64,000 nucleotides of DNA. It comes from a virus. Below, in pieces: positions 1 through 64,000 of this stretch. The notes under the pieces are model-generated. The model was not told where the DNA came from, searched no databases, and saw only the letters and a program-made list of their open reading frames with translations. The stretch spans positions 1 to 64,000 of the IMG/VR virus record IMGVR_UViG_3300043429_000173; one strand, 5' to 3'. Each line of letters starts with the position of its first letter. Position 1 is the stretch's first letter. The translations under genes and the position numbers were made by a program.

Positions 1-30
1 GGGGGGGGTTGGGGGGGGGGTCGAGGGGGT
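1..30. other. G-rich tract at window edge
   Basis: Runs of 8, 10 and 5 G separated by TT and TCGA, unlike anything else in this AT-leaning genome. It could be a contig-end sequencing artefact, a real terminal sequence, or a G-quadruplex-forming tract. The sequence alone cannot decide. Confidence 0.5.
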
Positions 31-50
31 AAATAAAGTTACGAAAAGGG

Positions 51-78
51 TTGACATGGATTGAAAAATCTATATAAT
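51..78 (+). promoter_or_regulatory. Consensus sigma70 promoter
   Basis: TTGACA at 51-56 and TATAAT at 73-78, with a 16-bp spacer. Both hexamers are perfect. It reads towards the 203-aa gene at 142, giving a leader of about 55 nt. Confidence 0.85.
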
Positions 79-141
79 GGGAACTGTTGATGAGGCGCAA
101 GCAATTCAACAAACCTTTTAATTACTTTGGAGATATATCAA

Positions 142-753
142 ATGGCAACACCTAAAAAACAAGTAGCAACACTTAAACCAACAATGGTTGCATTCGCTGT
201 TAGTGAAACTGTAAACATGGAATTACCATACAATGGCGTAGACTTTAAGGCAGGCTTCACCTATGCGTCATCAGGTAAGGCTTTCGATGAGAGTATCATT
301 CTCGGGTTCTTCATTGGCAAGCCTGCACCAACGGCTGATGACTACAAGGCTGAATTCAAGAAGGCATTCCCGAAAGAACCTGCACCAACAAAGCGCAATG
401 GTCATTCAGCTGTCATTCAGAAACTTACGAAAGCCGCGAAAATTCAAGAGGCAATTGATAACGGCTTCAAACCATTAGAAGCATGGAATGATGAAGCGCA
501 TAAAAGCAAACGTACTCGCATTGGCAATATGACAATGGATGGCATTTACAAACTAGCCAAACCATTCTTGGGTGATGACAGCGAACCCGAAAGCGATGAC
601 GTGATTGCATTCAAGAAAGCAAAGGCATTCCGTACAGCATTGCTAGAATGCAAGGGCAAGAAATACCAAACAGCATTCACTAAACTTGAAGCACTTGCAC
701 AAGGCTTAGGTTGGGTGTTCGAAGCCGAAACCGAAGAAACCACAGAAGAATAG
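142..753 (+). CDS. Hypothetical protein, 203 aa
   Basis: First gene after the consensus promoter at 51-78, so probably strongly expressed early in infection. ATG 142 is preceded by TTTGGAG at 126-132, the same Shine-Dalgarno module used at 2937, 4049 and 5742. A TTG further upstream lies inside that site and is not the start. The protein is soluble and Lys/Glu rich with an acidic C-terminal tail (ETEETTEE); no membrane segment or catalytic motif is visible. A 26-bp perfect palindrome follows the stop. Function not recognised. Confidence 0.85.
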   Translation: MATPKKQVATLKPTMVAFAVSETVNMELPYNGVDFKAGFTYASSGKAFDESIILGFFIGKPAPTADDYKAEFKKAFPKEPAPTKRNGHSAVIQKLTKAAKIQEAIDNGFKPLEAWNDEAHKSKRTRIGNMTMDGIYKLAKPFLGDDSEPESDDVIAFKKAKAFRTALLECKGKKYQTAFTKLEALAQGLGWVFEAETEETTEE

Positions 754-760
754 GAAAGGG

Positions 761-786
761 AAAGAGGGCTTAATTAAGCCCTCTTT
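761..786. repeat. 26-bp perfect palindrome, copy 1 of palindrome family
   Basis: The core GGGCTTAATTAAGCCC is extended on both sides by AAAGA/TCTTT to give 26 bp of perfect dyad symmetry. It begins 7 bp after the stop of the 203-aa gene, so it may act as a 3' hairpin or terminator, though only TTTC follows the stem. It is the longest member of the eight-copy family in the first 7 kb. Confidence 0.85.
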
Positions 787-858
787 CAAACAATATGAAA
801 CCAATGCAATATGCGTGCTTCCAAATGGTTAGACGTGATTTACTAGAAGGATTTTATA

Positions 859-1035
859 ATGAACACCAATGATATAACTAGAAAAGATTTAGGGGAATTG
901 GTTGCATTAACCAGTTATTTAAATGAGATTAAAAAAGACTTACCTGCACCATATAAAGAGTATTCATTATACTGGGAAGAATTTGCAAGAAACCTAATGT
1001 ATAAATCTATAGACCCTGACAACCCGCCCCTATAA
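859..1035 (+). CDS. Small hypothetical protein, 58 aa
   Basis: ATG 859 with AGAAGG at 845-850. Begins MNTNDITRKDLGEL and is rich in charged and aromatic residues, with no membrane segment. It stops 7 bp before a strong terminator hairpin, which supports it as a real transcribed gene. Function unknown. Confidence 0.65.
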   Translation: MNTNDITRKDLGELVALTSYLNEIKKDLPAPYKEYSLYWEEFARNLMYKSIDPDNPPL

Positions 1036-1042
1036 CCAACCA

Positions 1043-1066
1043 ACCGCCTTCGGGCGGTATTTTTTT
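1043..1066 (+). terminator. Rho-independent terminator with UUCG loop
   Basis: Stem ACCGCC/GGCGGT (1043-1048 and 1053-1058) closed by TTCG, followed by ATTTTTTT. It ends the short transcription unit begun at 51. Confidence 0.9.
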
Positions 1067-1083
1067 GCCCTAATTTTTTATTA

Positions 1084-1200
1084 GGAACCAGTGTCATTTC
1101 AGCCAGCGAGGCTGAGCAAGTCAGCGAAACTGATCTTGTAAAGCTAAGCTGGTTGGAATGAACGAAGCGAAGCTGAGTAAGAGAAGTTGACACTGGTTCC
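1084..1200. repeat. 117-bp element bounded by 13-bp inverted repeats
   Basis: GGAACCAGTGTCA (1084-1096) and its exact reverse complement (1188-1200) enclose 91 bp rich in short hairpins. These include CAGCC/GGCTG with loop AGCGA at 1100-1114, and TCAG/CTGA with loop CGAAA at 1121-1133. It could be a structured RNA, a MITE-like insertion or a protein-binding array. No target-site duplication was noticed. A further hairpin TGCGC/GCGCA follows at 1213-1229. No gene is supported here. Confidence 0.7.
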
Positions 1201-1262
1201 AAGAAGCTAGTCTGCGCGTGCGTAGCGCATAACACAACTGACAATCCCACCGCTAAATCGAC

Positions 1263-1280
1263 TGGGCTTAATTAAGCCCA
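1263..1280. repeat. 18-bp palindrome, copy 2
   Basis: TGGGCTTAATTAAGCCCA, perfect dyad symmetry, in the non-coding control region immediately before the iteron cluster. Confidence 0.9.
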
Positions 1281-1284
1281 CGTA

Positions 1285-1755
1285 AATGTTCCGTATGCGC
1301 TAATCCTTTTAGTTCCGTTTAATTCCGCGTGATAACTTAGCAATACGTTAGCGTGATAATGTTCCGATTTTGCTTATAATGTTCCACTTTTTTTGTCTAA
1401 TGTTCTTGCCATGCAAAGGCGCATAGAACCTAGCGTTTCGCAATACCAAAGTGTAATGTTCTTATATATATGTTATCAATAAAGAAATAAATATATATTA
1501 ATACGAGCTCTTTATAATATTTAAATAATACGTGTTGTAATTATTTTTTAATTTTTAGACTTTTTGTAGGAGGCACGCTTTGCAAAATAAATCGGAACAA
1601 AAGAACATTATCAATCTACACCATCAAAAAATCCAAGCAAATCAAGGCACTTTATAATGTTCCACTTTGCACATCTATACGGAACATTACGAAAAAAACT
1701 GGAACATTGTCCTATTCCCACCATATCTCAAAACCGCGCCCACAGGTAATGTTCC
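1285..1755. other. Iteron cluster with AT-rich core: candidate replication origin
   Basis: Ten copies of AATGTTC[C/T] lie in 471 bp. Seven are on the plus strand (starts 1285, 1358, 1378, 1399, 1455, 1656, 1748) and three are inverted (1602, 1681, 1701). Several extend to TAATGTTCCACTTT. A 9-bp direct repeat GCGTGATAA occurs at 1327 and 1351. About 100 bp of nearly pure A/T lies at 1463-1560 in the middle, suited to strand opening. There is no credible gene. This iteron-plus-AT layout is typical of phage and plasmid origins; the origin role is inferred, and operators for a regulator are the alternative. Confidence 0.6.
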
Positions 1756-1836
1756 ACTTTTCTGCACCACCAAAAAATCCAATTCTCTATCATCGAACAA
1801 AACACCACTAAAAACCACATGACGTATTTAGGGGGC

Positions 1837-1865
1837 TTGACACGGCTTATAGCCTATGATATAAT
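1837..1865 (+). promoter_or_regulatory. Perfect sigma70 promoter for the main early operon
   Basis: TTGACA 1837-1842, 17-bp spacer, TATAAT 1860-1865: both hexamers and the spacing are optimal. The predicted start near 1872 gives a leader of about 310 nt before the first gene at 2181. Confidence 0.92.
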
Positions 1866-1897
1866 GTATCTAACGACTGGAAGATTATCCATCGTAC

Positions 1898-1934
1898 TGT
1901 TCTTTAACAATATACAAGTGTTTTAGGTGTGGGC
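1898..1934 (+). promoter_or_regulatory. rrn-like boxA and boxC antitermination leader
   Basis: TGTTCTTTAACAAT at 1898-1911 differs by one base from the E. coli ribosomal RNA boxA (TGCTCTTTAACAAT). GTGTGGGC at 1927-1934 matches the boxC element that follows boxA in E. coli rrn leaders; the gap is 15 nt here against 14 nt there, from memory. It lies about 26 nt after the expected transcription start. BoxA RNA binds NusB-NusE (S10) and makes polymerase resistant to Rho, so this probably protects the roughly 22-kb operon downstream. That role is inferred. Confidence 0.65.
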
Positions 1935-1947
1935 TTAATTAAGCCCA
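1930..1947. repeat. 18-bp palindrome, copy 3
   Basis: Perfect TGGGCTTAATTAAGCCCA in the operon leader. Its first five bases overlap the boxC-like GTGTGGGC. The rest of the leader to 2180 contains an inverted pair ACTACGGG (2011-2018) and CCCGTAGT (2128-2135), but no gene I can support. Confidence 0.9.
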
Positions 1948-2180
1948 GTAGTATCATGTGTTATTTAAGTATCACATCTAAAATCATAAAACACCCACAC
2001 GCATGGTAAAACTACGGGTAAGTATTGGCTCGTTGTGTAATAGCAATCCCAAGAAAATGCCTTAACCTAAACGTGTGGAGTTAGTGTTTTATTATGCACA
2101 CTATATAAAACAGAAGGGGTGAGTGCGCCCGTAGTATGCATATCAAGCATTAACATTATTTAACTAACAGAGGAGTTATC

Positions 2181-2429
2181 ATGAGTGATACATTGAAAGA
2201 CCAGTTACAAAGGTGGCGCGACAATCAGCCACAGCCTAGCAATCCAAAAGCAGTGGGCTTAATTAAGCCCAACCTATCAACCCACAGACACACAGGTAAA
2301 CATGCTCTCAAATCATACAAGGGCATCGTTGAGTTTCCACACACTAGAGGTGGTGGCATTGTGTGGCTTAAATCAGCACAAGCATTAACTAACTATGAGA
2401 ACAAAAACTATAAGGTGGTGTGGCTATGA
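2181..2429 (+). CDS. Hypothetical protein, 82 aa, first gene of the early operon
   Basis: ATG 2181 with GAGGAG 7 nt upstream. A small basic soluble protein (MSDTLKDQLQRW start) with a Gly-rich stretch TRGGG. Palindrome copy 4 lies in frame at 2254-2271 and encodes Gly-Leu-Ile-Lys-Pro, so six residues appear to have been inserted. It overlaps the next gene by ATGA. No known family recognised. Confidence 0.75.
   Translation: MSDTLKDQLQRWRDNQPQPSNPKAVGLIKPNLSTHRHTGKHALKSYKGIVEFPHTRGGGIVWLKSAQALTNYENKNYKVVWL
2254..2271. repeat. 18-bp palindrome, copy 4, inside a gene
   Basis: Perfect TGGGCTTAATTAAGCCCA within the 82-aa gene. Its length is a multiple of three and it leaves the frame open. Confidence 0.9.
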
Positions 2430-2629
2430 GTTACTGTCAAGTATGTAAGGTAGAGGTCAAGCAAGCGCGGTGGGACTTAGGTTATCGCACGTGCTTAGAT
2501 TGTGGTGAGGTAGATGCGCGGTCATTCAAGCACACAATAGTGCCAATGCCCAAATCAAATTATATTGTCGTAACAGACATGGCATTACTTCGTGGGTTAA
2601 ACAGTAGTCATAAAGGAGGTGTAGCATGA
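2426..2629 (+). CDS. Small zinc-ribbon protein, 67 aa
   Basis: ATG 2426 overlaps the previous stop (ATGA), so translation is probably coupled. Two CxxC pairs, CQVC and CLDC, about 20 residues apart near the N-terminus suggest a single structural zinc site. Such small zinc-ribbon proteins are common in phage early regions and usually bind nucleic acid or protein. No specific partner is evident. Confidence 0.75.
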   Translation: MSYCQVCKVEVKQARWDLGYRTCLDCGEVDARSFKHTIVPMPKSNYIVVTDMALLRGLNSSHKGGVA

Positions 2630-2844
2630 CAGACCAACCAACAGAGGAAGCAGTCAACAAGTTATTAGGTAAGAAGCTATATCATGTGTATGCCCGTGAA
2701 ACTGTGTACTCACGGAAAGATGTGTGGGCTATGGATGCAGATGAAGCAGAGACCTTAGCGAACAATGAAGGATTCAGCACCGATGAAATAATTGATGGTG
2801 ATAATTTTGAAATTACAGACGTGGAGGTAGATGATGAAGCCTGA
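2626..2844 (+). CDS. Hypothetical acidic protein, 72 aa
   Basis: Starts with an ATGA overlap and AAAGGAGG about 8 nt upstream, a very strong site. Acidic C-terminus (DNFEITDVEVDDEA). The middle (YARETVYSRKDVWAMDADEAETLA) resembles short phage proteins of unknown role. No motif found. Confidence 0.75.
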   Translation: MTDQPTEEAVNKLLGKKLYHVYARETVYSRKDVWAMDADEAETLANNEGFSTDEIIDGDNFEITDVEVDDEA

Positions 2845-2914
2845 TGACTGGGATAAGGTAGTGTTTTGGGTAAGTGTAGTAATAGCAGTTCTTTTAATCA
2901 CTGGGCTTATTTAA
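2834..2914 (+). CDS. Tiny membrane peptide, 26 aa
   Basis: ATG 2834 is 5 nt after GGAGGT and overlaps the previous gene. MKPDDWDKVVF is followed by a single hydrophobic helix (WVSVVIAVLLITGLI) that ends the protein. Its TAA stop lies inside palindrome copy 5. Small single-span peptides recur through this operon. Real but of unknown function; its shortness limits confidence. Confidence 0.5.
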   Translation: MKPDDWDKVVFWVSVVIAVLLITGLI

Positions 2915-2919
2915 GCCCA
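2902..2919. repeat. 18-bp near-palindrome, copy 5
   Basis: TGGGCTTATTTAAGCCCA has one central mismatch to the consensus. It is followed directly by TCACTTTGGAG, the Shine-Dalgarno module of the AAA+ gene at 2937. Confidence 0.85.
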
Positions 2920-2936
2920 TCACTTTGGAGAGTATC

Positions 2937-4007
2937 ATGGAAGGTATCAATAACGTAGTATCACTAGCTGATGCGTCAGCTATCATTGCAACAACAGGTG
3001 ATGTAGTAACAACAATCTTAGTAGGTGAGCCTGGAATTGGTAAGTCTAGCTTGCGTAATGACATCCTAGCTAAGCTCGGATGGGGACAAGACCAATGCGT
3101 GTATCTCGATGCACCACTACTAGATTTTCCCGACTTCTATATGCCCGATGTCAACAACGGCATCACAACTAATGCGTATCACGAACGATGGCATCTAGAC
3201 AGCGACAAGCCACAGTTATATATGGTGGACGAGATTGGTAAGATGGCAGGCGTAGCACGCCCAATGATTACTAGGTTCTTACTAGAACGTACAGTATCAG
3301 ACAAGCCCATCCCGAAAGGCTCGATCGTTTTTGCGACATCTAACCTTGCAACCGATGGTGTGGGTGATAGTTTCCCTGCTCATCTAAACAACCGCGTGTC
3401 TACAGTCGAGGTCAGCAAGCCCGATGCGGATAGTGTTGTTGAGTTCGGTACTGCACACGGCATGAATGGTACTCTTATTTACTTTATACGAGAGAACCCT
3501 GAAACGTGCCAATCATACCGCGACCTTGACGAGGAGGCACAACGTAACAACAAGTATAATTTCAATCCTAAGTACAACACTAAAGCGTTCTGTTCTAATC
3601 GTTCGTTTTGGATGGCAAGTAACACACTCGACAAGATGGAAGCAGGACTACTTACTAAGCCACAAGCGATGGCACATATTTGTGGTGCGATTGGCGCACC
3701 TGCTACCGCAGAGTTATGGGCTACAGTAGAGTTAGCGGACACACTACCATCACGTTCATCCATCTACAACGACCCTGAGAATGCGCGAATTCCCGACAGC
3801 CTAGCTAGTCAGTTGTTGTTATCGACACGCTTAGCTTCAGGGCTTGATGATAAAAATGCAGATGCTACATCTACCTACATGGTCAGACTTGAGCCTGAGA
3901 TTCAAGCAGTCACAGGTCGCATCATCTTCAAATCAAAAGCACAGGTAGCGATGCGTAGCCCTGCCATGCGCCAATGGGTAACAACATTCACTAAGGAGTT
4001 TATCTAA
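2937..4007 (+). CDS. MoxR-type AAA+ ATPase
   Basis: Cytoplasmic ATPase of the MoxR branch of AAA+ proteins, 356 aa. Visible are Walker A GEPGIGKSS (residues 30-38), Walker B LYMVDEIG (94-101), sensor-1 VFATSN (131-136) and a likely arginine-finger NNR at 151-153. ATG 2937 follows TTTGGAG by 9 nt; a TTG upstream is inside that site. MoxR ATPases usually work with von Willebrand A proteins encoded nearby, as chaperone-like machines that load metal centres or remodel complexes. Here the vWA partner is at 5742, with a DUF3150-like gene between. The phage substrate is unknown. Confidence 0.9.
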   Translation: MEGINNVVSLADASAIIATTGDVVTTILVGEPGIGKSSLRNDILAKLGWGQDQCVYLDAPLLDFPDFYMPDVNNGITTNAYHERWHLDSDKPQLYMVDEIGKMAGVARPMITRFLLERTVSDKPIPKGSIVFATSNLATDGVGDSFPAHLNNRVSTVEVSKPDADSVVEFGTAHGMNGTLIYFIRENPETCQSYRDLDEEAQRNNKYNFNPKYNTKAFCSNRSFWMASNTLDKMEAGLLTKPQAMAHICGAIGAPATAELWATVELADTLPSRSSIYNDPENARIPDSLASQLLLSTRLASGLDDKNADATSTYMVRLEPEIQAVTGRIIFKSKAQVAMRSPAMRQWVTTFTKEFI

Positions 4008-4013
4008 TCAACA

Positions 4014-4031
4014 TGGGCTTAATTAAGCCCA
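4014..4031. repeat. 18-bp palindrome, copy 6
   Basis: Perfect copy between the MoxR gene and the next gene, followed by CTACTTTGGAGGTTAT and ATG 4049. The same arrangement occurs at 5709. Confidence 0.9.
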
Positions 4032-4048
4032 CTACTTTGGAGGTTATT

Positions 4049-4453
4049 ATGGGTTATAGAAGTGCAGTAAAAAGTTGTATCTATTCAGATGACTTAGAGT
4101 TATTTGATGCGTTCATAGCAGGTCAGAAGTTAGCAGAGCCTCGCATATTTGATGACAGTAATTGGTTCAAGGACAACATCCGATTTACTGAGGTGGTGTA
4201 CAAAGATGTGCAGGGTGTGATTGTTCAGCACATCAAAATCCTAGACATGCAATGCGATGATGTTAAGTGGTATGACGATTTCGAGGACGTCAAAGGATGG
4301 ACTAGGTTGTTAGCCAATGCCGAGGAACAAGGACTTAACTATGAGTTCGTGCGAGTAGGTGAGGAAAGCGATGACATCGAGAGTGAACAAGGCGGTGATA
4401 GCGTAGAGCATTTCCTATATCCAACAACAAGTATTAGCTGTGAATATAACTAA
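4049..4453 (+). CDS. Hypothetical protein, 134 aa, in the MoxR-vWA cluster
   Basis: ATG 4049 sits 6 nt after TTTGGAGG. An upstream in-frame ATG at 4013 would read through the palindrome as MGLIKP and is not favoured. Starts MGYRSAVKSCIYSDD; acidic overall, with aspartate-rich stretches and no membrane segment. It lies between the ATPase and the DUF3150-like gene, so a role in that machine is plausible by position only. Confidence 0.75.
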   Translation: MGYRSAVKSCIYSDDLELFDAFIAGQKLAEPRIFDDSNWFKDNIRFTEVVYKDVQGVIVQHIKILDMQCDDVKWYDDFEDVKGWTRLLANAEEQGLNYEFVRVGEESDDIESEQGGDSVEHFLYPTTSISCEYN

Positions 4454-4464
4454 GGAGTATCAAC

Positions 4465-5325
4465 ATGGACAAAATCAATTTAAGTAATCAAGCAATCTTA
4501 GTAGAGTTAAACATCCGTATGCCTAGCTTTCGCAAGCTAGATAAGAAAGTATCAAAGGAAGTAACAGACCGCAAAGGTGCTAACGAGGATGCAGGTAGAT
4601 TCAACAAGCACTTGTTAGCAGGTGTCGACCAGTTAGATAAGCTACAAAAATGGGTATCGTCAGCGCGTGTCGAGTTCTACTATAAAACATTGCCGTGGTC
4701 AGATAGCGGTCAGCGTATGTGCGACATCCGTAACTTTATTATCCTAAAGGATTGGCTCAATGATATGCGCACTGAGTTCGATCGAATGGCACAGGACTTT
4801 ATCAATATCTATCCTAATCTAGTATCAGCACAAGCATTTAAGATGGGTACGATGTTCGATAGGTCAGAGTATCCCGATGTATCAGAGGTGGCTAAGCGGT
4901 TCGGCTTCGGCTTTACATTCCTACCATTGCCTGAACGTGGTGATTTCCGTGTGGATGTATCGCATGACATCGCAGAAGCATTAGAAGCAGAGTATGAGAA
5001 GGTGTATGCAGAACGTACCAACGCGGCAATGACAGACCTATGGGACAGACTATATAAAGTAACTAAGCATATCAGCGACCGCCTCGCAGACAACACAGAC
5101 GGCACTAAGAAAATCATCCGTGATAGCGTGCTAGACAATGCGATTGAGTTATGTAGCCTACTTTCTGTTATGAACGTAACACATGATGAGAAGTTAGAAC
5201 AAGCACGCAGACAGCTAGAGAATACCTTGCATGGTGTGGATATGAAAGAGATACGTGATAGTGATGCTATCCGTAAGCACGTCAAGGCACAGGTCGATGA
5301 GTTATCAGATAAATTGGGGTGGTAA
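4465..5325 (+). CDS. DUF3150-like protein, 286 aa
   Basis: A soluble, mostly helical protein with coiled-coil potential at both ends and a central section DFINIYPNLVSAQAFKMG followed by FGFGFTFLPLP. This layout matches my memory of the DUF3150 family, found beside MoxR ATPases and vWA proteins in bacteria and phages; the assignment is moderate. AAGGAG lies 11 nt before the ATG. Probably the third member of the MoxR-vWA module. No catalytic motif is visible. Confidence 0.7.
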   Translation: MDKINLSNQAILVELNIRMPSFRKLDKKVSKEVTDRKGANEDAGRFNKHLLAGVDQLDKLQKWVSSARVEFYYKTLPWSDSGQRMCDIRNFIILKDWLNDMRTEFDRMAQDFINIYPNLVSAQAFKMGTMFDRSEYPDVSEVAKRFGFGFTFLPLPERGDFRVDVSHDIAEALEAEYEKVYAERTNAAMTDLWDRLYKVTKHISDRLADNTDGTKKIIRDSVLDNAIELCSLLSVMNVTHDEKLEQARRQLENTLHGVDMKEIRDSDAIRKHVKAQVDELSDKLGW

Positions 5326-5327
5326 TC

Positions 5328-5519
5328 ATGACATTATCAGAAGCGAATAGCGCACTACGATTGTATGGGTTAAAGATGGACAGGGTGTTGTTGCATCGTG
5401 ATGGTGATATAGAAACATTCCAGTACACAGTAGCTAACGACCGAGAAATCCATGCGATTGGTACTTGGGACTTGCCTATACAGAAAGTGTATGAGCATGT
5501 GGTGGAGAATTTCACATGA
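5328..5519 (+). CDS. Hypothetical protein, 63 aa, tandem paralogue A
   Basis: ATG 5328 with GGGGTGG upstream. Begins MTLSEANSALRLYGLKM, which aligns with the start of the next gene (MTMNEVNAVAKLFGLQV). The pair looks like an old tandem duplication. No known domain. Confidence 0.7.
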   Translation: MTLSEANSALRLYGLKMDRVLLHRDGDIETFQYTVANDREIHAIGTWDLPIQKVYEHVVENFT

Positions 5520-5707
5520 CAATGAATGAGGTCAATGCAGTTGCAAAATTGTTCGGGCTTCAAGTTCGCAAGAACAAAAGGGGTGACTATTGGATTCGTA
5601 ACATAGGTGAAAAGAAATGGATTCCTGTAATTAGTAAATTCAAGACTTACACCAATGCAGATATATGCGAAGCAATATGTAGTGAGCCTGAGTATTACAA
5701 ATCTTAA
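5516..5707 (+). CDS. Hypothetical protein, 63 aa, tandem paralogue B
   Basis: Coupled to the previous gene by ATGA; a second ATG at 5522 is an alternative start. It shares the N-terminal NxxxxLxGL pattern with its neighbour but has a basic, aromatic middle (KNKRGDYWIRN). Function unknown. Confidence 0.7.
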   Translation: MTMNEVNAVAKLFGLQVRKNKRGDYWIRNIGEKKWIPVISKFKTYTNADICEAICSEPEYYKS

Positions 5708-5708
5708 C

Positions 5709-5724
5709 GGGCTTAATTAAGCCC
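5709..5724. repeat. Palindrome, copy 7
   Basis: GGGCTTAATTAAGCCC just after a stop codon, followed by ACTACTTTGGAGGTTAT and ATG 5742. This is the same hairpin plus Shine-Dalgarno module as at 4014-4049. Confidence 0.9.
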
Positions 5725-5741
5725 ACTACTTTGGAGGTTAT

Positions 5742-12925: not shown

Positions 12926-13043
12926 CGATGAGGGCGAAGTCATTAGGCGATTTGATTATGCCCATGAAGGTGCAGTAGAAGTAAAAGAAAAGACGTACAC
13001 GTTTAACGAATTATTTGAATTATATGGGGAGTGTTTATTATGA
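12909..13043 (+). CDS. Small hypothetical protein, 44 aa
   Basis: ATG 12909 with AGAGG 6 nt upstream, overlapping the previous gene by 17 nt and the next by ATGA. Acidic, soluble, with a beta-like N-terminus (MWVLLDDEGEVIRRF). Function unknown. Confidence 0.6.
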   Translation: MWVLLDDEGEVIRRFDYAHEGAVEVKEKTYTFNELFELYGECLL

Positions 13044-13225
13044 GTGAAGAAATGAGCAATGAGGATATTCGCAAGGCTTTGACAGCCATGCATCATGGGT
13101 TGTTAGGTATGCAAGCTAGGATTGATGACCATGAGAAAGTAATTGAGAAGCTTATGTTAGTAATGCAAAACCTAACCGCAGGACAAGTGCCTGATGGTTT
13201 CAGACAACCACCTAAAGGACATTAG
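13040..13225 (+). CDS. Small coiled-coil protein, 61 aa
   Basis: ATG 13040 with GGGGAG upstream. A heptad-like helix covers residues 8-45 (ARIDDHEKVIEKLMLVM), followed by a Pro/Gly-rich tail. Probably forms dimers. Function unknown. Confidence 0.65.
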   Translation: MSEEMSNEDIRKALTAMHHGLLGMQARIDDHEKVIEKLMLVMQNLTAGQVPDGFRQPPKGH

Positions 13226-13226
13226 T

Positions 13227-13403
13227 ATGAGCGAGATTAAACACCATCACTTACAAAAATGGATGTGGTGGACTAAAGGTGAATGTGTTGTCGAGGTGTT
13301 GCATACTGGGCATTTCCCAACAACGGCAATCGTTAGACTACCTAACGATAAAGAGTCAGAGATAGACGTGGATGAACTTAGAAACGAAGGGGGCACGCTA
13401 TGA
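13227..13403 (+). CDS. Small hypothetical protein, 58 aa
   Basis: ATG 13227 with AAAGGA upstream, right after the previous stop. MSEIKHHHLQKWMWWTKGE is followed by a beta-rich half; possibly an SH3-like small barrel. Coupled to the next gene by ATGA. Unknown function. Confidence 0.65.
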   Translation: MSEIKHHHLQKWMWWTKGECVVEVLHTGHFPTTAIVRLPNDKESEIDVDELRNEGGTL

Positions 13404-13552
13404 TGCTTTTATTAGGGTTTGTAGCTGGGACAATATTCGGTGCATTGGTAATGTCCTCATATGAAAGTAAGCAACGTGCACGACTACGTAGACAGAAGCT
13501 AGAACAAAGACTACATCGACCAAGAAGTCGTAAACAATTTCAGGGGTACTAA
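13400..13552 (+). CDS. Small membrane protein with basic tail, 50 aa
   Basis: ATGA overlap and AAGGGGG upstream. An N-terminal hydrophobic helix (LLLGFVAGTIFGALVM) precedes about 30 strongly basic residues (RARLRRQKLEQRLHRPRSRK), so the tail probably stays in the cytoplasm and could touch nucleic acid. Function unknown. Confidence 0.6.
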   Translation: MMLLLGFVAGTIFGALVMSSYESKQRARLRRQKLEQRLHRPRSRKQFQGY

Positions 13553-13553
13553 C

Positions 13554-13736
13554 ATGGCAAGCTACAATGAAATTACTGGGGACAAAATTGCAACCCGAAC
13601 AATCACCAAAGACTACGAGGATAACTTCGACCGAATCTTCCGCAAAGATAAAGTGGGGGGAACTGGCACCACCACCGATCAACCTGTGGAACCTACCCAA
13701 TTGGACATATTCGATGACCAAGACAAAGATATGTAG
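13554..13736 (+). CDS. Small hypothetical protein, 60 aa
   Basis: ATG 13554 one base after the previous stop, with CAGGGG upstream. MASYNEITGDKIATR is followed by a charged helix and a Thr/Pro linker; the acidic end is IFDDQDKDM. It resembles short conserved phage proteins located before nuclease genes. Overlaps the next gene by 23 nt. Confidence 0.65.
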   Translation: MASYNEITGDKIATRTITKDYEDNFDRIFRKDKVGGTGTTTDQPVEPTQLDIFDDQDKDM

Positions 13737-14178
13737 CAAGTGCAAATACGAACAGCCTGAGGAGGAGTTCTATGCGGACAATATCTCAGGTTGGAGTAAG
13801 GCGTGCAGTTCATGTAGAAAACGTACCCGTTGGCGTGTAGAGAAACGTCGCGTGCGTAGTAAGCTAGAGATGTTGGCTAAGGCAGATACCGAGTTGTCTA
13901 TGCTCAAGTCAAAAAACTTGAACGCTAAATTAAAACAGTTGATTAGTGAGTTCAAAAAGTTTACTCTACCAAACCGCAATCGGCTAAAGGAATTGCAGAA
14001 GCGAGCCGCACGTGCACCACGTGTGACAGAAAGAACTCGCAGGGCGATTGATGCACGCATACTGAATCAAGAGAAAGCAGAAGCGTTACTACAATATCAG
14101 GTATCGGTTGTCACCTTAGGATTAAAGACACACCACATTTCAGACTTATGGAGAGAGCGCTATGGCGATGACACCTGA
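13714..14178 (+). CDS. Zinc-ribbon protein, 154 aa
   Basis: Start placed at ATG 13714, giving MTKTKICSKCKYEQPEEEFY. CSKC and, about 20 residues later, CSSC form a zinc ribbon of the kind that precedes endonuclease VII and HNH domains, but no HNH follows. The rest is basic and helical (many Arg/Lys), suggesting nucleic-acid binding. It overlaps the VRR-NUC gene, which hints at shared function in DNA processing. Confidence 0.65.
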   Translation: MTKTKICSKCKYEQPEEEFYADNISGWSKACSSCRKRTRWRVEKRRVRSKLEMLAKADTELSMLKSKNLNAKLKQLISEFKKFTLPNRNRLKELQKRAARAPRVTERTRRAIDARILNQEKAEALLQYQVSVVTLGLKTHHISDLWRERYGDDT

Positions 14179-14461
14179 GGCGAAGGTAAAAGCCAAAATC
14201 AAAAAGATACTTGATGCACATGAGGTGTATCATTTTTCACCATTCCAAGCAGGTATGGGCAGGGCAGGTATTCCTGACATCATTGCTTGTTTCAAAAGTC
14301 ACTTCATTGGCATTGAGGCTAAGGCAGGTGACAACAAACCTACACTCCTACAAGAACGTGAGCTAGACAAAATACGCAGGAACGGTGGTCATGCCATCGT
14401 AGTAAATGAGGATAACTTAGATACGTTGGAGTTCTTAATTAAACATTTATCAGGGGGATGA
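14162..14461 (+). CDS. VRR-NUC domain nuclease, 99 aa
   Basis: A stand-alone VRR-NUC (PD-(D/E)XK superfamily) nuclease. Active-site pattern: GIPDII (Asp around residue 40) and IEAKAG (Glu-x-Lys around 52-54). Phage VRR-NUC proteins are thought to act on branched or mismatched DNA during replication and recombination. GGAGAG lies upstream of ATG 14162. Located just before the DNA polymerase gene. Confidence 0.88.
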   Translation: MAMTPEAKVKAKIKKILDAHEVYHFSPFQAGMGRAGIPDIIACFKSHFIGIEAKAGDNKPTLLQERELDKIRRNGGHAIVVNEDNLDTLEFLIKHLSGG

Positions 14462-14462
14462 T

Positions 14463-14849
14463 ATGCACGCAATATACACACGGCTAATTGAGCTAATAGA
14501 AAAAGACCCAAACAACATCGACGAGCTAGAGGACTGGATTAACAGTGCGTTGGAGTTAAGTGATAGTGAGGAGGAGTGTATGGCTTTAACGAATGCTGTC
14601 ACTCATGCTAAGAAAGAAATACTCCTAATTGATTTAAGCAAGCACTTATTAGGTGTGTCTGATGATGACGATGATACCCCTGTGGAAGACTATAAATCTA
14701 GACAAAGAACACTTCAGGAAGCAATGCGCCAACGTGCTGAAGTTGATAGCAAGATACACCTGACAAAAACGCAGTTAGAGATGCTGTATAAAAGGTATGA
14801 AAACGAACAGAAAAGAATAAGCCATGAATTTACTAACGATAGATTTTGA
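14463..14849 (+). CDS. Hypothetical protein, 128 aa
   Basis: Acidic helical protein with an Asp run (DDDDD) at about residue 70 and a C-terminal coiled coil. It overlaps the polymerase gene by 26 nt, so it is probably co-translated with it. No domain recognised. Confidence 0.7.
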   Translation: MHAIYTRLIELIEKDPNNIDELEDWINSALELSDSEEECMALTNAVTHAKKEILLIDLSKHLLGVSDDDDDTPVEDYKSRQRTLQEAMRQRAEVDSKIHLTKTQLEMLYKRYENEQKRISHEFTNDRF

Positions 14850-16740
14850 GACCTACTACGACACAGCGTTTAGCTTGTCCAAGATTACGACAGAGGAGTA
14901 TATCCGTTCACCCCTATTTGAAACGATTGGGGTATCAGTCAAGGTCAATGATGAACCTGCCGAGTGGTACAGCGGTGACTTCAAAGGCACGAAACAATTC
15001 TTAGCTAAGTATGACATCCCTAAGAACGCAGTATGTGCACAGAACGCACACTTCGATGTAGCTATCCTTAACTGGATATATGGAATCAAACCTGCTCGTA
15101 TCATCGACACGCTATCAATGGCTAACGTACTGCATGGCATTAACGAATCAGTAAGCCTATTGAACCTATCCAAGCTGTACAACATTGGTGAGAAGGGTCA
15201 AGAGGTACACAATAATAAAGGTAAGCGACGTGCTGACTTTGGTGTGGTTGACCTAGCGCAGTATGGTGAATACTGTAAAAACGACGTGGAACTGACTTAC
15301 TTACTGGCTCGGTTCATGATGCCTCAGTTCAGCAAGAAAGAACTCAAGCTGATCGACCTGACTGTGCGGATGTTTACTGAACCTGCACTCAAGCTAAACA
15401 AGAAGCTACTAGAGCAAGCCCTGTATGACTTAGGACTGAACCGCCGTAACTTGATGCTTAGTCTTATGAACGCATTGGGTGTTAAGAACGAGGAGATGCT
15501 CAAGTCACAACTCATGAGCAACGAGAAGTTTGCACAACTATTAAAGGAGAACGGAGTTGAGCCACCGCGCAAGATTAGTCCGACAACAGGTAAAGAAACG
15601 TATGCGTTCGCTAAAACCGATGAGGAGTTTACGATTCTTGAAGACCACCCGAACCCAACGATACAGGCTCTTTACGCGGCACGGATGGGATTTAAATCAA
15701 CGATTGGGATTACCCGTGCGGAAGCGTTTCTTGCCATCTCCGAGCGTGGTACCTTTCCATTCCCACTCAAGTATTCAGGTGCATCTGTCACGCATCGTTG
15801 GTCTGGTTTCGATGTTAACCCACAGAATTTGTCACGCATCGACCCTAAAAATCCCAAGCCGTCAGATGCGTTGCGGTATGCGATTCACGCGCCTAAGGGA
15901 TATAAGCTAGTCGTAGCTGACTTGAGTAACATTGAGTTGCGCTTGGGGCTATGGCTTGCAGGACAGGATGATAAGCTAGAGTTGATTCGTAATGGTATCG
16001 ACTTGTATCGTGACTTCGCATCTAAAGCGTACAACGTGCCATATGAATCTATTGGTAAGAGTGACCCGATGCGGTTCGTTGGTAAGTGTGCATCACTCTC
16101 ATTGATTTATGGTACAGGCGCAGTCAAGTTACAAGGCACCATCCGCATTCAAAGTAAAGGTGCCAACATCATTAGCAAAGAGGAATCAGAGTCCCTTACT
16201 AAACTATACCGCACTGATTACGACAAGGTGGTCAAGACATGGAATGAGGGAACCAGTGTCCTTAATGCGATTATCGCAAAACAAACCAAAACATTTTGCA
16301 ACAACGACGTGATTCGGATTGGTCCTGCGTTTACGGGCGCATCTGCGTTACTGTTCGCTGACAGCGGTTTAGTTAAACCTAATGGCATGGTGCTTACATA
16401 CCCTGACTTAAAGAAAACAAAGAACGCTGAATCAGGTAAAGATGAGTTCACCTACGAGCAACGATATGGTCGCGATAAAGTATATGGTGCTAAAGTTTTC
16501 CAACGTGTGACACAGTCATTAGCACGTGATATTATGGCAGAGATCATTTTACAAATAAGTAAGATGTATCGTGTTGTTGGTACGGTTCACGATGAGGTGT
16601 TGTTGCTTGTCGAAGAAGATAGCGCTGAACGTGCGCTTGAAGACCTACTGACTATTATGCGTACCCCACCTGAGTGGGCACCTGACTTACCGCTTGACGG
16701 TGAAGGTGGTATCGCGGATTCATACGGAGAAGCTAAATAG
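14824..16740 (+). CDS. Family A DNA polymerase with 3'-5' exonuclease
   Basis: 638 aa replicative polymerase. Exonuclease motifs: DFE (residues 7-9), NAHFD (74-78), YCKND (150-154). Polymerase motif A DLSNIELR (366-373), motif B R417/K421/Y429G430 in RFVGKCASLSLIYG, and motif C HDE near residue 585. All catalytic residues are present. There is no 5'-3' exonuclease domain, as in T7-type phage polymerases. It lies with nucleases, helicase and primase in one operon. The 14-bp GGGAACCAGTGTCC lies at 16248-16261. Confidence 0.95.
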   Translation: MNLLTIDFETYYDTAFSLSKITTEEYIRSPLFETIGVSVKVNDEPAEWYSGDFKGTKQFLAKYDIPKNAVCAQNAHFDVAILNWIYGIKPARIIDTLSMANVLHGINESVSLLNLSKLYNIGEKGQEVHNNKGKRRADFGVVDLAQYGEYCKNDVELTYLLARFMMPQFSKKELKLIDLTVRMFTEPALKLNKKLLEQALYDLGLNRRNLMLSLMNALGVKNEEMLKSQLMSNEKFAQLLKENGVEPPRKISPTTGKETYAFAKTDEEFTILEDHPNPTIQALYAARMGFKSTIGITRAEAFLAISERGTFPFPLKYSGASVTHRWSGFDVNPQNLSRIDPKNPKPSDALRYAIHAPKGYKLVVADLSNIELRLGLWLAGQDDKLELIRNGIDLYRDFASKAYNVPYESIGKSDPMRFVGKCASLSLIYGTGAVKLQGTIRIQSKGANIISKEESESLTKLYRTDYDKVVKTWNEGTSVLNAIIAKQTKTFCNNDVIRIGPAFTGASALLFADSGLVKPNGMVLTYPDLKKTKNAESGKDEFTYEQRYGRDKVYGAKVFQRVTQSLARDIMAEIILQISKMYRVVGTVHDEVLLLVEEDSAERALEDLLTIMRTPPEWAPDLPLDGEGGIADSYGEAK

Positions 16741-17396
16741 TGCAACTATCATTCAGTGCAGTAAAAGAGTTTGAGAACTGCCCACGCAAGTTTCATCAAG
16801 TACGTATATTAAAAGCGTACCCACATGAGGACACCGATGCAACCCTGTATGGTAAGGAAGTGCATCTAGCTTGCGAGGAGTATATCCGTGACGGTAAACC
16901 GCTTGGTGGTCACGTGCGATTCAAAGCTGTACTGGATAAGTTAAATGCATTCGAAGGCACTAAGGAATGTGAACTTGAGATGGCGATTGATAAGAACGGA
17001 CAGTGCGTACCGTTCGATTCGGAAGACCGCATGTATCGAGGCATTGCTGACTTAGTGATTATTAACAACGACACGGCACGAGTCATTGACTACAAGACTG
17101 GTAGTGCTAAGTACCCTGAACCTAAACAGTTAGAGTTGATGGCATTAATGATATTCGCCAAGTATCCTGCTGTGATGAAAGTATCAGGTGCGTTGTTGTT
17201 TTTACTTCATGATGTAATGGTGAAACGTGAGTATCATCGTAAGGATTTCAATGCATTACTCAAGCATTGGGTTTCAAAACAAGATACCATTATGGCATGT
17301 GCAGATACCGAAACTTGGAATCCAAATCCAACTGGGCTATGTAGCTGGTGTCCGCATAAGTCATGTGAATACTGGAAACCGAAAAGGAGATACTAA
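16740..17396 (+). CDS. Cas4/RecB-like PD-(D/E)XK nuclease
   Basis: 218 aa, GTG start overlapping the polymerase TAG with GGAGAAG upstream. The nuclease core shows GIADLVI then VIDYKTG (Asp and Asp-x-Lys). A Cys near the N-terminus (NCPRKF) and three in the C-terminus (CSWCPHKSC) match the four-Cys iron-sulphur cluster of Cas4 and AddB-type nucleases. Likely a DNA exonuclease for recombination or for degrading host DNA. There is no CRISPR array nearby. Confidence 0.88.
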   Translation: MQLSFSAVKEFENCPRKFHQVRILKAYPHEDTDATLYGKEVHLACEEYIRDGKPLGGHVRFKAVLDKLNAFEGTKECELEMAIDKNGQCVPFDSEDRMYRGIADLVIINNDTARVIDYKTGSAKYPEPKQLELMALMIFAKYPAVMKVSGALLFLLHDVMVKREYHRKDFNALLKHWVSKQDTIMACADTETWNPNPTGLCSWCPHKSCEYWKPKRRY

Positions 17397-17671
17397 TGCC
17401 AAGAAAGAAACCAACACCACCATCAGTGTGGAAGCAAGAATACAAAAATCAAAAGGCGCGTGGGGAAACTAAAGATCAGTTAGAGCGCCAAAAAGCTAGG
17501 AGAGATTATGATAAACGCGGCATCGACCGTGCAGGGAAAGACATTGACCATGTTAAGCCCCTTCGCGCAGGAGGCACCTCAGCAAGAGGAAACCTCAGAC
17601 TCAGAAACCCAAGCGAGAATCAGGCTGACAACAAACATGGAACTGGTAGAAAACCGCGCAGTAAAAATTAA
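17396..17671 (+). CDS. HNH endonuclease, 91 aa
   Basis: AAGGAGA before ATG 17396. The core has DHVKPL (first HNH His), GG, then NLRLRNPSEN with the conserved Asn. Lys/Arg rich. Small HNH proteins nick DNA and are common in phages, either as homing enzymes or beside terminase or replication genes. Here it overlaps the helicase gene start. Confidence 0.85.
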   Translation: MPRKKPTPPSVWKQEYKNQKARGETKDQLERQKARRDYDKRGIDRAGKDIDHVKPLRAGGTSARGNLRLRNPSENQADNKHGTGRKPRSKN

Positions 17672-19199
17672 GACCCGCCTAGCAGATAAGATTCTAGATG
17701 CAATCCCAAGAAGCAAACTGCTAGGTCGCTTACCCAATACTGACATTGATGAGGTGTTAGTCTACTGGGGGGTTGACGAAGTGCGTGCATTACACACACT
17801 AGGTTTTAAGAACGCACCCCCTGCCCCATTACGAAACTATGCATGGACTGGTGTATATACACCGATGTCCCATCAGAAAACAACCGCTGAGTTCCTAGCC
17901 GCATACGACCGATGCTTTATCCTATCTGAGATGGGTACGGGTAAGACTTGTTCTGCGGCATGGGCGGCTGACTTTCTAATGAAGCGTGGTGAAGTGCATC
18001 GAGTGCTTGTGGTGTGTCCTATATCTATTATGCACGCGGCTTGGAAAGAAGACTTGTTCCGTTCAGTGATGCATCGCAAGGTAGCAATCGCACATGGTAA
18101 TAAAGCTCAACGTATCAAAGTAATTAACTCAGGTGCCGAGTTCGTCATCATTAACTATGATGGTATTGAGATTGTGCTTGATGAGATTATGGCAGGTGGC
18201 TTTGACTTAATCATTGTGGATGAGGCTAACAACCTAAAGACTACTTCAACCCGTCGTTGGAAAGCATTCCATAAGTTAATGACAACACTCAATCCAAGAC
18301 TATGGATGATGACAGGTACACCTGCGGCGCAGTCCCCTGAGGATGCGTTTGGCTTAGCCAAGCTAGTTTGTCCTGAGCGCGTGCCAAAATACTTTACCCA
18401 ATGGCGTGACATGGTGATGCAAAAAATTACTATGTATAAGTGGATACCACGTCCACGATCTAGGGACATTGTGTTCAACGCACTGCAACCTGCTATTCGG
18501 TTTACTAAAGAGCAATGCCTAGACTTACCTGACATTATGTATGCACGACGTGACGTTGAGCTAACCCCACAACAGAATCATTACTATAAAGCGATGATTG
18601 CACAGATGCTATTGTCTGCGGCAGGTGAAGAAGTCAGTGCAGTCAATGCCGCCGCTAAGCTCAATAAGCTATTACAAATATCATGTGGTGCAGTGTATGC
18701 AGATAGTGGTGAAGTCCTACGCTTCGATGCATCTAATCGCTTGGCTGTCATGGATGAGATTATTGATGAGTCACCTAAGAAGACGATTGTGTTTGCACCA
18801 TTTAGGCACACGATTGAATTAATCAAAGACCATCTTGCAGGTCGAGGCATTCACACAACATTCATTCACGGTGATGTATCACCTACTAAGCGTGGAGAAA
18901 TTATTAAGGACTTCCAAGAGAATCCTGATACGAAAGTAATTGTTATTCAGCCACAAGCTGCTTCACATGGTATTACATTAACTGCGGCAAGTTCAGTGAT
19001 ATGGTTTGGACCAACATCATCAGTCGATACATACCTACAAGCTAATGCCCGTGCACATCGTAAAGGTCAGGATACAAAGGTAACTATCTTTATGTTGCAG
19101 GGTAGCCCAGCTGAACAACGTATGTACGATATGCTTGATAAACGTATTGACAGCCATGAAGACTTAATCAGTTTATATAAGGAGGTACTACAGTCTTAA
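17637..19199 (+). CDS. SNF2-like superfamily 2 helicase
   Basis: 520 aa from ATG 17637; a longer reading frame from 17508 runs over the HNH gene and is less likely. Motifs: Walker A SEMGTGKT, motif II IIVDEANN, motif III MMTGTPA, and the C-terminal QANARAHRKGQ, typical of SNF2 enzymes. Phage SNF2-like helicases remodel DNA or protein-DNA complexes in replication and recombination (T4 UvsW has a related architecture). Last gene before a possible internal promoter. Confidence 0.9.
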   Translation: MELVENRAVKIKTRLADKILDAIPRSKLLGRLPNTDIDEVLVYWGVDEVRALHTLGFKNAPPAPLRNYAWTGVYTPMSHQKTTAEFLAAYDRCFILSEMGTGKTCSAAWAADFLMKRGEVHRVLVVCPISIMHAAWKEDLFRSVMHRKVAIAHGNKAQRIKVINSGAEFVIINYDGIEIVLDEIMAGGFDLIIVDEANNLKTTSTRRWKAFHKLMTTLNPRLWMMTGTPAAQSPEDAFGLAKLVCPERVPKYFTQWRDMVMQKITMYKWIPRPRSRDIVFNALQPAIRFTKEQCLDLPDIMYARRDVELTPQQNHYYKAMIAQMLLSAAGEEVSAVNAAAKLNKLLQISCGAVYADSGEVLRFDASNRLAVMDEIIDESPKKTIVFAPFRHTIELIKDHLAGRGIHTTFIHGDVSPTKRGEIIKDFQENPDTKVIVIQPQAASHGITLTAASSVIWFGPTSSVDTYLQANARAHRKGQDTKVTIFMLQGSPAEQRMYDMLDKRIDSHEDLISLYKEVLQS

Positions 19200-19214
19200 A
19201 ATACTTTAAGGCCC

Positions 19215-19249
19215 TTGACATTGACATACAATACATATAACATTATCTT
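19215..19249 (+). promoter_or_regulatory. Probable internal promoter
   Basis: Two consecutive TTGACA hexamers (19215-19220 and 19221-19226). The second is 17 bp from TATCTT at 19244; the first is 15 bp from TATAAC at 19236. Neither -10 is perfect. It sits in the 73-bp gap before the 134-aa gene. Confidence 0.6.
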
Positions 19250-19272
19250 GTCTTACTATATTGGAGAGAAAC

Positions 19273-19677
19273 ATGACAGACATTACCGCAGATCGCTTAG
19301 CCGATGTATATGTAAAAATTCGTGCTAAACGTGCAGACCTCAAAGCAGCATTTGAAGCAGAAGATACTGTGCTTGAGGAAAAGCAAAAGAAAATTACCCA
19401 AGAGCTACTTCGTATCTGTAAAGAGATGGGTGCCGAAAGCATCAAGACTAAGCATGGTACGATTTCACGCTATACCAAAGAACGTTATTGGTGCAGTGAC
19501 TTTGGTGCATTCATTGATTACGTAAAAGAGCACGATGCTTTGCACTTGTTTGAGCAACGTATTGCGCAGAAAAACATCAAGGAGTGGATAGCAGACCACC
19601 CTGATGACTTACCACCTGCAATGAATAATGAACGTAGCTATGATGTAAAGTTGTACAAACCACGAAAGGAGTTGTAA
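19273..19677 (+). CDS. Conserved phage hypothetical protein, 134 aa
   Basis: ATG 19273 with TTGGAGAG upstream. The N-terminal 55 residues form a Lys/Glu coiled coil (RADLKAAFEAEDTVLEEKQKK), then a small globular domain (KTKHGTISRYTKERYW). This build resembles phage proteins placed next to single-strand-binding genes, but no name is certain. Position suggests a replication accessory role. Confidence 0.75.
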   Translation: MTDITADRLADVYVKIRAKRADLKAAFEAEDTVLEEKQKKITQELLRICKEMGAESIKTKHGTISRYTKERYWCSDFGAFIDYVKEHDALHLFEQRIAQKNIKEWIADHPDDLPPAMNNERSYDVKLYKPRKEL

Positions 19678-19853
19678 TGAGCAACGAGGAAGTATTAACC
19701 ACGAAAGAAGCCGCTGAGTTTCTTCGTATTGATAAGAAGTTATTATATAAGTTGATTGAGAGCGGACAGCTTAAAGCTAAACGTATCGGTCGCGTATATC
19801 GTATTTCTAAAACAGCATTAAATGAATTTTTGACAGGAGAAACAAATGAGTAA
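19677..19853 (+). CDS. Excisionase/MerR-like helix-turn-helix protein, 58 aa
   Basis: ATG overlaps the previous stop (TAATGA) after AAAGGAG. LTTKEAAEFLRIDKKLLYKLIE followed by GQLKAKRIGRVYRI is the classic short HTH_17 pattern of excisionase-family DNA-binding domains. No integrase is present, so it is more likely a transcription regulator or replication-site binder. Overlaps the next gene by 8 nt. Confidence 0.75.
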   Translation: MSNEEVLTTKEAAEFLRIDKKLLYKLIESGQLKAKRIGRVYRISKTALNEFLTGETNE

Positions 19854-20808
19854 CATTGCCTTATTTAATAGCGGTGCCGCATTACCTTCATACCTCAAGA
19901 CTGTTGAGCTAGATGAAACAACCAAGAACCTTGCAGGTAACACAGGTGGTGGCGGTAAACGTATTTCGATTCGTGGTTCAGTATTCCGTATGCTAGTTAA
20001 CGGTGAAGAACTAATGATCAATGAAGACCGTGCTATGAATGTAATCGTAGTAGCATCATCTATTGTTGGTCGTACATATTACGAAGGTGCATACGATGAG
20101 GCAGTTGCCGCTAAAGCACCTACTTGTTGGTCAGCAGATGGCGCTAAACCTAATGATGATGTAAGCGAGCCACAGGCTACTACATGTATGTCATGCCCAC
20201 AGAACATCAAAGGTTCAGGTCAAGGTGAGTCACGTGCATGTCGTTACAGCCAACGTCTTGCAGTTGTATTAGAAGGTGATATGTCAGGCGATGTGTATCA
20301 GTTGTCATTACCTGCAACAAGTATCTTTGGTTCAGCTGAACAAGGTCAGAAGATGCCTATGCAAGCGTATGCTCGTTTCTTAGCGCAATACAAAATCCCA
20401 GTAGGTGCAGTCATCACTGAGATGCGTTTTGATACATCATCAGCAACACCTAAGTTAACATTCAGTGCAGTTCGTCCATTGAATGAAGACGAGTATCAAA
20501 CATGTAAAGCACAAGGTGAAACAGAAGAAGCTAAACGTGCTATTACTATGACAGTGTCACAAACAGATGCAGTGGAAGATAAGGAAGAACCATTCCAACA
20601 ACCTGCGGCTGTAATTGAGCCACCTAAATCAGTAGCAAAACCTGCGGCTAAACCTGCACCAAAAGCAGAGCCAGCTCCAGTAGTAGCTGAAGAACCTGAA
20701 GTGTTGGAACCTGAAGTGATCGCGGAACCTGTTAAGGTAGTTAAAGAAGAAGCTGCACCTGTGGCAGATGAGTCAATCTCAAATCTTCTTGACGAATGGG
20801 AAGCGTAA
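19846..20808 (+). CDS. Candidate single-stranded DNA-binding protein, 320 aa
   Basis: Begins MSNIALFNSGAALP. A globular domain of about 230 residues includes four Cys (CMSCPQN and C in RACRYS), a possible zinc site. A Pro/Ala/Glu-rich linker follows, and the end is acidic and aromatic (SISNLLDEWEA). An acidic C-terminal tip after a flexible linker is the signature of replisome SSBs such as T7 gp2.5, and no other SSB was seen. The function is inferred from architecture and position. Confidence 0.6.
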   Translation: MSNIALFNSGAALPSYLKTVELDETTKNLAGNTGGGGKRISIRGSVFRMLVNGEELMINEDRAMNVIVVASSIVGRTYYEGAYDEAVAAKAPTCWSADGAKPNDDVSEPQATTCMSCPQNIKGSGQGESRACRYSQRLAVVLEGDMSGDVYQLSLPATSIFGSAEQGQKMPMQAYARFLAQYKIPVGAVITEMRFDTSSATPKLTFSAVRPLNEDEYQTCKAQGETEEAKRAITMTVSQTDAVEDKEEPFQQPAAVIEPPKSVAKPAAKPAPKAEPAPVVAEEPEVLEPEVIAEPVKVVKEEAAPVADESISNLLDEWEA

Positions 20809-20837
20809 GAGCAAACTTACTGCTCTTTGTCGATAAT

Positions 20838-20900
20838 ATATACTGGCTAGTTAACGTGACGAAAAGGGGTATTGCCCCCCAATATCCTCTGCCAGTATAT
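20838..20900. promoter_or_regulatory. Inverted repeat with inner GC hairpin before the primase gene
   Basis: ATATACTGGC (20838-20847) and its exact complement GCCAGTATAT (20891-20900) enclose 43 bp. The enclosed stretch contains GGGG-TATT-GCCCC (about 20866-20878). It could be an operator, a cruciform or an attenuator. There is no clear U-tract after the inner stem, so terminator activity is doubtful. Confidence 0.6.
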
Positions 20901-20932
20901 GTTATTGTTATCAAATCTTTGGGGGAAACACA

Positions 20933-23785
20933 ATGAAAGCAATGGATTTTATAGATTCCGTTGTGCCGAGAGGGGGCACATACTGCGTAGTAGGAATCAA
21001 GAATAAAAAACTTACGTTGCAAGAATTTGCCACATCGCTAGAAGACACAAAACAACTAATTGCGAAGTCGGTTAAACAGGGTAACAACACTTATTTTGGT
21101 TTAGCATCATTTAAAGATAACTCATCTCGTAAGCAAGATAACGTAGGTGAACTCAAATCATTTTACATTGACCTTGACTGCGGTGATGCAGGTAAGGTTG
21201 AGCAGAAGGTTGGCTATCTCAATAAAGAAGATGCCTTTGAAGCGCTTACTAAGTTCGTAACAGAAACAGGTTTACCTCAACCTACTATTGTCGATTCAGG
21301 CGGTGGATGGCACGCGTACTGGATTCTTGATAACGCTCTCAGTAGAGAGAAGTGGCAACCTATCGCCACACGATTCAAGACACTATGCCAACGTAGTAAC
21401 TTATTTATCGACCCAGCTGTGACTGATGATAGTGCACGTGTATTACGTGTGCCTTCTACTATGAACGTATCACGCAGTGTACCTGCGAAGTTGTTGGATG
21501 ATACTTACAACGTCATTGCATTGAGCCAGTTTGAAACTCCTTTACGCGAAGCATGTGAAGCTATAGGTGTCGTTGACTCTATGGTGCCTGAGTTTCTTAG
21601 GGGTGCAGTACGTGAGATGGATGAGGCTACTAAAGCACTGCTTGGTAACAAGTCAGCACGCTTCTCAATCATCGCAAAGAAAAGCTTGGAAGGCGCAGGT
21701 TGTGCGCAAATCAGAGACTGCCTAGTTAATAGCGATACGCTTGACGAACCACGTTGGCGTGCTGTGTTATCTGTTGCTCAAGTATGCGAAGACCGTGACG
21801 ATGCGATCCACAAGATCTCAAAACGTCATCCTGAATACACCCCTGATTCATGTGAACGCAAAGCTAATAAAACTAAAGGACCATACTACTGCAGTACGTG
21901 GGAATCTAAATGGCCTAGTAAATGTGAAGGATGCGTACACAAAGGCACAAACATAACCAACCCAATTCAGTTTGGTGTCGTGCATAACTTTGCTAAGACA
22001 AATGAGGTGGTTATACCACCAACAGTATCCCCTGCCACACCGAATGTAGTAGCGCCTCCAACAACAATTACATTCCCTAAACTGCCATTCCCATATGAAC
22101 GTGGTGTGAACGGTGGTATTTATCAGCATGTTAAATTGCCTGACGGCACCGATTCAGTCGAGCTTGTGTATGAGAACGACTTATTTATTATGAAACGGAT
22201 ACGTGATGCTAACGATGGCGAAGTCTTACTATTTAATCTAGTGCTTCCTATGGATGGATTGCAAGAATTTGTAGTTCCTTTGAAGCATATTGGTTCTGCA
22301 GACAAGCTTCGCGATGCGTTGGCACATCATGGTGTGTCCGCAAACAAGAAGAAGATGGATAGTATTATGAGCTATATATTTAGTACCAATCGTGAACTAC
22401 AACACCGCATGAAGCGCGAGCAATCACGTAGCCAGTTTGGTTGGCATGATAATGACGATGTATTCGTATGCGGTAAACGTGAAATCTCAGCATCAGGAAT
22501 TAAGGCTAGTCCACCATCAACACAGACGATTAACTTAGCACAATGGCTAGAACCTAAAGGTAATTTAGACGAGTGGAAAACGGTCATGAAGGTGTTTAGT
22601 AGACCGGGTTGGGAACGCCATCAGTTAGGTGCATTGATTGCGTTTGGTGCGCCCCTTATGAAGTTCTCAGGTGAACGTGGACTGACATTTAACTTAGTCG
22701 CTGAAGACTCAGGTACTGGTAAGACTTTAATACAACACTTTATTAACTCGACCTATGGGCATACGGATTATCTTATGCTTAGAAAGGGCGATACCATCGC
22801 ATCACGTAACCATCGGTTTGGGGTAATGTGCCACCTTCCTGTGTGTATGGATGAGATGACTAACGCTACACCTGATGACGTATCTGACCTAGTGTATGGG
22901 TTCTCTGAAGGTCGTGGTAGAAACAGACTTGAATCAGGTGCTAACAAAGAGCGCGTCAATGAAACATGGTGGGCAACGCTTAGCGCACTATCATCTAATG
23001 CATCAATGGCAGACAAACTAACCGCACGTAAAGCAACTGCTGATGCGGAGTTAATGCGTATATTCGAGATGGACATCTACAAGCCTGAAGAACTAGACCC
23101 TGACTATGCACAAGGACTTAAGATTATTCTAGAGAATAACTATGGTATCGCAGGTGAGATATACCTCAAGGCTGTAATGAAAGACCTAAAGGGTACAAAG
23201 GCATTGTTCAAAAAGGTTAAGGTCAAGGTCAACAAGATGCTTGGCACTAAATCTAAAGAACGGTTTTGGGTATGTGGCTTCTCATCTATCCTTACTGGTG
23301 GGTACATTGCAAAGAGCCTAGGACTTATCGACTGGGATATTGACGCGTTGTTTAAACTACTTATTACATTAGCACATGAAAAACGTATTGAAGTAGCGAA
23401 CGAAGCCCTAGACTATAAAGGCATCCTCGGTGAGTTCTTGAGTGAGAATAAAGGCGCAATCCTACAGATCAATGGCAACGTGGATCTCAGGTCTGGGCTG
23501 GCTCAAGCACCGATATTCAACCCGAACATCCGAGTCGTTGGTAGGTATGAGCCTGATAGGAATACGCTGTATATCGTGCGCACTGTGTTTAAAGAGTATT
23601 GTGTACGCAAGCAGATACCGTTCAACGCGGCGGTTACTAAGATGCAGGATGGCATCAAGCCTAAGGGTTCAGATAAAATCCGTATCATGCGTGGCACAGG
23701 CATCGATGCACCTGCAGTCCCTGTACTGATATTTGAAGGTAGCTTTGAACCGTTAGAGGAGGTACTTAATGGACCAGCCAATTGA
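20933..23785 (+). CDS. Primase-helicase fusion (AEP primase and DUF927-like helicase)
   Basis: 950 aa. The N-terminal archaeo-eukaryotic primase-type domain shows YIDLDCG (metal-binding Asp 80 and 82) and SGGGWHAYW (122-130, catalytic His), then DPAVTDDSARVLRVP. The C-terminal part is a DUF927-like ATPase with Walker A GTGKT near 594-599 and acidic CMDEMT as Walker B. GGGGGAAACACA precedes the ATG. It should prime and unwind DNA at the phage fork, working with the polymerase at 14824. Confidence 0.9.
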   Translation: MKAMDFIDSVVPRGGTYCVVGIKNKKLTLQEFATSLEDTKQLIAKSVKQGNNTYFGLASFKDNSSRKQDNVGELKSFYIDLDCGDAGKVEQKVGYLNKEDAFEALTKFVTETGLPQPTIVDSGGGWHAYWILDNALSREKWQPIATRFKTLCQRSNLFIDPAVTDDSARVLRVPSTMNVSRSVPAKLLDDTYNVIALSQFETPLREACEAIGVVDSMVPEFLRGAVREMDEATKALLGNKSARFSIIAKKSLEGAGCAQIRDCLVNSDTLDEPRWRAVLSVAQVCEDRDDAIHKISKRHPEYTPDSCERKANKTKGPYYCSTWESKWPSKCEGCVHKGTNITNPIQFGVVHNFAKTNEVVIPPTVSPATPNVVAPPTTITFPKLPFPYERGVNGGIYQHVKLPDGTDSVELVYENDLFIMKRIRDANDGEVLLFNLVLPMDGLQEFVVPLKHIGSADKLRDALAHHGVSANKKKMDSIMSYIFSTNRELQHRMKREQSRSQFGWHDNDDVFVCGKREISASGIKASPPSTQTINLAQWLEPKGNLDEWKTVMKVFSRPGWERHQLGALIAFGAPLMKFSGERGLTFNLVAEDSGTGKTLIQHFINSTYGHTDYLMLRKGDTIASRNHRFGVMCHLPVCMDEMTNATPDDVSDLVYGFSEGRGRNRLESGANKERVNETWWATLSALSSNASMADKLTARKATADAELMRIFEMDIYKPEELDPDYAQGLKIILENNYGIAGEIYLKAVMKDLKGTKALFKKVKVKVNKMLGTKSKERFWVCGFSSILTGGYIAKSLGLIDWDIDALFKLLITLAHEKRIEVANEALDYKGILGEFLSENKGAILQINGNVDLRSGLAQAPIFNPNIRVVGRYEPDRNTLYIVRTVFKEYCVRKQIPFNAAVTKMQDGIKPKGSDKIRIMRGTGIDAPAVPVLIFEGSFEPLEEVLNGPAN

Positions 23786-23954
23786 TTTACCTATAGCTGA
23801 TATGGTGGTAGGGGACAGTTTTTTCGTCCCTTGCATCAATGATAATGAGGTTAAGAAGGAAGCAGCAATCCTAGCAAAGCAGTATGCAGTTGATTTACGT
23901 GTTGAGAAGGTAGTCTATAACGGCATGTATGGAGTGCGCATATGGAGGATATAG
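23769..23954 (+). CDS. Small hypothetical protein, 61 aa
   Basis: Overlaps the primase end by 17 nt, with GAGGAGG upstream. MDQPIDLPIADMVVGDSFFVPC starts a short all-beta or alpha-beta fold; proteins with this VGDSFFVP pattern are common after phage replication genes. Last gene of the rightward block. Two direct repeats CATCTCTGTA follow at 23961-23980. Confidence 0.75.
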   Translation: MDQPIDLPIADMVVGDSFFVPCINDNEVKKEAAILAKQYAVDLRVEKVVYNGMYGVRIWRI

Positions 23955-24031
23955 TATATACATCTCTGTACATCTCTGTATAATTATGTGTAAGGATTTT
24001 TAATCCCTAGCTTTCTCTCCAAAGTAAGCTG

Positions 24032-24061
24032 AAGGCCCGGCTCCCCCGTCGGGCCTTTTTT
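24032..24061. terminator. Terminator at the convergence of the two operons
   Basis: Stem AAGGCCCG/CGGGCCTT (24032-24039, 24050-24057) followed by TTTTTT on the plus strand. It ends the rightward operon. The complementary strand gives only a short A/T flank, so it is mainly a plus-strand terminator that may also help stop late transcripts. Confidence 0.9.
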
Positions 24062-27000
24062 ATTCCAGCCTCTCGTAGAGTTTTTGCACTCTATTCCCGA
24101 TCATGGTTTTCTCACGTTCAGCTATCTTATCTAACGCCTCACGTTTTTCTTCACCTGACATCTTAGATGCAGGCATCTCCATAATGCGATTACGTTGTGC
24201 ACGGGTATTCTCTAATTGCTTACCGATTGCGTTTATCATAGGCATTAATTGTAACTCTGCTTTATGTTCTTCACGATACTCTTTAGCACGTTCAGGGTTA
24301 TTCTTACGTAAGTCTAGGAACGTATTGTATCTAGATTCTATGCGATCACGCAGTGCATAGTAGTCACCCTTACGTTGGCTACCTTGTGGGTCATAGAACA
24401 TCGCACCAATTTCAGGCAGTTGATTTAGTTTAGCTGCTGGGCGTTCAACATCTGATAAGCTGTCAGAAATCACGTTAGATGCAAATAACACATCTTGTCC
24501 CATAGAACCAAACAAACCACGAATGAAGTTATCAATCTTAATCGGGCTTACGTTCAAGTCATTACCCAAAACAGCTTGTCCAATATCGCTAAAGTATTTA
24601 GCTAGTTCTGAAGTCTGTCCTTTTACATACTGCTCGTTAGTGTCTTTGTTTGATAACCCTGCACCTACTAACTGACGACCACTAAAGAATGAGTAGTTAG
24701 TCATGTTCTCAATCACAGGCTTCACTAATGACGGCATAATATCAGTTGGGCTAGTGATCAAGTTCATTGCGCCTGATGCCATAGCATGTCTAAATTTAGC
24801 AGGTGACTCAAACTCTTGTTCAGACATCGTGCGATACGTATGCTCAATACCTGCTTTCAATACAAGGTACTCAGGCGATACTGGAATCTTAAAGCCAGAG
24901 ATTAGGAAGTTACGATCACGGTTCTCATCAGATGCATCTTCATAGTCATCATCACCACTACGTGCCATAGCATAGAGCATGGTAAATGCAGCGAACTTAG
25001 CAACCTTAGCAATCAATAGCTTCTTAGCATCTTCCTTAGAAACCCCTGGGATGTTGCCTTTGAGAGCATCAACCAAGCGCCAATCAGATTGAATCTTAGC
25101 GTTTACGAAAGGTACAGTGGCTAACATATAGCGCAAGAACGAAGACGTACCCTTATGGTTGTAGTTAATCATCATCTGTGCTTTAAGGGCAGCTTCTTGC
25201 TTGGTAAAACCATCATCCAATGCAGCTTTATATACTGATGCACGAGCAGCTAAGTCAGAGTTCTGTGCTAGACGTTCAGCCTTCTCAATATACTTGTTTG
25301 CTTTACCCATCCAGCCTTCATCAGTACGACCTAGAATATTAGCCATGAAGTGATCAAAGCTGTCTTGGAAGTCTACCTGACCCACGATACCTAGTTGGCG
25401 CATTTCAGCTGCAAGCGGAGATTCTTTGCTGATGTTATTAAACTGTTGCGATACGTTAGTACCAATAGATTTAAGGAAGCTTTGTTTGCTACCACCCTGC
25501 ATCCATGCACGTTCCGCGTCTTGCCAAGCCTGACGATACCAGAATGATGGTGTTACTGTAATACCACGGCGTAGTGATGAACCAACGATGTTACCAATAC
25601 GCATAGCCATATTGTTAATGACTGGCACACTGTCAAACATCGCAGTATCGTTAGAGTTATTAATCTTAAAATATTTAAGCTCGCCATTACGTAAGAATGA
25701 GATTACGTTGTCGCTGTCTTTAGCAGCTGCGGTTGTGTAATGCCCACCAAACTCAGGACCAAAGTCTTTCTCTAATTGCTCTAGGTCATCAACCATTAGG
25801 TTGGTCGTATTGTTCTTCATAATACGTTGGTACAACCACATCTCATTTTTCAAGATGTTACCCATCACATCAGCTACATCGTAATCATCAGTGCCAAACT
25901 GCAATTTCTGTTCGTAGTTTGCAGACAATAGGTTGCGCATAAACACCGCATCCATACCTTCACTATCTTTCATACGATATAACGGCACATACTCTAGGCG
26001 TTCGAGTAATGTATCAACTTCCTTAGGTGTATATAACCCTGATGCAATTAACCCTTGACGTTTGTTTTGACGGACTTTATTCCATGTATCACGCCATTGG
26101 TTGAACTCGTTAGCATATTTGCTTTGGACTTCTTTACCTAACTCATATGATGCTTTAGGGAACTCTGCACCTGTCTTCTGACCAATCTTTTGGAGCTCTT
26201 TATAACGATCAGCAAGGATAGCAAACGAAGCTAACTGATATGACATCGCTGGAGAGTTACCATCTGCCTCAATCGCTTTAAGAAGCGCGTCATAGTTCCC
26301 GACTAGCTTAGGCATATTATCGTCTTTAGCTACAATAATTGGTGCACCTGTCTTCTCATCAATCTCTAACGTACCTGACTTAACCGCACCTGATGCGAAG
26401 TAGATTGAGTTGAGTGAATGCTGTGCTGCCAAGTGTCCGTGGAACTTACCAGTTATTTTGTTATAGAATGAATCAGGACCATATGCCTGTGTCATCTTAC
26501 GACTGATTGCATAAAGCGGACCAACCATCTTATTACCAAAACGATCCACCATATCACGGATAGGCATCTCACCACCCATCAGGTCCATCATCTTGTCACG
26601 CATGGATTGTTTGCCTTTGACCTTGAACGGTCTGACTCCCATATCACGTAGCGTTTGTTCTTCTTCAGGCGATAACTGTTGGATGCGTGATGCCATTACC
26701 TCAGCATCTTCGGCTTCATCGAATGTAGCTTCGTTTGCACGTTCAGCGCCCATTTCAAGACGAGCAGCACCATACAACAAGTCCACCACATCTTGACCTT
26801 TTAATGCATTAGGATTGATATGGAATGTAGCTAGTGCTTTAGAGATGCTGTTCCATAAATCATTTAACCAACCGATTGCTTTACCGAACTCAGGCTTATT
26901 CTTACCGCCCGGCTTCATACCATAGTTGTTTATTGCAATCTCACCGAAGTAGGCGATTAGTTCTTTATCCGTTGCCTTTTCACCTTCAGCCATAGCAATT

Positions 27001-30000
27001 GCACGTTTAGCAATCTCGGCATCCTTACCTTTACCCTCAGCCATAGCACGTACACGATTAGCAAGCTGAACTACACGGTCTTTACCGATTAGGTTCTCAA
27101 GTCCTTTGTGCTCACCAATTTCATGGAGGATAACCCCTAGCTCATTACCTTTAGGAATGTTATCTGCAAATAGATAGACCTTACCATTAGGCGTAAACAC
27201 AGCCTTAGCATCTTGGTTAGCATCTTTAATTGACTGTGGTAAATCTGACTCATTGATAGTGCCGTCAATAATTTGCAACCAGCCATTCTTAATCGCATTG
27301 TTGTACCATACTGGGTTAAACCAACCCTTGACTGTATTTTGTAAGCGCTCAACGGTAGACTTCTCTTTCGAGTCTTCACGCATTCTAGCTGATACTTGCT
27401 TAGGCTCAGCACCTTGCTTACCTTTACGTTTAGAGTATAAAAATGCATCAGGATCGTAGTAATCCTCATTACCTTCTTGTGCTCGTGACTCAGCTTCTTT
27501 AAGGTCTTTCTCTAACTGTTTATTAGCCTCTACTTTAGTTGGTGTACCTTTACGTTCACTGGCAATAAACTCACGAACCTCACTGATACCTTCGCTTACA
27601 GCATTATTCCAACGATTAAACTGCTCCTCAGTTGTAGGCTGCATTTGGTATAGGCTTACTAAACGTTCAACCATTTGATTAGGAAGGGCAACATCAGATT
27701 CTGAAATTACTGCATCCATTAGGTTTAGGCGTGAACGCACTGCTGATACCTTACCAGTCAAATCTAGTTTACTTGGTTTAGGTTTCCTACCAACGCTCTT
27801 TAATTGTTTTGCTTGTGGTAGTTCTTCTAGTGTATCTGGTTGAGTCTGTACGCCACTTCCAACTCGTCCTGTAGGCTGAGCAGCCAATCCGAGATCAGGA
27901 GCCACTGCTCCTCGTTTAGGTTTTTTAGCTTCTTTAGCCTCGGTCGCTCGTTGTTGATTAGACAACTCATCGCTTGATATATCTCTTTGTGCGATAGTCG
28001 CACCGTCTCCGACATCGATTGGAGCTCCACGCAATGCTGCTCTTGTTGGTTTTCCTGTTGCGGTAAAGAGAGCTTGTTGTTCTTTAGGGACTGTTTCATC
28101 TACTTGCTCCTCCGCTTCAATTGCTTGTTCTGCTGGTTGAGCATACTGTTCTTGTAGTTCAAACGCTGCCGCTTCATCTGCTTGTTGTTGCGCAAATAAT
28201 TCTTCAGCAGAAGGCATTACCTCGGTTGGTTGTTGGAATGCTTCATCAGGGATCGGTTGTTGCTGTTGTTCAGCAGCTGCTTGTTGTGCTAAGTACGCTT
28301 GGCGTGACTCAGGTGTGCGTAATGCTTCAAGCTTGGCTCGTTGTTCAGCCGCTGCCTTTTCTTTCTCCGTAGCTTCAATCCGTGCCAATATATCAGCACG
28401 TTCTTGTTCAGCATCTACCTCAGGGCTGTTTGCAATCGCATCATCCAGCATGTCCATGAGTTGCGTGTAAAGCGGCTTCTTGCTCTCAGGCAGTTTACTG
28501 TCTGCCATACGCATTTCCATCTCGGCGCGAGCTGCTTCTAATTGATCTAATGGACGACTACGTAATTCATCCTGAGTGCTAATCTCAAGTAAGTCATATG
28601 CCTGTGCCATAGCATAGTATTGTTTTTCTTCAGGGCTTAGTTTTGACTCAGCTACTTTTGCTTTCTTAGCATCAGTTAATTGTTGTTGCAGCATCTTACG
28701 TAAGTCAGCAGCGTCTTTTTTATTCTCAAAATAGAAGTAATCATCGAAGTTGCTGAGTAACTCTTTAATACCTTCAGGCGAGTCAGTCTTATGCATCACA
28801 TGTGCAAGGTTTAAATCTGGACGCTCAGCAAGCACAGCTGCTGTTGTTTGAGCAATCTCATCTTGGCGTCTACGTACAGCGTTTAATTGGTCTGCATAGT
28901 CTTGTGCTACTTTTGTAGCACCTGCAACGTCTATCTCGCGTTCAGCAGCTGCAGCCTGGGCTTGCATTGTTTCTAGTGGACGTGACTCACGTGTTCCACC
29001 CATAGCTTCAGAAGCCATACGGTCTAGGTTAGCTTGGATAGATTTAGCATTAGCAACACGACGGCGCTCTAACTCAGCCTTAATATCTTCCTGAGTCATG
29101 CCTTTAGAAATAGCATTAAACCCACCACCCATACCTGCACCAGCTAATGCGCCAGCGGCAGCGGCTTTGCTTACGTTTTCCATAATAGGCTTACGTTCTG
29201 CCCAGTTTTGGAACATTTGTTCTTGTACTGATTGTGGAAGTTCTTCGAGTAAACCTTCTTTAACTGCACCAAGACCAACACGTGCAGCAATACCACGGTT
29301 CGCTGCATTCATGAAGTTATTGATTTCTACTTCAGAAAGGTTCTGAACAAGTGGACGGTTAAATAATGATTCAGGATCTGTGATGCCTAGACGTTCACCT
29401 AGCTTAGCGCTTTTCGCACCAATTACACCGGTAAGTGCACCTGCCCCAGCAGAAGCTAATGCTTTACGACGAACGTCTTCTTCAGACGCGCCACCTTGTG
29501 TAGTGGCATCCATCGCCATACCTGCAGAAATAGCACCTTCACCAAGACCGATACGAGCAGTTGGTGATGCAACCTTAGCTGCTGAACCTAAAATTCTACC
29601 AGCAGGACCGCCAGCTAATGTAGCAGGAAGTGCTTGTGCAACCAAGCCAGTAAGGGCACGGGGATTTTGTAAGTAGGCTTTGGTTGTTCCTGCAAAACCT
29701 TCAGCTTGCTCAACCGCTTGCTCTTGTGCAAGACGTTCTGGAGAGTAACGTTGTGCTGCTTCTTCTGACCATTTAGATGGTTGGAACCCTGTTGCCTCAC
29801 CTAAGTAATCTGCAGCTTTACCTGCATATGGTTTACCCGTAACAAGACCCACAGGAATATCAACTAGCCCAGTAAGTGCACTAGGTAATTCTAAAACACC
29901 ACGTTTGATGTCAGTGCCAAGATCAGCCATTGCTGATTTGTTTTGTCGTGATCTTTTCGGAGCTTCTTCAAAGGTCGTTTGTGATCTTATATATTCAGCT

Positions 30001-30077
30001 AACTTTCTAGCGTCTTCTACATCACCTGCGGCATCTGCCCTACGTAAGGCTTCATAAACCTGTGCTAGGTCGTTCAT
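24060..30077 (-). CDS. Giant internal virion/ejection protein with metallopeptidase motif, 2005 aa
   Basis: Last gene of the late operon, downstream of three other ejection-like genes. This position and size match large internal virion proteins such as T7 gp16. AAAGGA precedes ATG 30077. Early residues have Gly/Ala-rich hydrophobic segments (150-320), then long Gln/Glu coiled coils (340-700). HEIGEH lies near residue 983 in VILHEIGEHKG, a zincin motif found in large polyvalent phage proteins. The C-terminal 900 residues include many helices and no lytic transglycosylase motif that I recognise. It probably enters the host with the DNA. Confidence 0.8.
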   Translation of the reverse strand: MNDLAQVYEALRRADAAGDVEDARKLAEYIRSQTTFEEAPKRSRQNKSAMADLGTDIKRGVLELPSALTGLVDIPVGLVTGKPYAGKAADYLGEATGFQPSKWSEEAAQRYSPERLAQEQAVEQAEGFAGTTKAYLQNPRALTGLVAQALPATLAGGPAGRILGSAAKVASPTARIGLGEGAISAGMAMDATTQGGASEEDVRRKALASAGAGALTGVIGAKSAKLGERLGITDPESLFNRPLVQNLSEVEINNFMNAANRGIAARVGLGAVKEGLLEELPQSVQEQMFQNWAERKPIMENVSKAAAAGALAGAGMGGGFNAISKGMTQEDIKAELERRRVANAKSIQANLDRMASEAMGGTRESRPLETMQAQAAAAEREIDVAGATKVAQDYADQLNAVRRRQDEIAQTTAAVLAERPDLNLAHVMHKTDSPEGIKELLSNFDDYFYFENKKDAADLRKMLQQQLTDAKKAKVAESKLSPEEKQYYAMAQAYDLLEISTQDELRSRPLDQLEAARAEMEMRMADSKLPESKKPLYTQLMDMLDDAIANSPEVDAEQERADILARIEATEKEKAAAEQRAKLEALRTPESRQAYLAQQAAAEQQQQPIPDEAFQQPTEVMPSAEELFAQQQADEAAAFELQEQYAQPAEQAIEAEEQVDETVPKEQQALFTATGKPTRAALRGAPIDVGDGATIAQRDISSDELSNQQRATEAKEAKKPKRGAVAPDLGLAAQPTGRVGSGVQTQPDTLEELPQAKQLKSVGRKPKPSKLDLTGKVSAVRSRLNLMDAVISESDVALPNQMVERLVSLYQMQPTTEEQFNRWNNAVSEGISEVREFIASERKGTPTKVEANKQLEKDLKEAESRAQEGNEDYYDPDAFLYSKRKGKQGAEPKQVSARMREDSKEKSTVERLQNTVKGWFNPVWYNNAIKNGWLQIIDGTINESDLPQSIKDANQDAKAVFTPNGKVYLFADNIPKGNELGVILHEIGEHKGLENLIGKDRVVQLANRVRAMAEGKGKDAEIAKRAIAMAEGEKATDKELIAYFGEIAINNYGMKPGGKNKPEFGKAIGWLNDLWNSISKALATFHINPNALKGQDVVDLLYGAARLEMGAERANEATFDEAEDAEVMASRIQQLSPEEEQTLRDMGVRPFKVKGKQSMRDKMMDLMGGEMPIRDMVDRFGNKMVGPLYAISRKMTQAYGPDSFYNKITGKFHGHLAAQHSLNSIYFASGAVKSGTLEIDEKTGAPIIVAKDDNMPKLVGNYDALLKAIEADGNSPAMSYQLASFAILADRYKELQKIGQKTGAEFPKASYELGKEVQSKYANEFNQWRDTWNKVRQNKRQGLIASGLYTPKEVDTLLERLEYVPLYRMKDSEGMDAVFMRNLLSANYEQKLQFGTDDYDVADVMGNILKNEMWLYQRIMKNNTTNLMVDDLEQLEKDFGPEFGGHYTTAAAKDSDNVISFLRNGELKYFKINNSNDTAMFDSVPVINNMAMRIGNIVGSSLRRGITVTPSFWYRQAWQDAERAWMQGGSKQSFLKSIGTNVSQQFNNISKESPLAAEMRQLGIVGQVDFQDSFDHFMANILGRTDEGWMGKANKYIEKAERLAQNSDLAARASVYKAALDDGFTKQEAALKAQMMINYNHKGTSSFLRYMLATVPFVNAKIQSDWRLVDALKGNIPGVSKEDAKKLLIAKVAKFAAFTMLYAMARSGDDDYEDASDENRDRNFLISGFKIPVSPEYLVLKAGIEHTYRTMSEQEFESPAKFRHAMASGAMNLITSPTDIMPSLVKPVIENMTNYSFFSGRQLVGAGLSNKDTNEQYVKGQTSELAKYFSDIGQAVLGNDLNVSPIKIDNFIRGLFGSMGQDVLFASNVISDSLSDVERPAAKLNQLPEIGAMFYDPQGSQRKGDYYALRDRIESRYNTFLDLRKNNPERAKEYREEHKAELQLMPMINAIGKQLENTRAQRNRIMEMPASKMSGEEKREALDKIAEREKTMIGNRVQKLYERLE

Positions 30078-30086
30078 ACCATTCCT

Positions 30087-31781
30087 TTATTTTTTAAGGT
30101 GCTTTGTCATAATGCTTTGAATATCCGCAGGAACTCCACCACCCATTGCTTGCTGATAATTTTTAATAGCTGCAGCTAATCGTTTTGGATCTTCTACAAG
30201 GGATGGATCAGAGGTTACTAATAGTTTAGCTATAGCATCAGTACTCTTCATATCTTGTACACCAAATTTAATTCTTTCAGCAGCTTGATCAAATGTAATC
30301 CCTGCTGATTCCGCATAACGTTCAATCATCTGAATTTCAGCTGGTTTCTTATTATACGCTTTTGCCATTTGGTTATAGTGTTGCTCTGTCAAATCAATCT
30401 CGCGGTCTTTTTGCTCTAATTGATACTTATCTTTAATCGCGTCCAACTTACCTTTAGCATTAACTTCTGCAGCACGTGCTTTGTCTGCTTGTTTAGCCAA
30501 TCCAACTGCTCGACGGCTAGCATCATCAGCACGTTTGCTATCTGCACCATAATTAATTGCCGCCAATTGTTCGGCACGTTCAGCCTGAGCCACTTTAGAT
30601 TCAAGCTCAAAGCGACGTTCTTCTGCTTTACGTAGGCTATCACGAGCTTCAGCAAATGATTTAATACCTTTAATGCCGCCTTCTGCAATGTTCTGTAGGG
30701 CAAACTGTGACTTACCTGCAGCCATCCCTAACCCTGCTTCAGCTAATGCCATCCAAGGAGCACGTTCAGCTTCTTTTTCACCCATAGCTTGCATCTTAGC
30801 TAAGCGGTCTTTCATTGCAACACGACCTGCATCTTCGCCTAACTCAGATTTAAATTCAGCTGCGTAGTCACGCATTGATTGCTCTTTAGGCATAAATTTA
30901 TCATACCCAGCTTCATCAACTGTAATTGGATTAAATACTAAATCACCATATGCATTACGTGATGGACGACCTTTACCTGTACCTGCAGCTGTATCGACGA
31001 CAGCTTTTTCTTTACGTGTTTTAGTATCACCGAGTGACTTCACGCCTTTATCAGCAACAGGAATATCCACCATGCGATCCATAAACGCACTTTGAGGTGC
31101 AGTCGCATCTGATACTAATTGGTTAATGCCTTCACGAGTTGCACCCACAGTAACAGGCTTACCTGCTAAATTAGCACGGGTAATATTATCCGCTTCAGCT
31201 AAATCTAATTGCGCTAAACGGCTTTGTTTTTTTGCTTCTTCAGCAGCACTAAATCCTGTACTGCGAGGCATAAAGCCTTCAACTTCATAAGCACGTACTA
31301 GCTTGCCTGTTTTAGGATCGCGCATCCAGCTTAGCTGACCCGGTGCAGTAAGGATGTCTTTTGTATATGCAAACCCACGACGAACCGCTTCTGTTGGATC
31401 ATAGTCTACGTTTGCTAATGCTCGTTGATATGCAATATCATCTTGTGACAAGCCGCCTTTTACGAAGTGTTCTACTTCACCGCCATCTTCAAACGCAACA
31501 ATACCACCAGCCGCCATAGCTTGTTCATCATACATAGTGTCAGGCACAGGTAGGCTAGCTACGCCTTGATCAGCAGACATCATTTGATCTGCTACTGTTG
31601 CTTGCGGTGCTTGTGGTTGTGCTTGCGGTGCGGCAGCTGCACGGATTTGTTTACGACGACTGATCTCAGCTAATGCTAGTGCTGAAGGCACTTGAAGGTT
31701 TGGGTCTTTTAGATAGCCAATTAACGATGCATCAGGTACATCTTTTAGACGTTCAACCAACTGAATAATATTCATGTTCAT
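30087..31781 (-). CDS. Internal virion protein with GG motifs, 564 aa
   Basis: TTAGGATAAG before ATG 31781. The N-terminal 60 residues are helical, a Pro/Gln/Ala linker follows, then GGIVAFEDGGEVEHFVKGG (about 93-111). This repeated GG pattern also appears in the 628-aa protein and the small basic proteins at 54 kb. The C-terminal half is a long coiled coil rich in Ala, Lys, Glu. Likely a DNA-ejection or internal core protein by position. Confidence 0.75.
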   Translation of the reverse strand: MNMNIIQLVERLKDVPDASLIGYLKDPNLQVPSALALAEISRRKQIRAAAAPQAQPQAPQATVADQMMSADQGVASLPVPDTMYDEQAMAAGGIVAFEDGGEVEHFVKGGLSQDDIAYQRALANVDYDPTEAVRRGFAYTKDILTAPGQLSWMRDPKTGKLVRAYEVEGFMPRSTGFSAAEEAKKQSRLAQLDLAEADNITRANLAGKPVTVGATREGINQLVSDATAPQSAFMDRMVDIPVADKGVKSLGDTKTRKEKAVVDTAAGTGKGRPSRNAYGDLVFNPITVDEAGYDKFMPKEQSMRDYAAEFKSELGEDAGRVAMKDRLAKMQAMGEKEAERAPWMALAEAGLGMAAGKSQFALQNIAEGGIKGIKSFAEARDSLRKAEERRFELESKVAQAERAEQLAAINYGADSKRADDASRRAVGLAKQADKARAAEVNAKGKLDAIKDKYQLEQKDREIDLTEQHYNQMAKAYNKKPAEIQMIERYAESAGITFDQAAERIKFGVQDMKSTDAIAKLLVTSDPSLVEDPKRLAAAIKNYQQAMGGGVPADIQSIMTKHLKK

Positions 31782-31784
31782 ATC

Positions 31785-32876
31785 TTATCCTAACGCTTTA
31801 GCTAAACCTAGACCAGCTAGACCTAAACCTGCAATCTGTGACGCTTGCGATGGTGCTGGTGTATATTGTACTTGAGTTGAACCCAACGCACCTGCATTAC
31901 CACGAAGAATATCACTATAGAACTGCAATTGTTGACGCGCAAAGTTTTGTTGCGCCATCTTGTTTTGGTAGTCGATGTCTGCTTGTTTTTGACCCATCGC
32001 TTGTTGTTCTGCACCAACAGCACCTTGCGCTGTAAGTCTTGCTAAGTCAGCTTGTTGTTGCTCAGTACCAAGTGCACCCAATGCTTTAGATGTATCAATG
32101 CCACCCTGCATACCAGCAAGACCAAGTTGTGAGCCCAATGTAGCTGCATATTGCTGAGCTTGTTGTTGACGTTGTTGATCAGCATTGAACTGTTGCTGTG
32201 CATTCTGGAATGCTTGTTGGCTACCCTGCGCTTGAATATCGCCTAGTGTACGCATTAAGTTACGATCACCTTCAGCCTGAAGCAATGCTTGACGAGCACC
32301 ACCAAATGTACCACGACCAATTGCACCCATTGCACCAGCTTGTTTTTGTAAAACGCCTTGTTGACGTGCTTCACGTAACGCCATATCGGTTACGTTTTGT
32401 TGGTATGGGTTCATATACTGTGCAGCTTGAGCACCACCAAATGTCTGTGCAGATTGTGGGTTGTACATAAACGCTTGACCCAAACCTTGTAGTGCAGTGC
32501 CATAACCTAATTGTTGCCCAGCAGTTAACCCAGTAGATGATTGCCCAAACTCACCCGGACGATTTAAACCTGCAACGGCTTGTTGTGTTTGTTGTTGCAA
32601 CGGAGTAAACCCAGTAACTGATTGTAGCGGTAAGTTTGTAGCAGGCTTCATGCCTGTTACTGTGCCAGAAGCATCTGTTGCAAAAACCTCTTTACCTGTT
32701 TGCTTTAAAAGCTCTTGGTAGTATGGCTGTGCATACTCAGGTAAGTTGGTTGAGTATGAAGTAGAGGTTTGTGTACCGCCGCCACCACTGTCCCCGCCGC
32801 CACCTTCAAGTGTCATGCGTTTACCTACTGGTTGAAATGCCTTAATAGGCAACATATCTAAATGGTTATATCTCAT
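31785..32876 (-). CDS. Gln/Gly-rich internal virion protein, 363 aa
   Basis: ATGA overlap with the GNAT-like gene; GTGGAG upstream. Starts with a Gly-rich patch (EGGGGDSGGGG), then a Gln-rich helical body (QQQFNADQQRQQQAQQ). Such Gln/Ala-rich proteins form part of the ejected internal complex in podoviruses. No enzymatic motif. Confidence 0.75.
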   Translation of the reverse strand: MRYNHLDMLPIKAFQPVGKRMTLEGGGGDSGGGGTQTSTSYSTNLPEYAQPYYQELLKQTGKEVFATDASGTVTGMKPATNLPLQSVTGFTPLQQQTQQAVAGLNRPGEFGQSSTGLTAGQQLGYGTALQGLGQAFMYNPQSAQTFGGAQAAQYMNPYQQNVTDMALREARQQGVLQKQAGAMGAIGRGTFGGARQALLQAEGDRNLMRTLGDIQAQGSQQAFQNAQQQFNADQQRQQQAQQYAATLGSQLGLAGMQGGIDTSKALGALGTEQQQADLARLTAQGAVGAEQQAMGQKQADIDYQNKMAQQNFARQQLQFYSDILRGNAGALGSTQVQYTPAPSQASQIAGLGLAGLGLAKALG

Positions 32877-33286
32877 AATTTTTTCTCCACGATTACGTAT
32901 CGCGTTTCTGTACCGAATGCTTTATGCCAAAGTCTTGCAACTGAATCGAATGCAGCACCTCTGATAAGAGTAGCGCCGTTTTGTCTTAGGCAGTTCTCAA
33001 ACTGTGCCCATAATTCTTTATCTGTTAATGCTTTACCACCCACTGAGGTTATGAATGCCACTCGGTCATTAGGGTAATTAGTAAACAAAACAGATACTGC
33101 CCCATGCACTTTATTAGCATCATCAATAATAACTACAAGCATCTGAGCGCCTGAAGTGAGGTAAACCTTTAGATGATCTACATTATACTCCCCACCAGAA
33201 CGAATTAAACCTTTCGCAAGGAGAGGCTCAACTTGATCCCACACATGATATACATACTGTGGAGGTATAATTTCTACCCGTTTCAT
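32873..33286 (-). CDS. GNAT-like protein, 137 aa (T7 gp13-type position)
   Basis: TAATG junction with the upstream gene. The sequence has an acyltransferase-like beta-alpha layout (MLVVIIDDANKVHGAVSVLF, then ELWAQFENCLRQNGATLIRGAAF) and an aromatic C-terminus. Podovirus ejection modules often contain a small GNAT-fold protein at this place. The acetyl-CoA loop is not obvious, so it may be structural rather than an enzyme. Confidence 0.65.
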   Translation of the reverse strand: MKRVEIIPPQYVYHVWDQVEPLLAKGLIRSGGEYNVDHLKVYLTSGAQMLVVIIDDANKVHGAVSVLFTNYPNDRVAFITSVGGKALTDKELWAQFENCLRQNGATLIRGAAFDSVARLWHKAFGTETRYVIVEKKL

Positions 33287-35172
33287 TATGCAGGCATGAA
33301 TTTGTTAGGGTTAATTTGTTTACCTTGTTTCTTGTTGCCTGTACGTGCATGGCGTACTTTGTCTAGCATTGCATATAAACGTTTAGAACCTGCTTTAGTT
33401 GAGCCATTACCTAGATGTGAAACCACATCTGCTGGGATAACAAACTCACCATCCGCTAAACGTGCTGGCTGCTTACCTTCGATTGTAGCAGGAATTGAAT
33501 CACTCATGCCGTCACCCGGACCATCTAAGTAACCACCTTTAGCATAGCCTGCAACACCACCTTCAGCCATTGCATTTAATCGACCTAATCCATAACCATC
33601 ACGGCTTAACATAGGACCAGTAGTAGCATCATCTTGAGAGCCATACAAATCACGAACACCACCTGATTGAATAGTGCCACCCATAGCATATTGTTTATTT
33701 AAGTTTAAACGCGCTAATGATGTTTCAGCTGTTGGTGCAGTGTCCGCTGTTTTTGCAGTTGAACCCATAGAGTTTAGTCCAGCAATCCCTGTTCTAGTTG
33801 TTGTAGCTGGACCACCAGATAAAGTGCTCATACTTCTAGCAACTTGCGGTGCATTTGCTGTGCTCCCCATACCACCACGACCAGACATAGCTGCCGCTAA
33901 TTGAGATTCATATGCTGAACGTGCTGCTTCAATCTGATCGTTGTCGGCAAATAAACCTAACTGTGGGACAGGGATAGAAGGCATTGACTGTCTAGCCCCA
34001 AAACCCATCATACCCATACCACCTGAAGGTTGCGAATCAGCATCTGGGTTATAGCCATACTTAGCATTAATGTCAGATACATCTAAAGGTAATAAACCTG
34101 CACCTTGCATTGCAGCAGCACCGCCACCCGGTAAATCACGTGGATCTGCCATACCACCATCAGCAAATGATACTGGACCACCCTGTGCATATAGACGTAG
34201 ACCTGTATCACCTGAAAGGTTTAGTCTAGCATTTGGGTTATATGCACCACGATTATCAGGTTTTATAGGATCACCGTAGATGTCTGACATTTCTAATCCA
34301 CCTAAGCCAGCGCCTACTAATGGCATACCAACAGACGTTAATGCTTTTGTTGTACCGCCTACATAATCTGCATATGCACCGGGATTTTGAATTGCTCTTG
34401 AAATACCTGTACCAGCTTGTTCAAACCCTTGAGTGCCTGACAAAATAGTTGGCTTATTCATAACACCAGAAGCTGGGATGTTGGTAGACATTTGACCTGA
34501 TAAATTAACATTTGCACCAGAACCAACTACAGGTTTAGCGCCTGCTAACGAATTAAAATTTGTAGCCTGTGAGGTATTTCCGAAAATGCCAGGACCACCA
34601 CTTTGAACGTTTGCAAAATCAATACCTGGTTTGATTGCATTAGCCGCTTGAACTTGACCTGATTTTAATAGTGCCGCTTGAGCTAATTCGTTTTGAACTG
34701 CTGCATCGCCAGCACCAGCTACTGCACTTGCCTTACCTACTTGATCAGCTGCAGTTGCTGCTGTGTTTACTGACGTATTAGCTGCTGGAGCAGCTGCACC
34801 AAAGCCTTGTAATGAAGAACCTAATCCAGCACCGCCATAGCCACCTAGGCCACCCATAATGCCTTGTTTAATATCACCTGTAGCTGCTGCAGTAACACCA
34901 CCCGTAATCAAACCAATTGCTAAAGGACTTAAAGCACCACCAGAAGCTACGCTTAAACCTGCTCCAGCAATAGTAGGAAGCAATGAACGGAAGAACCCAC
35001 CTAAGCTAAATGCTTCTGGCAGCCCTGTTTCAGGGTTAATAGTAAGTGATGTACCTTGCGATTTAGCAAGTGCTTGAAGACCGGCAACCTCATGTGGCTG
35101 CATATGTACTAGCGTTGAGTCACCGTTGCGACCTAGCTGTGCGATACCTTGAGCGATTTGGTGTGTTGCCAT
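33286..35172 (-). CDS. Virion protein with GG motifs and DGEFVIPADVVS segment, 628 aa
   Basis: AAGGACTAAAA before ATG 35172. The N-terminus has a hydrophobic Gly/Ala region (LPTIAGAGLSVASGGALSP, GLITGGVTAAAT). The middle is low complexity. Several GG motifs occur (YAQGGPVSFADGG, YAMGGTI, MAEGGVAGYAKGG). The C-terminus has GDGMSDSIPA followed by LADGEFVIPADVVS, a segment widespread in environmental phage structural proteins. Probably an internal or membrane-interacting ejection protein. Confidence 0.75.
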   Translation of the reverse strand: MATHQIAQGIAQLGRNGDSTLVHMQPHEVAGLQALAKSQGTSLTINPETGLPEAFSLGGFFRSLLPTIAGAGLSVASGGALSPLAIGLITGGVTAAATGDIKQGIMGGLGGYGGAGLGSSLQGFGAAAPAANTSVNTAATAADQVGKASAVAGAGDAAVQNELAQAALLKSGQVQAANAIKPGIDFANVQSGGPGIFGNTSQATNFNSLAGAKPVVGSGANVNLSGQMSTNIPASGVMNKPTILSGTQGFEQAGTGISRAIQNPGAYADYVGGTTKALTSVGMPLVGAGLGGLEMSDIYGDPIKPDNRGAYNPNARLNLSGDTGLRLYAQGGPVSFADGGMADPRDLPGGGAAAMQGAGLLPLDVSDINAKYGYNPDADSQPSGGMGMMGFGARQSMPSIPVPQLGLFADNDQIEAARSAYESQLAAAMSGRGGMGSTANAPQVARSMSTLSGGPATTTRTGIAGLNSMGSTAKTADTAPTAETSLARLNLNKQYAMGGTIQSGGVRDLYGSQDDATTGPMLSRDGYGLGRLNAMAEGGVAGYAKGGYLDGPGDGMSDSIPATIEGKQPARLADGEFVIPADVVSHLGNGSTKAGSKRLYAMLDKVRHARTGNKKQGKQINPNKFMPA

Positions 35173-35203
35173 TTTTAGTCCTTACTTAATTTCTTGAATA
35201 ATA

Positions 35204-35890
35204 TCATGATGGTAGTGCAGATACAAACGTTATAGAGCCTATTACTGATGGAACTGCTGGGTATGCCATAGGAGTAGTTTGTGCAGGTAGCGCATAAATA
35301 TAAATACCTGTAGCACCGCCTGAAGAAGCCGCTTGTGTAGCACCCCACCATAAACCTACTTTATCACCTGCATTAAGCTCAAATACTACTTCTGAATAAC
35401 CGCCTACAAATGATGGAATCCCTGCACTCTTACGTGCTGGTACAGTAAAAATAGTGGTTGAATTTGCAACATCGTTAGCTGAAATTGATCCGTTTTTACG
35501 AAGCCATACAATCGCATCGTGTGCTGCATTATCATCATTAGCTAGCTGAAGACTATATGTTATTTTATACAACCCAGTGTATTGTGCGGTAGCGGTGTTA
35601 TCTACATTTAACGTAAACCCCAGCCCATAATCTAAAGTACTCCATTCAATAATCGTCGGAGTATTAGCTGCCGTAGCATATTGAGTTACATTATCTGAAG
35701 CGGCAATATGAGGAAACTGTAAAAATCTACCACCACTAGTATCAAACAACACTCTAAGTGAATCAGCTAAACGGTTAAAGTACAACCGAAGCACATTGTT
35801 TAGAATGTCAAAGTGCTGCCCACTATAGACCGTAGGCGCAATAGGTAAGTTTGGTGCAGCTGGCGATTCTAGTCGTTTAAGCTCAGCCAT
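35204..35890 (-). CDS. Virion protein with C1q/TNF-like beta domain, 228 aa
   Basis: GAGGATAATA precedes the ATG. An N-terminal helix (FDILNNVLRLYFNRLADSLR) is followed by a beta-rich domain with GLYKITYSLQLAN and NAGDKVGLWWG, typical of C1q/TNF-type jelly-roll tips. Likely a trimeric tail or fibre component. The region 35173-35203 holds only the ribosome site of the next gene. Confidence 0.65.
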   Translation of the reverse strand: MAELKRLESPAAPNLPIAPTVYSGQHFDILNNVLRLYFNRLADSLRVLFDTSGGRFLQFPHIAASDNVTQYATAANTPTIIEWSTLDYGLGFTLNVDNTATAQYTGLYKITYSLQLANDDNAAHDAIVWLRKNGSISANDVANSTTIFTVPARKSAGIPSFVGGYSEVVFELNAGDKVGLWWGATQAASSGGATGIYIYALPAQTTPMAYPAVPSVIGSITFVSALPS

Positions 35891-35892
35891 TA

Positions 35893-37839
35893 TTATCCTC
35901 TGCGACCATCAGGACGTGCATCAGCACGAGGCATACCTAACTGCCATTGTACCCCAACACCAGTTGAACCAATTCTAAAGTTCATCTGACGACCACGCGC
36001 ACGAACAAATACTTGGTTGGTGTATTGGTTAATCGTTGCTTCAGTTACCACGTTACGTGATGTTGATAAGTTGCTTGCATTAGTCGTTTCGCTTACCGCG
36101 CCAGGGAAGTTACGCACGCCAACTATCATCGTAGCTTCTGGAGTAATAGGTGCACCTGTTACAGGGTTAGATATAGCTGAACCAGTAAAGTTAACGTCAG
36201 GAATAATACGACGTAGTAGCATAAAGTTTTCACCATCTGATATGTCTACATCAGCTGATTGGATATAGCTGTTCATCCCAAGAGGAGCGGCACCTAAAGG
36301 CTGTCCATCGTTTTGACCATTTTCATGCTGGTATACCCAACCATCTTGGGTAGCTAATGGATAATCAGTATTACCTGCATCAACCCAAGAGGTACGTGAT
36401 AATTGCCCATAGTACCAAATATTTTCGCTATAGTTATAGATTACATATCTATCGATTTGTGATGCATTAGCTGAACAATAGAACCAAATAATTTCATTAA
36501 ACTGTGCATTACTACCAGCAAAGAATATTTGACCTTGTGTACGGTTAATATCAGTAAACACATACTGACGTAGCGTACATGGCAACGTATCAACACGACC
36601 TGAATAAGTATAGAACTTATCATTACCCATCCAATAGGTAACGTTATTTGCCCCTGTAACTGCATTAGGTCCGATAATTGAGATATGCGCTGAAAGCGGT
36701 TGTTGACCAAATACTTCTGCCGTACCTAAAAACTGCATAGAGTAGAGTGCAGTGTTAGTCCAAATCAATGTTTCTTGACGCGTATTGATCGCTGATATAA
36801 TTTCTGAACCTGCTTGTAGCCTAAAGAAGCCAGCAGTGTTTGTCAGTTCAGGTTTCCAGTTTTCAGGCTCAGGTCCAATATCGGCATCAACGTTAGCCCA
36901 ACGTACCATTAACGGATCATATGCACCTAGATAATCTGGAGGTGTTCCTCCTGCATCGTATTGCGTACAGCCTAAAGCAATTAAGTGACCAGTCGATGCA
37001 AATAAAATCTTACCTACTTGTTGTGGTACCGCAACGGCACCTGCTACATCTGATAGTAATATAGCGCGAGTAGAGAATGAGCTATTAAATGCCCAGTAGT
37101 ATATATCCCCACCACCAATATTAAACAATAAATCATTGTTAAAGTTTTGGAAGAACTCTAGGCGAGCCGGTTGGAATACCGGCGTTGTTGTACCAGAACC
37201 CCAAGTACCACGTCCCCATGTTCCTGCACCCCAACCATAACCTGCTGTAACGTTATTATTACCGATAGGAATTTGAAAGGCTGCAACAATTGCAGTACCG
37301 CCGCCAGCAGCAACGGTTGAAGTAGCCGCAGTTGCTACTGTAATATCAAACGTATTAGTTGTAACATTAGCTACTTTAAATTCTTTATTTAAGTCAGATG
37401 CAGGGATGCCGCCTACTGGACCCGTAGCCCCAGAGAATGTTACATAATCCCCATCTTCAGCACCATGTGCTGTAAGCGTTACAGTTACAGTAGTTGAAGT
37501 ATTAGTTGTAGCAAAGCAGTTATCAGTAGATGGTGTTGAACCGGAGTTATATGTTACGCGAATAGGCGTGATGTCAATTAATGATGTACCTACAACTAGG
37601 TATATTTTTTCGTTAGTACCAACCGCAGTAATCTGTTGTCCTGTAGAAGTAATCCAAGGATAAATAGCCCTAGCTGCTCCAGCATAAGGTTGTAATGTTT
37701 GAACAACCCAACCACCAATTTTTTCTGGAAAGCCTGAACGAAAGCGTACCTTATCCATTTCAAACCAACCGCCTTCTGAAGCATAGTTAGTCTGATCGCG
37801 ATTGATACCGGGTTTAAATACTAGTTTAGATAGCGCCAT
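35893..37839 (-). CDS. Tail/DNA-stabilisation protein, 648 aa
   Basis: TTAGGTAAATAAC before the ATG. The N-terminus (KPGINRDQTNYASEGGWFEMDKVRFRSGFPEKIGGW) is a highly recurrent start in podovirus-like phages. The body is beta-rich, resembling P22 gp10-type packaged-DNA stabilisation (tail nozzle) proteins. An inserted Ig-like stretch near 110-190 (VTLTAHGAEDGDYVTFSG) is also seen. Function inferred from position and similarity of style. Confidence 0.7.
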   Translation of the reverse strand: MALSKLVFKPGINRDQTNYASEGGWFEMDKVRFRSGFPEKIGGWVVQTLQPYAGAARAIYPWITSTGQQITAVGTNEKIYLVVGTSLIDITPIRVTYNSGSTPSTDNCFATTNTSTTVTVTLTAHGAEDGDYVTFSGATGPVGGIPASDLNKEFKVANVTTNTFDITVATAATSTVAAGGGTAIVAAFQIPIGNNNVTAGYGWGAGTWGRGTWGSGTTTPVFQPARLEFFQNFNNDLLFNIGGGDIYYWAFNSSFSTRAILLSDVAGAVAVPQQVGKILFASTGHLIALGCTQYDAGGTPPDYLGAYDPLMVRWANVDADIGPEPENWKPELTNTAGFFRLQAGSEIISAINTRQETLIWTNTALYSMQFLGTAEVFGQQPLSAHISIIGPNAVTGANNVTYWMGNDKFYTYSGRVDTLPCTLRQYVFTDINRTQGQIFFAGSNAQFNEIIWFYCSANASQIDRYVIYNYSENIWYYGQLSRTSWVDAGNTDYPLATQDGWVYQHENGQNDGQPLGAAPLGMNSYIQSADVDISDGENFMLLRRIIPDVNFTGSAISNPVTGAPITPEATMIVGVRNFPGAVSETTNASNLSTSRNVVTEATINQYTNQVFVRARGRQMNFRIGSTGVGVQWQLGMPRADARPDGRRG

Positions 37840-37840
37840 G

Positions 37841-38335
37841 TTATTTACCTAAGAATAATGCTTCTTCATCTTTACGGCGATTATCTAGCCCTCTTAGGAC
37901 TTTGCCGCCCGCTTTATTATACTTGCGTAAGCTTTCCATAGCACCCTTTTTATCGCCACGGTTAATCTTTTGACGAACCTGAGATCTTTGCAACCAGCCA
38001 GGACCAAGGTTATAAGTAGCAGATATAAGAGCGTCAAATTCATGCTGTCTAAGCGGTACACTAATAAAACGCTCGACTGCTCGCTCAAACTTGGCGACAT
38101 CTTTAACCAATAATGCGTCAATTTCTTCTACACTCCATACTCGATTGTCTGCATACTTTAAAGGAAAAGCTTTACGCGCAGCCATACCTTCAGGTGTAGA
38201 AGGTATTTTCATCTGTTCTGGATACATTGCATGACCGTAGCCTATCGTCCAGATTTTAGCAGCACACTGATAGGGCTTTTTACGAAACCCTTCGTGATGC
38301 TTGAGTAGCTTAATGCCTTTCTCACTTACTTTCAT
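37841..38335 (-). CDS. GH24 lysozyme (endolysin), 164 aa
   Basis: Degrades peptidoglycan at lysis. Catalytic triad in T4 spacing: Glu15, Cys24, Thr30 (HEGF, YQCAAKIWT, then GYGH); Cys occupies the position of T4 Asp20. ATG 38335 with GGGAAAAG upstream is preferred; a start at 38374 would extend into the holin-like gene. No signal peptide, so release probably needs a holin. Confidence 0.9.
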   Translation of the reverse strand: MKVSEKGIKLLKHHEGFRKKPYQCAAKIWTIGYGHAMYPEQMKIPSTPEGMAARKAFPLKYADNRVWSVEEIDALLVKDVAKFERAVERFISVPLRQHEFDALISATYNLGPGWLQRSQVRQKINRGDKKGAMESLRKYNKAGGKVLRGLDNRRKDEEALFLGK

Positions 38336-38819
38336 TATGCTTTTCCCATTGACGTGAGCCAAAGTAGAAGCCAATAATTGAACTTAAGATTGCCATTTCG
38401 TCAGAGCCAAACACTTCACGTAATGCTAGTAGAAAATCTACATTAGTATGAATAGCCCACCATAAGCCAATAAAGTTAATAGCAACCAATTCAAATACAA
38501 AAGTGAAAGCAATAACAGGGCGCACAGCAGCATTAAGGTTACGGATAAAGGGTCCAGCTGCTTCAACCAACGTTTTATCATGGTCATATAACGCCTCACG
38601 TTCTTTAGTGTAAGTTTCTGCTAGAGTGCTTTCATATTCAATAGCTGCAATTTTTTCCTGTGATGCAAAGCCTGCTTGCGCCATAGCCAGTTCACGTTCA
38701 GTTTGCATCTTAGCCATTGCTAGCTCATGCTTTTGGTCAGCCTTAGCTTGGAAGAACCCTAAGATATTTGGTAAGCTTGAAGAAGCAATACCTAGTAAAC
38801 CTGATAATATTGATAGCAT
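38322..38819 (-). CDS. Holin-like membrane protein, 165 aa
   Basis: AGGAAACTAAC before the ATG. A long charged amphipathic middle follows a short N-terminal hydrophobic stretch. Two C-terminal transmembrane helices (VIAFTFVFELVAINFIGLWWA and MAILSSIIGFYFG) resemble the GTA-type three-helix holin family. It overlaps the lysozyme start by 14 nt, as holin-endolysin pairs often do. Confidence 0.75.
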   Translation of the reverse strand: MLSILSGLLGIASSSLPNILGFFQAKADQKHELAMAKMQTERELAMAQAGFASQEKIAAIEYESTLAETYTKEREALYDHDKTLVEAAGPFIRNLNAAVRPVIAFTFVFELVAINFIGLWWAIHTNVDFLLALREVFGSDEMAILSSIIGFYFGSRQWEKHNESK

Positions 38820-38820
38820 G

Positions 38821-39321
38821 TTAGTTTCCTAATGGGTTAACGGTAGCTTTCTGCAACGCTTTCATACGTGCTTCTAAGCCTTCTCTTGTTGATTTAAGTT
38901 CTTCACGAATACTAGATAGCATCGCTTGTGTTTCACGTTGTGTACCTAGCGCAATTGTCTTAGCCTCTGTAGATGCAACAGCAGCCTCGCTTGCCTTTTC
39001 CTGTACTCGCGCCAGTTGACTTGATGCTTGTACTAGCGCACTTTGAGCGCCTGATACTTCTGCACGTAGTCTTGCGTTTTCTTGCTCTAGTGCCGCGTTC
39101 TTAGTTAGCAGCTCAGTGTTAGTCTTGCTGATTAAACTTTTAACTTCGCTATCATCATAAGGCTTGTAGTCCTTAACAAAATCAATCGAAGCCTTGGAGT
39201 CGTTGAAATACGTAACCCCTAAGTAAATTATGCTCCCACCGCCCCCTATTATCAAAGTAAGCAGTAGCTTCACTGTCGACGATAAATTCGAGTAAGACTC
39301 CTTGATTTCCTCTAAGCTCAT
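38821..39321 (-). CDS. Spanin-like or holin-accessory membrane coiled coil, 166 aa
   Basis: AGGAGTTACCGT before ATG 39321 is a strong site. One N-terminal transmembrane helix (VKLLLTLIIGGGGSIIYLGVTYF) is followed by a long periplasmic coiled coil (ELLTKNAALEQENARLRAEV, then Ala/Ser/Glu repeats). This is the topology of inner-membrane spanin (Rz). It overlaps the secreted Cys-rich gene by 140 nt in another frame. Confidence 0.7.
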   Translation of the reverse strand: MSLEEIKESYSNLSSTVKLLLTLIIGGGGSIIYLGVTYFNDSKASIDFVKDYKPYDDSEVKSLISKTNTELLTKNAALEQENARLRAEVSGAQSALVQASSQLARVQEKASEAAVASTEAKTIALGTQRETQAMLSSIREELKSTREGLEARMKALQKATVNPLGN

Positions 39322-40249
39322 ACGGTAACTCCTGTTGGTATTCCAGTAACGTGTTCAACGTCTGTTCTTGTTGTATTATTGGTGCGTTTAGTATGTCCAG
39401 ACTCATCACTAAGCCGAATCCAGGAACCAGCTCCCTGCCCTTCGGTGCGGATACTTGCGGTGTAGTCGGCGTAGTCCCGCTCGATGTGGTCGCAGAGGCT
39501 TGGGTGGCACTTGTTGCATTGGGTGTCGCAGAGCTCGCTGGAGTCTGTGACGATGACGTCGTTGCCGATGATGATGCTGGTGCTGACGTTGCTGGTAACA
39601 CATTGGCTTCCGTCATTGTCTGCACATTCTCCGTCGACACAGTTGCAGGTTCTGGTGCTGTGACGGGCACAGGCGTGCTGACTGGATTTATAGGACTTGC
39701 TGGACTGATCGGACTGCTCACGTTCGTTGGATTGACTGCACTCTTCTCGCACGTGTTCTGTATCTCTACCCAAGATCCTGCCACTGGCTGAGCGTAAGGC
39801 GTTGGACAGGTTGAAATTTGCTGCTGAGTTATATATCCCACGTATCCATCTTGACATGCTAGCTGCCTTTCTTGGACCGTTTGGAAACACGTTGGCGGGT
39901 CTGGCGTACAGTTGTTTGAGGTTGTGACCCAGTCTGTCCATTGATTGTTACTACACGTTTTAGTGCGGCTTTGATTGATTGCACCACTATAATTAGGCTC
40001 GCAAGCAAGGCTTTGAAACTCAACAATGTCTTGACAAGGCGGCTGAACAGGCTGACCGCACTCTGGAATCCCTGGGTAAAGCTGGCATGCAAGTGCTTGG
40101 CACGATGCCATAGATGTACCGTTAGCCACCCCAAGACTCGAGTATACAGGGCCGTAATACGCCCACTCAGTTGCGTAACAATATGCATAAACATTATTCG
40201 CTCCTATTAACAGCCAAAGGCAGAGTAAAAGTCTTACCATATAAGTCAT
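39182..40249 (-). CDS. Secreted Cys-rich protein with Pro/Thr/Ser linker, 355 aa
   Basis: Signal peptide (MVRLLLCLWLLIGANNVYA) after ATG 40249 or 40240; the upstream gene overlaps. Residues 25-165 contain about 14 Cys in repeats resembling thrombospondin-1 modules (NNQWTDWVTTSNNC, SWVEIQNTC). A Pro/Thr/Ser/Ala linker of about 110 residues follows, then a short C-terminal domain. Located in the lysis region; possibly an envelope or spanin partner. The last 140 nt overlap the spanin-like gene. Start and 3' end uncertain. Confidence 0.6.
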   Translation of the reverse strand: MTYMVRLLLCLWLLIGANNVYAYCYATEWAYYGPVYSSLGVANGTSMASCQALACQLYPGIPECGQPVQPPCQDIVEFQSLACEPNYSGAINQSRTKTCSNNQWTDWVTTSNNCTPDPPTCFQTVQERQLACQDGYVGYITQQQISTCPTPYAQPVAGSWVEIQNTCEKSAVNPTNVSSPISPASPINPVSTPVPVTAPEPATVSTENVQTMTEANVLPATSAPASSSATTSSSQTPASSATPNATSATQASATTSSGTTPTTPQVSAPKGRELVPGFGLVMSLDILNAPIIQQEQTLNTLLEYQQELPYELRGNQGVLLEFIVDSEATAYFDNRGRWEHNLLRGYVFQRLQGFD

Positions 40250-40670
40250 GGAACCATTCAGGATGTATTTCAAACCAAGCTCTCCTTGCTGCATCACCAA
40301 TAGAACCACCTATAGGGCATGGTGAACCGCTCATTTCTAGGGCTTGCCATACTGCTTTGTCTGCACCACATGCTAGCGATACAGCAGCTACTTTAAGACC
40401 TGAGTCATGTAAGAACTTAGCCCACTTTAGCTTGACGCAGTTTTGATCTGTCAGCATTGTGCCGCCAGCTACAGAAAATACGCCACCGTTAACAGCGCCG
40501 CTAACACCAATCCCACAAACATCTTGGGAGAAAGCTGACATCGAAGGAGCCATAGCACTGGGCACAGGTTGACCTTTATAATTAATTGTTGTTTCTTCTG
40601 CATGACTAACTCCTACAGCCAGTAGTCCGCCAATCAATAGACCAAGTATAAATAGAGTTAAGGTTTTCAT
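40194..40670 (-). CDS. Exported hypothetical protein, 158 aa
   Basis: A signal peptide (MKTLTLFILGLLIGGLLAVGVSHA) precedes a soluble domain with four Cys (ACGAD, SPCP and others). No lipobox. A short Shine-Dalgarno-like GAAAAG lies upstream. It overlaps the Cys-rich gene. Probably periplasmic, acting late in infection; function unknown. Confidence 0.7.
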   Translation of the reverse strand: MKTLTLFILGLLIGGLLAVGVSHAEETTINYKGQPVPSAMAPSMSAFSQDVCGIGVSGAVNGGVFSVAGGTMLTDQNCVKLKWAKFLHDSGLKVAAVSLACGADKAVWQALEMSGSPCPIGGSIGDAARRAWFEIHPEWFHDLYGKTFTLPLAVNRSE

Positions 40671-40671
40671 T

Positions 40672-41757
40672 TTAACTTTTCATGATATAACAAAGCGCAT
40701 AGTAAGGAGGCAAGTTAGCATTAGTACCGCTTGAACCTGCTGATGCAATAGTGATTCCTGTTGTTGCAGATTGAAGTGATGTTGATGTTACTGGAGAACC
40801 TTGTCCTGTATTATTTGGAGCAAGCGTTGTCATTTGAATATCGTTCAAACTAACATTATAGGCTCTTGTTCCTGAAAGCGTATGAACGTGTCCAGGGTCT
40901 GTAACTGAGTGAGTATGTGATACAACAATTGCATCTGCACTGCCACCTGTTGCGTCTACAGCATAAGTAGATCCCGCACCCACTACAAAACGATTACGTA
41001 AATCAGGCGTTGAGTTAGAGCCATCACATAGTAACCATCCACTAGGAATAGAACCTGATGATCCTGACCATAGCATAATCATGCCAGCTACAAACGCATT
41101 ACCCCATGTAGGAGTATTACCTGAACCAGCAGATACCATAACTTGACCTGATGTACCAGCAGCACCATCTAATGTGAGTCCGCCTGTAACTGCTAATGTG
41201 CCTGATGAAGATACATTCACGCCTACTACGCTACCTGTTAAGTTCCCAGTTACGTTACCTGTTAAGGCTGCAGTGATTGTACCTGCCGCAAAATTACCTG
41301 AGCCATCGCGAAGTACCAATGTGTTAGCTGTGTTAGCTGTGCTTGATGCACGACCTACTAGCCGGAAGTCCGCAGTGCCAATTGTTGGATCATAATAAGC
41401 TAGATAAACTTCACCACTTGGTACTGTTAACCCTGTAGAAGCGGATGTTTTTAATACCACAGCAGCATCTGAACCGTTGGCAATTACATAAATTTTACTT
41501 ACAGCAGGAGCAATCACATTTCGAGATGTACCTGGGGTACCTGATACTCGGATAGCCATGCAGCGGGCTTCATCGGTTGTACCATTAAAATTTGTTAACG
41601 TAACATTACCAGAAGTTACATCAATCGCTGCAGTTCCAGCAATCGCTTGTTCGATCAATGTACCTAAGTTAACGTTGGTCGTATTACCCCATGTGCCTGA
41701 CTGGTCGCCAGTACCGATAAGTTCAATACGTAATATAGGTGAAAAGGTGCTTGCCAT
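40672..41757 (-). CDS. Tail collar fibre protein, 361 aa
   Basis: AAAGGACTATATT before the ATG. The N-terminal half is beta-rich with Gly/Thr repeats. The C-terminal half has a phage tail collar domain: FVAGMIMLWSGSSGSIPSGW, LCDGSNSTPDLRNRF and SHTHSVTDPGHVHTLSG (metal-binding His cluster). Likely a short tail fibre tip. Confidence 0.88.
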   Translation of the reverse strand: MASTFSPILRIELIGTGDQSGTWGNTTNVNLGTLIEQAIAGTAAIDVTSGNVTLTNFNGTTDEARCMAIRVSGTPGTSRNVIAPAVSKIYVIANGSDAAVVLKTSASTGLTVPSGEVYLAYYDPTIGTADFRLVGRASSTANTANTLVLRDGSGNFAAGTITAALTGNVTGNLTGSVVGVNVSSSGTLAVTGGLTLDGAAGTSGQVMVSAGSGNTPTWGNAFVAGMIMLWSGSSGSIPSGWLLCDGSNSTPDLRNRFVVGAGSTYAVDATGGSADAIVVSHTHSVTDPGHVHTLSGTRAYNVSLNDIQMTTLAPNNTGQGSPVTSTSLQSATTGITIASAGSSGTNANLPPYYALCYIMKS

Positions 41758-41796
41758 AATATAGTCCTTTGTTTTTTAGCGATTTTACACTAATCC

Positions 41797-42696
41797 TTAC
41801 TGAATGTCGTTAACGTCAACCCATGTATCTGTTTGTGCATCGTTTACATCTACCCAACCTGGTGTCTGTGCATCTATAATATCAGTCCAATTTGCAGTTT
41901 GACTATCGTCAATTAAGAACCAACCACGTGGGAACTGCTCATCCAACATTAAGAATGTTTCGTTAATTGCTGTTTGGAACGCTGCAGTTACCGTTGCTGA
42001 GTCAGCTAAATTAATATTTTCTTGTATTGAACTTACAAACTGTGCTGATATTGTTTCTGCATCTTCTGAATTGAAGCTCTCAACGACTGTTTCAAAGAAT
42101 ACGCTAATGATTGTAGCTAAATCGTTTAATGTTACATCTTCATTTCTGCTTGTAACAAACTGCGCTAAGATAGTGGCTGAATCAGCAGGTCTTAGGTTTT
42201 CGGTGCGTGACACACTGAATTGCGCGGTCATTTCGCGAACGTCGTCTAGGTTTGCATTCTCTACAATACTGAAGTAAAGCTCTGCTGTTACCGCATAAGC
42301 ATCTGCCATGGTGAATGGCTCAACACGTGATTGTAGCGCAGCAAAGTATGGCACTGGATCGTCGGCAATTGTTGAATCTTCGGTCTTACTTACTGCAAAC
42401 TGTGCAGATATTTGGTTGTCATCGTTCGCTGCAATGTTCTCTGTAATGCTTTGCAAGAAGTCATAGGTCTGAGTGCTTGAGTCACCCATCGTAACAAACT
42501 CATTGATCAAGCCATAGAACTCACCAGAAGTGGTGTCAAACTCAAACATGTTAACGTTTTCGGTAAGGCTTTGTTGGAATGAAAAGATCTGTGTATTTGC
42601 ATCAGCCATACCAACATTCTCATCCATCGTAGCGACGTGCGCTGTCGATGCTAAACTAGCAAAAGGTACTTGAGCAAAAGCACTGATTCCAAACAT
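41797..42696 (-). CDS. Repeat-rich tail-associated protein, 299 aa
   Basis: About nine tandem repeats of 27-30 residues cover residues 20-255, with consensus E-[ND]-x4-D-x5-A-x-F-x2-S-x3-E (examples ENINLADSATVTAAF, ENLRPADSATILAQF). Three shorter repeats [DN]AQT-x2-WVDVND end the protein. There is no catalytic motif. It lies among fibre genes, so it may be a rod or shaft. Weak ribosome site; may be coupled to the gene upstream. Confidence 0.75.
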   Translation of the reverse strand: MFGISAFAQVPFASLASTAHVATMDENVGMADANTQIFSFQQSLTENVNMFEFDTTSGEFYGLINEFVTMGDSSTQTYDFLQSITENIAANDDNQISAQFAVSKTEDSTIADDPVPYFAALQSRVEPFTMADAYAVTAELYFSIVENANLDDVREMTAQFSVSRTENLRPADSATILAQFVTSRNEDVTLNDLATIISVFFETVVESFNSEDAETISAQFVSSIQENINLADSATVTAAFQTAINETFLMLDEQFPRGWFLIDDSQTANWTDIIDAQTPGWVDVNDAQTDTWVDVNDIQ

Positions 42697-42702
42697 TAGA
42701 GT

Positions 42703-43356
42703 TTACTCGTACAAAATGTTAATTGAGCCAGCATCAAAGGTATCTGTGCCGTTTACTGTTGTGATGCGGATACGGTCAAGAACGTCTGATAAAGTTTTAG
42801 ATGCTGCTGTAGGGTTTGTTCTTGGTATTTCTGGGTTTGCAGTAGTTCCATTAGCAGCCCATATGTTTGCGTTTACATTGCAAATAGTAATTAAACCATT
42901 CCAAGTAGAGGCTGCAGTGTTAATTCTACTTAAAGCAATTCCATTTGTATAAGAACCTGTATCTGCGCTAGCTGCATTATCAAGATATGAGGCTGCACCA
43001 ACATATCCTGTAGTTTCTATGCCACCAGAATCTCCCAATTGAATCAATATAATTGAAGTGCCATTTGTACTAACCCCATTAAACATTACAGTAATACGCT
43101 TAACCCATGAAGGAATACCAGTAAAGTCTACAGAAGTGCCACTAGCAGATACAGCAGTTCCGCTTGTTAAAGGTTGACTTAACTTAGCTGGAGTTACTGA
43201 TGCGTTTCCTAAATATGTAGTTGTGATATTCCCTGTGCCGATGTTTGTCAGAGCAGCGCCTGTAGCTAAATATGTTGGCGTGATATTCCCTGCACCGATG
43301 TTTGACAAAGCAGCGCCTGATTCAATAAGTCCACTGTCTACTTGTGTTAATGGCAT
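42703..43356 (-). CDS. Tail fibre protein, 217 aa
   Basis: AGGAATTATT before the ATG. The N-terminus has repeated ALSNIGAGNITPTYLATG units, which act as trimerisation repeats in fibres. The C-terminus is a globular beta domain (PSWVKRITVMFNGVSTNGT) seen on many marine and freshwater phage tails. Likely a receptor-contact protein. Confidence 0.75.
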   Translation of the reverse strand: MPLTQVDSGLIESGAALSNIGAGNITPTYLATGAALTNIGTGNITTTYLGNASVTPAKLSQPLTSGTAVSASGTSVDFTGIPSWVKRITVMFNGVSTNGTSIILIQLGDSGGIETTGYVGAASYLDNAASADTGSYTNGIALSRINTAASTWNGLITICNVNANIWAANGTTANPEIPRTNPTAASKTLSDVLDRIRITTVNGTDTFDAGSINILYE

Positions 43357-43364
43357 AATAATTC

Positions 43365-44351
43365 CTAAGCTGTGTATGAGCCAGAAGCTGTAAATGTAAG
43401 TATTGTATTAGATCCGCTTGTGGTTACTGTTGGTGAACCTGTTGTAACACCTGTGTATCTAGATGTAGGTATGGAAAGAATTACCACTCCTGATCCGCCA
43501 GCGCCAGAAGATCCTTGCAGGTTGCCACTTGAATTAAAGCCATTACCACCACCACCGCTACCTGTGTTTGCTGTTCCAGCAGTAGCGTTTAAGCCGTTTC
43601 TACCACCATTACCACCACCACCCGCTCCACCTAAACCTGCAGTTCCTGTAGAGTTAAGTAAATACGCACCACCACCACCACCACCTGCACGTGTTACTGA
43701 ACTTCCCGTAATGGATGATGCAGTACCAGCACCACCTGCCGCACCTGTGCCACTACTCGCATTTAAACCTACAGCAGATGATCCACCACCGCCACCACCG
43801 CCACCATTAGTTCCTCCAGAAGCAAATCCAGTACCCCCTGCAAATCCTTGACCTGAAGTTCCCGAAGCTCCTGCTGATGCAAAATCAATACCTGTACCCC
43901 CACCACCAGAACCGCCAGTTAAAGGTAAAGTTGAGCCAGTTGTGCCGCCACCGCCACCACCGCCAATTGAGGTAATTGTGTTTAATCCAGTTCCAGACAG
44001 CGATGAGCTTGAACCACTACTACCTTGAGCAGCAGTACCACCAGAGCCGCCGCCTCCAACTGTAACTGTATAAACTGACCCAATATTAATAGATGCTGTG
44101 CTAGCCCTATACCCACCAGCACCACCGCCTCCTAAAGTGCCTCCACTAGCGCCACCAGCTATAATTAAATACGATATAGTGTATTGAGGTGAGCTGTTAA
44201 ATGATACCCAATCATTTGAATTTGAATCATACCATTCAGGAAAACCTGTTGTGGTATTAAAACCTTGCTGACCAGCAATAGGATTAGACGGCCTTGTTGC
44301 CGTTGTCCATGAAGGTGGCGTTGCAGAAGATACGTTAACTGCTCTAGTCAT
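43365..44351 (-). CDS. Glycine-rich tail adhesin, copy A, 328 aa
   Basis: N-terminal 60 residues (PSNPIAGQQGFNTTTGFPEW) serve as attachment. SYLIIAGGASGG begins a core with many GGG runs, and a conserved end runs TGSPTVTTSGSNTI then ASGSYTA. Glycine-rich cores of this sort form stacked polyglycine-II helices in T-even-type gp38 adhesins. Two paralogues lie at 45456 and 47334. Confidence 0.8.
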   Translation of the reverse strand: MTRAVNVSSATPPSWTTATRPSNPIAGQQGFNTTTGFPEWYDSNSNDWVSFNSSPQYTISYLIIAGGASGGTLGGGGAGGYRASTASINIGSVYTVTVGGGGSGGTAAQGSSGSSSSLSGTGLNTITSIGGGGGGGTTGSTLPLTGGSGGGGTGIDFASAGASGTSGQGFAGGTGFASGGTNGGGGGGGGSSAVGLNASSGTGAAGGAGTASSITGSSVTRAGGGGGGAYLLNSTGTAGLGGAGGGGNGGRNGLNATAGTANTGSGGGGNGFNSSGNLQGSSGAGGSGVVILSIPTSRYTGVTTGSPTVTTSGSNTILTFTASGSYTA

Positions 44352-44352
44352 A

Positions 44353-45459
44353 TTATGCTGCCCTTACCATTGAACCGCTAAAAAACGTAACAGATGCTGC
44401 GCTTTGAATTACTGTATTTACGCTCTGATACCCGTAAGCCTCTATATAATCTGTTGTGCCGTTCATATATATTAATCCAACTACTGAACAAATTGTTCCA
44501 ACCCCTGCTACTGGAATACCTAAAACGCCTTCTTTTTCTACAGAACCATTTTTGTATAGTCTTGCTGTAGAAAACCCAGTTGTTGCATTTCCATACGTTT
44601 GAAGAATAAATTGATAGTATCCAGCCACGTTTGGAGTAAATTGAAAAGTAGAAGTATTAAAGCAATTGTTAGTGTCAAAATCTTCTGTATTAAAATTAAG
44701 TTTGGTTGCTACGTTTGCAGTAAGCGACTGAGTACCATTTAATCGCACATTAAATGCTGGGCCAGTACCTGCGACTCCTGTTGCTATATCCGCCTGAACA
44801 ACCGCTCCCGCTGCAATCTTCGCTGTAGTTACTGAGCTATCCGCTAACTCACTTGTACCAACTGCCCCTGCAGCAATCTGAGTCGCGCCCACTGCGTCGT
44901 TTGCTATCTTGGATGTGGTGACAGCCCCATCAGTTATATAAGTAGAGTTAACCGCACCAGCTGTTGCAGGGATGGCATTCAACACAGAGCTTACAAAGAA
45001 GCTGATGGTTTCAATTAGGTCGCCTGCTGTTGCACCTGCAGCTAATACAACAGTTGTGCCGTTTGATGCTGTATAGTCTGCACTGCCAAGCATAACGCCG
45101 TTACGATATACGTCGATGTAGCCTACTGTGTATGACGGCACTGAGAACGTTGTCTGTCCCGCTGTCGCTGTGAACTCAGTCACTGTGCGGTATGCAGTTG
45201 TTGTAACACCGCTTGCTGGGATGCCTAAGTAACGAACAGAGATATTGTCTGTACCACTTGGAGGCGCAGCTGAAAAAGTAAGTGTTGTGCCGTTGATTGA
45301 GTATGTACTTGGATCTTGAACCACGCCAGTAATCGCAACCAACATTGAGGACGTAGTAGCAGGTGCTACAGACATTGTGAAGACTGTAGTTGATCCGTTA
45401 CCGTTAAAGGTATCAGTTAAGAACGCTACTGAGGTTGGCTGATTTCCGATGTAACTCAT
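44353..45459 (-). CDS. Tail fibre with C1q-like tip, 368 aa
   Basis: ATGA overlap with the next adhesin gene. The N-terminal 100 residues resemble T7-type fibre base (MSYIGNQPTSVAFLTDTFNGNG, YTVGYIDVYRNG). A repeat region (AGAVGTSELADSSVTTAKI) forms a stalk. The C-terminal 135 residues are a C1q-like jelly roll (FTPNVAGYYQFILQTYG, ARLYKNGS). Likely a receptor-binding trimer. Confidence 0.85.
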   Translation of the reverse strand: MSYIGNQPTSVAFLTDTFNGNGSTTVFTMSVAPATTSSMLVAITGVVQDPSTYSINGTTLTFSAAPPSGTDNISVRYLGIPASGVTTTAYRTVTEFTATAGQTTFSVPSYTVGYIDVYRNGVMLGSADYTASNGTTVVLAAGATAGDLIETISFFVSSVLNAIPATAGAVNSTYITDGAVTTSKIANDAVGATQIAAGAVGTSELADSSVTTAKIAAGAVVQADIATGVAGTGPAFNVRLNGTQSLTANVATKLNFNTEDFDTNNCFNTSTFQFTPNVAGYYQFILQTYGNATTGFSTARLYKNGSVEKEGVLGIPVAGVGTICSVVGLIYMNGTTDYIEAYGYQSVNTVIQSAASVTFFSGSMVRAA

Positions 45460-46397
45460 GCTGTATAGCTCCCAGAAGCTGTAAATCTAATAATTGTATT
45501 TGAGCCAGAGGTTGTTACCGTTGGAGAGCCTGTTGTATTTCCTGAGTAACTTACAGTCGGTATTGAGATAATTACTACACCTGATCCCCCAGCGCCAGAA
45601 TTTGTAAATGATGGAGTAGATGCGCCACCACCACCACCGCCAGTGTTTGCAGTTGCAGATGTAGCAGAAGCATTTACTGTAGCTCCATTACCACCGCCAC
45701 CATTACCTCCTGATGCTACTGTTCCTGCCACATCGTTAGCGCCACCGCCACCACCAGCATAAAATACTGCAGAACCAGTAATACTGTTTGATAACCCAAC
45801 CCCACCAGTACCACCTAAAGCAGATGATGCATTTCCACCAACCGCCCCTGCGCCACCACCGCCACCTGAATCTGTATTGGCACTAATGCCATCAAACCCC
45901 AAACCGCCCATATTTCCTTGGCCAGCAGTACCAGAACCTCTAGCAGAGCCAGGTGATGCATTAGACCCTGCTCCGCCACCTGAACCACCAGATCCAGCAT
46001 TTACACCATTAGCACCGCCACCACCGCCACCAATTGCTGTCAATCCTAACGCAGTTGAATTACTACCTGCATTACCGCCACCAGATGATTTTGTTGCTCC
46101 GCCTGCACCAACAATAAATGAATATGTAGTTCCTGAAAATAATGTTGCAGTACCTGTTAAATATCCACCTGCGCCACCACCGCCGCCAACATACTGTCCA
46201 CCGCCTGAACCACCGCCAGCTACAACAAGGTAGCTTACAGTTATGGGAATTTGACTTAACAAAGCTAATGTCCCACTTGTAGTTGGTAATGTTAATGTAG
46301 CCCCACCAGAAACAGGCAGTGTAGTTAACGGCGCGAGTTTTGCAGTACCAACAGATTGGTTATCAATACTTGCTGAAGTTATTCGACTAATAGCCAT
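45456..46397 (-). CDS. Glycine-rich tail adhesin, copy B, 313 aa
   Basis: GGAGTAATAA before the ATG. N-terminus MAISRITSASIDNQSVG carries the trimerisation-like repeat. VSYLVVAGGGSGGG opens a Gly-run core of about 180 residues, and the same TGSPTVTTSGSNTI plus ASGSYTA ending closes it. It shares core and end with copies A and C but not the N-terminus, suggesting domain shuffling. Confidence 0.8.
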   Translation of the reverse strand: MAISRITSASIDNQSVGTAKLAPLTTLPVSGGATLTLPTTSGTLALLSQIPITVSYLVVAGGGSGGGQYVGGGGGAGGYLTGTATLFSGTTYSFIVGAGGATKSSGGGNAGSNSTALGLTAIGGGGGGANGVNAGSGGSGGGAGSNASPGSARGSGTAGQGNMGGLGFDGISANTDSGGGGGAGAVGGNASSALGGTGGVGLSNSITGSAVFYAGGGGGANDVAGTVASGGNGGGGNGATVNASATSATANTGGGGGGASTPSFTNSGAGGSGVVIISIPTVSYSGNTTGSPTVTTSGSNTIIRFTASGSYTA

Positions 46398-46400
46398 TTA

Positions 46401-46754
46401 TTACTCCGTTGGAACTTCGTCCCAAGATGTTGTTTCTTCATTCCATGTGTATAGTTTACCATCATCTGGCATTGGTACTGGTGCATGCCATAAACAAGTA
46501 TCCTCGTTTAACTCCCATGAATCAAACGGTTTTGGTGGGATGAACGCATCTAATGCACGGTCATAGGTAAATCCAACACCTGCATAGTTTTTACGTAATG
46601 GCGTACCACCAAGTTTATGCTCACCACCATAGGTATTATATGATGTTTGAATCCATTCACCAGGAGATGAATCCACGAATGTTTCAAAAAACTCTGGCTC
46701 AGCCACAATGACTTGTGTAACTTTACCGTCAACTACTTTTGCAAAATGACTCAT
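46401..46754 (-). CDS. Conserved phage hypothetical protein, 117 aa
   Basis: Begins MSHFAKVVDGKVTQVIVAEPEFFETFVDSS, a start known from many cyanophage and marine phage proteins near tail genes, followed by GEWIQTSYNT. Its ATG overlaps the oxygenase stop, so the two are co-translated. Possibly a fibre-associated or chaperone protein. No enzymatic motif. Confidence 0.8.
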   Translation of the reverse strand: MSHFAKVVDGKVTQVIVAEPEFFETFVDSSPGEWIQTSYNTYGGEHKLGGTPLRKNYAGVGFTYDRALDAFIPPKPFDSWELNEDTCLWHAPVPMPDDGKLYTWNEETTSWDEVPTE

Positions 46755-47332
46755 TTAAATTGTTCTCCTGTTATCCAAACTACTAGACTATATCTTTTAC
46801 CTTTAGTTACTGGCTTGACTTCATGCAATATATAACTAGGGAAGGCAACTAATTTCCCCTGCTCTTTCCCCATAACATCTGGATTGGTCTTGGTGTATAG
46901 CAACAACTCACCACCTTCGTATTCTTTTTCATCAGATAGCTGAACACTGATAGATAGTTTTCTAGCTGCCCCATTAAACACTTTGTCCATATGCATGCCA
47001 TAGAAACCTGATGGCGCTGTATACTTAGTAAATTGTATTCCTTCAATCATTCCAAATAAATTGAAATTAAAAAACTGATTATTTAAGTTTTCAGCAATTG
47101 AAGTCAATCTCTCGTATAGCCATGTTGCATCGGATGGATATATCCAAGATACTTCACTATCTCTTATTTGCTTGTCTTCTTCTTTATTTTCAATTGTTGC
47201 TTTTTTAACAATCTTGGATTCACCAAGTTTAATAATCTGTTCGCACTCTTCTTTTGATAGCGCACCGTCCCAGTATGCCCAGTTATTAACAGTGTCTACC
47301 TGAAAAGCCCAACCACCTTTGTGATCACTCAT
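46751..47332 (-). CDS. 2-oxoglutarate/Fe(II)-dependent oxygenase (PKHD-type), 193 aa
   Basis: Hydroxylates a substrate using iron and 2-oxoglutarate. Iron ligands His114-x-Asp116 (GMHMD) and His170 (ILHEV), with Arg180 (KRYSLVVW) to bind 2-oxoglutarate. This is the prolyl-4-hydroxylase-like YbiX family common in marine phages. It is inserted between glycine-rich adhesin genes; modification of fibre proteins is possible but not shown. Confidence 0.88.
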   Translation of the reverse strand: MSDHKGGWAFQVDTVNNWAYWDGALSKEECEQIIKLGESKIVKKATIENKEEDKQIRDSEVSWIYPSDATWLYERLTSIAENLNNQFFNFNLFGMIEGIQFTKYTAPSGFYGMHMDKVFNGAARKLSISVQLSDEKEYEGGELLLYTKTNPDVMGKEQGKLVAFPSYILHEVKPVTKGKRYSLVVWITGEQFK

Positions 47333-47333
47333 A

Positions 47334-48497
47334 TTATGCAGTGTAGCTTCCAGATGCGTTAAATTGCAATATAGTATTAGAGCCTGATGTAGATACTGAT
47401 GGGCTACCAGTAGTTACGCCTGAGTAGTTGGCTGTAGGTACGGAAATAACAACAACACCTGAACCACCAGTTCTACTACCTGCACCACCGCCACCACCAG
47501 TATTAGCAGTACCGTTTGATGCACTACCACCGCCACCCAAGCCGCCAGCACCACTTGCACCGCCATAGCCACCCCAAACAATACCACCGCCACCACCAGC
47601 CAAGTAGTAATTTCCACCACTTAATTGACCTGCGGTTGAGCCTGTTATTGGGTTTATGCCACCGATACCACCTGCACCTGCAACTGATCCGCTTGGCGCG
47701 TTGTTACCATTAGCGCCTTTACCACCGCCACCACCGCCTGCACCTGGGCCAGCTCCACTACCACCTGCGTTACCTTGTCCAGCAGTACCACCAGCACCAC
47801 CAGCGCCTTCTCGTCCACCACCGCCTGAACCACCTACAGCTGGGCCAACTGAACCAGCACCATTACCACCGCCAGTGCTTGAGATACCAAATACTGAGGA
47901 AGCCGCTCCAGTTGCGTTTGTAGCACCGCCGCCGCCAATAGTAACTGTGTATACAGTACCTTGATTTAGGGTTGATGTGCCATTTTGCATACCGCCAGCA
48001 CCGCCACCACCTCGACCACCATAAGTACCTTCACCACCACCGCCACCACCCGCTACGACTAAGTAGCTTGCTGTGTATTGAGCAATTGCCGTAATTGAGT
48101 TACTTGCTGCACTAGCTGCGCTGTTTCCAATAGCATTTGTGGCTGTAACAGTGAATGTATATGAAGTACCCGCTGTTAACCCTGTTACTGTAATTGGAGA
48201 GCTTGAACCACTTCCAGTGATGCTACCTGGAGTTGAGGTTGCTGTGTATCCTGTAATTGTTGACCCGCCATCACTTGCAGGTGCGGTAAACGCTACAGTT
48301 GCATTTCTGTTTGTCCCTGCTGTTGCAGTGCCTATAGTCGGTGCGCCTGGAACTGATTTAGGCAATGGAAAATTACCACCAGAAACTTGTTGGAGTGCTT
48401 GTGTTGTAGTATAAACCCCCTGCGCGTCACCAGATTGTCCACCTGTAACAGTAGGTCTTGTACTCCTTACTAATCCACCAAACCAGCGATTTGACAT
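47334..48497 (-). CDS. Glycine-rich tail adhesin with FN3 domain, copy C, 387 aa
   Basis: GGAAGAAATTAACTA before the ATG. After a 45-residue N-terminus comes a fibronectin type III domain (PGAPTIGTATAGTNRNATV, then GTSYTFTVTATNAIGNS). ASYLVVAGGGGGG follows, with a long Gly-run core and the same ending as copies A and B. Likely a cell-surface-binding adhesin. Confidence 0.85.
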   Translation of the reverse strand: MSNRWFGGLVRSTRPTVTGGQSGDAQGVYTTTQALQQVSGGNFPLPKSVPGAPTIGTATAGTNRNATVAFTAPASDGGSTITGYTATSTPGSITGSGSSSPITVTGLTAGTSYTFTVTATNAIGNSAASAASNSITAIAQYTASYLVVAGGGGGGEGTYGGRGGGGAGGMQNGTSTLNQGTVYTVTIGGGGATNATGAASSVFGISSTGGGNGAGSVGPAVGGSGGGGREGAGGAGGTAGQGNAGGSGAGPGAGGGGGGKGANGNNAPSGSVAGAGGIGGINPITGSTAGQLSGGNYYLAGGGGGIVWGGYGGASGAGGLGGGGSASNGTANTGGGGGAGSRTGGSGVVVISVPTANYSGVTTGSPSVSTSGSNTILQFNASGSYTA

Positions 48498-48880
48498 TAG
48501 TTAATTTCTTCCCAAGAACATGTCACAACTAAATCATTAGCAGCACTTGCTGTTGCGCCTATTGATCTATCTTCAAGTAAATAAATGCCTGTTGTTTTGT
48601 CCAATACTACTAACGATGCGTCAGCTGGTACAGATGCAGTAGAAAGCAATGCAGTGCCTGTGCCGCCTAAATCATCTTGCGAGAATAATTTAATAGTTAC
48701 ATCTGCAGCACTTGTGCCGTCTACGTTAGCAACCACAATAGAATTAATCTTAAAAATTTTACCACTTGAAGCAGGGTTATTGATTAATGCTGTAGCAAAT
48801 GGATCTGCCGTGGTACTAAGTAGAATTGATGAAGTGTTACCGTAAATTGACGTAACATTTACTATATTAGGGTTTGCCAT
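48497..48880 (-). CDS. Hypothetical tail-associated protein, 127 aa
   Basis: AGGAATAAAAA before the ATG; the stop overlaps the next start (TAATG). An all-beta, Thr/Ser/Ala-rich protein (VNVTSIYGNTSSILLST, KIFKINSIVVANVDGTS). It resembles the 107-aa protein at 49242 in build. Probably a small virion or fibre base protein. Confidence 0.7.
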   Translation of the reverse strand: MANPNIVNVTSIYGNTSSILLSTTADPFATALINNPASSGKIFKINSIVVANVDGTSAADVTIKLFSQDDLGGTGTALLSTASVPADASLVVLDKTTGIYLLEDRSIGATASAANDLVVTCSWEEIN

Positions 48881-48889
48881 TTTTTATTC

Positions 48890-49240
48890 CTATCCAAATA
48901 CTATCGTCATTGCAATCATTTTACCTGTGACTGCTGTAGTTAACTGTGTTGGGCCAACTGTCCCTTGTCCTGGTTGAATTATCTGTGTAATAGGACTTGT
49001 ATAGTAAATATAAATATTACTTGTACCACTAGGTGGAGCACTTGTAAATGTTATCGTTTGCCCACTGACTGTGTAAGCATCACCTGGATTTTGCGGAACG
49101 TTTTCAATAACAACCTGAACCTGAGCAACAGATGCCACAAGCCGTGATAGTGTAAATGCTACCGTAGACCCATCACCATTAAAATAATCAATGGCTGGAG
49201 CAAAAGCTTGAGTTTCGTTAGTGTTCCCAATATATGCCAT
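48890..49240 (-). CDS. Tail fibre N-terminal-like protein, 116 aa
   Basis: MAYIGNTNETQAFAPAIDYFNGDGSTVAFTLSR matches the fibre-base module seen at the start of the 44353 gene. It ends after about 100 residues plus an Ile-rich tail, so it may be a stand-alone attachment module or a truncated fibre. Weak ribosome site. Confidence 0.7.
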   Translation of the reverse strand: MAYIGNTNETQAFAPAIDYFNGDGSTVAFTLSRLVASVAQVQVVIENVPQNPGDAYTVSGQTITFTSAPPSGTSNIYIYYTSPITQIIQPGQGTVGPTQLTTAVTGKMIAMTIVFG

Positions 49241-49241
49241 A

Positions 49242-49565
49242 TTAGCTCGCTAGAAGGACAGATGCTACTACGTCAGCCGAAGCTGCCGCACTTGTTACAA
49301 CCGTTAATGCATCAGATGCAATTAACACAATTCTATTACCTTGCATGACCTCCAATGATCCGCCTACTGGCACTGTCGCGCCTTTAATTATGTAGTAGTT
49401 AACTGCTGAACGCGTGAAGTATACATCCGTTGTAATAGGCGAAACTGAAGTGTTAGCTACTACAAAGCTTGTTAGTGTAGCTGTTACCCCTGAACCAACA
49501 GTATTTAATACTACAGGCGTAGTCCCTACGTTTTTAGATACATATGAGGTATTAGTGTATGCCAT
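49242..49565 (-). CDS. Hypothetical beta-rich virion protein, 107 aa
   Basis: Begins MAYTNTSYVSKNVGTTPVVLNTVG. Thr/Val/Ser-rich beta protein; LTSFVVANTSVSPIT parallels INSIVVANVDGTSAAD in the 127-aa protein at 48497, so the two may be distant paralogues. No motif. Confidence 0.7.
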   Translation of the reverse strand: MAYTNTSYVSKNVGTTPVVLNTVGSGVTATLTSFVVANTSVSPITTDVYFTRSAVNYYIIKGATVPVGGSLEVMQGNRIVLIASDALTVVTSAAASADVVASVLLAS

Positions 49566-49568
49566 GGT

Positions 49569-50690
49569 TTAGCCCATCATCGTCGATAAAAACAGCGCTG
49601 TACCTTCTGGGTCAGCTGATAATGCAGCCCATGAAGTATTGGTGCCATTTGTTGTTAAATAACTACCAGCGTTACCTGACTGGCTTGGTGCTAATGCATT
49701 AAACGCTGCAGTAGCTGTTGTTTGTCCTGTACCGCCAGCTGCGATAGGTAATGTACCTGCTGTTAAAGCTGAAGCTGATGTTGAATAAAGTGCGTAGTTT
49801 GCTGCAGTAAATGTATTAAGCCCTGTACCACCGTAATTATACGCTACTGGAGTACCTTGCCAAACACCATTAGTGATAACTGTTGAGCCACCTAAATCTA
49901 GGCTATTTGTCCCCCAGTTAACTTCTGAAGGGATTAGCCCTGCACGATTCCAACCACCTGCAACTGAACTAATATCATCAAGATAAAATAATGAATACCC
50001 GCCAGGAGAAACTACATCTAGTGTAGTATTTCCATAATCTTTTACGGTTAAATTACCTGTAGAGTCATTATCAAATATAAACCAGAATCCAATAGGTAGC
50101 GTAGTTGCGTCAGGTAACGTAAAGGTTTGCGCGCCTGTACCTTGCAGAGTTTGCCAAAATTTTGAAGCTGCTGTTAAAGCAGTAGTACCGCCAGCAGCTG
50201 CGACATTATCCACTGACTGTGAAATACGACTAGCAACAATGTCCTCATACCCGTTTCTCAATACAACTGAATTAGGACCGCTTGAAGCTGTAACGCCTGT
50301 ACCGCCGTAAGCTACACCAACTGTTGAGCCTTGCCATGTGCCAGAAGTAATTGTACCTAAAGCTGATACGTTGCCTGTGCCGTCTAGATTAACTGACTTT
50401 TCTGAAGGGTATGTAACCCATACATTGACATCACCAGAGAAGGTAACAGCGCTTCCTGAATTGCTAGAAGATAAAATGGTAGTACGCGTTAATGTTGGAC
50501 CAGTTGATGAGTACGTGCCTACACCTACTTCCCAGTTACCTGTTACATCGGTCGCTGCATAGTATGTGGTATTGCCGTTACCAATTACCGTAAAGTCTTG
50601 GAATCCAAGAACGGTAGAAGTCAGGGTAAAGCTTACCGTGGTATTGGCTGTACCCTGCTGCTGGACGCGATCGTATAACGCTAGAGCCAT
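49569..50690 (-). CDS. Tail fibre/structural protein, 373 aa
   Basis: GGAGTCCTTAA before the ATG. MALALYDRVQQQGTANTTVSFT opens a beta domain. The body has repeated GGTG-x-T segments (VAYGGTGVTA, YNYGGTGLNTF, AAGGTGQTTAT), a feature of phage tail-fibre shafts. The end ALSADPEGTALFLSTMMG is short. Likely a fibre shaft. Confidence 0.75.
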   Translation of the reverse strand: MALALYDRVQQQGTANTTVSFTLTSTVLGFQDFTVIGNGNTTYYAATDVTGNWEVGVGTYSSTGPTLTRTTILSSSNSGSAVTFSGDVNVWVTYPSEKSVNLDGTGNVSALGTITSGTWQGSTVGVAYGGTGVTASSGPNSVVLRNGYEDIVASRISQSVDNVAAAGGTTALTAASKFWQTLQGTGAQTFTLPDATTLPIGFWFIFDNDSTGNLTVKDYGNTTLDVVSPGGYSLFYLDDISSVAGGWNRAGLIPSEVNWGTNSLDLGGSTVITNGVWQGTPVAYNYGGTGLNTFTAANYALYSTSASALTAGTLPIAAGGTGQTTATAAFNALAPSQSGNAGSYLTTNGTNTSWAALSADPEGTALFLSTMMG

Positions 50691-50701
50691 TTAAGGACTC
50701 C

Positions 50702-51310
50702 TTAGCTTGTTGCAGTTGTTGAGTATGTAACGCTTACTGTATCACCAGCTGTTGTAACTTTAGCTACTAGGAATGCACCTGCGCTATATAATGTACCGCT
50801 TGTGTTACCTAGTGTGCTTGATGCACCTGAACCTGTTACTAAGAAACAACCACCAACTGTACCGCCAGAACTTGTAATTGTATATACAATCGGTGTAGCT
50901 GCTGATGTTGTTACGTTAGATGGTGTTGTACCTGTTGAGGTTGCTGAGCCAAACACTGCTGTACCGCGCACTGCTGAACCACCAACTGTGTAGTTAGTGA
51001 ACTCTGTCCAACCGCCATGTGATGCCATTGTATCTGCAGCTGCAAATGTAGGGCTAGCGCCATCAATCAAACCCAAGAAAGGACCTGTCACTGAGTAGCT
51101 AGAGCCTTTAAGTAATGTGTCTAACATTAACTGTTTGCCTACAGCATTAACTAGGTTAGGGAATGATTCTTCCCATTTCAAATTACCAGCTGCATCGCGG
51201 CATTCAACATGGTAAACGCCTTCGATTCCTACTGTTTCGTTTTTAGCGGCGCCAGCTTGCAACGTAATTGTTGCGCTATCACCTGAGCCTTGTTTTTGTG
51301 GTGCTATCAT
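50702..51310 (-). CDS. Hypothetical virion protein, 202 aa
   Basis: GGAGTTTATT before ATG 51310. The N-terminal half has VYHVECRDAAGNLKWEESFPNLV and VGKQLMLDTLLKG, seen in phage proteins near tail genes of lytic phages. The C-terminal half is a Ser/Thr/Gly beta domain. Probably structural. Confidence 0.75.
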   Translation of the reverse strand: MIAPQKQGSGDSATITLQAGAAKNETVGIEGVYHVECRDAAGNLKWEESFPNLVNAVGKQLMLDTLLKGSSYSVTGPFLGLIDGASPTFAAADTMASHGGWTEFTNYTVGGSAVRGTAVFGSATSTGTTPSNVTTSAATPIVYTITSSGGTVGGCFLVTGSGASSTLGNTSGTLYSAGAFLVAKVTTAGDTVSVTYSTTATS

Positions 51311-51319
51311 AATAAACTC

Positions 51320-51739
51320 CTAAGAAATTCTAATAATGGCGTTGTTTGCATCCGCCGTTGGGAATGTAACAGTAAATGTATTCACTGCGGTTTTATCTTC
51401 GCCAAAATTAAGTACAGCTACAGCTGCATTTGTTGTGGCATTATATATCAACGCCCCTCTAGTCGTAAAACTAGCTGGGTTCCAAGTGACATTACTAAAC
51501 GTTACTATCGCCGTTGATCCACTTAAGCTAGGAGTAACCTTTGTTAGCGTGTTCCCACCAGCTGTATACCCTGTACCGGTTACTTCATTGGTCGTAGTAT
51601 ATACGGTTGTGCTTGCACTTAAATCTGCATTAGCTGTATACAAAGCAATCTTGTATGTATACGCAGAACCTACATCAAAGTCCTCAAGCCCTTTAAGTAC
51701 ATTCAATTTGAATACATTGCATAAATTTTGCGTAATCAT
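51320..51739 (-). CDS. Hypothetical virion protein, 139 aa
   Basis: Overlaps the adaptor gene by ATGA. VLKGLEDFDVGSAYTYKIALYTANADLSAST is a known opening of small phage tail proteins in this position. Beta-rich, no catalytic residues. Confidence 0.75.
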   Translation of the reverse strand: MITQNLCNVFKLNVLKGLEDFDVGSAYTYKIALYTANADLSASTTVYTTTNEVTGTGYTAGGNTLTKVTPSLSGSTAIVTFSNVTWNPASFTTRGALIYNATTNAAVAVLNFGEDKTAVNTFTVTFPTADANNAIIRIS

Positions 51740-52365
51740 ACGACTGGTACCCTAACTTGTCCGTTGCGGTATGCATCACGTCTATTCTTACCATCACCCA
51801 ACTGTTTGAGTAAGAACATGGCTTCGTCATATCGTTTTTGATATTGAGCCAATACATCAGCCTCACCCTTCATGTACGTATACGCTTCCAACAACGAACC
51901 ATACAATAAGGCAGAATCAAAATTGTCACCAAGCCAAGTATTATTAGCAGTGACAATAGACTCAGGATAGTAATAATAGTGCAGCTCAACAGAATAGTTA
52001 CTATCGGGTGTTGGCCCCAAAATGAATGTGTTCTGGTCGAATAAGGCATAATATTCTGGAAGCCCCGTAGATGTAGGTGCGGGATATGATGCCCTAATAA
52101 AGTTAACATCCTTATCCAACAAGTACTTATAGTTGCCTGAAGCATCAATTACAGCTAACGAAAACGTTGCCAACCAATCAGATGGGCAAGTTAAATATTT
52201 ATTATTTACAGTAGTTGTACCTGTCTTATTCCGACGAATAGCAGGGAACTGCACCGAGTTATAAATACGCTGTTCAGCTTCCTTAATAAACGTGTTTATA
52301 TCAGCTGTTTCAAACTGATTCTCGGTGTAGCTTTGTATCTCTGCAACTAACTGGGTGTAGTTCAT
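51736..52365 (-). CDS. Head-tail adaptor protein (SU10-type), 209 aa
   Basis: AAGGTAGTCCA before the ATG. MNYTQLVAEIQSYTE, then FIKEAEQRIYNSVQFPAIRR and the beta segment LTCPSDWLATFSLAV match the phage adaptor family seen in podoviruses such as SU10. It would join portal and tail. Contains a YYYYP aromatic strand and a C-terminal helix. Confidence 0.8.
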   Translation of the reverse strand: MNYTQLVAEIQSYTENQFETADINTFIKEAEQRIYNSVQFPAIRRNKTGTTTVNNKYLTCPSDWLATFSLAVIDASGNYKYLLDKDVNFIRASYPAPTSTGLPEYYALFDQNTFILGPTPDSNYSVELHYYYYPESIVTANNTWLGDNFDSALLYGSLLEAYTYMKGEADVLAQYQKRYDEAMFLLKQLGDGKNRRDAYRNGQVRVPVV

Positions 52366-52374
52366 TGGACTACC

Positions 52375-52593
52375 TTATGCTAATGGACCACGTGATGTAA
52401 AACCTTTAGTTGCTGCACCTTTACCACGTTGTGCAACGCCTGAAGTTTTAACTTGGTTACGGCCTGGATTACCCATGCTTACGCGTGGGGTACCAGTGTC
52501 TTTTCCCATATCACCTGCTTTAAGTGTATTTGGATCTGTATCCCAACCAATATTTGGTGTAGGTACATTTTGTGGTTGTTTATATTCAGCCAT
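52375..52593 (-). CDS. Small basic virion-cluster protein, 72 aa
   Basis: AAGGGTTAATC before the ATG. Lys/Arg/Gly-rich and disordered (RNQVKTSGVAQRGKGAATKGF). One of several small basic proteins between the capsid and tail genes. Possibly packaged with DNA; function unknown. Confidence 0.65.
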   Translation of the reverse strand: MAEYKQPQNVPTPNIGWDTDPNTLKAGDMGKDTGTPRVSMGNPGRNQVKTSGVAQRGKGAATKGFTSRGPLA

Positions 52594-52595
52594 GA

Positions 52596-52790
52596 TTAAC
52601 CCTTTTTCTGATTAGCTGCACGTGCTAAATTACGACCTACTTTTTTCATGTCGATTGATTTAACTGTGCTTGCTTTACCGCCTTTAGAAACACCACCATT
52701 TACAGGCAACTTAGCACCGTCGATGCCTAATTGTTTGCCTTTAGTTTTACCTTTTGTGTTAATGCCTTGTGCGCCTGATTTGAAAGCCAT
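52596..52790 (-). CDS. Small basic virion-cluster protein, 64 aa
   Basis: AGGAGTAATAA before the ATG. Very Lys/Gly-rich, with no hydrophobic core (NTKGKTKGKQLGIDGAKLP). It resembles the start of the DUF6321-like protein at 55241 (GRGEKLPVSKGAGLTAKG). Confidence 0.65.
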   Translation of the reverse strand: MAFKSGAQGINTKGKTKGKQLGIDGAKLPVNGGVSKGGKASTVKSIDMKKVGRNLARAANQKKG

Positions 52791-52800
52791 TTTATTACTC

Positions 52801-53223
52801 CTATGTGGTTGTTACGGTCACTGTACCTACTGCAGACACGGCAACCAATTGGTTTACTTCTAAATTAAAAGGATCGTTTAACCCTACTGGGTTCCATCCC
52901 CACTGTATTACTCGGCTACCGACCAATGGTACCCCTGTTGAATTTGGGTTATCACTAGTGGTTTCAGTTAACTGTAATCCATTTAAACCTGATTGGAAAT
53001 ATCCTAAATCTGGTCTAGGATCACGTACTGCCTGCGGATCATTTACAGGATACATACCTAATTGCAACTGCGGCTGATCCGGTTCCCAGCAATCCTTGCA
53101 CACAAGAATATTAACATTCTTGGTTTTAATTACCAATCGTTTTAACTGACTGAGTTTAAATCTAAAATTACATCTATCGCACTGGGCGATTGAAAACTTG
53201 CCAGAACTGTATTTACTTGGCAT
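52801..53223 (-). CDS. Zinc-ribbon virion protein, 140 aa
   Basis: AGGATAAGAC before the ATG. CDRC and CKDC about 27 residues apart form a zinc ribbon. The pattern KLSQLKRLVIKTKNVN followed by QLGMYPVNDPQAVRDPRPD recurs in cyanophage and pelagiphage structural modules. Probably a small head or tail-connector component. Confidence 0.8.
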   Translation of the reverse strand: MPSKYSSGKFSIAQCDRCNFRFKLSQLKRLVIKTKNVNILVCKDCWEPDQPQLQLGMYPVNDPQAVRDPRPDLGYFQSGLNGLQLTETTSDNPNSTGVPLVGSRVIQWGWNPVGLNDPFNLEVNQLVAVSAVGTVTVTTT

Positions 53224-53231
53224 GTCTTATC

Positions 53232-53957
53232 CTAAATAAACTGCATGCGTGGTGCTAGTCGCAGTGACGCTTTCTCACGATCCTCATCGGCTGCAAGCTG
53301 GAACTCTTGCTCATATGCTGATTTAAGCATCTCAATCCGAGGTGCTGCTTCAGGTATCTTTAAACTCAAATGGTATGCAAGTCCTGCAACCATACATGGT
53401 AAGAACCTGAATGGAATATCTTGTGTATTCGTACCTTCCTCACCAGCGTCTTGAATACGACGTAGTCGGAAATACACGAATGTATAATAGTTACTTTGTT
53501 CTGGTGCAGGCCACACATTAATTGTAGGGTTTTTAACGCCAGTTACTGGGTAGGTTGCGCCTGATTGACGGTTAATCCACACTTGAATCGGACGACCCTG
53601 CGCGTTCTTATTAGGAATCGTGATGTATGTAGACTCACTAATCCGTGTGATATTGATGTCTTGTTGGTTCTGTCCTGTACCTGTACGCACTACCTGATCT
53701 AACAGGTCAATAGTATCAACAGGAAGGGTATACGAAATCTGTCCTTGCACTAATGGAATAGTGCCTTCTTCAATTGTCCAGAGGTTAATCCCACGATTAG
53801 CCCACTCAATAGTTAATAGGTTTAACGAACGACGAGCTGTACGTAGGTCATAACCAGTACGTAACTCTGAGCCGCAACGCTCAAACGCCTCTTCTACTAG
53901 ATTGTTAATATCTAGATTAAATGAGCTGGTGCCTGATGTTGTCGTTGTTAAAGCCAT
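53232..53957 (-). CDS. Tail accessory/adaptor protein (P22 gp4-like), 241 aa
   Basis: GGAAAATTAAATA before the ATG. LVEEAFERCGSELRTGYDLRTARRSLNLLTIEWANRGINLW is the characteristic opening of podovirus tail-accessory proteins that sit under the portal. It ends with a C-terminal acidic-basic helix. Probably the head-tail connector ring. Confidence 0.8.
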   Translation of the reverse strand: MALTTTTSGTSSFNLDINNLVEEAFERCGSELRTGYDLRTARRSLNLLTIEWANRGINLWTIEEGTIPLVQGQISYTLPVDTIDLLDQVVRTGTGQNQQDINITRISESTYITIPNKNAQGRPIQVWINRQSGATYPVTGVKNPTINVWPAPEQSNYYTFVYFRLRRIQDAGEEGTNTQDIPFRFLPCMVAGLAYHLSLKIPEAAPRIEMLKSAYEQEFQLAADEDREKASLRLAPRMQFI

Positions 53958-54208
53958 TATTTAATTTTCCTGTAAGGTTTAACCTTGCTTTTAATCTTGT
54001 CTGGTTGAGCTACAAACTGTTTACCAGCTGCTTTACCAGCACGTTTTGCTTTGGTTGTTGCTGCATACTCTGCAGGGGACAACGCTTTTATTGCCTTTTC
54101 AGGTAGGTATCGTTCACCTGTTTCGGATGATTTCTTACCTGATTTAGTCCGCCACTTCTGATCGCCCCAAGCTTTTAACGACTTTTGGCTTTTAGCTAAC
54201 GCACTCAT
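53957..54208 (-). CDS. Small basic protein, 83 aa
   Basis: ATGA overlap with the next upstream gene. LKAWGDQKWRTKSGKKSSETGERYLPEKAIKALSPAEYAATTKAKRAGK is a conserved phage/algal-virus short domain (DUF5872-like in my memory, not certain). Strongly basic; possibly DNA-associated in the virion. Confidence 0.7.
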   Translation of the reverse strand: MSALAKSQKSLKAWGDQKWRTKSGKKSSETGERYLPEKAIKALSPAEYAATTKAKRAGKAAGKQFVAQPDKIKSKVKPYRKIK

Positions 54209-54486
54209 TTATACCCGCCACCTGCAGCTTTGTACTTCTTAGCAACTAACTGAGCCTTACGTGCTGACCATTGTCCTGCACCAGTACCGTGTGTTGCAGC
54301 GGATTTAACCTGAGATACAATACGCTTACGTAGTTCAGGTTTTGTATAGTTGCCAGCGGCATTAACTTTACCACCACGTTTATATTGATCTACGAATGTA
54401 GGGTCGTCCTTACGCTTAATAACCCGAGGCTTAGCCCCGGGCATCTTATCTTTAGCGATACAACCCATACCGCGTGAGGGTCTCAT
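54205..54486 (-). CDS. Small basic protein with GG motif, 93 aa
   Basis: Follows the 146-aa gene by one base. The C-terminal half (YTKPELRKRIVSQVKSAAT, GQWSARKAQLVAKKYKAAGGG) is a conserved short basic domain shared by environmental phages. The middle has YKRGGKVNAAG, one of the recurring GG motifs. Likely a minor virion or DNA-binding protein. Confidence 0.7.
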   Translation of the reverse strand: MRPSRGMGCIAKDKMPGAKPRVIKRKDDPTFVDQYKRGGKVNAAGNYTKPELRKRIVSQVKSAATHGTGAGQWSARKAQLVAKKYKAAGGGYK

Positions 54487-54927
54487 TTAGCAGATCTTTC
54501 CACGTGTTTTACCACGAACTTCGATACCACCGCCACGAGCCATTTTAGCGCAACCGCCACTTTTAAACGGACGTGGTTTGATGTATTTACCTTTTTTATC
54601 GACTGGTGGTTTGTCATCTTCTGGCACGTCTTTTACGCTACCGCCTTCAGCATACTTCATAACCTTACCACCTTTTTTAAGCGCTGCTAGGTTTGACTTC
54701 TTACCGCCGTGTAATTGTTTCTCGTGCATACCAACAGCTTTTTTAGCCATTGCTTTATCTTGTTTGATGTCGTCTTTCATAATTCCACCTTCTCTAAATT
54801 TCTTACCTTTGTCTGCTTGATTAAATTCCTTAGCTACGCTAGTTGGAATTCCCGCTTTTTTGGCAAACGCAGAATTATGTGCTGCGGCAGCCATGAAGTT
54901 TCTTTGTGCTTTACTCTTGCTCGGCAT
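54487..54927 (-). CDS. Basic virion-cluster protein with GG motifs, 146 aa
   Basis: ATG 54927 is preferred over a TTG at 54936. SKAQRNFMAAAAHNSAFAKKAGIP is a recurrent phage start. Four GG motifs follow (KFREGGIMKDD, ALKKGGKVMK, YAEGGSVKD, MARGGGIEVR). Lys-rich and disordered. It overlaps the 46-aa gene by 17 nt. Function unknown. Confidence 0.7.
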   Translation of the reverse strand: MPSKSKAQRNFMAAAAHNSAFAKKAGIPTSVAKEFNQADKGKKFREGGIMKDDIKQDKAMAKKAVGMHEKQLHGGKKSNLAALKKGGKVMKYAEGGSVKDVPEDDKPPVDKKGKYIKPRPFKSGGCAKMARGGGIEVRGKTRGKIC

Positions 54928-55051
54928 TTTCTTCAACCAATACAGCTTCTTCAGCCGCTGCAGCTTCAGCCGCTAGTTGTTTCTTAGTTTTCTTAACAGG
55001 TGCTTCCTCAACTACAGGAGCGTTACCTTGACCATTTTCGTTAATAATCAT
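54911..55051 (-). CDS. Small acidic protein, 46 aa
   Basis: ATG 55051 with AAAGGA 8 nt upstream. MIINENGQGNAPVVEEAPVKK precedes an Ala/Glu helix (AAEAAAAEEAVLVEE). It is the only acidic member in a cluster of small basic proteins. Function unknown. Confidence 0.6.
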   Translation of the reverse strand: MIINENGQGNAPVVEEAPVKKTKKQLAAEAAAAEEAVLVEENAEQE

Positions 55052-55052
55052 G

Positions 55053-55241
55053 CTATTTTCCTTTTCCTAACCATCTTTGTACGGTTTTAGTTTCGTAAAT
55101 ACGAATTGCAGTCCATACGATAGTTAACGCCGCTGCAATCGACGGTAAAATTTGTACTAATGAACCAAGCATAATTCCAATTGAAGTCCAATCAATGACG
55201 TGTTTTGTATGCTCGTTGATCTCTGAAACATGCTTAATCAT
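55053..55241 (-). CDS. Small holin-like membrane protein, 62 aa
   Basis: ATG 55241 overlaps the previous stop (TAATG), with AAGGTGG 8 nt upstream. A central hydrophobic segment (IGIMLGSLVQILPSIAAALTIVWTAIRIYE) and a basic C-terminus (KTVQRWLGKGK) match short class II-type phage holins. It lies far from the lysis cassette, among structural genes. Confidence 0.7.
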   Translation of the reverse strand: MIKHVSEINEHTKHVIDWTSIGIMLGSLVQILPSIAAALTIVWTAIRIYETKTVQRWLGKGK

Positions 55242-55495
55242 TAACATTTCCACCTTTTAAGTGAGGCTGCCTTACGAGTAGGGCGACCTTTTTCATCTTT
55301 CATAGGACCGGGCATACCTGACATACGAGCACAGAATGACTTCTTACGAGGTCCGCCTTCTGGCTGTGGCGCCTTTAGGTTTGATCCTGTAGCTTTGTTG
55401 TACTTAGCACGGCCCTTAGCTGTGAGACCTGCACCTTTAGATACAGGGAGCTTCTCACCTCGACCTACTGCTAATGATGGGTTTTTCTTAGCCAT
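55241..55495 (-). CDS. Small basic protein (DUF6321-like), 84 aa
   Basis: MAKKNPSLAVGRGEKLPVSKGAGLTAKGRAKYNKATG, then SFCARMSGMPGPM and AASLKRWKC match the DUF6321 family of cyanophages and other aquatic phages as I remember it. Cys and Lys rich, basic. Its role in those phages is unknown. Confidence 0.75.
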   Translation of the reverse strand: MAKKNPSLAVGRGEKLPVSKGAGLTAKGRAKYNKATGSNLKAPQPEGGPRKKSFCARMSGMPGPMKDEKGRPTRKAASLKRWKC

Positions 55496-55988
55496 AGAAT
55501 ACAGTTAAACCAGATAAGTTAGTTACTGATGCATATACACCTGATTCAGCTAAAATTCCTTCACCTGGAATAGGTAATGATACTGTTTCATTTGCTGCAA
55601 TATCAATTGAAGTTAGCCAACCTGAAGCTTGAAGCCCTGCTGCACCTGCTGTAATTGAACCTGAGTTAAGATCTTGAACTGTGTATGTATTAACACCTGT
55701 TACTGTAACTGTGTAATTACCAGTAGTACCTTGACCGCCTGTACCTGCTCCAAGAACTAAACCTACACGAGCACCTGTTGATAACCCGTGAGCATTGTTT
55801 GTTACGGTAATTGTATTACCTGAACGAGCGTAAGTAACTGCAACTGGAGCTGAAGTAGTATCCCATAGATACGCGTATCCTGCACTACCGCCACCTGTTA
55901 CGACGATAGCTTTTAGACGAGCACGTCCAGTTATCATTTGTCCTGTTACGTTAATATGTGCCGAGAGCACATCATATTGCATTGCCAT
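55488..55988 (-). CDS. Virion surface or decoration-type protein, 166 aa
   Basis: AGGAGATTAATT before the ATG. Beta-rich (SAHINVTGQMITGRARLKAIVV, YARSGNTITVTNNAHGLSTGARVGL). The HGLSTG Ig-like segment parallels AHGAEDG in the 648-aa tail protein. Likely a capsid decoration or tail component. Confidence 0.7.
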   Translation of the reverse strand: MAMQYDVLSAHINVTGQMITGRARLKAIVVTGGGSAGYAYLWDTTSAPVAVTYARSGNTITVTNNAHGLSTGARVGLVLGAGTGGQGTTGNYTVTVTGVNTYTVQDLNSGSITAGAAGLQASGWLTSIDIAANETVSLPIPGEGILAESGVYASVTNLSGLTVFYG

Positions 55989-56012
55989 AATTAATCTCCT
56001 TAGTTTTTAAAG

Positions 56013-56028
56013 AGGGGCCGAAGCCCCT
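56013..56028 (-). terminator. UUCG hairpin between late genes (weak terminator)
   Basis: On the minus strand AGGGGC-TTCG-GCCCCT is followed by CTTTAAAAA. A compact stem with a weak U-tract, so it may only partly terminate or may stabilise the 3' end of the 154-aa gene's message. Confidence 0.6.
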
Positions 56029-56035
56029 AGATTAA

Positions 56036-56500
56036 TTATAGTAAGTTAGTATTTTGTAAGTAACGAACGGTGATTACACCTGAGCCTGTACCTGTGTTTG
56101 CAGTAGCCAAGGCAATACGAACGTCAGTTGTACCTACGTCGATAAATGCATCTGTACGTGTAGGATCTGTACCTGGAGTTACTGAAACAATACCAACTGC
56201 GTTACCTGTAACAGCGCCTGAAGCTGTAAATGCTGTAGCTAAAGCTGATGTACCTACTGTTAAAGTAGTTGTACCACCTGACATTGCTGCATCAATGTAG
56301 AGTGTAATTTCTACGATTTGGCTGTTTGCTGGAACTACGATTGGTGTGTTTGATGATGTTGCTAAGCCTGCTTGAGTAAAGCGGAAGCTTTGTCCCATTA
56401 CTGTTTGACCTACGTTAGCAACGTTTGTACCTAATGTAGTACCTGTTGTATCGCGAATAGTACCCGCACGTAATGGACCTGAGAATGTGGTATTAGCCAT
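56036..56500 (-). CDS. Virion structural protein, 154 aa
   Basis: CAAGGAAAATATT before ATG 56500. Starts MANTTFSGPLRAGTIRDTTGTT, a known opening in environmental phages next to the capsid gene. Ser/Thr/Val-rich beta protein. It is the first gene after the internal late promoter, with a structured leader. Possibly an abundant head-associated protein. Confidence 0.75.
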   Translation of the reverse strand: MANTTFSGPLRAGTIRDTTGTTLGTNVANVGQTVMGQSFRFTQAGLATSSNTPIVVPANSQIVEITLYIDAAMSGGTTTLTVGTSALATAFTASGAVTGNAVGIVSVTPGTDPTRTDAFIDVGTTDVRIALATANTGTGSGVITVRYLQNTNLL

Positions 56501-56528
56501 AATATTTTCCTTGTGTTATAGCACGTTG

Positions 56529-56576
56529 TATCCGTTCAGTCTCTATAACGTCTGCTAGGGCAGTCTGAACTGGATA
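56529..56576 (-). promoter_or_regulatory. Structured leader hairpin
   Basis: TATCC-GTTCAG (56529-56539) pairs with CTGAAC-T-GGATA (56565-56576), one bulge. The loop contains a further CTGC/GCAG hairpin with loop TAGG (about 56552-56563). It lies in the leader between the minus promoter and ATG 56500, where it could stabilise the mRNA or affect translation. Confidence 0.6.
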
Positions 56577-56597
56577 AAAATTTTCCTAGATGTGACT

Positions 56598-56626
56598 TTT
56601 ATACTCCTAATTATTTGATGTGTCAA
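56598..56626 (-). promoter_or_regulatory. Consensus promoter for the second late unit
   Basis: On the minus strand TTGACA (56626-56621), 17-bp spacer, TATAAA (56603-56598). It begins 4 bp beyond the capsid terminator stem. It should drive the structural genes from 56500 leftwards, separately from the head genes upstream. Confidence 0.85.
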
Positions 56627-56629
56627 TAA

Positions 56630-56653
56630 AAAAGCCCACCGAAGTGGGCTTTT
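56630..56653 (-). terminator. Terminator after the capsid gene
   Basis: On the minus strand AAAAGCCCAC-TTCG-GTGGGC-TTTTTTATT: a 10-pair stem with UUCG tetraloop and U-tract. It lies 15 bp after the capsid stop. Confidence 0.9.
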
Positions 56654-56667
56654 CCTAGCTGTGCTTA

Positions 56668-57582
56668 TTAAGCACCTGCTGAACCGTACATACCTAACGG
56701 ATCTGACCAACCGAATGAATAACGCTCACGTGCTTTATAGCGAACGTTACCTGTATCGAAGTCACCGTCCATTGATGTTGCTAATGGAGTACGAACGAAG
56801 TGTTTCATGCCGTTTGGCACATCTGTTGTCAAGAACCAAGCATTGTTGTCGGTCAAGAAGTGGTTAATTGCGTAACCTTCTGGAATTGAACCGTTGTTTT
56901 TCAATGCGTTGACATCGTTGTCAGCAGTACCAACACGTAATTCTGTTTCCAACAAGCGTGTTGCAACGAATTGCAATGATGGTGGAACAATCAATTTACG
57001 TGGTTTAGCAGCGATCAATAGGCCACGCTCATCAGTCCAAGCTGCGATTTGAATAACTGCATTTTCCAATGAAGTTTCGTTCAAGTCTGCTGGTGTTGAT
57101 GGAATGTTGCTGTTTGTACCGCCAGTAACAAGTGGGTGAGATGCACTGAATAGTGGCACACCGTCGCCGCCGTTATATTGACCACCAGCGTTGAAGCCGT
57201 TGTTCAATACGTTAGCTGCTTTAACTTGTTTAGTATATGCCATACCGCGAGCTAATGCTTTAGTGTAGCGAGCAGATAAAGTGTCATACAAGTTATCTTC
57301 TACTGCTTCTTCAGTCAAGCTGAAGCCTAAAGCGATAGTTTCGTGTGTGTAGCGAGCTGTCCAAGCTTCTTGAGCGTTGTCATAAGCGATGGCGTTGCCT
57401 TCGTTTTTAACTGGCGCTGCTGAGAAGCCAGACAATTTTGTTTCTTCTTCGAAAGAACGTTCTGAGCTCTCTGTTTCGTAGATCTCTTGATGTTCTTCAC
57501 CATAACGTTTGTACTCCAAACCAAACAAAGCATTTAAGCCCGGTAATAGTTCCTTGAGTAGCTGTGCGCGTGAAATAGCCAT
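56668..57582 (-). CDS. Major capsid protein (Mu gpT-like HK97 fold), 304 aa
   Basis: GGAGAATAA before the ATG. MAISRAQLLKELLPGLNALFGLEYKRYGEEHQEIYE is a recognised capsid opening related to Mu gpT-type HK97-fold proteins. The middle (ARYTHETIALGFSLTEEAVEDNLYD and ALARGMAYTKQVKAANVLNNG) matches the helical spine region. It is the abundant head protein, here ending its own transcription unit. The terminator at 56630 follows. Confidence 0.85.
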   Translation of the reverse strand: MAISRAQLLKELLPGLNALFGLEYKRYGEEHQEIYETESSERSFEEETKLSGFSAAPVKNEGNAIAYDNAQEAWTARYTHETIALGFSLTEEAVEDNLYDTLSARYTKALARGMAYTKQVKAANVLNNGFNAGGQYNGGDGVPLFSASHPLVTGGTNSNIPSTPADLNETSLENAVIQIAAWTDERGLLIAAKPRKLIVPPSLQFVATRLLETELRVGTADNDVNALKNNGSIPEGYAINHFLTDNNAWFLTTDVPNGMKHFVRTPLATSMDGDFDTGNVRYKARERYSFGWSDPLGMYGSAGA

Positions 57583-57594
57583 TATTTATTCTCC

Positions 57595-58197
57595 TTAATC
57601 GCCAACGCCGGTACCATTGTAATACGTATGGATACCAAAGTTAAATTTAACGATACAATCAGTGTATGCGTCACCAACAGTAGAGAATGGACCGTTTACA
57701 AAATCAACTAAACGCAATGCGATAGTGTTTGTTGTAGCACGAGTAGCCACGTCTAATGAAATTTTTGAATCACCAGTAGTTGTAGAACCTGCTGTTTGAT
57801 TCACACCAAAGTTAGAACCTAGCATTGTTTGAGTCACAGCATCATCTGCTTGGATTTGGAACAATGTGTCAGGATCATCACATACATATGCCATAGCATC
57901 TGAAGCAACAGTACCAGTAGGCCAGTATTGTGAGTTCAAGAAGTATTTCAATGTAGGGCTTGTGAAAGCACAACCTAAGAACACACCAACTGTACCAGCT
58001 GGGAATGGATCTGCATTTGTACCTACGTTTGTTACTTTTACAATGGTACCGTCTACACCGATTGCAACAACGTCACCAAAGAAGATGTTAGCTGCGTAAC
58101 CGCTAGCGATCTTGATTTGACGTGTTGAGCCAGCGAATTGCTGACCACCAATCAGGTTGATAGGACGTAAACCATATGGGGCTGCTGTTGTAGCCAT
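57595..58197 (-). CDS. Head-associated structural protein, 200 aa
   Basis: AGGAGAACTACT before the ATG. MATTAAPYGLRPINLIGGQQFAGSTRQIKI is a common start in phages beside the capsid gene. Contains FFGDVVAIGVDGTIVKVTN and a C-terminal VKFNFGIHTYYNG. Likely a decoration or minor capsid protein; function not established. Confidence 0.75.
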   Translation of the reverse strand: MATTAAPYGLRPINLIGGQQFAGSTRQIKIASGYAANIFFGDVVAIGVDGTIVKVTNVGTNADPFPAGTVGVFLGCAFTSPTLKYFLNSQYWPTGTVASDAMAYVCDDPDTLFQIQADDAVTQTMLGSNFGVNQTAGSTTTGDSKISLDVATRATTNTIALRLVDFVNGPFSTVGDAYTDCIVKFNFGIHTYYNGTGVGD

Positions 58198-58215
58198 AGT
58201 AGTTCTCCTAAAAAG

Positions 58216-58668
58216 TTATTTACCTTTACCAAACGATGTCGTTGTGCGTTTCTCTTTAAATAGAGGCATACGTGCATCGTTCTCCTTCATGAAGCTGTTG
58301 TCCACCGCTTCAGTCTGAGACTGAGTCTGTTTATTGTAATAAGCAGAACGTTGTTCAACAAATTCTTCTGGGGTTTTGCATAGTAGCAAACCGCCTACTT
58401 CAATTGAATCACTAAAGCGGCTATCTTGGTTTGCATATAAATGCACTTCAGGGTGATCCGACAATTTGACGGGTTCCCATCCTTCACGCATTTTTGAAGA
58501 AACGTTAGTGGCGTCAGCATTACCTGCCATGCTTGTACGAATCCAGCGATAAGCCCAACCCGGTTCTTTATTCACTTCAGGTAACAGCGCTGCTGGTGCC
58601 CAATGTGTTTGTCGTTGAAAGGTCTCGCGTGATTCTAATTCACGGTTTTGTCTTGTTGTATCGCTCAT
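58216..58668 (-). CDS. Conserved head-region protein, 150 aa
   Basis: Stop at 58216; the ATG overlaps the scaffold stop by one base. Begins MSDTTRQNRELESRETFQRQTHWAPAALLPEV, then GWAYRWIRTSMAGNADATNVSSKMREGWEPV, a pattern conserved in podovirus-like head operons. Glu/Gln-rich C-terminus. Possibly a minor head protein or scaffolding partner. Confidence 0.75.
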   Translation of the reverse strand: MSDTTRQNRELESRETFQRQTHWAPAALLPEVNKEPGWAYRWIRTSMAGNADATNVSSKMREGWEPVKLSDHPEVHLYANQDSRFSDSIEVGGLLLCKTPEEFVEQRSAYYNKQTQSQTEAVDNSFMKENDARMPLFKEKRTTTSFGKGK

Positions 58669-59663
58669 TATCTATTCTCCAATTTCAGTGTCTCACGTGC
58701 ATATTGTTCCGGGGTTAAACCAAACTTCTTAGCCAAAGCTAATTGTGATGTGGTCAATCGTACTTTTTTGGGCGCGGTACTACGCGTTACCGGTGCAACA
58801 ACGGTCGACGGTTTTGTGCGTTGGGCGGGTACTTCCTCGTCCAGCGAATCTTCCCATGAGTATTCTGGGAAACGTTTGCGCATCGTTTTATCGATGGTAT
58901 TGTAATATTCATCTGAGGTTGGGCTAATGCCGCTCTTAACTAGCTTGTCATGCAATCCCAAAGCTAAACTAGTCATTTCCTCATCTGATCCAAACCATTC
59001 ATTTTCTGCCTGCCATGCAGTAGCTTTTTGATCCGGTTTGGGTACTTGGGATCGTTGTGGTTCTATATTTACATCATTCGTATCCTCTTGTAAAGCTTTT
59101 TCGTATTGAGGACGATAATTTTGTACTTGAGCAAGTTTCATCTGAGCAGAGTTTAAACGCTGTTGTGCGTCAATAATCTTCTCAGTATCACCTGAATCAT
59201 ATGCTTCGCCGTATTCGCGTTTAGCTAGACTCATCTCATGTTCAGCAGCTTGTTTAGCCACTTCAATGTATGACTGCTCACCTGTGGTCAATGATGACTT
59301 CAAGCGTCTATTTTCTTCAATAATAGATTGGGCAAAGCGAACAGCCTCTTCACGCTCACGCGCAGCTGCTTCTTTCTCACGACGTTCATCGTGCCAAACC
59401 TTTTTGAGTTGTGCCATACGCTCTTTAACGCGTTCGGAATACTCGGTCATCTCGTCTTTTTCAAGCTCCTCTACCAATTCTTTCGGTAGTGGCTTGCGGT
59501 CACGATCTTGTGCAGGGGTATCGTCAACAATATCTACTTCGACGTTATCACCTTCAGTATCAATCTCAACCTTAACTTCGTCTTGAGTTTCAGCACCGAC
59601 TGTGTTTACTTCTTTTTCGTCAGGAAACTCGAACTCATCATCAAACTCTGGTTTTTTAGCCAT
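58668..59663 (-). CDS. Scaffold protein, 331 aa
   Basis: AGGAGTAGAAA before the ATG. Strongly acidic N-terminus (EFDDEFEFPDEKEVNTVG), a long charged coiled coil (100-220), and a basic C-terminal segment (APKKVRLTTSQLALAKKFG). This, and its position before the capsid gene, fits an internal scaffold that is removed during maturation. No protease motif. Confidence 0.8.
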   Translation of the reverse strand: MAKKPEFDDEFEFPDEKEVNTVGAETQDEVKVEIDTEGDNVEVDIVDDTPAQDRDRKPLPKELVEELEKDEMTEYSERVKERMAQLKKVWHDERREKEAAAREREEAVRFAQSIIEENRRLKSSLTTGEQSYIEVAKQAAEHEMSLAKREYGEAYDSGDTEKIIDAQQRLNSAQMKLAQVQNYRPQYEKALQEDTNDVNIEPQRSQVPKPDQKATAWQAENEWFGSDEEMTSLALGLHDKLVKSGISPTSDEYYNTIDKTMRKRFPEYSWEDSLDEEVPAQRTKPSTVVAPVTRSTAPKKVRLTTSQLALAKKFGLTPEQYARETLKLENR

Positions 59664-59672
59664 TTTCTACTC

Positions 59673-60080
59673 CTAAGCGCGTGTATAGCCGCGTGGGTCA
59701 TCAACTACACCCTCGACGGTATCATCGTTAATAATGCGGAACTCACGTCCGTGAATCTTGAAACGAGTGCCTGCATACGCACGGGTCAAGACAAAATCAC
59801 CTTCTTTACACCATGGGCCTGTAGGAAACTTGTTTTCTTCTTTGTAGCAAAGGTCGCCCATTTTCAGGACAAACAATACTACAGTGCCATTTTCCTCAAT
59901 ACGTTTAGTATCACTAGCTTTGACAATACCACTTTCATATTTGTCTTCAGCATCGGGTACTGCACATAAGATTCGATAGCCTTTTGGTTCAGGTAACTGA
60001 GTTGCACGTGGTTCTGGTTCTGGTGCGTCAGCAGCGATACCTGTTAAGTCAATTGCTTGACTTAGGTTTAGTTCACTCAT
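59673..60080 (-). CDS. GroES-like co-chaperonin, 135 aa
   Basis: Its start codon overlaps the 63-aa gene. A disordered Pro/Glu N-terminus of about 30 residues precedes a GroES-like beta-barrel (KGYRILCAVPDAEDKYESGIVK, VLFVLKMGDLCYKEENKFPTG, CKEGDFVLTRAYAGTRFKIHGREFRIINDDTVEGVV). A flexible mobile-loop-like segment is at about 52-62. It may help host GroEL fold the capsid protein, as T4 gp31 does. Confidence 0.8.
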   Translation of the reverse strand: MSELNLSQAIDLTGIAADAPEPEPRATQLPEPKGYRILCAVPDAEDKYESGIVKASDTKRIEENGTVVLFVLKMGDLCYKEENKFPTGPWCKEGDFVLTRAYAGTRFKIHGREFRIINDDTVEGVVDDPRGYTRA

Positions 60081-60264
60081 CCGAGTTCTCCATTCGTTTT
60101 GCGAGGTCTGAAATTAAAGACTGTGCGGTAAGTAGACCTCGAACCATACCGACAGAGTGTTTGTAGTCCTCAAAAGTCTTAGCTGAACCGTCGCCAAGAC
60201 TCTCAATAATTGCAGTGCGCTGATCTTCGATTTGTGCCATCAAATACTCTAGCGTGTCATTCAT
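60073..60264 (-). CDS. Small helical protein, 63 aa
   Basis: MNDTLEYLMAQIEDQRTAIIESLGDGSAKTFEDYKHSVG is found between portal and head genes in many phages of this kind. Helical, overlaps the co-chaperonin gene by 8 nt. Function unknown. Confidence 0.75.
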   Translation of the reverse strand: MNDTLEYLMAQIEDQRTAIIESLGDGSAKTFEDYKHSVGMVRGLLTAQSLISDLAKRMENSDE

Positions 60265-60266
60265 AA

Positions 60267-62780
60267 TTATTCCTCAGTAGGTTGTTGCTGTTTACGATTT
60301 GCTCTTTGCGCCTCTTTGTTGGCTTCAATTTGAGCTTCTTGCACTTCACGATTACGCTCATCGCTTACTGCTTTCATTCCAGCTTTAACCCCTTCAGCTA
60401 ACTGTTTAGCCTGTAAGTTCTCTTTATCCTGTGCTGCTTTAGCTCCGATTTGAGCGCCAGCAATACGTTCTTGAGACTCGATACGCATCTGTTCAATCTG
60501 TAAACGAACCTGATCAGCGGCAATATCAGCTTTAGTTTTCTCAGCTTTAAGTTGAATCTCTTGTGCTTTCAACTGTAGCTCAGCTTGTTGCATTTGGACG
60601 AGTGGGTCTTGTGCTTGTTGTTGAGCTTGCTGTTGTTGAACTTCACCTTGATTTTTAGCCAATAACTGTTGCGCAGCTTGTGCAAGCAATGGTGACATTG
60701 TTGCTTCTGTTTCTTCAGGCATTGGGCTATCTGGATCAGGTAATGTTGCACCTAATTGTTCTTCTAGCTGACGACGATATTCAAACGCTAAGTGCTCGTT
60801 AATATGTGCCATCGCTGCTGCTTGAATTGCTTGCGCTTGTGGATTTTGTCCAATCATTTGTTGGATCTTCGGATCTTGCATCGCTGACATATGAACAGTG
60901 ATATGCGCTTGGTGATCTTGATGTAAGAACGCCTTAGCTGGTTTACCATTGATAATGTTCATATTTTCAGAAACTGGATCTTTAGGTTTCTCTTCACCTG
61001 CACCTGGAATTAACTTACCAATATTCTTAACGCCTAATACTTCAAGCATCTGTTTGTTAAGCTCAACCAAGTCATAGATTTGTGGATTAGCTTGCGCCAT
61101 TTGCATAACCGCTTGATACTGCACCACTTTTTGTGACATTGTTGCTGCATTTGGATCTGACACAGGAATAACTTCAACCATGTCATAATCTGAACGTTTA
61201 GCCATACGATTACCTTCAACAGGATCGTAGCTATAGTCATCAGGTGTGTAGTCACGGATGATGCCAGAAAGCAACTTAAACTCTTGTTTCATTGCGTAGT
61301 GAATACGTGCTTGAACCGCACTCATCACTTTCAACGTGCGTTCTAAGATCGCTAAGGTTGTACCCACTGGGCTGTTAGCTGACATATCTGATACTTGCAT
61401 ATCAGCTGCGCTAGCAAACGCTTTACCCTCTTGGATAATCTGGTTCATCAATGATTGAAGAACTTGGCTTGGCTCTTTATATGGCAACGGTAAGATGTTG
61501 TCACGGATCGTACCTGATGGCACATCCACGTCACGGAACTCCGCTGGAGCGATCGGCGTATCGTCACCCTTAATACGTAGGCCACGAGATTTAAAGCCGC
61601 CCGGTAAGTTAGATAATGTACCTGCATCAACTAATTGACGTAGTAACATCGTGCCTGATTTAGCAGCTGCACCGATTAAGTGGATCAACCCGAAACAGTA
61701 GAAGCCAAAACCCGGTATGTAACCGTAATGCACGAAGTGTTGACGTTTTTGACGTGTCTTATCGTTAGGATTCCAGTTACGACGGATTGATAATACCTCG
61801 CCAGTACCGCGTTCTAGTGTTACCACGTATGGTAATGCAATACCTGTAGGCTCTCCGTCCTCATCTACGTCCTCAAAGCCCGGTAAATCAAGGTCTACAT
61901 GCATCTCGAGAAGCTTATATCGGTCGTCCATTGTGGCGTTAAAGCCCATTTTTTCGGCGATTTTCTTCTCAACTTCTTCGATTGTATGGCTTGGTTCGCC
62001 TAATTCAATGTCACGATAGAAGCCTGCTACTTGTAGTTTGCGTAGTTCATTCTCTGTTTTACGCATTACATGCGTTACGCGAGGTGCTGTTTGTAAGCTA
62101 GATGCGCCATATGGCACAACAATATCTTCAGCGGGGATGTAAATAGCAACTTGACGTTCTAATGCAGGATCGTAGTACACCTTTTTAAACGCGTTACCGC
62201 TTAATCCTAGGCCCCACAGCATGCGTTCATGTTCTGGACGGTACTCAGGCATCTCTTCTGTCAACTGATAGTTCATATCGTCTTTAACACGAACTGCAGC
62301 TTCTTCTTTAGCCTGTGTTTGTTTACCGATAATCTGAGTTTTAACTGGACCAGCAGCTGGGAAGGTCTCCATCATTGTTTCTGCTTGGAATTTAACCAAT
62401 GCTTCAGCTAACAACGGATGATATACAGCGCAAGCCCCAGGCCATGGCTCTGTTCTATCTTCAACCTTCATTCCTAAGAGCTCAATACCGTCAACGTAGG
62501 TATCTAACCATTCTTTACGTGAAGCAATATCCGAGTCGTAGTCGCCTAGTAAGTCACCTGAAAGCTGTGTTAACTCACCTTCATCCATGTGCTCTGCTAA
62601 GTTATCATTGAACTCATCATCCATTTCATCACTTGGATCAAGCTCAATTGTCATTCCACCAGCAGTAATCTCTACTGATTCTGGGTCTTCAATTTCAATC
62701 TCAATATCGGGGGCACCCATTTTCTGCGCAATTTCTTGTATACCTTGTGGGGCCGCGTACAATCCTTTATCAATAGCCAT
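60267..62780 (-). CDS. Portal protein, 837 aa
   Basis: AAGGAAAAGAT before the ATG. An acidic N-terminus of about 70 residues is followed by portal core segments (DIASRKEWLDTYVDGIELLGMKVED, PWPGACAVYHPLLAEALVKFQAETMMETFPAAGPVK). The C-terminal 180 residues are Gln/Ala-rich coiled coil (EVQQQQAQQQAQDPLVQMQQ), like the barrel extension of P22-type portals. It forms the DNA entry ring and connects to the terminase upstream. Confidence 0.88.
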   Translation of the reverse strand: MAIDKGLYAAPQGIQEIAQKMGAPDIEIEIEDPESVEITAGGMTIELDPSDEMDDEFNDNLAEHMDEGELTQLSGDLLGDYDSDIASRKEWLDTYVDGIELLGMKVEDRTEPWPGACAVYHPLLAEALVKFQAETMMETFPAAGPVKTQIIGKQTQAKEEAAVRVKDDMNYQLTEEMPEYRPEHERMLWGLGLSGNAFKKVYYDPALERQVAIYIPAEDIVVPYGASSLQTAPRVTHVMRKTENELRKLQVAGFYRDIELGEPSHTIEEVEKKIAEKMGFNATMDDRYKLLEMHVDLDLPGFEDVDEDGEPTGIALPYVVTLERGTGEVLSIRRNWNPNDKTRQKRQHFVHYGYIPGFGFYCFGLIHLIGAAAKSGTMLLRQLVDAGTLSNLPGGFKSRGLRIKGDDTPIAPAEFRDVDVPSGTIRDNILPLPYKEPSQVLQSLMNQIIQEGKAFASAADMQVSDMSANSPVGTTLAILERTLKVMSAVQARIHYAMKQEFKLLSGIIRDYTPDDYSYDPVEGNRMAKRSDYDMVEVIPVSDPNAATMSQKVVQYQAVMQMAQANPQIYDLVELNKQMLEVLGVKNIGKLIPGAGEEKPKDPVSENMNIINGKPAKAFLHQDHQAHITVHMSAMQDPKIQQMIGQNPQAQAIQAAAMAHINEHLAFEYRRQLEEQLGATLPDPDSPMPEETEATMSPLLAQAAQQLLAKNQGEVQQQQAQQQAQDPLVQMQQAELQLKAQEIQLKAEKTKADIAADQVRLQIEQMRIESQERIAGAQIGAKAAQDKENLQAKQLAEGVKAGMKAVSDERNREVQEAQIEANKEAQRANRKQQQPTEE

Positions 62781-62794
62781 ATCTTTTCCTTAAT

Positions 62795-64000
62795 TTATAA
62801 AGCGTATAACGCTTTGCCTCTATACCGTCTAAATTCTTGCGGCTCATCGTCATAATCTGAGTGGAGTCTAATGAATCCCCCGTTTCGGAAACGCAGTAAC
62901 GCTTGCGTGGTACTATCCACCAAGTCATCATGCTCGCCGTTTGGAAAATCTGAGCATTCTTCAATCACCTCTTCAGCCCACCTATGACCACGGGGTGCCC
63001 AGACAATCCCTGATGCAAATATATCACTAACCGCGTTCACACGGGAAATTTTGTCATTACCTTTAGACGGGGTATATTCACTAACTGGTATCCCCATTGA
63101 TCGTAACTCTTGGTAGAGTGCCGCTCCGTTAGACTTTTTCTCCACAATGAACGCATCAGGTTCCCATTCTTTCCATTCCTCGATCATCGTCCGTTTTAGT
63201 TCAGGAAACTCCATGCGTTGTTTCCACGCGTTCAACAAGATTATGTTTGCTCGACTGTGCCCTGTATCTGGGTCGTCCATGTAGAACACACCCCATAGCG
63301 TACATGCATTATAGTCAGACCTGTTTGTCGCTTCTTGCGCCGCGTCCAAGCTCATTATCGTAAACTCACAGCTCGGTGGGTGATCCTTATCCCAGTCTCT
63401 CCACCACTCTTTCTTGATCAGCGCCCCTTCTTCCGTTGTCGGGTTCTGCATGTACTGAGCGTTCCACAAGTGCGGCGCGATCGTGTTCTGTATCTTTTTT
63501 AACTCAGGCAGAGGCCAAAACTCAGGCCACAGTGACTCCTCGTGGTCAGTCCCGTCGTTAAATATCGCCGGAAACTCAATATACTCCCACTGATCCGCCT
63601 CTGGGTTCTTTATCGAATAGTCTAGTAACCTACCGATCAAGTCCTTCTTACTCCACCGAGTATGCACGACAATAATCCCACCGCCCGGTTGTAGACGCTG
63701 ACGTGGACCTGACATGTACCACTCCCACGCTTGGTCGAACACGTCCATGTTCCCGTTGATGATGTCCTGCTCGTTATGCGGGTCGTCAATAATAAATATA
63801 TCCGCACCCATACCTGCCGCCCCGGACCCAACACCTAGCGCGTTATACACGCCACCCTTGTTAGTGCCCCAACGCCCTGCTGATTTAGAGTCAGTCTGCA
63901 ACTCAACATCACGGAATATGGTTTTGTAAGAGTCGCTGTCCACCAAGTTACGCACCTTACGACCGAAGTTAACTGCTAACTCCGTTTTATGTGAGGCTTG
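62795..64000 (-). CDS. terL: Terminase large subunit, C-terminal 401 aa, cut by the window end
   Basis: The frame is open to position 64000, so the N-terminal ATPase Walker A lies outside. Visible are the Walker B-like GADIFIIDDPHNEQD, the helicase coupling region, and a nuclease with MSLDAAQEA, VEKKSNG and HDDLVDST (Asp clusters). The motor packages DNA into heads. Upstream in-frame residues (ASHKTELAVNFGRKVRNLVDS) are terminase-like, so GTG 63955 is not the true start. Confidence 0.92.
   Translation of the reverse strand, partial: QASHKTELAVNFGRKVRNLVDSDSYKTIFRDVELQTDSKSAGRWGTNKGGVYNALGVGSGAAGMGADIFIIDDPHNEQDIINGNMDVFDQAWEWYMSGPRQRLQPGGGIIVVHTRWSKKDLIGRLLDYSIKNPEADQWEYIEFPAIFNDGTDHEESLWPEFWPLPELKKIQNTIAPHLWNAQYMQNPTTEEGALIKKEWWRDWDKDHPPSCEFTIMSLDAAQEATNRSDYNACTLWGVFYMDDPDTGHSRANIILLNAWKQRMEFPELKRTMIEEWKEWEPDAFIVEKKSNGAALYQELRSMGIPVSEYTPSKGNDKISRVNAVSDIFASGIVWAPRGHRWAEEVIEECSDFPNGEHDDLVDSTTQALLRFRNGGFIRLHSDYDDEPQEFRRYRGKALYAL

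Follow-up and report, generated by a model that had tools for sequence, protein, structure and literature searches.

The 471-bp region at positions 1285 to 1755 of the window, the 64,000-nucleotide stretch of viral DNA analysed here, is in our assessment a replication origin, an assignment that we hold with high confidence. The region consists of an observed array of short repeats (iterons). It is strongly supported as an origin because its position is conserved among relatives, its repeats converge on an AT-rich core and the same genome encodes a matching initiator; the array with its conservation and convergence, and the homology and domain order of the initiator, are direct results of the sequence analysis. 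The original prediction had offered either an origin or a cooperative operator; the first of these is now well supported and the second is retained as the weaker alternative. Judged from sequence comparison, the array very probably serves as the origin in a large family of phages, most of them uncultured, and has a SaPI-like build. SaPI/PICI-type origins and their initiators are already known; what is new is that the type occurs in a family of phages, where the initiator would act far from its own gene.

The array comprises ten copies of AATGTTC[C/T], all exact, seven on the plus strand (1285, 1358, 1378, 1399, 1455, 1656 and 1748) and three on the minus strand (1602, 1681 and 1701), exactly as first described. 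The left set (1285-1462, plus strand) holds the five direct copies at 1285, 1358, 1378, 1399 and 1455, all facing the core, and the right set (1602-1755) holds those at 1602 (-), 1656 (+), 1681 (-), 1701 (-) and 1748 (+). Only three AATGTTCY sites occur in the remaining 63.5 kb, and ten of the 15 AATGTTC sites in the 64 kb fall inside the array. When the region was dinucleotide-shuffled 1000 times, AATGTTC reached at most two copies and no 7-mer reached ten. Between the two sets lies an iteron-free core of 141 bp (1462-1602; 79% A+T), the proposed DNA unwinding element. Its stretch from 1463 to 1560, described at first as almost pure A/T, is 85.7% A+T (86% when rounded), so that this wording was too strong; it is nevertheless the AT-richest 98-bp stretch of the 64 kb (runner-up 77%). 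The region was also correctly called non-coding, as no ORF in it reaches 60 aa. The two extra repeats reported within it are copies of GCGTGATAA at 1327 and 1351, the latter overlapping an iteron; they are probably incidental, since six relatives lack them. Neither an Rfam search of positions 1-3000 nor a search of phage and plasmid nucleotide records with the array region gave a match.

Loci of relatives were retrieved with the early ATPase, polymerase, terminase and DUF2201 proteins and scanned for clustered 7- and 8-mers. Sister phages (80% identity) have an array in the same position, after the first early gene and ahead of the early operon; so do distant relatives (35-40% identity), with related repeats. 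Where the flanks are covered, the order from left to right is constant: divergent terminase, p142-like gene, array, early operon. The original prediction had staked its reading on conservation of the repeats in sister phages, and they are conserved: the close relatives L011-L014 carry 13 copies of ATGTTCC in the same interval. The recurring repeat family includes AATGTTCC (L081, L082, L086), TTGTTCC (L079, L102), AATGTTAT, TATTGTTA (L067, L071), TGTTACA (L091), AATGTGA (L036) and TTTGTGAA (L009, L010); further variants are AATGTTA (L060, L062), TTGTTACG (L073, L076), AAAGTTCG (L095) and, in G037-G042, TTGTTATG, TGTTCAC, ATGTAAGA and TTGGAGAA. Most of these repeats are versions of one drifting pattern, WTGTK followed by a variable 3' end. 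In a few covered contigs (L088, L217) the array was weak or not found. The nearest cultured relatives by TerL (Pelagibacter phages HTVC027P and HTVC023P, phage 023Pt_psg01 and DSL-LC04) were left out as unsuitable, because the early gene order of their annotated loci differs. In L009 the array is separated from the early promoter by a 93-aa ORF (5841-6122).

The orientation of the iterons is convergent. The core was defined as the iteron-free gap, 85 bp or longer, with the highest A+T content. Iterons to its left pointed rightward in 73 cases and leftward in 19, whereas those to its right pointed leftward in 81 cases and rightward in 14. Repeat patterns were picked per locus post hoc, and orientation played no part in their choice. 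The Fisher probability of 8e-20 for this convergence overstates the independence of the data, because the lineages are related; after removal of near-duplicates 14 of 15 lineages were mainly convergent (111 vs 24 iterons; sign test, p 0.001). In the window itself the convergence is imperfect, five of five left copies and three of five right copies facing the core and the other two on the right facing outward. The core is mostly 100-121 bp long in the relatives, compared with 141 bp in the window. Two iteron sets around an AT-rich region are always found in PICI origins, a layout reported for 'no other known bacterial replicon' (PMC6092414).

The proposed initiator is a 950-aa protein (20933-23785, plus strand) that combines a PrimPol domain, a DUF927 helicase of the SaPIbov1 Rep/Cch type and a C-terminal HTH-like domain. 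The DUF927 assignment comes from PF06048 (2e-27). A profile built from 13 relatives matched SaPIbov1 Rep (8tch, 1.1e-18) best and SCCmec Cch (5dgk, 3.7e-18) second best, and the same two proteins were the top PDB matches of the predicted structure (pLDDT 79). The original prediction had recognised no initiator from the known iteron-binding families; this homology overturns that statement. The N-terminal AEP/PrimPol domain (about residues 1-200; 20933-21532, plus strand) matched 6zp9 (7e-6), and this part of the predicted structure resembles the PrimPol of cyanophage S-2L. The C-terminal segment (residues 856-935; 23498-23737, plus strand), the proposed iteron binder, was modelled (80 residues, pLDDT 85) as strand-strand-helix-helix-strand-strand. 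PF18662 ('Cch helix turn helix domain') matched 7 of 43 C-terminal segments of the family (best 8e-4) and did not match that of the window protein itself; a fold search of the model against the PDB gave nothing significant, the top hit being Cch (E 0.18), followed by winged-helix heat-shock-factor domains. The same replication module encodes a family-A DNA polymerase (14824-16740, plus strand) and a SNF2/DEAD-like helicase (17508-19199, plus strand). At least 592 DUF927 loci exist. In none of 80 such loci did an array lie within 3 kb of the DUF927 gene; the window has 19 kb between the two. The C-terminus of SaPI Rep recognises iterons, apparently as two hexamers (PMC7581432), and passages of PMC5862659 describe fusions of DUF927 to AEP primases in mobile elements.

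The best explanation of these observations is probably that the array is an origin opened by the DUF927 protein through binding of the iterons. Region 1285-1755 would then be a theta-type origin, probably bidirectional, at which the PrimPol-DUF927 protein would bind AATGTTC[C/T] via its C-terminal HTH. Since the iterons of the two sets point toward one another, one ring is proposed to assemble on each side of the core; the rings would open the AT-rich DNA and then travel outward, and the N-terminal primase of the same protein would prime the phage family-A polymerase.

We infer that the C-terminus of the DUF927 protein binds the iterons mainly from its homology to Rep and Cch, as a test on close relatives was mildly positive and a test on 12 phages negative. 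In the first, the window was compared with a sister phage having the same repeat (G002, L012) and one having a different repeat (G001, L009). Over all proteins, 477 informative sites leaned toward G002 vs 583 toward G001. No protein but the DUF927 protein leaned to G002 at nominal significance (109:81, p 0.05). Its lean is strongest in residues 561-720 and 856-935; the latter segment, which was chosen after viewing, gave 17:6 (Fisher vs rest, 0.006). In the second test, similarity of the C-terminus and similarity of the iterons were uncorrelated across the 12 phages (partial r -0.06, p 0.68). Among the small HTH proteins at 7424, 10613 and 19677, put forward as binders in the original prediction, two are ruled out: neither p7149 (which ends at 7424-7427) nor p10547 (read at 10613) has a detectable homologue in the same-repeat sister phage. 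Although the third (ending at 19677) is conserved, the PHROG that it matches best is a minor-head-protein family and not an HTH initiator.

These tests also bear on the strongest alternative, in which the array is an origin bound by another protein, such as TerS, p19261 or the product of the adjacent p142 gene, with the DUF927 protein recruited there only as helicase-primase. The failure of the 12-phage covariation test to favour the DUF927 C-terminus is compatible with it, as are the weaker three-way excess toward G002 seen for TerS, p19261 and p13567 and the p142-like genes that adjoin the origin in the relatives examined. However, p142 has no BLAST-detectable homologue in the same-repeat sister and is 30% identical to its counterpart in a different-repeat sister, and the closest relatives of the DUF927 protein that have been characterised use the C-terminus to bind their own origins (PMC7581432). 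We consider a different binder unlikely. The p142 gene itself (142-753, plus strand; 203 aa), which is the first early gene, is a positionally conserved neighbour of the origin; its family is poorly conserved in sequence, precedes the origin and is driven by a strong promoter, which in the window is a perfect sigma-70-type promoter (51-78, plus strand). An intrinsic terminator (1043-1058, plus strand) separates p142 from the origin. A long and very stable hairpin of 117 bp (1084-1200; arms GGAACCAGTGTCA/TGACACTGGTTCC; z -8.7) lies immediately to the left of the origin, and its arms are near-identical in L009 and L012 while its interior is variable.

Downstream of the array is the early-operon promoter, a perfect sigma-70-type TTGACA-17-TATAAT (1837-1865, plus strand). 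Its proximity invites the reading that a phage regulator coats the repeats cooperatively and thereby controls the promoter at 1837, as the array, which precedes the early operon, stops 82 bp short of the -35 box. The promoter is, however, overlapped by no iteron; in L009 an ORF separates array and promoter; and at least ten sites converging on an AT-rich core of 100-120 bp in many lineages are unlike an operator. Better operator candidates are phage-specific palindromes distributed across the early region, and we regard operator function of the array as improbable. In the window the palindrome is GGGCTTAATTAAGCCC (at most one mismatch), with eight copies, all within the first 7 kb (766, 1264, 1931, 2255, 2903, 4015, 5709 and 6785; chance 0.02), and relatives have dispersed palindromes of their own (TCTTATATAAGA in L012, ATACATATGTAT in L081 and 15 copies of TCTAATATTAGA in L096); these are possibly the operators of an early regulator. 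The early promoter is followed by a long untranslated leader (1866-2180) that contains a boxA-like TTCTTTAACAATAT and has blocks in common with L009. The leader gave no Rfam match and possibly represents an antitermination or structured RNA.

The full record measures 65,488 bp. It starts with a poly-G run (1-20), and about 120 bp following this run recur at the end of the record (65.4 kb). The record is circular or terminally redundant on account of these repeated ends, unless the repeat is an assembly join; the distance from the join to the array is about 1.3-1.8 kb. The terminase genes, oriented in the opposite direction, are immediately across the join, a neighbourhood that would suit a packaging or partition (centromere-like) site; this is very unlikely, given that no partition gene was present among the scanned early proteins and that an AT-rich core between converging sets suits melting better. 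Cumulative GC skew is lowest at the join, where the gene strand also switches, and third-position skew in the window gave no clear signal; because gene orientation confounds the former and noise the latter, both were dropped as uninformative for the origin. Least probable of all is a host-factor origin of the DnaA/oriC kind, which the array recalls in outline by its AT-rich core with flanking 8-9 bp repeats but in which no DnaA box (TTWTNCACA) occurs, the count in the window being below chance, and drift of the repeat among sister phages is expected for a phage-encoded binder.

The gene module is also present in two cultured phages, Rhizobium phage RHph_TM3_14A and Pseudomonas phage Rollin, which makes the mechanism accessible to experiment. 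The DUF927 primase-helicase homologue of RHph_TM3_14A (L130, 27240-30323; hhalign E 3e-68) carries the annotation 'putative integrase protein'. Both phages have AT-rich non-coding stretches with candidate repeats, which are leads to candidate origins. The repeats of RHph_TM3_14A are degenerate, and its candidate origin is near 19.3-20.1 kb of the record; in Rollin eight of the nine TATGCAA/TTGCATA copies in 50 kb are found within 420 bp (L128, 260-680) beside an AT-rich stretch.

An island-type origin with a homologous initiator in this phage family would place that origin type in tailed phages and makes an evolutionary link between phages and their satellites testable. The long series of related iteron variants can be used to study the joint change of initiator and origin specificity. 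More tentatively, a large clade of tailed phages may use island-type origins at which a single polypeptide, without host DnaA, DnaB or DnaG and about 19 kb from its own gene, carries out recognition, melting (as two rings that face each other), unwinding and priming. If this is true, PICI origins form one branch within a broader type of phage replicon, whose repeat could be traced alongside its changing binder.

Several known systems resemble the one proposed here. The alpha protein of P4 is a single primase-helicase initiator that acts on a short iteron; judging by best matches, its helicase family appears distinct from that of the DUF927 protein. For Pri-Rep, distant homology has been noted (PMC6092414). 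The PrimQH and All3500 families likewise join an AEP domain to DUF927 in mobile elements, and the passages of PMC5862659 that treat them deal with neither origins nor iterons. SCCmec Cch is the second-best profile match of the DUF927 protein (3.7e-18). Cch2 uses its C-terminus to bind 5-nt iterons (PMC7581432), as is proposed for the phage initiator, but it differs in that its three iterons directly follow its gene and in belonging to another helicase family. The closest parallel is the SaPI/PICI replicon. A PICI is a small integrated island without a full set of structural genes, whereas the window belongs to a 65,488-bp phage record with a terminase and a long late region. The SaPI/PICI origin lies directly 3' of the rep gene, and the phage array is 19 kb from its initiator gene. 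The phage further differs in the primase fused to the N-terminus of its initiator, in its own polymerase and helicase, and in iterons that form their own, strongly convergent WTGTK family. Besides a possible likeness of the C-terminal HTH, for which the evidence is weaker, the two have in common a pair of iteron sets around an AT-rich region (PMC6092414) and a homologous DUF927 helicase initiator.
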